This document shows, in pieces, positions 1 through 38,909 of a stretch of 38,909 nucleotides of DNA; positions within the stretch are counted from its first letter, which is position 1; each line of letters starts with the position of its first letter. A program made the position numbers and the translations under genes. Source of the DNA: Anaeroplasma sp. (GTDB taxonomy: Bacteria > Bacillota_I > Bacilli_A > Acholeplasmatales > Anaeroplasmataceae). Below the pieces are notes generated by a model. It had not been told where the DNA came from, did not search any database, and saw nothing but the letters and a program-made list of their open reading frames with translations. The DNA lies in NCBI GenBank assembly GCA_022768655.1, contig JALEQD010000100.1:1-38909 (forward strand), read 5' to 3'.

Positions 1-107
1 TAAGACAGCTACGTTCTTATGGTATTGATGATGCATTACGCAAGCTTGGTGTAAAAAATGGAGATACTGTTAGAATATTTGATTTCGAGTTTGAATTTAT
101 AGATTAA
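1..107 (+). CDS. obg: Obg/CgtA GTPase, C-terminal end (partial)
   Basis: Frame from base 3 translates [34 protein letters not shown], matching the Obg C-terminal domain ending in EFEFID; 5' end lies outside the window. Confidence 0.85.
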
Positions 108-111
108 AAAA

Positions 112-152
112 TATGAGCACCTTGTATAATTTTATTGGGTGCTTATATTTTT
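112..152 (+). terminator. Intrinsic terminator after obg
   Basis: AGCACC...GGTGCT stem (with flanking ATAT/ATAT) followed by a T-tract. Confidence 0.7.
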
Positions 153-183
153 TTTAAAAATATTATTATTTTACAATATTTTT

Positions 184-212
184 TTGAATTGTACTAAATA
201 ATATGATAAAAT
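184..212 (+). promoter_or_regulatory. SigA-type promoter for the Lrp-aminotransferase pair
   Basis: TTGAAT-N17-TAAAAT upstream of the CDS at 235. Confidence 0.5.
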
Positions 213-234
213 AAATAGAAAATGAGGTGTTAGT

Positions 235-729
235 ATGAATGAAATAATTAGAGAAAAGATTTTAAGAAATTTAGAAACTAATTCAAGAATAGATTTACAC
301 GATTTAGCGATAATGCTTGATTGTGATGAGGTTGATTTAGTAAATGAAGTTTCAAAAATGGAACAAGAAAAAATTATTTGTGGTTATCATACATTAATAA
401 ATTGGGATAATACTTCAAAAGAAATTGTTACAGCACTTATTGAGGTAAAGGTTTCTCCTCAAAGAGGAATAGGTTTCGATGTTATTGCTGAAAGAATAGC
501 CAAATTTCCAGAGGTTACTAGCTGTTATTTAATGAGCGGTGGCTTTGATTTTATGGTTTTAATTGAAGGTAAATCTATGAAAGAGGTTGCAAGATTTGTT
601 TTTGATAAGCTTTCAACATTAGAGTCTGTATTGTCTACATCAACTCATTTTGTTTTAAAGAAATACAAAGACCATGGTGTGAATTTGGTAGAAAAGAAAA
701 AAGATGAAAGAATTATGGTGAGTGCGTAA
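235..729 (+). CDS. Lrp/AsnC family transcriptional regulator
   Basis: 164 aa; N-terminal HTH and C-terminal RAM-like ligand domain (VTSCYLMSGGFDFMVLIEG); adjacent to an aminotransferase as in known AsnC/aminotransferase pairs. Confidence 0.85.
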   Translation: MNEIIREKILRNLETNSRIDLHDLAIMLDCDEVDLVNEVSKMEQEKIICGYHTLINWDNTSKEIVTALIEVKVSPQRGIGFDVIAERIAKFPEVTSCYLMSGGFDFMVLIEGKSMKEVARFVFDKLSTLESVLSTSTHFVLKKYKDHGVNLVEKKKDERIMVSA

Positions 730-1892
730 TGCGAGATTTTCTTGCGAAAAAGGTTGTTGACCTTAAGCCTTCTGGTATTAGAAAATTTTTTGATATCGCG
801 AAGGAAATAAAAGGTGCGATTTCTTTAGGTGTTGGTGAGCCTGATTTTGACACTCCATGGCATATTAGAGAAGAAGGTATTTATTCATTAGAAAAGGGGA
901 ATACTATATATACTTCTAATGCAGGCTTAAAGGAGCTTAGAGAAGAAATTTCTAATTATATGTATAGAAAATATAATTTAGAATATAAATGGGATACAGA
1001 TATATTAGTTACAGTAGGTGGAAGCGAGGCAATTGATCTTGCATTACGTGCAATGATAGAACCAGGTGATGAGGTAATAATTCCTATGCCTTGCTATGTT
1101 TCATATGAACCTTGCGCTATAATGGCTGGGGCAAAGCCTGTAATTATTAATTTAAAAAATGAAAATGAATTTAGATTAACAAAAGAAGAACTAGAACAAG
1201 CAATTACTCCTAAAAGTAAGGTTTTATTAATTAATTATCCTAATAATCCTACAGGTGCTACTATGGATAGAATTCATTTAGAAGAAATTGCTGAGGTTGT
1301 AATTAAGCATGATTTAGTGGTTATATCAGATGAAATCTATTCTGAATTATCTTATTTACATTCTCATACTTCAATTGCTTCTATTCCAAAAATGAAGGAA
1401 AGAACTATAGTTATTAATGGATTTTCAAAAAGCTATTCAATGACTGGTTGGAGATTAGGTTATGCTTGTGGACCTGAAAATATTATTAAGCAAATGACAA
1501 AAATACATCAATTTTGCATTATGTGTGCTCCTACAACAAGCCAATATGCTGCCGTAGAAGCATTAAAAAATGGTGATAATGATGTATTAGAAATGCGTGA
1601 TGCATATAATGAACGTAGAAGGTATGTAATGCATAGACTAAAGGAAATGGGACTTCCATGCTTTACTCCAAAGGGTGCATTTTATGTTTTCCCTGATATA
1701 CGTAAATTTGGTTTATCTAGCGATGAATTTGCATTAAGGCTATTGAATGAACAAAAGGTAGTACTAGTACCAGGTAATGCTTTTGGAGAATCTGGAGAAG
1801 GATTTTTAAGATTATCCTATGCTTATTCTATAGATGATTTAAAAATAGCATTAAATCGTGTAGAGGAATTTGTTAAAACATTAAAGAAATAA
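729..1892 (+). CDS. Pyridoxal-phosphate aminotransferase class I/II
   Basis: 387 aa; NYPNNPTGAT and PLP-lysine motif NGFSKSYSMTGWRLGY; start overlaps upstream stop (TAATG). Confidence 0.92.
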   Translation: MRDFLAKKVVDLKPSGIRKFFDIAKEIKGAISLGVGEPDFDTPWHIREEGIYSLEKGNTIYTSNAGLKELREEISNYMYRKYNLEYKWDTDILVTVGGSEAIDLALRAMIEPGDEVIIPMPCYVSYEPCAIMAGAKPVIINLKNENEFRLTKEELEQAITPKSKVLLINYPNNPTGATMDRIHLEEIAEVVIKHDLVVISDEIYSELSYLHSHTSIASIPKMKERTIVINGFSKSYSMTGWRLGYACGPENIIKQMTKIHQFCIMCAPTTSQYAAVEALKNGDNDVLEMRDAYNERRRYVMHRLKEMGLPCFTPKGAFYVFPDIRKFGLSSDEFALRLLNEQKVVLVPGNAFGESGEGFLRLSYAYSIDDLKIALNRVEEFVKTLKK

Positions 1893-1919
1893 TATTCTAA
1901 GATGCTTATTGCTGATTAT

Positions 1920-1947
1920 AGACTCAAATGTAATGTTGAGTCTTTTA
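1920..1947 (+). terminator. Intrinsic terminator
   Basis: AGACTCAA-N8-TTGAGTCT followed by TTTTATT. Confidence 0.7.
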
Positions 1948-1998
1948 TTATGAAATTTTAGAAAGGAAAAATCAATATATTTATTGATATTAATTATT

Positions 1999-3105
1999 AT
2001 GGAAAAATATGAAATAAATAAATTTATTGAAGAATATAATCAAAAGCTTGATGATTTATATGTTGCCTTTAATATTAAAGATAAAGAAGTTGAATTAGTA
2101 GATTTAGATAAAAAAATTCAAGCTCCTGATTTTTGGAATGATCAAAAAACTGCTCAAGCAATTATTGCTAAAGCAAATCAAATAAAGGAAATTACTAATT
2201 CATATAATGATTTAAAAAATAAAATGAATGATATTATTTCCTTAGTTGAAATGGCAATTGAAGATAATGAGGCTATGGAGCTATTAGAATCATTGATAAA
2301 AGAATTTATTGAGCATGAAACCTCTGTTGAGGAGAAAGCTTTATTGTCTGGAAAATATGATTTTAATGACTGTATTTTAGAACTTCATCCTGGTGCTGGT
2401 GGTACTGAATCAATGGATTGGGCTTTAATGCTTTATAGAATGTATTCTAGATTCTGTCAAAAAAAAGGATTCAAATTTGATGTTATGGATTATCAGGCAG
2501 GTGATGAGGCTGGAATAAAATCTGTTACAGTTTCAATTAAAGGACCATATGCATATGGACTTTTAAAGAGTGAAAGAGGAGTACATAGGCTTGTACGTAT
2601 TTCACCATTTGATTCTAATGCAAGACGTCACACATCATTTTGTTCATGCGATATTGCCCCACAAATAGAAAATGATGAGGAAATCACTATTAATGATGAG
2701 GATATTAAAATAGATACATTTTGTTCATCAGGTCCTGGAGGACAGGGTGTTAATACAACCTACTCTGCAGTAAGAATAACTCATAAGCCTACTGGTATCG
2801 TTGTAAGCTGTCAACAGGAAAGAAGTCAAATAAAAAATAAGGAAATATGCTTTAGAATTTTAAAATCAAAGATTTTAGAATTAGAGCTTAAGCATCAAGA
2901 AGAAGAACTAAAAAGTATAAAGGGCGAACAAATGGGTATTAATTTTGGTAGCCAAATTAGATCATATGTGTTTTGCCCATATACATTATGTAAGGATCAT
3001 AGAACAAACTATGAAATGGGAAATATTCAGGCAGTAATGGATGGAGAAATTGAAGGCTTTATGCAAGCATATTTAAAGCTTAACGCAGGTGGGAATAATG
3101 AATAA
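1999..3105 (+). CDS. prfB: Peptide chain release factor 2 (single uninterrupted ORF)
   Basis: GGQGVNTTYSAVRITH class I release factor motif; RF2-type N-terminus (DFWNDQKTAQ). ATG at 1999 is preferred over the TTG at 1984 in the ORF track. Confidence 0.95.
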   Translation: MEKYEINKFIEEYNQKLDDLYVAFNIKDKEVELVDLDKKIQAPDFWNDQKTAQAIIAKANQIKEITNSYNDLKNKMNDIISLVEMAIEDNEAMELLESLIKEFIEHETSVEEKALLSGKYDFNDCILELHPGAGGTESMDWALMLYRMYSRFCQKKGFKFDVMDYQAGDEAGIKSVTVSIKGPYAYGLLKSERGVHRLVRISPFDSNARRHTSFCSCDIAPQIENDEEITINDEDIKIDTFCSSGPGGQGVNTTYSAVRITHKPTGIVVSCQQERSQIKNKEICFRILKSKILELELKHQEEELKSIKGEQMGINFGSQIRSYVFCPYTLCKDHRTNYEMGNIQAVMDGEIEGFMQAYLKLNAGGNNE

Positions 3106-4036
3106 AGAATTTGTAAAAAAGAAAATTAAACAATATTCATATATATCATTAGGTGTTATAGTTATGGCTATTGGCTTTTACTTTTTTCTATCTCCAGTTG
3201 CCTTATGTACTGGTGGAGTAATGGGCCTATCAATTATATTTGAACCTCTATATTCGAGATTATCATGGTTTACTCCATCAATATTTATTTATTTTGTAGA
3301 TATTGTATGCTTAATTGTTGGTGGATTGTTATTAGGAAAAGAGTTTTTTATTAAAACAATTTATGCAAGCTTACTTTCTCCAACTGTTGTATTTATTTTA
3401 GAAAGAACCTGTGATCAATATTTCTTTTTAAGAACAATTAGTGATTTTGATGTGTCAAACCCAGGAACATCAACATATATAGTTTGTACTGTAGTAAGTA
3501 TATTATTGATTGGCTTTGGTATCGGAATTGCGATAAAAAATCATGGTTCAACTGGCGGAATGGATGTAATTCAAAAAATACTAAGCAAATATTTACATAT
3601 TCCATTATCTAAAACAATGTATTTAACAGATTGGGTCTTAGTAATAATTGCAGGTTTTTCATTTTTTGGAACTAATACATTTGGTTATAATATTGAAAGA
3701 GTATTGTTTGGTTCACTTGCTGTAATTGGTACTGGATATGTTACAGATTTAATTGCTTTAAATGCTAAAAATAGAAGAACAGCATATATTATTACAACAA
3801 TGCCAACTGCTGTAAGAGATGTTATTTATACTAATTTAGATAGAGGAGTAACATTTACTGATTGTGTTGGTGCGTATACTGGTCAAGGGAAAACAATGGT
3901 AATTTGTACTCTAGATAAAAATGAGGCATATATATTAAAGGATTTAATATTAGAAGTAGATCCAAATGCCTTCTCCTTTATTACATCATGTAAGGAAGTA
4001 GTAGGAGAATATGTAGCTAAGAGGAAAATTATATGA
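3098..4036 (+). CDS. YitT family membrane protein (DUF161/DUF2179)
   Basis: Multiple TM segments, GxxxxGGxDVI-type motif (HGSTGGMDVIQKI), C-terminal DUF2179-like region; overlaps the prfB end. Confidence 0.85.
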   Translation: MNKEFVKKKIKQYSYISLGVIVMAIGFYFFLSPVALCTGGVMGLSIIFEPLYSRLSWFTPSIFIYFVDIVCLIVGGLLLGKEFFIKTIYASLLSPTVVFILERTCDQYFFLRTISDFDVSNPGTSTYIVCTVVSILLIGFGIGIAIKNHGSTGGMDVIQKILSKYLHIPLSKTMYLTDWVLVIIAGFSFFGTNTFGYNIERVLFGSLAVIGTGYVTDLIALNAKNRRTAYIITTMPTAVRDVIYTNLDRGVTFTDCVGAYTGQGKTMVICTLDKNEAYILKDLILEVDPNAFSFITSCKEVVGEYVAKRKII

Positions 4037-4632
4037 TAGTTACAAAACTAATTAAAGATAAGAAAGATAATTACAAAGTTATTATTGACAACAATAATGA
4101 ATATATTTTTTCAAGCGATATAATTGTTGAATATAGGCTTGTTGAAGGAAAAGAAATAACTGAAGCTATACTTAATGATGCCAAATTGAAAAATAATATT
4201 TCCATATATTATAATAAGGCCTTAAACTATGCACTTACATATAATAGAACAAAATCACAAATGATTGATTATTTATTGAAATTTGATTTAAGTAATAATG
4301 AAATTTCTATTATAATTGATAAGCTTATAAAGGTTAAAGCAGTAAATGATTATGATTTAATAATGAATTATACTTTATGTCTTGTAAATAAAGGCTATGG
4401 GAAATTAATGATTGAAAAAAAATTATATGAGCATAAATTTGAAAAAAAAGATATTAAGTTAGCAATAGAAAATATTGATTATGATAATTATCGAAAAAAA
4501 CTAGATGAGATTTCACGAAAAAAATACGAAAGTTTTACTAAAGAAAGTGAATATGAAAAAGTAGTAAAAGTTAAGAAATATTTATTATCTAGAGGATATT
4601 CTTACGAAGAAATATCTAATATTATATTTTAA
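4033..4632 (+). CDS. recX: Regulatory protein RecX
   Basis: 199 aa with RecX-like helical repeats (ALNYALTYNRTKSQMIDYLLKFDLSNNEI...; KYLLSRGYSYEEI); ATGA overlap with the preceding gene. Confidence 0.75.
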   Translation: MIVTKLIKDKKDNYKVIIDNNNEYIFSSDIIVEYRLVEGKEITEAILNDAKLKNNISIYYNKALNYALTYNRTKSQMIDYLLKFDLSNNEISIIIDKLIKVKAVNDYDLIMNYTLCLVNKGYGKLMIEKKLYEHKFEKKDIKLAIENIDYDNYRKKLDEISRKKYESFTKESEYEKVVKVKKYLLSRGYSYEEISNIIF

Positions 4633-4639
4633 ATATGAA

Positions 4640-4676
4640 ATAGTCATAAGGAAATGAAACTTATGACTATTTTTTT
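4640..4676 (+). terminator. Intrinsic terminator
   Basis: ATAGTCATAAG-N9-CTTATGACTAT (11-bp perfect stem) plus TTTTTT. Confidence 0.85.
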
Positions 4677-4688
4677 ACGAAAATTCTC

Positions 4689-4717
4689 TTGTTAATTTAT
4701 GTCTGATATTATATAAT
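4689..4717 (+). promoter_or_regulatory. SigA-type promoter for glgB
   Basis: TTGTTA-N17-TATAAT. Confidence 0.6.
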
Positions 4718-4754
4718 AAAAATAGTATATTACGATGAAAAGGAGAATTTAATA

Positions 4755-6770
4755 ATGTCAGTTAGAGAAAAAATTGATTCAAACTTCCTATATTACTTTG
4801 ATCAAGGTCAATCTTATGATGCTTATAATGTTTTTGGAGCTCATTTGGTTAAGGATGATAATGGTAATAATGTTGCTTGTGAATTCTGTTTATATGCACC
4901 AAACGCTAAAAGAGTTCAATTAGTTGGTGAATGGAATGATTTTAAAGAAAATCAGCATGAATTATTCTGTATTGATAACAAAGGTATTTGGTATGCTAAA
5001 CTAGAAGGTAATTATGAATGGCAAAGATATAAATATCTTCTTACTACTCATGATGGTAAAAATATATATAAAGCGGATCCTTATGCTTTTTATTCACAAA
5101 TTCGTCCATGTCAGGATTCAAAGGTATATGATATTAATGGATATAAGTGGCATGATGATGATTGGATGTATTCTCATCCTAAAACATATGATAAGCCAGT
5201 ATTAATTTATGAATTTCATGCTGGGTCTTGGAAGAAAAAGGGTTATGGAGAGAATGATTTTTATTCTTTTAGTGAGCTTGCACCTATGCTTATCGATTAT
5301 CTAAAAAATTATGGATACACACATGTGGAATTTATGCCTATTTATGAGCATCCACTTGATGCATCATGGGGATATCAAGGTACAGGCTATTATGCTGTTA
5401 CTCCAAGATATGGAGTCCCAAAGGATTTCATGTATATGATCGATATGCTTCACCAAAATGGAATTGGTGTTATTATGGATTGGGTACCAGGACATATATG
5501 CAAGGACGGACATGGATTATATATGTTTGATGGAACACCTCTTTATGAATATCCAAATGAGCAAGATAGAGAAAATAAGGAATGGGGTACTGCAAATTTA
5601 GATTTAGGTAAGGGTACTACACGTTCTTTCTTATATTCTAATGCTTTATTTTATATGAATTATTTTCATGTTGATGGCTTTAGATTAGATGCGGTAAGTA
5701 ATATGATTTATTATCTTGGTGATGTATCAAGAGGAGTAAATCGTGGTGCTTGTGAATTTTTACAAAATTTATCAACAATATTATTTAAAAAGGATGATCG
5801 TGTATTGTTAATGGCTGAGGATTCATCAAGCTTCCCTAATGTTACAAAGCCATCAGGTATTGGTGGTTTAGGCTTTAATTATAAGTGGGATATGGGTTGG
5901 ATGAATGATACACTTAAGTATTTTAAGCTTGACCCAATTTATAGAAAATATCATCATCATCAATTAACATTTTCTATGATGTATTATTATAATGAACAAT
6001 TTTGTTTGCCACTATCACATGATGAAATAGTTCATATGAAGGGTTCATTATTAAATAAAATGCCTGGTGATCAATGGCAACAATTTGCAAATTATCGTAC
6101 ATTGATTGGATATATGCTTACACATCCAGGTAAAAAATTATTATTTATGGGAAATGAGCTTGCAAGCTATGACGAATGGCATTATGAATCACAGCTTCCA
6201 TGGGATATTTTAAGATTTCCTTTACATGATGCGGCAAATAGATTTGTCAAGGAAATGTCTATACTGTATAAAAATGAAAAAGCATTATGGGAAAGAGACT
6301 ATGATTCTTTAGGCTTTGAATTTATTGAGGCAGATAATCAAGATCAATCCTTATATGTTTATGCACGTTTTGCTAAGGATATGGATGATCATTTAATTAT
6401 AGTAATGAACTGTACACCAAACACATACGATAATTACCAAATTGGTGTAAAGGGTGATTATATGTATGAGGAAATAATGAATTCAGACCGTGATATTTAT
6501 GGTGGAAGCAATAGAATTAATCCAATTCCTGTTAAGGTAACAGATGATCCATGGCAAAAACAAACACATTCAATTAAAATTACAGTACCACCTCTTGGAA
6601 TTACTATTTTAAAGCCAATTAAAGATCCATTAAAAGAATCAATCAAGGATAAATATTTAAAATCTTTAAATATTAATAATACTTTAGATGCTAAAAAAAC
6701 TACTAAACCAAGAGCTAAGACTCAATCTAAAACATCAAAAAAAACTACAACAGCTAAGAAAACAAACTAA
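4755..6770 (+). CDS. glgB: 1,4-alpha-glucan branching enzyme with Lys/Thr-rich C-terminal tail
   Basis: 671 aa GH13: HPLDASWGYQGTGYYAVTPRYG, DGFRLDAVSNM, LPLSHDEIVH; N-terminal CBM48-like domain. Confidence 0.93.
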   Translation: MSVREKIDSNFLYYFDQGQSYDAYNVFGAHLVKDDNGNNVACEFCLYAPNAKRVQLVGEWNDFKENQHELFCIDNKGIWYAKLEGNYEWQRYKYLLTTHDGKNIYKADPYAFYSQIRPCQDSKVYDINGYKWHDDDWMYSHPKTYDKPVLIYEFHAGSWKKKGYGENDFYSFSELAPMLIDYLKNYGYTHVEFMPIYEHPLDASWGYQGTGYYAVTPRYGVPKDFMYMIDMLHQNGIGVIMDWVPGHICKDGHGLYMFDGTPLYEYPNEQDRENKEWGTANLDLGKGTTRSFLYSNALFYMNYFHVDGFRLDAVSNMIYYLGDVSRGVNRGACEFLQNLSTILFKKDDRVLLMAEDSSSFPNVTKPSGIGGLGFNYKWDMGWMNDTLKYFKLDPIYRKYHHHQLTFSMMYYYNEQFCLPLSHDEIVHMKGSLLNKMPGDQWQQFANYRTLIGYMLTHPGKKLLFMGNELASYDEWHYESQLPWDILRFPLHDAANRFVKEMSILYKNEKALWERDYDSLGFEFIEADNQDQSLYVYARFAKDMDDHLIIVMNCTPNTYDNYQIGVKGDYMYEEIMNSDRDIYGGSNRINPIPVKVTDDPWQKQTHSIKITVPPLGITILKPIKDPLKESIKDKYLKSLNINNTLDAKKTTKPRAKTQSKTSKKTTTAKKTN

Positions 6771-6878
6771 ATTATACTTTAGAAAACGTTTCATTTACAA
6801 TTTTTGGATATTTTTTTAAAAAAAATAATCATAATATGATAAAATTATTGCGATAATAAATAAAGGAGGATTTGCAAT

Positions 6879-9299
6879 ATGAATTATCCTAATTTTAAGG
6901 ATGTAAAAACTTTTAAACAAGCATTTATTTCTAACGTTGAAAATAAATATGCTGTAGATTTTGAAAACTCAACACCATATCAGCAATATGTAGTATTAGG
7001 TGAAATGCTACGCTATAATATTGCTAAGGATTGGCACAATACAAATCAACAAACAAAGATACAACAAAAGAAGGTTGTATATTACTTCTCAATGGAATTT
7101 TTAATGGGAAGAATGATTACTAACAATCTAATGAATGCTGGAGTATATCCAATTGTTAAGCAAGCATTTGATGAGCTTGGCATAGATTTAAATGAGGTTG
7201 AGCATCAGGAAACAGATGCAGGCTTAGGAAATGGTGGTCTTGGTAGACTTGCTGCCTGCTTCATGGATTCAGTTGCCTCACTTGGTTTACCTGTTCATGG
7301 AAATTGTATTCGTTATCGTTATGGCTTCTTTGAGCAAGGAATTCGTAATGGATATCAAGTTGAACATCCTGATCGTTGGTTAAAGGATGTTAACGTTTGG
7401 GAAATAAGAAAGGATGAGGATGCAGTAGAAATTCCATTCTTTGGTTATATTGATATGTCAACTGAAAATGGTAAGCTTCATGTAAGACATAAGGATGCTG
7501 AATATATTAAGGCAGTTCCATATGATATTCCAATTATCGGTGATGGAAACCATGTTGTTAATACACTACGTTTATGGAGTGCTGAGCCTGCTTCAGTATA
7601 TCCACAAAATGAGGATGCATTTGAATATCATAGAAAGCTAAGAGAGATTTCTTCAATGCTTTATCCAAATGATGATACAGAAGAAGGAAAAATGCTTCGT
7701 TTAAAACAACAATATTTCTTTGTTTCTGCTGGAGTTGTTAATGCAATTCGTCGTCATAAGAAAATTTATAACACTGTTAGAAATTTAGATAAGAAGGTTG
7801 TATTCCATATCAATGATACACATCCAGCCTTAATTGTTCCTGAATTAATGCGTATATTAGTTGATGAAGAGCATTTAGAATGGAGTGAAGCATGGAATAT
7901 CACAAAGAATTGCTGTGCATATACAAACCATACAATTTTAGCTGAAGCATTAGAAAAATGGCCAGTTCATTTATTTAAGAAGCTTTTACCAAGAATTTAT
8001 ACAATTACTGAAGAAATTAATCGTCGTCTATTAATTGAAATCGCTGAGAAATATGGAGATAATTCACCACAAGCATATCAAATGGCAATAATCAAAGATA
8101 ATAGAGTTCATATGGCACATATGGCAATTCATGGTTCATTTAGTGTTAATGGTGTTGCCCAATTACATACTGACATTTTAAAGAATATTGAAATGAAGGT
8201 ATTTAGTGATTATTATCCTGGAAAATTCAATAACAAGACAAATGGTATTACACATAGAAGATGGTGCTTACATTCAAATCCTGAATTAGTTGAAATACTT
8301 AAAAATATTTGTCCTAATTGGGTTAAGGATCCTGAAAATGAATTAAAGAAGCTTTTAGAATATGCTGATGATGAAAAGCTTCAACAAGCATTTGCTAAAA
8401 TGAAATTAGCTAGAAAGAATGAATTAGCTAATAAGATTTATACATCACAAGGTGTATCTTTAGATACTAATTCAATTTTTGATGTTCAGGTTAAGAGATT
8501 ACATGAATATAAGCGTCAATTAATGAATGCATTACATATTATGTATGTTTATAATCGTTTAAAATCTGACCCTGAATTTAAGAAAAATTATCATCCACAT
8601 AGCTTCATTTTTGGTGCTAAATCAGCTCCAGGCTATTATTTTGCTAAAAAGGTAATTAAACTAATTAATACTATTGCTGATAAGGTTAATAATGATGAAG
8701 AAACTAATCATTTATTAAAGGTTGTATTTGTTGTTAACTACAATGTTACATATGCAGAAACAATAATGCCAGCTGCAAACGTATCAGAACAAATTTCAAC
8801 AGCTTCTAAAGAAGCATCAGGTACAGGTAATATGAAGTTTATGATGAATGGTGCAATTACTTGTGGTACTTTAGATGGTGCTAATGTTGAAATCGCAAAT
8901 CTAGTTGGTGATGATAATATCGTAATTTTTGGTATGAATGCAAAAGAGGTTACTGATTTATATGCTGAAGGTGGATATAATCCAATGGATATTTATAATT
9001 CAGATCCACGTATTCACCAAATTATAGATCAACTAACAAATGGCTTCTTTGAAAAGGTTGACATTCATGAATTTGATGTTATCCGTGAAAATTTATTATC
9101 TAGAGATAATTACTTTATTTTAAAGGATTTCGCAAGCTATGTAGAAGCTCAAGAAAAAATTAATGAATTATACAAGGATCAAAAGAAGTGGTTACGTATG
9201 TCTATTATTAATACGGCTATGTCAGGCTTCTTTACTACAGATCGTACAATGCTACAATATAACGAAGATATTTGGCATACTGAACCAATTAAGCTATAA
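6879..9299 (+). CDS. glgP: Glycogen/maltodextrin phosphorylase
   Basis: 806 aa; DAGLGNGGLGRLAACFMDS, KRLHEYKRQ, EASGTGNMKFMMNGA PLP motif. Confidence 0.96.
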   Translation: MNYPNFKDVKTFKQAFISNVENKYAVDFENSTPYQQYVVLGEMLRYNIAKDWHNTNQQTKIQQKKVVYYFSMEFLMGRMITNNLMNAGVYPIVKQAFDELGIDLNEVEHQETDAGLGNGGLGRLAACFMDSVASLGLPVHGNCIRYRYGFFEQGIRNGYQVEHPDRWLKDVNVWEIRKDEDAVEIPFFGYIDMSTENGKLHVRHKDAEYIKAVPYDIPIIGDGNHVVNTLRLWSAEPASVYPQNEDAFEYHRKLREISSMLYPNDDTEEGKMLRLKQQYFFVSAGVVNAIRRHKKIYNTVRNLDKKVVFHINDTHPALIVPELMRILVDEEHLEWSEAWNITKNCCAYTNHTILAEALEKWPVHLFKKLLPRIYTITEEINRRLLIEIAEKYGDNSPQAYQMAIIKDNRVHMAHMAIHGSFSVNGVAQLHTDILKNIEMKVFSDYYPGKFNNKTNGITHRRWCLHSNPELVEILKNICPNWVKDPENELKKLLEYADDEKLQQAFAKMKLARKNELANKIYTSQGVSLDTNSIFDVQVKRLHEYKRQLMNALHIMYVYNRLKSDPEFKKNYHPHSFIFGAKSAPGYYFAKKVIKLINTIADKVNNDEETNHLLKVVFVVNYNVTYAETIMPAANVSEQISTASKEASGTGNMKFMMNGAITCGTLDGANVEIANLVGDDNIVIFGMNAKEVTDLYAEGGYNPMDIYNSDPRIHQIIDQLTNGFFEKVDIHEFDVIRENLLSRDNYFILKDFASYVEAQEKINELYKDQKKWLRMSIINTAMSGFFTTDRTMLQYNEDIWHTEPIKL

Positions 9300-9306
9300 T
9301 ATTTTA

Positions 9307-9330
9307 GGGAGGTTAATAGCCTCCCTTTTA
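9307..9330 (+). terminator. Intrinsic terminator after glgP
   Basis: GGGAGG-N7-CCTCCC followed by TTTTATT. Confidence 0.7.
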
Positions 9331-9350
9331 TTAGCATAGGAGAAAATATT

Positions 9351-11069
9351 ATGATTGAATTTAAGAATATCAAATCAGTTGATGAAAATATATCAAGGCT
9401 TAATAAAATAACTAAAGCTATTTCAATAATAAGATTAATTTTAGCTTTATCTTTATTAACATTTTTAATATGTTTATTTTCACTTCAAGAAACAGCTTTA
9501 TATTCAGCTTTATCTATTTCTGTATTTATTTTATTTATTATTTTTATTTTATTTACAAATAAATATTTTAAAAGACTTGAGCATTTTAAGAATAAAAAGG
9601 AAGTTTATGAATCACATAATAGAAGAAGAAATTTAAATTTTAATAAAATGTATGATTTAGGTGAAGACTTTATCACTAAGGATGATTATAAATTATTAGA
9701 TTTAGATATCTTTGGCCCAAAATCCTTATTCCAATATTTATCAGTATGTAAAACTAAAAATGGTAGGTCTAAGCTTGCTAAAAGATTATCATCAATTCAT
9801 CAAAGTGAAAATATTAATTTAGAAAGAGAAGCAGTTTTTGAGCTTGCAGAAAGAGAAGATACTTTAGATATAGAAGCAAGCTTTAAAGAATTTTCAAATG
9901 ATGCAAAAACATTAAATTATGATGAATTTTTATCTGTAACAAAATCTAAAATAGCTGTTAAGCCATTGTTTTTTATCCCTTTAATTTCATTTTTAGGAAT
10001 GATTACTTATTTAATATTAGTATTTACTATAAATATTAATCCATTACCTTTAATTGCATTCTTACTTCTTAATTTTATTGCTTGCAAATATTGTTTGAAT
10101 AATGATGTATTTTTATTAAATTCAATCAAATATTATCATATCAGCAGTGCATATTTAGAAATAGCAGATATAATAAAAAGTATAAAATATCAAAATGTAT
10201 ATCTAAATCAGCTACAATCAAATATTTCTAAATATTATGAACCATTAAAAAAATTAAATAAAATATATCTTGCCTTATCAACAAGAAATAATATTATTGC
10301 GAAAATAATATTAAATTCATTATTTATTTATGATTTATATTTAATTTTTATTTTCAATAAATTACATGAAAAAATTATTGATTTAGAAATTTTATTTGAT
10401 TCAATTTCTGAATTTGAAGTTTTAATTTCTCTCGCAAATATTGGTCTTGATAATGATGTATATTCTATTCCTACATTTAGTGATAATATTATCGCAAAGA
10501 ATATGAAGCATCCATTATTAAAGGATTGTGTAGATAATGATTTTACATTATCTGGTGGGGTTGTTTTAACAGGCAGTAATATGTCAGGTAAAACTACATT
10601 CATGAGAACCTTAGGCATCAATCAAATATTATTTAATGCAGGTGGTATTACTCTTTCTAAGAGCTTTAGCTCAAGCTATTTACCAATTTATACATCATTA
10701 CGAGCAAATGATTTATTAAGTGAAGGTATTTCAACCTTCTATGCTGAAATTCTTAGAATGAAAACTATAAATAATGCTATAAAAGAAAATAAATGCTTAA
10801 TATTAATTGATGAAATATTTAAAGGTACTAATGCTTATGAAAGAATTAATGCATCGTTTAAGGTCATTGATAAATTAAATAGCTATAATGCATATTTTAT
10901 TATTAGTACACATGATTTTGAATTATGTGATGCAAATAATATTTTAAATTATCATTTTAATGAAGAATATAATGATGATAAAATTTCATTTGATTATAAA
11001 ATAAAAGAAGGTAAGTGCACCTCTAAAAATGCACTTTACCTTCTAAAAATGACAGGAATAATTGAATAA
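9351..11069 (+). CDS. Membrane-associated MutS-family ATPase (not canonical MutS)
   Basis: 572 aa; MutS Walker A (TGSNMSGKTTFMRTLGIN), Walker B (CLILIDEIFKGTN) and ISTHDFEL; two hydrophobic stretches near the N-terminus and two more mid-protein; no MutS mismatch-recognition domain evident. Confidence 0.85.
   Translation: MIEFKNIKSVDENISRLNKITKAISIIRLILALSLLTFLICLFSLQETALYSALSISVFILFIIFILFTNKYFKRLEHFKNKKEVYESHNRRRNLNFNKMYDLGEDFITKDDYKLLDLDIFGPKSLFQYLSVCKTKNGRSKLAKRLSSIHQSENINLEREAVFELAEREDTLDIEASFKEFSNDAKTLNYDEFLSVTKSKIAVKPLFFIPLISFLGMITYLILVFTININPLPLIAFLLLNFIACKYCLNNDVFLLNSIKYYHISSAYLEIADIIKSIKYQNVYLNQLQSNISKYYEPLKKLNKIYLALSTRNNIIAKIILNSLFIYDLYLIFIFNKLHEKIIDLEILFDSISEFEVLISLANIGLDNDVYSIPTFSDNIIAKNMKHPLLKDCVDNDFTLSGGVVLTGSNMSGKTTFMRTLGINQILFNAGGITLSKSFSSSYLPIYTSLRANDLLSEGISTFYAEILRMKTINNAIKENKCLILIDEIFKGTNAYERINASFKVIDKLNSYNAYFIISTHDFELCDANNILNYHFNEEYNDDKISFDYKIKEGKCTSKNALYLLKMTGIIE
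10995..11043 (-). terminator. Intrinsic terminator for the minus-strand gene, embedded in the 3' coding end of the opposing MutS-family gene
   Basis: Minus strand reads GAAGGTAAAGTGCA-loop-TGCACTTACCTTC followed by TTTTATTTTATA; no T-tract on the plus strand. Confidence 0.7.
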
Positions 11070-11073
11070 ATAA

Positions 11074-11835
11074 TTATAAATCTAATTCAAGAAGTGCTTT
11101 CATACAACCCAATTCTTCGCATGAAAGCTTAGTTTGAGTTAGATTTTTTTGTTTTAATAGATTATCAGAATTTTTCATAATATAACAATAATCACAAGCT
11201 TTCAAAAAATCATAATCAGCAATAGAATCAGATATACCAACTGTTTTTTTGTTTGAATATATGCTTTTTATATAAGGAACTATTTTTTCCTTAGAAGAAA
11301 AGCTTGAGCTAATATAAAATAAAGCTCTATTTTTGTCTTTAGCATAAATATAATAATCAAGCATGTTATCATTTAAAAATATTTCAAATTCATTTATTGC
11401 TTCTAATTTTATTGCGGCTGTAATCTTTGTTGCATGATTATTAAAATTTGTATCAATAATTAAATTTTTTTTAGGATATAGTGGAAGAAGTCTTTCCTGA
11501 TAATTATAAATATATCCATTATTATTATCTTCATAAAATAATGTGTATATCGTATCATTAAACGTAGCTATTATTTTATTGATGATAACAGAATCAATAA
11601 TATTATAAATAATTTTGTTATTAATTTTTCCCTTTTGATCTTTAAATGAAAAATAATCAAGCTTGTTATTAATTGATTTAAAATCATTTTCTAATTCTAA
11701 AAAGCTTGCATTTGATAGTATACATAAATTATTATTTATAAGAAAATCATTAATCATATTAATGTTTTCTTGTGATAATTTTGTATCTTTCATTTTAATT
11801 GTATTTTCATAGTCACATAGTGCGATAAATGACAT
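11074..11835 (-). CDS. Divergent HAD-superfamily (Cof-like) hydrolase, putative
   Basis: N-terminal CDYENT (compare DxDGT motif I) and C-terminal TVGISDSIADYDFLKACDYCYIMKNS (compare GDSxND...M motif IV of Cof-type HADs). Confidence 0.6.
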   Translation of the reverse strand: MSFIALCDYENTIKMKDTKLSQENINMINDFLINNNLCILSNASFLELENDFKSINNKLDYFSFKDQKGKINNKIIYNIIDSVIINKIIATFNDTIYTLFYEDNNNGYIYNYQERLLPLYPKKNLIIDTNFNNHATKITAAIKLEAINEFEIFLNDNMLDYYIYAKDKNRALFYISSSFSSKEKIVPYIKSIYSNKKTVGISDSIADYDFLKACDYCYIMKNSDNLLKQKNLTQTKLSCEELGCMKALLELDL

Positions 11836-11962
11836 TTTATCACCTTCGTATCTTAATTTAGAAAAATTATCGCATATTAATAAATAAAAATCAATTATTC
11901 TAACCTTTATTTTTTGTTTATATTATATTATAATATAAAAAAGAAAGTGCGGTGACAGAAGG

Positions 11963-12913
11963 ATGTTTTTATTTAAAATTTGGATATTTAATATTGACTT
12001 TTCAACTGTCGTAAGCTTTTTGATTGGTATACTTATTGGGGCAGTAATTATTTGTATGATATATGCCCTAATTGTTTTATCATCCCTTCGAAACAAAAAG
12101 TTTTTAATTAAGGTAGAGGATGATAGCTTAACCTCAACCGAGGTTAAGGATATGATTGTACAAGCTCAAAAATCCTTTAAGGATAAGGATTTGCGTGGTG
12201 AACTATCAAGGGTTAATCATTGTAAAAATATTTCAATGGATTTAGTATACGGTATTGCATCTAGGTTTTTTCCTAAAAGTAAGCATCCTTTGCTTGAAAT
12301 CTCAATAGATGAGGTAATGATGCTTTCTTTATACGTTAAAACAAGAATAGAGGATATATTAAATAGAAGAGGTATTAGACTTTTAAAAAAAATAAAAATT
12401 GGTCAAATATTTGATGTAACTCAAAAAACAACAAAGGTTGTTAATTCAAAGGCCTTTAAGGTTACAAAAGATGTTAATAATACATTTAATACCATAAAAA
12501 AAATAGTTAATGTTGTTAATCCTGCTTGGTGGGTAAGAAAATTGATAATTGATAATACTATAAATGTTATTACTGATAAGCTTTGTGTTGTTATTATTGC
12601 GATTGTTGGTGAGGAAACATACAAAATTTATAGTAAAACAGTATTTAATCAGGATGTTGAAATTGAAAGTAATGTTGATGATATCATAAATTCTATGAAT
12701 AATGATATATTAAAAGCTAATGATGATATCATTAATTCAAATGATAATTCAGATAATTTGAATTCTGATTTTTCAATTCCAGTAAAAAATGATGAAAAGA
12801 TGTTTAAAACAAGAACATTAAAGCTAGAAAAGCATATAGATTATATTTCAATATTTAATCCTAATTATCCAATGCTTTTGCATGATGAAGAAAAGAAAGT
12901 GGAGTTAAATTAA
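11963..12913 (+). CDS. Uncharacterised membrane protein upstream of FtsK
   Basis: 316 aa; strong N-terminal TM (VSFLIGILIGAVIICMIYALIVL), second hydrophobic segment (LCVVIIAIVG), acidic Asn/Asp-rich C-terminus. No family confidently recognised. Confidence 0.7.
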   Translation: MFLFKIWIFNIDFSTVVSFLIGILIGAVIICMIYALIVLSSLRNKKFLIKVEDDSLTSTEVKDMIVQAQKSFKDKDLRGELSRVNHCKNISMDLVYGIASRFFPKSKHPLLEISIDEVMMLSLYVKTRIEDILNRRGIRLLKKIKIGQIFDVTQKTTKVVNSKAFKVTKDVNNTFNTIKKIVNVVNPAWWVRKLIIDNTINVITDKLCVVIIAIVGEETYKIYSKTVFNQDVEIESNVDDIINSMNNDILKANDDIINSNDNSDNLNSDFSIPVKNDEKMFKTRTLKLEKHIDYISIFNPNYPMLLHDEEKKVELN

Positions 12914-12915
12914 TT

Positions 12916-15198
12916 ATGAAAAAGAAAAAAGATATATATATTGAGGAAGAAGAAAAGTTAATAATTTATCAAATTGATTATGGTACATCAGGATTAATTA
13001 GAAAAAAAGATGGCTTCCATAAAAGTGAGGTTTGTTCTCCATTTCATGGAACTAATGTTCTTGATAGAAATCATTTTTTAGATAATAGTGGTACAGTTGA
13101 TATTGATTATGGATATGATTTTATTAGAGAAGAAAAGCATATATCTGATGAAGAGCTTGAAAAAAGACATGGTACTAAATATTATGAATTTACTTTTTTG
13201 AATAGTGAAGATGATCTATATAAGGGTTCTGATTATTCTAAAGAAAAACCAAAAGAAAAGCAAGATGATACTAAGAGAATTGATTCTTCATTTATATCAT
13301 CAATTGATGATATTTTAGAAGAAGATACAAAGCCAGTAATTACTGATGAAATGGTTAATGATAAAATTAATGATGATTTTGATAATGAGGAAGCTGAATT
13401 TAAAATTAAATTTGAAATTGATGAAGATGAGCCTACTTATGAATACAATTCATTTGATAAAAATATGCCAAAGCCTAATCAAGCAAATATTCCAAGCTTT
13501 TTAACATCAAATTCTAATAATAAAAACAATGATGTTGAGATAAATGAAGAGTTTTCATATAGTGAGGATAAAGAAATTACTATTGATGCAGATGAATATG
13601 AAAATCCTGCAGTAGATAAATCTCTTACAATTGAAGAGGCTATATTAAATATGCAAAAGGGTAATATTAGCGATAATTCTTCTAATACACCTAAATATAA
13701 GGCTAATTTAGAAACAAAGCCTGAAATTAGTAAAACTAGGGATTATTCAAATTATCATATTCCTTATGAGGATTTCTTTAAAAAATCAAAATCTACATCA
13801 TTAGAAGCACCTATTTGGCTTGAGGAAAAGAAAGAAATAATAAATCAATCCTTAAAATCATTTGGTATTGAAGGAGAAGTTATTACATATACTAAAGGAC
13901 CTGCCTTTACTAGATATGAAATAATGCTTGCTCCTGGTGTAAATGTTAAAAAGGTAAGCCAAATATATGATAATCTTCAAAAGGATTTACAAGCTAAATC
14001 CTTACGTTTACAAGCTCCTATTCCTGGTAAAAATACGATTGGTATAGAGGTTCCTAATGATGTTAGTGAGGTTGTAAGCTTTGGTGATATTCTTAATGAG
14101 GAGTTTATTCATGATGGCAAGCCATTAAGAGTTGCTATGGGTAAAAATATCGATGGTACACCAGTATACCAAAATATAACAGATATGCCACATGCATTAA
14201 TTGCTGGTGCTACGCAATCAGGTAAGTCTGTTTCTATTAATACTATTTTAGTTTCATTACTTGTAAAAAATTCACCTGATAATTTAAAGCTTATTCTAGT
14301 TGACCCAAAGAAGGTAGAATTATCATTCTACAATGATTTACCACATCTTGCTACACCTGTTATTGATGATGCAGTAATCGCTACTGAGGCATTAAAATGG
14401 GCAGTAAGAGAAATGGAAAGAAGATACGATGTTTTAGCTAGGAATAGAGTTAGAAATATTGGAGATTATAATAAAAAGAGAGCAAATAATCCAGAAATGG
14501 AAAAAATGCCTTTTATTGTAATCGTTGTAGATGAATTTAATGATATGGTTATGCAATGTGGTGTAGATGCAAATGAAGCTATTATTCGTCTTGCTCAAAA
14601 GGCTAGAGCCTGTGGTATTCATATTATTCTTGCAACACAAAGACCTACTGCTGATGTTGTAAATGGTACAATTAAAGCAAATATCACATGTCGTATTGCA
14701 TTTAGAGTTGCTGCTAACTTAGATTCTAGAATTATTCTTGATGAAGATGGTGCAGAAAATCTACTTGGTCGTGGTGATATGATTATAAAAAATAATTCAA
14801 CACCTGTTCGTGCTCAAGGAGCATACATATCAGATGATGAAATTGATACAGTATGTCAATATATTTGTGAACGATATGAACCTGATTTCTTGTTTACACA
14901 TGAAGATTTAAAGCGTGAGCTAAATAAGGCTAATGGTAATAATAATTCATCCTTTGGTAAAGAATCATCAAGTGAATCAGAGGAGTTATTATATCAAATA
15001 GCTTTAGCCTGTGTTCAACAAGGAACATGCTCAATTAATTCTATTCAAACTGGTTTTGGATTAGGCTTTAATAGAGCACAAAGAATTGTACAAATATTAG
15101 AGGATAGAGAAATAGTATCACCAAAAAATGGTACAAAAGGTAGAGAAATTTTAGTTGATTCATATAAATTAAGAGAAATGTTTGGAATTGATGATTAA
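12916..15198 (+). CDS. ftsK: FtsK/SpoIIIE-family DNA translocase lacking N-terminal TM segments
   Basis: Walker A GATQSGKS, Walker B VIVVDEFND, ILATQRPTADVVNGTIKANI, LLGRGDM, C-terminal gamma-like winged helix (QTGFGLGFNRAQRIVQILEDREIVSP). Confidence 0.9.
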   Translation: MKKKKDIYIEEEEKLIIYQIDYGTSGLIRKKDGFHKSEVCSPFHGTNVLDRNHFLDNSGTVDIDYGYDFIREEKHISDEELEKRHGTKYYEFTFLNSEDDLYKGSDYSKEKPKEKQDDTKRIDSSFISSIDDILEEDTKPVITDEMVNDKINDDFDNEEAEFKIKFEIDEDEPTYEYNSFDKNMPKPNQANIPSFLTSNSNNKNNDVEINEEFSYSEDKEITIDADEYENPAVDKSLTIEEAILNMQKGNISDNSSNTPKYKANLETKPEISKTRDYSNYHIPYEDFFKKSKSTSLEAPIWLEEKKEIINQSLKSFGIEGEVITYTKGPAFTRYEIMLAPGVNVKKVSQIYDNLQKDLQAKSLRLQAPIPGKNTIGIEVPNDVSEVVSFGDILNEEFIHDGKPLRVAMGKNIDGTPVYQNITDMPHALIAGATQSGKSVSINTILVSLLVKNSPDNLKLILVDPKKVELSFYNDLPHLATPVIDDAVIATEALKWAVREMERRYDVLARNRVRNIGDYNKKRANNPEMEKMPFIVIVVDEFNDMVMQCGVDANEAIIRLAQKARACGIHIILATQRPTADVVNGTIKANITCRIAFRVAANLDSRIILDEDGAENLLGRGDMIIKNNSTPVRAQGAYISDDEIDTVCQYICERYEPDFLFTHEDLKRELNKANGNNNSSFGKESSSESEELLYQIALACVQQGTCSINSIQTGFGLGFNRAQRIVQILEDREIVSPKNGTKGREILVDSYKLREMFGIDD

Positions 15199-16034
15199 TG
15201 AAAAATGATAATGATATTGAAGATATATTAAATTTAGAAGAACATAGTGAAGATGATGAAAAAACTATAAAAAAAGAATTGTTTATTAAAAAAATTATCC
15301 AATTCGTGATTATATTTTTATTGTTTGTTTTTTCAATTATTTTCAATAAAAGAATAACAGTTTTTTCTATTATGTTTTTTGGAAATAAAATAATTGGGAA
15401 TATTTTATATTACACATTTATTTCAATCGAATTTATTATATTAACAGGCTATTTGCTGTTTTTTATCTTAAAAATAAAGAATAAAATAAATTATAAATTA
15501 TTACATAAATTTCATAAAATATTTGATTTGCCACAATTTATTTTGGCTGCAGCAATTACAATATTATTTTTTATGGTATTTATTACTACCCCCTTTACAG
15601 TTTCTGGTGATTCAATGAATTATACATTAACTGATGGTGATAGGGTTATTTGTACTGATTTATTTTATAAGCCCAAAAAGGAAGATATTGTAGTTTTTGA
15701 TGCTTATAATTATACTGAGCAATCATTATTATACATAAAAAGAGTAGTAGCGGTTGAAGGAGATGTATTGTCATATAAGGATGGTGCATTATTAGTTAAT
15801 AATGAGCATGTTGAATATGTAAGTTCAAGACAATATTTAAAAATAATTGGTAGAACAAGTGATAGATATTTAGATGATTTTACTGTTCAAAAGGGATATG
15901 TTGTTGTTTTAGGTGATAATCGCTTAGAATCATATGATTCAAGATATTTTGGAATGGTTAATGAAAAAGATATTTTAGGTCATGTATTATTTAGATTATA
16001 TCCATTTAAAAAGATTGAAAAAATATTAGGTTAG
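15198..16034 (+). CDS. lepB: Signal peptidase I (S26)
   Basis: SGDSMNYTL (Ser), YIKRVVAVEGD (Lys), VVLGDNRLESYDSRYFG boxes; N-terminal TM segments. Confidence 0.9.
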   Translation: MKNDNDIEDILNLEEHSEDDEKTIKKELFIKKIIQFVIIFLLFVFSIIFNKRITVFSIMFFGNKIIGNILYYTFISIEFIILTGYLLFFILKIKNKINYKLLHKFHKIFDLPQFILAAAITILFFMVFITTPFTVSGDSMNYTLTDGDRVICTDLFYKPKKEDIVVFDAYNYTEQSLLYIKRVVAVEGDVLSYKDGALLVNNEHVEYVSSRQYLKIIGRTSDRYLDDFTVQKGYVVVLGDNRLESYDSRYFGMVNEKDILGHVLFRLYPFKKIEKILG

Positions 16035-16051
16035 TTTAAGGTTGTGATTAT

Positions 16052-16921
16052 ATGAATGATAATATTTCAATTATCAACTGGTTTCCTGGGCATATGGCCA
16101 AGGCAAAAAGAGAAATAATTGAAAAAATTAAAATGGTTGATTTAGTTATAGAATTAAAGGATGCAAGAATACCATATTCTTCATCTAATCCTATGATTAA
16201 AGAAATTATTGGTAATAAACCAAGATTAATATTACTATGTAAATCTAGCATCGCAGATCCAAAGGTTACTGCATTATGGATGAATTATTATGCAAGTCAA
16301 AATATTTTAGCCTTAGATATTGATTCTATTACAAATTATCATACTAGTAGTATTATAAAATATGCTAAAATGGCTTTAAAGGAAACATTTGAAAAAAGAA
16401 AAGCAAAGGGTGTTTTATCTGAACAGATTAAAGCTATTATTTTAGGTATTCCTAATGTAGGAAAATCTACATTAATTAATACACTTGCAAAAAGAAAGGC
16501 AACTCAGGTAGGAGATAGACCTGGTGTAACAAAAAATCAAACTTGGATTAAAATTACACCTGATTTATTGCTTCTTGATACGCCTGGTATTTTGTGGCCT
16601 AAATTTGAAGATCAGGCTGTTGGAGTAAAGCTTGCAATGTGTGGTAGTATCAAAGATGAAATATTAAATTTAGAAGAAATATCAGCTAAAGCAATTGAGT
16701 ATATAGGTGCTAATTATCCTGATTATTTAAAAAATAGGTATAATTTAGATGAAATTTTTGAAGATCCGTATGTAAATTTAGAAAATATTGCAATTAAACG
16801 TGGATTTTTGTTAAAGGGTGGTATACCTGATATTAATAAAGTATGTATTATTTTTCTTAATGAGCTAAGAGGAAATAAGATTGGAGCAATGAGTTATGAG
16901 CGACCAAGTGAGATTGAATGA
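16052..16921 (+). CDS. rbgA: Ribosome biogenesis GTPase RbgA/YlqF (circularly permuted)
   Basis: NWFPGHMAKAKREI start; GIPNVGKSTLINTL after the G4-like region; DTPGILWPKF. Confidence 0.93.
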   Translation: MNDNISIINWFPGHMAKAKREIIEKIKMVDLVIELKDARIPYSSSNPMIKEIIGNKPRLILLCKSSIADPKVTALWMNYYASQNILALDIDSITNYHTSSIIKYAKMALKETFEKRKAKGVLSEQIKAIILGIPNVGKSTLINTLAKRKATQVGDRPGVTKNQTWIKITPDLLLLDTPGILWPKFEDQAVGVKLAMCGSIKDEILNLEEISAKAIEYIGANYPDYLKNRYNLDEIFEDPYVNLENIAIKRGFLLKGGIPDINKVCIIFLNELRGNKIGAMSYERPSEIE

Positions 16922-17564
16922 AACAAATGATATATATTCATATGAAGAACAATTATATGATAGTGGAGATCGTGTAATTTGTGGTATTGATGAGGCGGGA
17001 AGAGGACCTCTTGCTGGACCTGTTGTTGTTGCTTCTTGTATATTACCGCCATTTTTAAGAATTAAAGGCTTAAATGATTCAAAAAAGCTTACAGCTAAAA
17101 AAAGAGAAGAATTATATAAAATAATAATAAAAGAAGCTATAGAATATAAGATTGTTTTTGTATCTGTTGAAGAGGTTGACGAATTAAATATATATCAAGC
17201 AACTAAAAAAGGTATGTTAAAGTCAGTTGAAGAACTAAGCACAAAGCCTGATCATGTATTAATAGATGCTATGCCACTAAATGAATTAGAGATGAAGCAT
17301 ACATCAATAATTCATGGTGATGCAAGATGTGCATCTATTGCGGCAGCATCAATTATTGCTAAGGTAACAAGAGACCAATATATGGAAAAAATGGATTTAA
17401 AGTATCCAAATTATGGTTTTAAAAAACATAAAGGATATGGTACAAAAATGCATATTGAAGCTTTGGAAAAATATGGTCCATGTAAGATTCATAGAAAAAC
17501 ATATTATCCAGTTTCAAAGTATTTTTCAAAACAATTAAGCTTATTTGATGATGAAAATGAATAA
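16896..17564 (+). CDS. rnhB: Ribonuclease HII
   Basis: CGIDEAGRGPLAGPVVVASCIL, NDSKKLTAKKRE, AASIIAKVTRD; overlaps rbgA by 26 nt. Confidence 0.95.
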   Translation: MSDQVRLNETNDIYSYEEQLYDSGDRVICGIDEAGRGPLAGPVVVASCILPPFLRIKGLNDSKKLTAKKREELYKIIIKEAIEYKIVFVSVEEVDELNIYQATKKGMLKSVEELSTKPDHVLIDAMPLNELEMKHTSIIHGDARCASIAAASIIAKVTRDQYMEKMDLKYPNYGFKKHKGYGTKMHIEALEKYGPCKIHRKTYYPVSKYFSKQLSLFDDENE

Positions 17565-17574
17565 TTATATTGTA

Positions 17575-17634
17575 AAATCCTAAGCATTTGAACATTAGAT
17601 TTATAAATGTGTTCAGTGTTTAGGATTTTTTTAT
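17575..17634 (+). terminator. Intrinsic terminator after rnhB (hairpin H1)
   Basis: AAATCCTAAGCA...TGTTTAGGATTT long stem followed by a T-tract. Confidence 0.75.
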
Positions 17635-17647
17635 TTGGATGATTTTA

Positions 17648-17682
17648 TTGTTTTAAATATGTACTTATCAATGATAAAACAA
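17648..17682. repeat. Inverted repeat TTGTTTTA...TAAAACAA
   Basis: Perfect 8-bp inverted repeat, 19-nt loop, in the rnhB-thyA gap. Confidence 0.5.
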
Positions 17683-17725
17683 CAAATTATTTTTATGTAA
17701 GAGATATTATATTTCCAAAATTAAA

Positions 17726-17771
17726 CCAATGGAATGTTAAACATTAGAAATTATGTGTAAGATTCCATTGG
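17726..17771. repeat. Hairpin H2, CCAATGGAAT...ATTCCATTGG
   Basis: Perfect 10-bp stem, 26-nt loop sharing ACATTAGA and downstream GTGT with H1. Confidence 0.7.
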
Positions 17772-17896
17772 CTTTATTTATTGTGATTTACGACTGAACT
17801 TTAACCATAATATTAACATCATAAAGAATAATAAAAATGTCTTTGTCTTTAAATTTGTCTAAATTTATTATATAATAGATAATAGGTGATTTTGAG

Positions 17897-18763
17897 ATGA
17901 AACAATATTTAGATTTATGTAAAACAATATTAGAAAAAGGAATTAAAAAAGAAGATAGAACTGGGACAGGTACAATCTCATATTTTGGATATCAAATGAG
18001 ATTTGATTTAAGCGAAGGGTTTCCTCTTTTAACAACAAAAAGAGTTCATTTAAAAAGTATAATTCATGAGCTTTTATGGTTTATTTCAGGCGATACTAAT
18101 ATCAAATACTTAGTAGATAATGATGTTAGAATTTGGAATGATTGGCCTTATGCAGCATATCAAAAATCTTCTGAGTATCAAAATGAAACTATAGAAGAAT
18201 TTGCTTTGAAAATAAAAGAAAGTAATGAATTTGCAAAAAAATGGGGAAATTTAGGACCAGTATATGGTAAACAATGGAGAAACTTTGGTGGTGTTGATCA
18301 ATTAGAAGACTTAATTAATCAAATTAAAACAAATCCTACTAGTAGAAGATTAATTATTTCTGCATGGAACCCAGCTGAAATCAAGGATATGGCTTTACCT
18401 CCATGTCATTGCTTCATGCAATTTTATGTTAACAACAATAAATTATCATGCCAATTATATCAACGTAGTGCTGATGTATTCTTAGGCGTTCCGTTTAATA
18501 TTGCAAGCTATGCATTATTTACAATGATGATTGCTCAGGTTTGTAATTTAGAATTAGGTGATTTTGTACATACAATAGGTGATGCACATATTTATTTAAA
18601 TCATTTAGAACAAATAAATAAGCAATTAACACGTACTCCAAGACAATTACCTACTATGAAAATCAATCCAGAAATCAAATCAATATATGATTTTAAATTT
18701 GATGATTTTGAGCTAGTAGGCTATGATCCATATAAGGGAATTAAGGGAAAGGTAGCTGTATAA
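17897..18763 (+). CDS. thyA: Thymidylate synthase
   Basis: [13 protein letters not shown] active site, [18 protein letters not shown]. Confidence 0.97.
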
Positions 18764-18765
18764 TT

Positions 18766-19236
18766 ATGATTAATATGATTTGGGCAATGGATGAAGATTT
18801 CTTAATTGGCAAGGATGATCAAATTCCATGGCATATTAAAGAGGATTTATTATATTATAAATCAAAAACAAAAGGTCAAACTGTACTTATGGGTGAAGCA
18901 ACATATTATTCATTAAAGGGATATTATAAAACTAAACCTTTACCATATGGTAAAATATATGTTGCATCTATTAATTTAGATTTAAAATTAGATGATGCTG
19001 TTGTTATTAATGACGTTGATTCTTTTTTGAAAAATATAAATGAGGATATATGGGTTGTAGGTGGTGCAACAATATATAAGCTATCATTACCATATGCTGA
19101 TCGCTTATATATTTCATTTATTAAAGGAAAGCATGAAGGAAATAAGTATTTCCCTCATATTGATTTTTCAAACTATAAATTAATTTGGGAAGAAGAATCT
19201 GAACTCGTAAGATATACTTTATTTGAAAGGGTATAA
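18766..19236 (+). CDS. dfrA: Dihydrofolate reductase (divergent)
   Basis: IWAMDEDFLIGKDDQIPWHIKEDL and WVVGGATIYKLSLPYADRLYIS; directly downstream of thyA. Confidence 0.9.
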   Translation: MINMIWAMDEDFLIGKDDQIPWHIKEDLLYYKSKTKGQTVLMGEATYYSLKGYYKTKPLPYGKIYVASINLDLKLDDAVVINDVDSFLKNINEDIWVVGGATIYKLSLPYADRLYISFIKGKHEGNKYFPHIDFSNYKLIWEEESELVRYTLFERV

Positions 19237-19238
19237 TT

Positions 19239-20042
19239 ATGTTATTTATATTTTTAATTATTATATTTACAGCATTATATACATTTTTATTTACTTTAAT
19301 TCCACTTGATTATTTATTTTTAATATTGTGGATTCCATTAAGCATAATATTATCTATTATTACAATAATATTATTGTTATTATTATATTTATGTATTGCT
19401 TCGCATACTAAGCCTACAAATAAGTTTAAGCATTTTATTTTAAGAAATGCCTGCTTTATCGCAATTAAATGCTTAAATATTAAGATAATTAAGGAAGGCT
19501 TTGAAAATGTACCAAAGGAAACATTTGTTGTTTATGCAAATCATAAATCTAATATGGATCCTTTATTAATTTATTATTCATTAAATTCAGTTTGTAGTGC
19601 TATAGGAAAAAAATCATTATTTCAAAATCCAATTATGAATATGATTGCAAAAACATTTGCTGCAGTACCAATTGATAGAGAAAATGATAGAGAAGCAGCA
19701 AAATCTATTGTTACAGGAATAAAACTTGTTAAAAATGGCTTATCAATGATTATTTTTCCTGAAGGTGGAATTAAAACTAGAGATACAGAAGAAATGGTTA
19801 ACCTTCGTGCAGGTGCATATAAGCTTGCTGTTAAGGCAAATGCGCCAGTTTTACCTATTAGTATTTGTGGAAGCTCTATGATTTCTAAAACACGTTTTTT
19901 TAAAAGAAAAACAATTAAAATTATATGTCATAAGCCTATAACTAAGGATGAATATGCTAACATGAACACTCATGAATTAGGAACAAAGGTTGAAGAATTA
20001 ATTAACTCTGATATAAGAGAATTTGAAAATGAAAAGAAATAA
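19239..20042 (+). CDS. 1-acyl-sn-glycerol-3-phosphate acyltransferase (PlsC-like)
   Basis: NHKSNMDPL (NHxxxxD) and FPEGGIKTR motifs; N-terminal TM. Confidence 0.9.
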   Translation: MLFIFLIIIFTALYTFLFTLIPLDYLFLILWIPLSIILSIITIILLLLLYLCIASHTKPTNKFKHFILRNACFIAIKCLNIKIIKEGFENVPKETFVVYANHKSNMDPLLIYYSLNSVCSAIGKKSLFQNPIMNMIAKTFAAVPIDRENDREAAKSIVTGIKLVKNGLSMIIFPEGGIKTRDTEEMVNLRAGAYKLAVKANAPVLPISICGSSMISKTRFFKRKTIKIICHKPITKDEYANMNTHELGTKVEELINSDIREFENEKK

Positions 20043-20232
20043 TATATTATTGCTAGTTTCTATATTAGGCTTTATTTTAATTGCTATTGGATCAATTTTT
20101 ATTTGTAGTGGTTCAATAATAAATAACAATATTTTATTAATTATTGGATTAGCTTTGGTTTTATGCTGTATCATTATTGAAATTATAGTTTTTACTATTA
20201 TTTTAATAAAATTTTATAAATCATATAGGTGA
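20029..20232 (+). CDS. Small two-TM membrane protein
   Basis: About 67 aa, two hydrophobic segments, overlaps the plsC end; ATG at 20023 or 20029. Confidence 0.55.
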   Translation: MKRNNILLLVSILGFILIAIGSIFICSGSIINNNILLIIGLALVLCCIIIEIIVFTIILIKFYKSYR

Positions 20233-20236
20233 AGGT

Positions 20237-20794
20237 ATGGATGGTTTTTTAAAAGCTATTATAGTAATAGTTGCACTTTCTGTTATTGGAATATGTGCTA
20301 TTATTTTGTCTATAAGTATTACAAAGAAAAAACAATTAAAGAAAATGGATGATGATGTTCATAGTGTATTAGAAAAAATAGTATCTAGTTCTAATGAAGA
20401 ATATTTTTTAAAAAAAGAGGAAAATAATGTTTATGACTATACATTAGATACTCCAACTACTACATTTTATATTAAAATTGTACCAAATCTATCAAATGAA
20501 GAAATTTGCGTAAATAATTCAGTTAAATGGCAATTAAGAAAAAGCTTTAATGATGAATCATTAAGATTTGTTAATGATATTGAGGGACTAATGAGATTAG
20601 ATATTGAGTCTAATAAGATAATTAAGAAGGTATTTTTAGTATATCCTAATACAAGAAGCTTATTAAAATACATTAATGAATGCGAAATGGTTTTTATTTA
20701 TCCTAAAACAGATGTTTATGGTTCAAATATTATTACATATAGACAATTAGAAGAAAATCCAGATTTATTAAAATCATTACAAGAAGAAATATAA
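20237..20794 (+). CDS. Single-TM anchored hypothetical protein
   Basis: N-terminal TM (AIIVIVALSVIGICAIILSISI) then a 150-aa soluble domain; SD GGTGAAGG upstream of start. Confidence 0.65.
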   Translation: MDGFLKAIIVIVALSVIGICAIILSISITKKKQLKKMDDDVHSVLEKIVSSSNEEYFLKKEENNVYDYTLDTPTTTFYIKIVPNLSNEEICVNNSVKWQLRKSFNDESLRFVNDIEGLMRLDIESNKIIKKVFLVYPNTRSLLKYINECEMVFIYPKTDVYGSNIITYRQLEENPDLLKSLQEEI

Positions 20795-20833
20795 TCTTAT
20801 ATTTCTTTTTTTTAAGGAAGGTAGTGATAATTT

Positions 20834-23152
20834 ATGTATGATACAATACAATTAGAATTTAATAAAATTATCGAAAAATTAAAAACATATACAAAAACAA
20901 ATTATGCTAAAGAAAAGCTTAATGAACTAAAACCAATATTTGATTATGATAATATTATCCTAGAAAAAGAAAAAACTAAAGAGGCATATGATGCTATAGT
21001 TCGTTATTCTGATATTCCTTTAGGAGGATTAGTTGAGGTTAAAAAAGCGATTAATCGTTCAAAAATTGGAGGAGTATTAAATCCTAATGAATTAATTGAT
21101 ATTGTTAATTTTATTGATTGTACAAATAATGTCATTAAATATGACAAACAGCTTTCAGCTATTAAAGTGAAATATGACAATAATCATAAAATGATTTCAA
21201 GCCTAGTAGTACCACCTGTATTAAAAACAAATATCACACTTGCTATTTCGCAAGATTGTAAGGTTTTAGATAATGCATCAAAAGAATTATTTATGATTAG
21301 AAGAAATATTACATCATTAAATAATCGCTTAAAATCAAAATTAAATGAACTATTACAAACAAAGGCATCTATGCTAACTGAACCATTGATTGTATTAAGA
21401 GATGGTAGATTATGCTTGCCTGTTAAAATAGAATATAAAAACACATTTGGTGGAATAGTACATGATGTTTCTAGTTCAAATACTACTGCGTATATAGAAC
21501 CATCTTCAACTCTTGAAACCTCTAATGCGATAGAATCTTATGTTTCTTTGGAGAAAAAAGAAATTGAAACTATTTTAAAAAATCTTTCTTTGTTAGTTAG
21601 TGCAGATGCAGACATATTACTTAATAATTTAGAAATATTAACTGAGCTAGATTGTATTTATGCTAAAGCACTTATGGCTATTGAAAATGATTATAATGAT
21701 GTTATTTTAGAAAACAAACAATCATTTACAATCAAAAAAGCTAAGCATCCATTAATTAATAAGGATGATGTTGTTCCAATAGATGTTGAGCTTGGAAATA
21801 CATTTGATGTTATTATTATTACTGGTCCAAATACTGGTGGAAAAACTGTAGCTTTAAAAACTGTAGGACTACTTCATGTTATGCTGTATTGTGGAATGCT
21901 TGTTCCAGCCTCAGCTGATTCAAAATTTGGTATGTTTTCAGCAATTTTAGTTGATATTGGTGATGAGCAATCAATTGAACAATCATTATCAACATTTTCT
22001 GCACATATGAAGCGAGTAATTGAAATTATAAATAATTCAAGCTTTGAATCACTAATATTACTAGATGAGCTCGGAAGTGGAACAGATCCAAAGGAGGGCT
22101 CAAGCTTGGCAATTGCTATTATTGAGCATTTGAAATCATTTGGATGTAAAATAATATGTACTACACATTATAGTGAATTGAAAAATTATGCATACAATTC
22201 AAAAAGAATTTGTAATGCATCAGTTGAATTTAATTCAAATACATTAAAGCCCACATATAGACTTTTATTAGGAATACCAGGAAAATCAAATGCTATTGAA
22301 ATAGCAATGAGGCTTGGACTTGATGAAAAAATAATAACAATCGCCAAAGATAATTTATCAAAAAATTCTAATAATTCATCTATTTTATTAAGTAATCTTG
22401 AAGAAGAAATGACAAAGCAAAGGAATAAAGAGGAAGAGCTTGAGCATAAGATTAATCAGTATGATGAGCTACTAAACTCCATTAAGCAAGAAAAGCTTTC
22501 TTTAGTTAAGCAAACTGATAAAATTATTAAGGATGCTAAAAATGAAGCTAGACTTGTTTTACAAAAGGCAAAAGAAGAAGCTAATACATTAATAACTGAA
22601 ATAAAAAATTTAAGTGAAGAAAATTATAAGGAGCATGAGCTTGCTGAATTAAAAAGAAAGACTAGAAATCTTGAGGTTGACGATAATCAAGAGAGCTTAT
22701 TTTTAGATGAGCTTCATGAGGGTGATTTTGTTTTTATTAAACCTTATGAAAAGTACGGTACTATATCTAAAATTAAAAAGGATAAATATACTGTAAATAT
22801 TGGTCAATTTGCAATGGATTTCAAAAAATCAGAGCTTCAATTATCAGCAAAGCCTGTAGAAAAAAAGAAAAAAGAAACAAAATTATCAGGCTATAATCCT
22901 CAATCTCATGCTCAATTAAGCTTAGATTTAAGAGGTAGAAGATATGAAGAGGTTAATTATTTAATGGATCAATATCTTGATCAAGCGATATTAGGAAATT
23001 TAGAATGTGTGACAATAATTCACGGATTTGGAACAGGTGTTATTCGCAATGCTGTTCAAAATTACTTGAAAAACTGTAGCTATGTTAAAAGCTATCGCTA
23101 TGGAAAAGAAGGAGAAGGACTTAATGGTGTTACTGTAGTATATTTAAAATAA
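20834..23152 (+). CDS. mutS2: Endonuclease MutS2
   Basis: TGPNTGGKTVALKTVG, LLDELGSGTDPKEG, C-terminal Smr domain (LDLRGRRYEEV...IIHGFGTGVIRNAV). Confidence 0.96.
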   Translation: MYDTIQLEFNKIIEKLKTYTKTNYAKEKLNELKPIFDYDNIILEKEKTKEAYDAIVRYSDIPLGGLVEVKKAINRSKIGGVLNPNELIDIVNFIDCTNNVIKYDKQLSAIKVKYDNNHKMISSLVVPPVLKTNITLAISQDCKVLDNASKELFMIRRNITSLNNRLKSKLNELLQTKASMLTEPLIVLRDGRLCLPVKIEYKNTFGGIVHDVSSSNTTAYIEPSSTLETSNAIESYVSLEKKEIETILKNLSLLVSADADILLNNLEILTELDCIYAKALMAIENDYNDVILENKQSFTIKKAKHPLINKDDVVPIDVELGNTFDVIIITGPNTGGKTVALKTVGLLHVMLYCGMLVPASADSKFGMFSAILVDIGDEQSIEQSLSTFSAHMKRVIEIINNSSFESLILLDELGSGTDPKEGSSLAIAIIEHLKSFGCKIICTTHYSELKNYAYNSKRICNASVEFNSNTLKPTYRLLLGIPGKSNAIEIAMRLGLDEKIITIAKDNLSKNSNNSSILLSNLEEEMTKQRNKEEELEHKINQYDELLNSIKQEKLSLVKQTDKIIKDAKNEARLVLQKAKEEANTLITEIKNLSEENYKEHELAELKRKTRNLEVDDNQESLFLDELHEGDFVFIKPYEKYGTISKIKKDKYTVNIGQFAMDFKKSELQLSAKPVEKKKKETKLSGYNPQSHAQLSLDLRGRRYEEVNYLMDQYLDQAILGNLECVTIIHGFGTGVIRNAVQNYLKNCSYVKSYRYGKEGEGLNGVTVVYLK

Positions 23153-23162
23153 AGAAATAAGG

Positions 23163-23468
23163 ATGATATTTTTGATTTTTGAATTTACTGGTAGTAATAT
23201 GATTGATAATGGTTTATTATTTTTCTATGCCTCTTGGTCATCAAATTGTAATATTCAGCTTGATGCACTAAAAAAAATAGAAAAAGATAATCCTGATTTA
23301 CAAATATTAAAGATTAACACAACAAAATATAGAATTAGTAAGGATAAATACCAAATTCATAAAATACCCACATTTATAATTATTAATGATAATAAAATTA
23401 TTTCACGTATGGATGGCTATAAGGATAGAATTAGCTTATCTAATTGGGTGAAAAAATATAGGAGTTAA
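23163..23468 (+). CDS. Thioredoxin-fold protein with SxxC instead of CxxC
   Basis: FYASWSSNCNIQLDAL...HKIPTFIIINDNKII (cis-Pro motif). Start may be TTG at 23172. Confidence 0.75.
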   Translation: MIFLIFEFTGSNMIDNGLLFFYASWSSNCNIQLDALKKIEKDNPDLQILKINTTKYRISKDKYQIHKIPTFIIINDNKIISRMDGYKDRISLSNWVKKYRS

Positions 23469-23470
23469 AT

Positions 23471-24091
23471 ATGGATGCAGTAATTGTAATAGGATATAAT
23501 TATCATTTTAATGAAAATGATTTTATAAATAAATATGTTATTGGTGTTGATAAGGGTGCATTATATTGCTTAGAAAACAATATAAAAATGGATTGTGCTA
23601 TAGGAGATTTTGATTCAATCGATGAAAAATCATATATTGAAATCAATAAGATCACTAAAGTCATAAAATTAAATCCTATCAAGGATGAAACTGATACCCA
23701 AGAGGCATTAAAACTATGTAAAAGTATGGATTCTATTACAATTGTTGGTGGTATTTTAGGTAAAAGAATTGAGCATTTTTATGCTAATTTATTATTATTA
23801 AAAAAATATCCAAATTTATCCATAAAAGATGATTACTCATTAATTATGACATCTAATAAAAGTATTACTATTGAAAAAAATGAATACAAATATATTTCTA
23901 TTTTTTCTATTGATCCTGATACAAATATAACCTTAAATGGTTTTAAATATAATTTAAAAGATTATAATTTATCACCTGATTGCCTATTGGGTATTTCTAA
24001 TGAAATAATTGAAAATAAAGCTACACTAAGCCTAAAATCTGGTAAAATAATACTATTTTTTACAAAGGAAGATAATGAAGTCCTTCGCTAG
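23471..24091 (+). CDS. thiN: Thiamine pyrophosphokinase
   Basis: VIGVDKGALYCLENNIKMDCAIGDFDSID, KDETDTQEAL, GILGKRIEH motifs. Confidence 0.88.
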   Translation: MDAVIVIGYNYHFNENDFINKYVIGVDKGALYCLENNIKMDCAIGDFDSIDEKSYIEINKITKVIKLNPIKDETDTQEALKLCKSMDSITIVGGILGKRIEHFYANLLLLKKYPNLSIKDDYSLIMTSNKSITIEKNEYKYISIFSIDPDTNITLNGFKYNLKDYNLSPDCLLGISNEIIENKATLSLKSGKIILFFTKEDNEVLR

Positions 24092-25349
24092 ATATTTAAT
24101 ACCATCAATAATTGCCACATTATTTATGTCGTGCTATGCAATGATAGATGGTATATTTATAGGTCAAAAAATTAAAGATGTTGGGCTTTCAGCGATTAAT
24201 ATCGCATGGCCAATAACCGCATTTGTTCAATCTGTAGGTATGGCAGTAGGTTTATCAGGTGGAATATATATTTCTTATCTAAAAGGTAAGAACGAAATAG
24301 AAAAAAGTGATAAAATTAAGCTTACAACTATAATTATTATTTTGGTTTTAGCTATTATTTTTGGTCTAATTCTATTCTATTTTTCAGAAAATATCTTAAT
24401 ATTATTTGGTGCTAAAAATTTATGCTTAAAACTGGCACATGAATACATTAAAATAATATTAATAGGTACAGCATTTCAAATGCTTGGTCTCGGACTTATC
24501 CCATTATTAAAAAATAGTGGAAAAGTTAAATTAGCTATGCTTGCATCAATAATGGCTATAGCTATAAATTTATTTTTAGATTATATTTTTATATTTATAT
24601 TAGATTGGTCGTTAGCTGGTGCAGCTTTAGCATCTGTAATTGCCCAAATAGGATCATTTATTATTTGCTTTATAGGATATTTTAAAGAATTAAAGGGATT
24701 TATTATAAACAAAGAAATAATTAAGCATATTTTTTTAGGTGCACTAGCACCATTTATACTTAATTATTCATATTCTTTTATAATTATAATTACAAATTCA
24801 TTTTGTGAATATTTTGGTGGAAATGAAGCTGTAGCAGCATATACATTATTATCATATATGCTTTATGTTGTATCAGCTGTATCAACTTCAGTTTCTGATT
24901 CTATTCAGCCTTTATTTTCTTACTATAATGCTAAAGAAGAATATATTACTAACCATAGGATGTTAATGAAATGTTTAATAATTTCATTTTTAGTATCATT
25001 ATTATTTTCATTTATTTTTATTATATTTAAATATAATTTTGGACAGCTTTATAATTTATCTGATATAGCATATGATTATTATAAAATTGGATTAAATTTT
25101 TATGCCTGTGGTTTTTTATTTGTTTCTATTTCAAGAGTTATTTGTTCATATTTTTATTCAGTTGAAAACAAAAAATATGCAAATATTATTACTATGATAG
25201 AGCCTTTAATATTAACTCCGGTAGCATATTTTTCAATATGCTCAGTATTAAAATTAAATGGATTATGGTTATCATATTTAATTATACAAATAATTCTAGT
25301 ATTCATATCAATTTCATTATTATTTGTTCATAGAAGAAGGGAAAAATAG
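24075..25349 (+). CDS. MATE family efflux transporter
   Basis: 424 aa, about 12 TM segments, MSCYAMIDGIFIGQKIKDVGLSAINIAWP MATE N-terminus. Confidence 0.9.
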   Translation: MKSFARYLIPSIIATLFMSCYAMIDGIFIGQKIKDVGLSAINIAWPITAFVQSVGMAVGLSGGIYISYLKGKNEIEKSDKIKLTTIIIILVLAIIFGLILFYFSENILILFGAKNLCLKLAHEYIKIILIGTAFQMLGLGLIPLLKNSGKVKLAMLASIMAIAINLFLDYIFIFILDWSLAGAALASVIAQIGSFIICFIGYFKELKGFIINKEIIKHIFLGALAPFILNYSYSFIIIITNSFCEYFGGNEAVAAYTLLSYMLYVVSAVSTSVSDSIQPLFSYYNAKEEYITNHRMLMKCLIISFLVSLLFSFIFIIFKYNFGQLYNLSDIAYDYYKIGLNFYACGFLFVSISRVICSYFYSVENKKYANIITMIEPLILTPVAYFSICSVLKLNGLWLSYLIIQIILVFISISLLFVHRRREK

Positions 25350-25350
25350 T

Positions 25351-26208
25351 ATGGATGGATTTTTTATTGTTGACAAGCCTAAAGGGATGACTAGTCAAAC
25401 AGTCTGTAATAAAATTAAATATAAATTCAATTTAAATAAGGTTGGCCATAGCGGAACATTAGATCCAAATACTACTGGTGTTTTAGTTGTTGCGGTAAAC
25501 AAAGCTACAAAGCTTATGAAGCTTATTAATGAGCATGATAAGGAATATATAGCAACTATTATTTTTGGTTATGAAACAGATACGTTAGATATGGATGGAA
25601 AAATTATTAAAGAAATTGATATGAAAGTTAATCTTAATGATATAAAAAAATGTGTTAATGAATTAGCAAAAAAGACAAAACAAATACCTCCTTTAACTAG
25701 TGCGATTAAGGTTAATGGTAAAAAATTATATGAATATCAAAGAAAAGGTATTGATATTGAGGTTAAGGAAAGAAATATAAAAATTTATTCATCAGAAATA
25801 CTTTCTGATTTAAGATATATCGATAATCATTATGAAATTGATATTAAGCTTAATGTTAGTAAGGGATTTTATGTTAGGAGCTATGCTAGAGATTTGGGAA
25901 TTATGCTTAATGGAAATGCTGTACTTAAGGAATTAAGAAGAACAAAGGCTGGAGAATTTTGTGTTGAAAATAGTGTTTCTCTTGATGAATTAAGGGAAGA
26001 AGATTGTATTTCAATATTTAAACAATTTGATTTTCCTAAGGTTGAAGTGAATGATTATTTGAAGAATTTAGTTTTAAATGGTGTTACCTTAGATGAAAGA
26101 CAAACCACTATTAATCAAGTCTTTTATGTGACAAATAAATGTGATATAATAGCTATATATGAACCAGTTGATGAAAAGAAGTATAAACCAGTTTTAATAT
26201 TCAAATAG
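25351..26208 (+). CDS. truB: tRNA pseudouridine(55) synthase
   Basis: MDGFFIVDKPKGMTSQ, GHSGTLDPNTTGVL, KGFYVRSYARDLG; ATG 25351 preferred over TTG 25324. Confidence 0.94.
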   Translation: MDGFFIVDKPKGMTSQTVCNKIKYKFNLNKVGHSGTLDPNTTGVLVVAVNKATKLMKLINEHDKEYIATIIFGYETDTLDMDGKIIKEIDMKVNLNDIKKCVNELAKKTKQIPPLTSAIKVNGKKLYEYQRKGIDIEVKERNIKIYSSEILSDLRYIDNHYEIDIKLNVSKGFYVRSYARDLGIMLNGNAVLKELRRTKAGEFCVENSVSLDELREEDCISIFKQFDFPKVEVNDYLKNLVLNGVTLDERQTTINQVFYVTNKCDIIAIYEPVDEKKYKPVLIFK

Positions 26209-26220
26209 GTGGTGAAAAAT

Positions 26221-27132
26221 ATGAAGCTAATATATATTAAGGATATGAATTTTGTACGACTTCCAGAGCCAGTTTGTGCTGCAATAGGAAATTTTGATGG
26301 TGTACATTTAGGACATCAAAAGCTTATTGAGGAATCTAAAAGACATAATATTGCTTCTGCAGTACTTACCTTTTACCCCCACCCATCAGTATTTTTAAAA
26401 AAAATACCAAATTATCCTTTAGTTACACCACTTGAACATAAAAAGGATATTATTGCTAGAATGGGTATTGATTATCTCATTGTTATTGACTTTACTGAAA
26501 AAGTACTGATGATGAGCAAAGAAGAATTTATTGATAAAATGAAATTTATGAATATAAAAAGCTGTGTTTGTGGATATGATTTTACATTTGCAAAATATGC
26601 TGAGGGTACAATAAGAGATTTAGAAAAGAATTTTGAGTTTTATGAAATTAAGAAATTTATTTTTGATGATGTTAGAGTATCAACTACATATATTAGAGAA
26701 TTATTAAGTGTTGGAAATGTAAAAGAGGCTAATAGATTATTAGGAAGACAATTTTCTATTAGAGGTAAAGTAATTTATGGTAATCAAAATGGTAGATTGT
26801 TAGGTTTTCCTACTGCTAATTTAGATTATAAAAATTATTTTTTACCTGGTAATGGTGTTTATTACGTTAATGTTATGATTTCAGGACAAATGTTTTTAGG
26901 AATGTGTAATATTGGACATAATCCAACCTTTAATTTTAGAGATACAAGATCATTAGAGGTAAATATATTTGGTTTAGATCAAGATATATATGATGAAATT
27001 ATAGAAGTATTTTTTATTGAAAAAATAAGAGATGAAAAGAAATTTGAATCTAAAGAGGCTTTAATAAAGCAGTTAAAAACAGACAAAGCCTACTCTTTAG
27101 AGCTTGCTGGAGAAGCGAATTATACAAAATAA
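26221..27132 (+). CDS. ribF: Bifunctional riboflavin kinase/FAD synthetase
   Basis: AIGNFDGVHLGHQKLI, GRLLGFPTANL; ATG 26221 with upstream SD. Confidence 0.94.
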   Translation: MKLIYIKDMNFVRLPEPVCAAIGNFDGVHLGHQKLIEESKRHNIASAVLTFYPHPSVFLKKIPNYPLVTPLEHKKDIIARMGIDYLIVIDFTEKVLMMSKEEFIDKMKFMNIKSCVCGYDFTFAKYAEGTIRDLEKNFEFYEIKKFIFDDVRVSTTYIRELLSVGNVKEANRLLGRQFSIRGKVIYGNQNGRLLGFPTANLDYKNYFLPGNGVYYVNVMISGQMFLGMCNIGHNPTFNFRDTRSLEVNIFGLDQDIYDEIIEVFFIEKIRDEKKFESKEALIKQLKTDKAYSLELAGEANYTK

Positions 27133-27141
27133 AAAAAATGC

Positions 27142-27170
27142 TTGCTTTAATGCTTGTTTTATAGTAGAAT
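27142..27170 (+). promoter_or_regulatory. Promoter for rpsO
   Basis: TTGCTT-N17-TAGAAT. Confidence 0.55.
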
Positions 27171-27176
27171 AATCTA

Positions 27177-27257
27177 GGTACGTCTTCTTAGATATTAGAC
27201 ATTCCTCGTCTTTATCCCAGATGAACGTGAATATAAAAAATATGGAGGAAAAAGAAA
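27177..27257 (+). promoter_or_regulatory. Structured rpsO 5' leader, possible S15 autoregulatory RNA
   Basis: Interrupted long helix ACGTCTTCTTAGAT with ATCCCAGATGAACGT enclosing AGAC-N7-GTCT, just before the RBS. Confidence 0.4.
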
Positions 27258-27527
27258 ATGGCTTTAACAAAAGAAGTAAAAGAACAAATTGTTAAGACTT
27301 ATGGAAAGGATGCAAAGGATACTGGTTCTGTTGAAGTACAAATTGCAATTTTAACTGCAGAAATCAACGAATTAAATAGACATTTTGAAACTCATATCCA
27401 TGATTTCCATTCTAAAAGAGGATTAATGATTAAGATTGGTCATAGAAAGAGCTTACTTGCTTATTTAAAGAAGAATGATTTAAAAGCATATGAAAGCTTA
27501 ATTGCTAAGCTAGGATTACGTCGATAA
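27258..27527 (+). CDS. rpsO: 30S ribosomal protein S15
   Basis: 89 aa; [21 protein letters not shown]...[20 protein letters not shown]. Confidence 0.98.
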
Positions 27528-27533
27528 TCTATT

Positions 27534-27562
27534 GGACTTTCGAAAAAGAAAGTCCTTTTTTT
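27534..27562 (+). terminator. Intrinsic terminator after rpsO
   Basis: GGACTTTC-N6-GAAAGTCC plus T7. Confidence 0.9.
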
Positions 27563-27642
27563 ATTTTTTTGTGGTATTATTGACGAATTATGATATAATA
27601 AAAATGTTGAGAAAAAAAAGAGAAAAATAAGGAGAACTTAAG

Positions 27643-29808
27643 ATGAGTGAAGTTAAACGCTTCGAATACAATTGGGCAGGTCGTCCACTTGTAATTGAAA
27701 TCGGAGAAGTTGCTAAGCAGGCAGGTGGAGCTTGTTTAGTGAAATATGGAGATAGTACGGTTTTATCAGCAGTAGTTTCTAACAATGTAGCATCAACCGC
27801 AGATTTCTTTCCACTAATGGTTTTATACCAAGAAAAATTATATGCAGCAGGTAAAATTCCTGGAGGCTTTTTAAGACGTGAAGGTAGAGCAACTGAGCAT
27901 GAAACATTAGTATCACGCTTAATTGATAGACCTATTCGTCCTATGTTTGCTGATGGATTTAGAAATGAAGTACAAGTAATTAATACTGTTTTATCAAGTG
28001 ATCAAAATTGTTCAACAGCAATGGCAGCTATGCTTGGTTCGTCAATCGCACTTGGAATTTCTGATATTCCTTTTGAAGGTCCAATTGCTGGTGTTGTTGT
28101 TGGTAAGGTTAATGGACAATTAATTATTAACCCAACTCCTGAAGAGTTAGAAGTTTCTGATATCAATTTAACAGTTGCAGGTACACATAAGGCTATTAAC
28201 ATGGTTGAGGCTGGTGCAAGATTTGTATCAGAGGATGACATGTGGGAAGCTTTGAAGTTTGGTCATGCTGAAATTCAAAAATTATGTGAATTCCAACAAG
28301 AAATTGTTAAAGAATGTGGTAAGGAAAAATATCAAGTTGAATTATTCCATGTTGATCCACAAATTGAAAAAGATGTTAAAGCATTTGCTGAGGATAAGCT
28401 TATTAAGGCAATTAGAATTGAAGATAAGCTAGAACGTTATAAGGCAATTGATGAGGTTAATGCTGAAACAATTAGTCATTTTGATGAAAAGATTTTTATT
28501 AAAGAAGTACAGGATATTAAGGTTATAGATACAGAGGCTAAGGCTGAATATTTAAAGCATGTACAATATACATTAGATGAAATTTTACATGGCGAAGTTC
28601 GTAGAATGATCGCTGTTGATAAGATTAGACCAGATGGAAGAATGGTTGATGAAATTCGTCCATTGTCAAGCCGTGTTGATGTATTACCAAGAGTTCATGG
28701 TTCTGCATTATTTACACGTGGTCAAACTCAAAGCTTAGGTACTGTAACATTAGGTTCTTTAAATGATAACCAAATTATTGATGGCTTAGGAAATGAAGAA
28801 AACAAAAGATTTATGCTTCATTACAATTTCCCACAATTTTCAGTTGGTGAAACTGGTAGATACGGTGCTCCTGGTCGTAGAGAAATTGGCCATGGTGCTT
28901 TAGGTGAAAGAGCATTATCATATGTTATTCCATCTGAAGATGAATTCCCTTATACAATTCGTGTTGTATCTGAAATATTAGAATCAAATGGTTCTTCAAG
29001 TCAAGCTACAATTTGTTCAGGTACTTTAGCATTAATGGCTGCTGGTGTTCCAATTAAGGCTCCAGTTGCAGGTATTGCCATGGGTTTAATTATGACAGAT
29101 GATGAGCATTATACAATTCTTACAGATATCCAAGGATTGGAAGATCATTTAGGAGATATGGATTTTAAGGTTGCTGGTACACGTGAAGGTATTACTGCAC
29201 TTCAAATGGATATTAAAGTAAGAGGTATTACTTATCAAATCTTAAAGGAAGCTTTAGCTCAAGCTAAGAAGGGTAGAATGGAGATTCTAGATCATATGGC
29301 TACAACAATCTCTGAGGTTCGTAGTGAATTATCTCCATATGCTCCAAAGGTTGTTACTGCTACAATTAATCCTGATAAGATTAAGGATGTTATTGGTGCA
29401 GGTGGAAAAACAATTAATGCAACAATTGAGAAATTTGATAATGTAAAAATTGATCTTGAGCAGGATGGTAAATTATTTGTAATGCATTCAAATATGGATA
29501 CTGCAAAGGCTTGCTTACAATATATCTTAGATTCAGTTCGTGAGGTTGAAGTTGGTAAGATTTATACTGCAAGGGTAACTCGTATTGAAAAGTATGGAGT
29601 ATTCTGTGAATTATGGCAAGGAGCTGAAGGCTTATGTCATATTTCAAAGCTTGCTTTAGATAGAGTTGAAAAGGCAGAAGATGTTGTTTCATTAAATGAT
29701 GAAATAATTGTAAAATGTATTGGCGTTAATGATAAGGGCCAAATTGACTTATCAAGAAAAGATGCATTAAGAGATGCTCAAAAGAGATTTGAACAAAAAG
29801 AAAATTAA
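27643..29808 (+). CDS. pnp: Polyribonucleotide nucleotidyltransferase
   Basis: [16 protein letters not shown] motif [15 protein letters not shown]-terminal S1 domain. Confidence 0.98.
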
Positions 29809-29818
29809 AATTTATTGA

Positions 29819-29850
29819 CCAATTACTTCATTGTAATTGGTTTTTATTTT
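29819..29850 (+). terminator. Intrinsic terminator after pnp
   Basis: CCAATTAC-N6-GTAATTGG plus TTTTTATTTT. Confidence 0.85.
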
Positions 29851-29868
29851 TATAATTATGTATGGTTC

Positions 29869-29896
29869 TTGAAATTATAAATTATTTTGCTATAAT
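29869..29896 (+). promoter_or_regulatory. Promoter for rnpB
   Basis: TTGAAA-N16-TATAAT. Confidence 0.65.
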
Positions 29897-29903
29897 ACAT
29901 ATG

Positions 29904-30243
29904 GTAGTTGGGTAACTGAGCGCATATGCGTTAGGAAAGTCCATGCTAGCACAGTCTGTGATGACTGTAGTGTTTGTGCCAGTTTAATAAATAAGGCTGG
30001 GAGTTCATTTTGAACTACGGCAGAAGAAGCCTAAGTCATTGATATGGTGTATTCTATAAAGTGCCACAGAGACGATACCTTTAGAAATGAAGGGCTGAAA
30101 CGTTGGTAAACCCCGCAAGCTAGAAATCCAAATTTTGGTAGGAGAGCTTAAAATGGCGAATAAGAAGCTAGTTTTAAGATGATTAATCATAGATAAATAG
30201 TTACCACCTATTTATAGGAACAGAACATGGCTTATAGACTACT
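29904..30243 (+). ncRNA. rnpB: RNase P RNA, type B (Bacillus type)
   Basis: Conserved blocks AGGAAAGTCCATGCTAGCAC, GTAGTGTTTGTGCC, AAGTGCCACAGAGACGA, GGTAAACCCC, AAATCCAAATTTTGGTAGG, GAACATGGCTTATAGA; 5' GTAGT pairs with 3' ACTAC. Confidence 0.94.
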
Positions 30244-30277
30244 AAAAACGGCTTATTTAAGCCGTTTTTCTTTTTCT
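30244..30277 (+). terminator. Intrinsic terminator of rnpB
   Basis: AAAAACGGCTT-ATTT-AAGCCGTTTTT plus T-rich tail. Confidence 0.9.
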
Positions 30278-30335
30278 ATATGAATACATTTTAAATTTCA
30301 TAACTAATTCATTGATAAAAAAATACAAAAATATG

Positions 30336-30364
30336 TTGACATACTATATTATGCATAGTATACT
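30336..30364 (+). promoter_or_regulatory. Promoter of the padR operon
   Basis: TTGACA-N17-TATACT. Confidence 0.8.
30341..30361. promoter_or_regulatory. Putative PadR operator O1
   Basis: ATACTAT-N7-ATAGTAT occupying the promoter spacer. Confidence 0.65.
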
Positions 30365-30396
30365 ATCAATGTAAAAAGTTTTATTTTTTTACATCA

Positions 30397-30417
30397 ATAC
30401 TATGCAATACATAGTAT
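30397..30417. promoter_or_regulatory. Putative PadR operator O2
   Basis: Identical arms ATACTAT-N7-ATAGTAT directly upstream of the AGGAGG RBS. Confidence 0.65.
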
Positions 30418-30428
30418 AGGAGGTAGCA

Positions 30429-30734
30429 ATGAATGTACAATTAAAAAAAGGGATTGTTGAGGTATGTATATTAGCTAGTTTAAAAAAACAACCTTCATAT
30501 GGATATAAGATAATAACTGATATATCGGAAATTATCGAAATATCGGAATCAACATTATACCCAATATTAAGGAGATTAGAAGCTAACAATATGCTCGAGA
30601 CTTTTAATAAGGATTTTAATGGTAGAACAAGAAAATATTATAAAATTACAAGATTAGGATTAGAAAGAATTGACGAATTTATATCTGAGTGGAGAGATAT
30701 GGAAAGAGTTTGTAAATTTATTATGGGAAGGTAA
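30429..30734 (+). CDS. PadR family transcriptional regulator
   Basis: 101 aa; LASLKKQPSYGYKIITDI...ESTLYPILRRLEANNML...GRTRKYYKITRLGLERI. Confidence 0.93.
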   Translation: MNVQLKKGIVEVCILASLKKQPSYGYKIITDISEIIEISESTLYPILRRLEANNMLETFNKDFNGRTRKYYKITRLGLERIDEFISEWRDMERVCKFIMGR

Positions 30735-30739
30735 TTAAG

Positions 30740-31372
30740 ATGAGGAAAAAAACATTTTTAAAGGAATTAAGAAACAGATTAGAAAAAAATAAATGTAAAG
30801 ATGTTGATGATGTTATTCAATATTATGATGAACTAATTGAAGATACAATTGATCGTACAAATAGAAGTGAAGATGATGTTGTATATGATTTAGGGCCTAT
30901 TTCAGAAATTGTAGCACGCGTAACAAATAATAGAAATCCAGAAAATAACTATTTTGAAAATGATAATAAAATTCACTATGATGAATTAGATGAAGCTAAT
31001 TCTAGTGTAAATAAAAATACAAAAAGAAAAAATTATTATTCAAATAAAAAATCATCAAATGGATTTAAAATATTGATTGGAATATTAACTATGCCTGTAT
31101 GGCTTGCTTTAATAATTGCATATGTTGGTGTTATTATCGGAATGGTTATTTCAGCAATTGCATTAGGTGCATCTTCAGTATTATGCATAATTCATGGAAT
31201 TGCTTTAGCTGGTGTTGGAAACAAATTTTTTGAGATTGGTGTAGGTGTTGTTTTATTTGGTGTAACTTTATTTGTTATACCATTAGTAATTAAGATTGTT
31301 ACTCTACTATTTAAAATCCTTATTAAGATAGTTAAATGGCTATTTGGAAGTTCTAAAGGAGGAAGAAGATAA
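30740..31372 (+). CDS. DUF1700 / HAAS-domain membrane protein
   Basis: N-terminal KTFLKELRNRLEKN...DVIQYYDELIED, C-terminal TM segments; next to padR. Confidence 0.85.
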   Translation: MRKKTFLKELRNRLEKNKCKDVDDVIQYYDELIEDTIDRTNRSEDDVVYDLGPISEIVARVTNNRNPENNYFENDNKIHYDELDEANSSVNKNTKRKNYYSNKKSSNGFKILIGILTMPVWLALIIAYVGVIIGMVISAIALGASSVLCIIHGIALAGVGNKFFEIGVGVVLFGVTLFVIPLVIKIVTLLFKILIKIVKWLFGSSKGGRR

Positions 31373-32190
31373 TGAAAAAAATATTAATCACACTTTTAAT
31401 TGGCATATTAATCATTATTGCTGGTGCAGGATTAATGGTTTATGGTTATACAAGAGATGATTTTTCTTTAGATCAATATGAAATGGAGAATTTTGAAAAA
31501 GAAGAATTTACATATTTAAAGGAAGATTTTTCAACTATTAATTTTGATTCTGAGATTGAAAATTTTAAAATAATAGTAACAGAAGAAGATATTTTCAAAA
31601 TTGAAGGTAAAAAATCTGAAAATATTTATTATGAATATAAATTAGAAAATAATACCTTGACAATTAAACAGCATTGGAAGGATAAAATAAGATTATTATT
31701 TTCATTTGATGAAACAAATATAACATCTCCTTATATTGTATATGTTCCAAAGGATTCTCTTAAGGAATTAAATGTAAATATTAAGGTTGGAAATATTGAT
31801 ATTAATGATATTATATTAGACAAATTGAGTGTTAATGTTAAAACTGGTGATGTTAAAATTAAAAATGTATTTTCAAAAAATTTAGATGTTGTTTGTAATA
31901 CAGGTAATGTTGATGTTAATGCTAATGATTGCATAAATATAAATATAAATATTAATGTAGGTGATTTAGAATTAATTACTAATCAAGCTTTTGATGTAAA
32001 TTTATCATTAAACACTGGTAAAATATCTTTTGAAGGTAAAATAAATAATTCTGGATATTTTAAGTGTAATGTAGGTGATGTTAATTTAATATTATTTGGC
32101 AATGATTATAATATAAATAATACAGGTAATGGAAAAACAAAAATTACTACAGATGTAGATTTAGGTAATTTACATTATCAGTACAAATAA
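31372..32190 (+). CDS. DUF4097-like membrane-anchored beta-helix protein
   Basis: N-terminal TM, then repeated N/K-x-G-D/N-V/I motifs (KVGNIDIN, KTGDVKIK, NTGNVDVN, NVGDLELI, NTGKISFE, NVGDVNLI). Confidence 0.8.
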   Translation: MKKILITLLIGILIIIAGAGLMVYGYTRDDFSLDQYEMENFEKEEFTYLKEDFSTINFDSEIENFKIIVTEEDIFKIEGKKSENIYYEYKLENNTLTIKQHWKDKIRLLFSFDETNITSPYIVYVPKDSLKELNVNIKVGNIDINDIILDKLSVNVKTGDVKIKNVFSKNLDVVCNTGNVDVNANDCININININVGDLELITNQAFDVNLSLNTGKISFEGKINNSGYFKCNVGDVNLILFGNDYNINNTGNGKTKITTDVDLGNLHYQYK

Positions 32191-32198
32191 TTTTATTT

Positions 32199-32228
32199 GG
32201 GAATAGCTATTCTATTCCCATTTTTCTT
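32199..32228 (+). terminator. Intrinsic terminator
   Basis: GGGAATAG-N5-CTATTCCC plus ATTTTTCTT. Confidence 0.8.
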
Positions 32229-32279
32229 GTAATAGGAAAGCTTTTTTGATAAAATATGTTAGGAAATGGATGTGATGAT

Positions 32280-34106
32280 ATGAGTAATATTGAACAAATG
32301 AAGAAAAGACAGCAAAAAATTAGAAATTTTTGCATTATTGCCCATATTGACCATGGAAAATCTACTCTTGCGGATAGAATACTTGAAATATGCGATTCTG
32401 TTGAGCAAAGAGAAATGCAAGAGCAATTATTAGATTCAATGGATTTAGAGCGTGAACGCGGAATAACAATTAAATTAAATGCAGTAGCATTAAAATATAA
32501 AGCAAATAATGGTATAGAATATGATTTTCATCTTATTGATACTCCTGGCCATGTTGACTTTACATATGAGGTATCAAGAAGCCTTGCTGCCTGTGAAGGA
32601 GCAATTTTAGTTGTTGATGCGACTCAAGGAGTTGAAGCTCAAACCCTAGCAAATGTTTATCTTGCTTTAGATAATAATTTAGAGATTTTACCACTTATAA
32701 ATAAAATAGATTTGCCATCTGCAGATCCAGAGCGCGCTAAGCATGAAATTGAAGATGTAATTGGTTTACCTGCATATGAAGCGGTTTTAGCATCTGCTAA
32801 AACTGGCGTTGGTGTAAGAGATATTTTAGAACAGATAGTTAATTATGTTTCACCACCACAGGGTGATTTAGAAGCACCTTGCCGAGCATTAATCTTTGAT
32901 AGTGCCTTTGATTCATATCGTGGTGTAGTAATTCTTGTCTGCGTAAAAGAAGGAATTATTAAGCGTGGAGATACTATTAAATTTATGGCAACAGGCGCAG
33001 AATATCAGGTTGTAGAATTAGGTGTAAGAACACCAAAAGAGGTTCAAAGAGAATATTTAATGGCTGGAGATGTTGGTTTTATTACTGCATCAATTAAGGA
33101 TATAAATAAGGTTCATGTTGGTGATACTATAACTACAACAGAAAATCCTGCCGAATTACCTCTTGAAGGATATAGAAAGCTTAATCCAATGGTATTCTGT
33201 GGACTTTATCCGATTGATTCAAAGCAATATCAGGATTTAAGAGATGCTTTAGAAAAATTAAAATTATCTGATGCATCACTAGTATTTGAACCAGAAACAT
33301 CCCAAGCATTAGGCTTTGGCTTTAGAACAGGCTTTTTAGGCTTATTGCATATGGATATTATTAAAGAAAGAATTTCAAGAGAATTTAATATTGAGCTTAT
33401 AGCTACTGCACCATCTGTATCATATCACGTATATTTAACTAATGGTGAGATGATTATCATCGATAATCCATCACAATTACCTGAACCTCAGGTTATAGAT
33501 AGAATTGAAGAACCGTTTGTTAGGGCAACGATTATGACACCAAGTGAATATATAGGTGCTGTAATGGATCTATGTCAAAAGAAACGTGGTTTATTTATCG
33601 ATATGCAGTATGTTGAAGAAACACGTGCTGTAATACATTATAATATTCCACTACTTGAAATTGTATATGATTTTTTTGATAAATTGAAAAGCTACACAAA
33701 GGGCTATGCATCATTTGATTATGAATTAGGAGATTATGAACCATCAAAGCTAGTAAAAATGGATATTATGCTAAATGGTGATGTTATAGATGCATTATCT
33801 ACTATTGTTCATAAGGATTTTGCTTACAATAGAGGTAAGATTTTAGTTGAAAAGCTTAAGGATATAATTCCAAGACATTTATTTGAAATACCTGTACAGG
33901 CTGTAATAAATCATAAGGTAATAGCAAGAAGTGATATTAAGGCTATGAGAAAGGATGTTTTAGCAAAATGCTATGGTGGTGATATATCTAGAAAGAAAAA
34001 GCTTTTAGAAAAGCAAAAGGAAGGAAAGAAAAAGATGAAAGCCATCGGTAGTGTTGATGTACCACAGGATGCTTTTTTAGCAATACTTTCTACTGATGAG
34101 AATTAA
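32280..34106 (+). CDS. lepA: Elongation factor 4
   Basis: [38 protein letters not shown]-terminal [31 protein letters not shown] at 32280 ([11 protein letters not shown]) more likely than 32256. Confidence 0.97.
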
Positions 34107-34130
34107 TATTTCTACTGATGAGAATTAATA
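34087..34130 (+). repeat. Perfect 22-bp tandem duplication across the lepA stop codon
   Basis: TTTCTACTGATGAGAATTAATA x2, head to tail. Confidence 0.95.
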
Positions 34131-34195
34131 TTGTAGTTTTCTGCTTATTTTGATATAATTATTAATATAAAAATACAATTTATGAGGTAAAAAAT

Positions 34196-34621
34196 ATGAA
34201 AAAAGAAAATTGTCCATATTGCCAACAAGGTGAATTTTTAGCTAAATTTGGTTATTTAGCATTCGAAACTGAAACTTCAGAGGTTATAGTTTTTAAAGAT
34301 CAGCATCATAAGGGTAGAGCAATAGTTGCTTATAAAAAGGACCATGTTGCTGAAATTCAAGATTTATCTGATGAAGAAAGAAATGCTTTTATGAAGGATG
34401 TAGCTGATGTAGCTAAGGCTATTCAAAAAGCATATAATCCAGATAGAATTAATTATGGTGCATATGGTGATACATTAGGTCATCTACATATCCATTTAGT
34501 TCCAAAATATAAGGATGGATTTGAATGGGGTGGAACATTTGTTATGAATACAAATGAGTATGCATCTGATGAGGAAATCAAGGAAGTTGCTGAGGCAATT
34601 AAAGCTAATTATTTAAAATAA
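34196..34621 (+). CDS. HIT family hydrolase
   Basis: LGHLHIHLVPKY histidine triad; N-terminal CPYC. Confidence 0.93.
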   Translation: MKKENCPYCQQGEFLAKFGYLAFETETSEVIVFKDQHHKGRAIVAYKKDHVAEIQDLSDEERNAFMKDVADVAKAIQKAYNPDRINYGAYGDTLGHLHIHLVPKYKDGFEWGGTFVMNTNEYASDEEIKEVAEAIKANYLK

Positions 34622-34630
34622 TCGTTAAAG

Positions 34631-34664
34631 CTATCGTACATTTTAGTATGATAGTTTTTTTTCT
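34631..34664 (+). terminator. Intrinsic terminator
   Basis: CTATCGTAC-N6-GTATGATAG plus T8. Confidence 0.8.
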
Positions 34665-34793
34665 AAAATTTTTCGTTAATTTATTAATAAAAAATAGACT
34701 TTTTAATATTTCTTTATTTGAAAAAATTGGTGTGCTATAATACAAATTGAAGAAAACATTACTAATAAATTTAATAAGGAGAAAAAGAAAATT

Positions 34794-37388
34794 ATGAAAA
34801 AGATTTTATCTTCGTTTTTTATTTTGCTTTTAAGCTTATTTTTATTTTCTTGTGGTGAAAAGAATGATAATGATAAGAATGAGCAATTAGACCCTGTAGG
34901 AATTACTTTTCATTATAAAAGATTTGATGATGATTATGATTCCTATGGAATATGGGTTTGGCCTGATGGTAGTGAAGGAAAACTATATTATTTTGATGAA
35001 ACAGATGATTATGGAGGATATGTAACAATTCCATTAGCTGAATTATCAAATCCGTCAAAGGTTGGATTTATAGTTAGACTTAGAAGCGAATGGGTTAAGG
35101 ATGTTGATACCGATAGATTTGCAGTTTTATCACTTTTAGAAGCTGATTCAAATGCAAATTATAATGTTTATTTAGTTACCGGAGATTCACAAATATATTT
35201 ATCTAAGGAAGGAGCAGTTACAGATATGATACAAAAATTTAATTTGATTTATAAAAATAATAATTATTATCTAGAATTTTTATTAACAAATGATTATAAG
35301 GAATATGAGATTATATATAATGATTCTATATTAGTATCAAGTAAAACTCAAACAGATGATGCAAAGGCTGAATATACTTCTAAAGGTTTATTGTATAATT
35401 TAGGAAGTACTCTTCCTGATATTACTAAGCAATTTTTGTTAAATGTAACATTTGCCACAGATAAAAAAATAAGTGAAACAGCTAATATTTCTAATATATA
35501 TATGACAGCTGGTTTTAATGAAAAATATAACTATGATGGAGAACTAGGAGCCCTATATTCTAACGAAAAAACTACATTTAGAGTTTGGTCACCTGTATCA
35601 ACTTCTATGAAGCTTAGAATATATTCAACTGGTACACCAAAATCAATGGGTGGAAGTGATATATATGAAGAATACAATATGTCTTTAAAGGATAAAGGTG
35701 TATGGGAATATGAGTTATCAGGTAATAATGAAGGCAAGTATTATACTTATGTAGTTAATAATTTCCAAGCTAAAAATCAAGAGGTTGTAGACCCATATGC
35801 AAAATCAACAGGAATAAATGGCTTACGTGGTATGATTGTTGATTTTACAAAAACAAATCCTGAAGGTTGGGAAAATGTTCAAGTATTAGATATTCCTTCT
35901 ACATCATATACTGTATATGAATGTCATATTGCTGATTTAACTTCATCATCAACATGGAATGGAACAAAGGAAAATGCCAAATTATTTACTGGTTTTTATG
36001 AAGAAAATACTACCTACACTTCAGATAATGTTACTGTTAAAACAGGTTTTGATCATATCAAGGAATTGGGTGTTAATGCTGTTCAGCTATTACCAATTTT
36101 TGATGCAGCAAATGATGAAAGAAATGGATATAAATCATTTAACTGGGGATATAATCCATTAAATTATAATTCTTTAGATGGTATATATTCTAAAAATCCA
36201 TATGATGGATATGAAAAAATAAAGGAATTTAAATCACTTATTAAGGCTTATAATGCTGCAGGTATAAATATCATTATGGATGTTGTTTATAATCATGTTA
36301 ATTCATTAGATGATAGTAATTTTAACGCATTAATGCCAGGATATTATTTCCGTTATTCTAATGGAGCACCTTCTAATGGTTCTGGCTGTGGAAATGAAAC
36401 TGCATCTAATATGCCAATGTTTTCAAAATTTATGGTTGATTCAACAAGCTTTTGGGCTTCTGAATATAAGCTTGGAGGCTTTAGATTTGATTTGATGGGC
36501 TTACATGATTTAGATACAATGGCAAAATTAGCAAAAAATCTTCATGATAATGTAAATGAAAATATTACAGTATATGGAGAACCATGGACAGGAGGTAGCG
36601 CTGCTTATCCATCAACAAAGCTTGCTGTTCAATCTAATTTAGGACAATATGAGGAATATGGCTGTTTTAATGATAAAATGCGTGATGCATTAATAAAAGG
36701 TGGAATGTGTGCTAAAACAGAAAAGGGCTGGGTTACATCTACTGAAGCTGCTTCTAGTGGTGATATTACAAACATTGTAGCTGGAGTAAAAGGTAATGTT
36801 TTATCATTTATGGCTAATTATGATACTTCAAAATGTGTAAATTATGTAACATGTCATGATAATTATACATTATATGATAGAATTAAGGCTTGTGGAATAA
36901 CAGATGAGGCTACTATAAAAAAGATGGCTATCCTTGCAAATTCAGTTGTATTTACATCTCAAGGTATTACATTTATGCAATCTGGAGAGGAAGTATTAAG
37001 AACTAAGGGCGGAAATTCTAATTCTTACAATGCATCATATCAAACTAATGAAATAAATTATTCATTAAAAATAAAAAATATTGATGTATTTAAAATTTAT
37101 CAAAAGCTTATTTCATTAAAGCAAAACACTAATTTATTTGGTTTAGATTTTGAAAAAGCTTCAAATATAGACATAACTGTTTCACCTGATAATTCTACAA
37201 TTGAATATACATTAGTTGATATAGAAAATAACAAGGAATATAAAATTATTCATGCTAATGGTTCAGTATCAAATCATACTATTAATTTAGAAGGATATAC
37301 TTTATATTTAGATACTTTAGGCTCTGAAATAGAGCTTACAGCTCAAACAGTTATTAATCCATATCAAACAATTATTGCAGTAAAATAG
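34794..37388 (+). CDS. Secreted lipoprotein type I pullulanase (GH13)
   Basis: Lipobox LFLFSCG; CBM41-like N-terminal module; YECHIADLT, GFRFDLMGLHD, YGEPWTGG, NYVTCHDNYTL. Confidence 0.92.
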   Translation: MKKILSSFFILLLSLFLFSCGEKNDNDKNEQLDPVGITFHYKRFDDDYDSYGIWVWPDGSEGKLYYFDETDDYGGYVTIPLAELSNPSKVGFIVRLRSEWVKDVDTDRFAVLSLLEADSNANYNVYLVTGDSQIYLSKEGAVTDMIQKFNLIYKNNNYYLEFLLTNDYKEYEIIYNDSILVSSKTQTDDAKAEYTSKGLLYNLGSTLPDITKQFLLNVTFATDKKISETANISNIYMTAGFNEKYNYDGELGALYSNEKTTFRVWSPVSTSMKLRIYSTGTPKSMGGSDIYEEYNMSLKDKGVWEYELSGNNEGKYYTYVVNNFQAKNQEVVDPYAKSTGINGLRGMIVDFTKTNPEGWENVQVLDIPSTSYTVYECHIADLTSSSTWNGTKENAKLFTGFYEENTTYTSDNVTVKTGFDHIKELGVNAVQLLPIFDAANDERNGYKSFNWGYNPLNYNSLDGIYSKNPYDGYEKIKEFKSLIKAYNAAGINIIMDVVYNHVNSLDDSNFNALMPGYYFRYSNGAPSNGSGCGNETASNMPMFSKFMVDSTSFWASEYKLGGFRFDLMGLHDLDTMAKLAKNLHDNVNENITVYGEPWTGGSAAYPSTKLAVQSNLGQYEEYGCFNDKMRDALIKGGMCAKTEKGWVTSTEAASSGDITNIVAGVKGNVLSFMANYDTSKCVNYVTCHDNYTLYDRIKACGITDEATIKKMAILANSVVFTSQGITFMQSGEEVLRTKGGNSNSYNASYQTNEINYSLKIKNIDVFKIYQKLISLKQNTNLFGLDFEKASNIDITVSPDNSTIEYTLVDIENNKEYKIIHANGSVSNHTINLEGYTLYLDTLGSEIELTAQTVINPYQTIIAVK

Positions 37389-37400
37389 TATACTAATCAA

Positions 37401-37450
37401 AAAAAACATCTATTTTCGAAAATATTTCGAAATTTAATAGATGTTTTTTT
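37401..37450 (+). terminator. Intrinsic terminator, potentially bidirectional
   Basis: AAAAAACATCTATT-TTCGAAA-ATA-TTTCGAA-ATTT-AATAGATGTTTTTT; A-tract and T-tract on either side. Confidence 0.85.
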
Positions 37451-37510
37451 AGTATTTTCGCTTATAAAAAATAAAGATGTAAATATAGTGTTTTTTTTAA
37501 AAAAGTAGAA

Positions 37511-37539
37511 TTGACAAATAATTTGAAAATGTATATAAT
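37511..37539 (+). promoter_or_regulatory. Consensus SigA promoter for the binding-protein gene
   Basis: TTGACA-N17-TATAAT, a perfect match to consensus. Confidence 0.85.
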
Positions 37540-37547
37540 ATAGGTAG

Positions 37548-37561
37548 TTTAAGCGTTTACA
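37548..37561 (+). promoter_or_regulatory. cre/LacI-family operator-like site 1
   Basis: TTTAAGCGTTTACA matches TGWAANCGNTNWCA at all but one position. Confidence 0.55.
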
Positions 37562-37621
37562 ATACATAATCAACAAAAAATATGAATTTATATCAAGAAA
37601 ATTATATATTTTTGCATGATA

Positions 37622-37635
37622 TGAAAACGCTTTTT
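37622..37635 (+). promoter_or_regulatory. cre/LacI-family operator-like site 2
   Basis: TGAAAACGCTTTTT; reverse complement AAAAAGCGTTTTCA shares AAGCGTTTWCA with site 1. Confidence 0.45.
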
Positions 37636-37730
37636 TATCGAAAATTCTTGTTAGCGGAATCAAGATAATCAAAACCGCACATTATGTAATATTATCCAAT
37701 TTTACATGATGAATAAAAGGAGAAAATAGG

Positions 37731-38909
37731 ATGAAAAAATTTTTAAAAGCTATTCCTGTTTTAGGCGTTGCTGCATTAGCATTAGCTTCTTGTGGTGAAA
37801 AAGGACCTCAAGAAGAAGATTTAAGCGCTTTAAATGGTGAATACAACATTACTGTTTGGGTTTCTGAGACAAAAGGTGTTAAAGAATTAACTGAACAACA
37901 AATCGATGCATTCGAAGAGAAGCACCCTGGTATCGTTATTAACGCTACTGTTGAAGGTGTAACAGAAGCAGATTCAGCTACAAATATGATCACTTCAGTT
38001 GAAGATGGTGCTGATTTATTCTGCTTTGCACAAGACCAATTAGCTCGTTTAGTAGAAGCTAGTGCATTAAACAAGCTAGGTGAAGGTGCTGCTAAAACTG
38101 TTACAGAATTAAATGATGCTGGTGCAGTTGCTGCTGCAAAGGTTGCAGGACAATTATATTGCTACCCAATGACTTCTGATAATGGTTATTTCATGTATTA
38201 TGATAAGAGTGTTGTTAAGGCAGAACACTTAAATAGCTTAGAAGATATTATTGCTGACTGCGAAGCTGCAAATAAGATGTTCTCTATGGAACTTGAAACT
38301 TCAGCTTGGTATAATGCTGCATTCTTCTTTGCAACAGGCTGTAAGTCAAATTGGACTACAGACGCTAAGGGTGAATTCGCATCTGTTGATGATGATTTCA
38401 ATTCTGATGCTGGTGTTGTTGCATTAAAGGGTATGCAAAAACTATTAAAGTCTAAGGCATATAACTCTTCATCTTCAACTTCAGATTTCGCTGCTGCTGT
38501 ACCATCTGCAGTTGTTATTTCTGGTACTTGGGGTTCATCTGGTGCTAAAGAAGCATTAGGTGCAAATTATGCTGCTGCTAAATTACCTTCATTTACTGTT
38601 GATGGTAAAACTTATCAATTAGGTTCATTCTCTGGAAATAAATTAATGGGCTGCAAGCCTTCTACAGATGCTAAGAAAAACTCAGTTTTATCAAAGCTTG
38701 CTTTATGGTTAACAAATGAAGAAAACCAATTAAAGAGATTTGATCTAGTTGGATGGGGTCCTTCTAACATTGAAGCTCAAAAGGATGAAAAGGTTAAATC
38801 AGATGTTGCATTAGCTGCATTAGCTGCTCAATCTCCATATGCAACTCCACAAGGACAAATCCATGGTTCTTGGTGGGATATTGCTAAGACTTATGCTACA
38901 GCTGCTAAA
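37731..38909 (+). CDS. Sugar (maltose/maltodextrin-type) ABC transporter substrate-binding lipoprotein, partial
   Basis: MKKFLKAIPVLGVAALALASCGEK lipoprotein signal; ITVWVSETKGVKELTEQQIDAFEEKHPGI MalE-like start; no stop before the window end. Confidence 0.88.
   Translation, partial: MKKFLKAIPVLGVAALALASCGEKGPQEEDLSALNGEYNITVWVSETKGVKELTEQQIDAFEEKHPGIVINATVEGVTEADSATNMITSVEDGADLFCFAQDQLARLVEASALNKLGEGAAKTVTELNDAGAVAAAKVAGQLYCYPMTSDNGYFMYYDKSVVKAEHLNSLEDIIADCEAANKMFSMELETSAWYNAAFFFATGCKSNWTTDAKGEFASVDDDFNSDAGVVALKGMQKLLKSKAYNSSSSTSDFAAAVPSAVVISGTWGSSGAKEALGANYAAAKLPSFTVDGKTYQLGSFSGNKLMGCKPSTDAKKNSVLSKLALWLTNEENQLKRFDLVGWGPSNIEAQKDEKVKSDVALAALAAQSPYATPQGQIHGSWWDIAKTYATAAK

Follow-up and report, generated by a model that had tools for sequence, protein, structure and literature searches.

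SftA (YtpS) is an FtsK-type DNA translocase that has been studied in Bacillus subtilis, where a membrane-anchored FtsK (SpoIIIE) and FtsA also occur. SftA carries no transmembrane (TM) domain, and the FtsZ ring brings it to the septum (PMC5357621). Its binding to the Z-ring is supported by SepF and FtsA (PMC11790237). Here we compare this system with a locus from Anaeroplasma sp., found in a stretch of 38,909 nucleotides that we refer to as the window. In this locus an ftsK gene (12916..15198, forward strand) follows, after a gap of 2 bp (12914..12915), a gene on the same strand for a membrane protein of an unnamed family (11963..12913), here called the partner.

The SftA-type motor

The ftsK gene encodes a protein of 760 aa, in which Pfam places an FtsK alpha domain (aa 283-381; 13762..14058), a motor domain (aa 395-577; 14098..14646) and a DNA-reading gamma domain (aa 687-747; 14974..15156). 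The motor and gamma domains, and with them a probable role in DNA pumping, are shared with the four-TM FtsK/SpoIIIE proteins; the window protein differs from these in having no TM helix and in lying on a separate branch of the tree. Its hydropathy maximum, taken over the whole protein as a 19-residue Kyte-Doolittle mean, is 1.21, while nearly all TM-type FtsK proteins have three to five hydropathy peaks. The TM domain was judged by hydropathy, as Pfam listed none even for the Listeria SpoIIIE. An earlier sequence-only reading had described a TM-less FtsK with a membrane-protein gene 2 bp upstream, and both parts of that description are borne out, the N-terminal TM domain that marks membrane-type FtsK/SpoIIIE being absent here. 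That reading had also proposed a search for a second, TM-containing FtsK. In the Anaeroplasma genome, which is 94.6% complete and in 228 contigs, the ftsK of the window is the one match to PF01580, and two relatives assembled into one contig each (G049 and G054) likewise have a single match apiece. Matches resembling the FtsK gamma domain do occur in short ORFs without a motor, e.g. L294:2562-3302 (G015), with similar ones in G009, G013, G024 and G025.

To place the motor we built trees from the TM-less and TM-type FtsK proteins of the whole group and named references from Listeria, Anoxybacillus, Rossellomorea, Bacillus velezensis and Acinetobacter; these were quick searches, with branch support given as SH-aLRT. 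Without an outgroup, the TM-less proteins, including the window motor, cluster apart from the TM-type ones with a support of 99. When an outgroup is included, the side that holds SpoIIIE and the TM-type proteins has a support of 97, and the proteins of the Listeria and Anoxybacillus sftA loci group with the TM-less clade at 85, the deepest TM-less branch having only 23. SpoIIIE is placed in the TM clade. The genomes of family f15 hold one SftA-type and one TM-type FtsK each, so the two types are old paralogues. The FtsK of family f8 (L240, L252 and L253), which is probably Spiroplasma and its kin, is TM-less yet nested within the TM-type clade; judging from its position, this is a separate and independent loss of the membrane domain.

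Two N-terminal motifs of SftA, F-x-[IF]-P-x-I and SPxxG, can be recognized in the window motor as a module at 12958..13065, which consists of LIIYQI and FHKSEVCSPFHGTNVLD. The first is degenerate (compare FxIPQI or FRFPLI). The second part, FHKSEVCSPFHGTNVLD, compares with FRPTEVPSPVYGY and aligns with RPFRPTEVPSPVYGY of Anoxybacillus as well as with the group-wide F-V-SPIFG-VKD. The patch CSPFHGTNVLD had earlier been taken for a possible docking motif. It is instead a family-wide SftA motif (VPSPVYGY in Anoxybacillus), found also in Listeria and Anoxybacillus, where the annotated sftA loci have no such membrane-protein gene upstream. Similarly, the variants of Walker A (GATQSGKS) and Walker B (VVDEFND) that the same reading had pointed out are real, but they are not unusual: most order-level relatives have N, K or Q at the fourth position of GATxSGKS, and DEFND occurs in 28 of 97.

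The gene context of sftA is a supporting feature of this type of translocase, not a defining one. In family f12 the sftA gene lies in the order M42 peptidase, DUF84, thioredoxin, SftA, MurC, YtxH and DAHP synthase/chorismate mutase, which matches the annotated sftA loci of Listeria and Anoxybacillus and is that of the Bacillales. This thioredoxin-sftA-murC context is absent in the window, where the string is partner-sftA-lepB-ylqF-rnhB; family f16 has the thioredoxin gene. The window motor is like Bacillales SftA in being soluble, in its alpha, motor and gamma domains, in the motifs that correspond to FRFPLI and VPSPVYG, and in its tree grouping. It differs in lacking their hydrophobic, amphipathic-looking start (MNWLKRLIRYFF, MGWFKDFFFG in Bacillales) and in being the only FtsK, in a lineage where FtsA was not found. 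Given the tree, the motifs, and the TM and copy counts, we are confident that the motor is an FtsK DNA translocase of the soluble SftA type and that it became the sole FtsK of its lineage.

The partner membrane protein and its linkage to sftA

The partner has 316 aa and is bitopic, as judged from hydropathy, alignment and AlphaFold2 models. It has one strong TM segment (residues 20-38, hydropathy 3.01) in a helix that spans residues 13-43, in which G22 and G26 are invariant in the order. The sequence-only reading was correct about this N-terminal TM, whereas the second hydrophobic segment that it noted is weaker, reaching 1.8-2.1 in about a dozen relatives. This segment sits in one long predicted helix (187-228) that carries the family signature NP-W-RK...GEETYKIYSK, of which NP at 186-187 and EE at 217-218 are invariant in the order and YKIYSK is nearly so. 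After the TM the protein is predicted by AlphaFold2 to be all-helical, and it ends in a variable acidic tail. By the positive-inside rule the topology is probably N-out/C-in, with the C-terminal part in the cytoplasm. No Pfam or NCBIfam family matches the partner, and two AlphaFold2 models (pTM 0.58 and 0.66) gave no fold match in the PDB. Strong sequence matches were found only inside one phylum-level group, and in the phylum search every matching genome among those listed falls in the class of the window itself. In a few genomes a second copy lies near the first (e.g. L079:7443-8165 and L073:10301-11050).

In the window the pair is followed on the same strand by the genes for signal peptidase I (lepB, 15198..16034), the YlqF ribosome-biogenesis GTPase (16052..16921) and RNase HII (rnhB, 16896..17564, the product assigned by reading the sequence). 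Elsewhere in the window, at 9351-11069, lies a gene for a 572-aa protein with MutS domain V and hydrophobic N-terminal segments, likely a membrane-bound relative of MutS.

Co-occurrence in relatives, which had been suggested as a check on the earlier reading, was examined from gene coordinates. FtsK was found in 59 of the 60 relatives and the partner in 53, and in these 53 the partner gene is directly upstream of a TM-less ftsK. Three of them (G006, G014 and G021) span a contig break, with the start of ftsK on the contig of the partner. A further 20 linked loci were seen among those examined from six other families (f7, f9, f16, f19, f23 and f24). A set of 80 named loci had been found via the partner, and as their linkage rate is biased they are left out of the argument. 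The arrangement recurs across the order and is therefore not due to chance. In the relatives, most of the gene pairs overlap or are separated by a few bp. An exception is family f16, where a gap of about 300 bp separates them in five of six loci; in the two loci that were read, a thioredoxin gene fills it (e.g. L198:2091-2420), which is reminiscent of the sftA locus of Bacillales with its thioredoxin gene. Linkage to the partner was seen for none of 33 genes for TM-type FtsK, and the annotated sftA loci of Listeria and Anoxybacillus have no such membrane gene upstream. Because of the 2-bp spacing and the conserved order, the partner gene and sftA are very likely co-transcribed; a promoter scan gave no usable enrichment.

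The partner and SftA also occur apart from each other. The genus g23, with genomes of 0.6-0.9 Mb within the Acholeplasma family, is probably Candidatus Phytoplasma, given its placement, its small genomes and the lack of FtsZ that is reported for phytoplasmas (PMC4221730). All nine of its genomes have the partner, while FtsK and FtsZ were found in none of the nine. In the five loci that were read (L272-L276), the partner gene sits between an elongation-factor-P-like gene and ylqF. In the f21 genome G086 the partner is found together with a TM-type FtsK, and its neighbours in f12 and f21 gave no informative context. Conversely, G011, G023, G063, G084, G094 and family f2 (G036 and G040) have SftA but no detectable partner. 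Some of these are incomplete drafts, and in each the region upstream of ftsK was read and holds another gene. Since each occurs alone, neither protein absolutely needs the other, which contradicts the proposal of an obligate two-component pump, and some use of the partner must be independent of SftA.

The role of the partner

A search for FtsA in 40 genomes bears on what the partner may do. Matches over most of the FtsA model were obtained from representatives of families f10-f15, f17 and f20-f22. These include f12 and f21, in which the partner is unlinked; in the families with FtsA, the partner is either unlinked or absent. No full-length FtsA was found in the representatives of the linked-partner families (f1, f3, f5, f7, f9, f16, f19, f23 and f24), in which the model matched only in part, in ORFs the size of MreB or DnaK, or not at all. 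We infer that the partial matches are MreB and DnaK. SepF was found in all the linked genomes tested; the one representative without a SepF match is G228, a phytoplasma-like genome that also lacks FtsK. FtsZ was found in every non-phytoplasma genome tested. This pattern points to a recruiting role that passed to the partner on the loss of FtsA. Since the linked lineages together make up one clade, the correlation probably reflects a single event and may be a coincidence, and families f9 and f19 also include genomes with neither FtsA nor the partner.

We propose that, where FtsA is missing, the partner tethers SftA to the membrane or recruits it to the septum, and we put the probability of this model as a whole at about 45%. 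Under this proposal, the cytoplasmic helical part of the partner would hold the soluble SftA hexamer beside the closing membrane, doing the job that FtsA supports together with SepF in B. subtilis, in a clade that kept SepF and where FtsA was not found. SftA would then pump the chromosome arms out of the constriction. A wider historical version is rather unlikely. It holds that a large clade, many of whose members lack FtsW, lost FtsA and the membrane FtsK, leaving SftA as the sole translocase, with the partner keeping it at the membrane in the recruiting role of FtsA, and that the phytoplasmas later kept the partner after losing FtsK and FtsZ. We also considered loss of the wall, with FtsW as its marker, as the cause of the pairing. 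This is ruled out, as the pairing is indifferent to FtsW: SftA with a linked partner is found both with and without it. In the window's own genome (G000) there are FtsW/RodA fragments on contigs C180 (L298) and C183 (L299), either a decaying gene or contamination, while A. bactoclasticum (G019), which belongs to the same genus, has none.

The partner could instead have its own envelope or membrane job, unrelated to SftA, and lie beside it only as a part of the preserved string partner-sftA-lepB-ylqF-rnhB. This reading is nearly as likely as the tether. It would account for the partner being retained in phytoplasma-like genomes that lack both FtsK and FtsZ, for its unlinked position in f12 and f21, and for the several genomes that keep SftA without it. 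Moreover, the downstream neighbours are linked nearly as tightly (lepB in 85 of 94 cases, ylqF in 81 of 86 and rnhB in 78 of 83), so linkage alone is weak evidence of function. However, the distances of the partner track those of SftA more closely (partial r 0.64, corrected for YlqF) than those of lepB (0.45) or rnhB (0.16), although this comparison ignores phylogeny and its taxa are not independent. In a bootstrap over taxa the co-variation with SftA exceeded that with lepB in 98% of draws. The linkage also holds across many families, and in f16 despite the intervening thioredoxin gene. A physical pairing of the partner with SftA is plausible.

ZipA and EzrA are single-pass membrane tethers or regulators of FtsZ, with one N-terminal TM helix and a cytoplasmic part, which is helical in EzrA. 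A partner of this kind might replace FtsA mainly as the membrane tether of FtsZ and meet SftA only as a fellow member of the Z-ring, and the linked clade without FtsA does keep FtsZ and SepF. The likeness to ZipA and EzrA extends to the way of working only, i.e. to an N-terminal TM and a cytoplasmic part, which is predicted to be helical in the partner too, whereas the partner matches no known sequence family and no fold in the PDB. For 35 members of the partner family, 25 of the 42 families with weak Pfam matches (E-values of at most 1) were listed, and no EzrA or ZipA profile is among those listed. As phytoplasma-like genomes have the partner without FtsZ, and FtsA and the partner occur together in f12, we consider this role improbable.

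Finally, the sequence-only reading suggested that an ordinary FtsK may have had its TM anchor split off into the upstream gene, as a membrane protein that adjoins a TM-less FtsK in a genome with no other FtsK might suggest; this is largely refuted and highly improbable, since the motor falls with the soluble SftA of Bacillales, apart from TM-type FtsK, and a profile comparison detects no similarity between the TM domain of FtsK and the partner (hhalign probability 0.9%, over one helix only), which has a single strong TM instead of four.

Implications for SftA recruitment

The locus presents a known type of motor, SftA, in an unusual setting, together with a new conserved family of membrane proteins. 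The best-supported role for this family is the tethering of SftA, with an independent membrane function nearly as likely. In the culturable group of Acholeplasma and Anaeroplasma, SftA is the sole FtsK and FtsA was not found, hence the recruitment of SftA must differ there from that described in B. subtilis. Furthermore, because the partner survives in phytoplasma-like genomes without FtsZ and FtsK, it is a candidate for an overlooked basic function in the membrane or in division.
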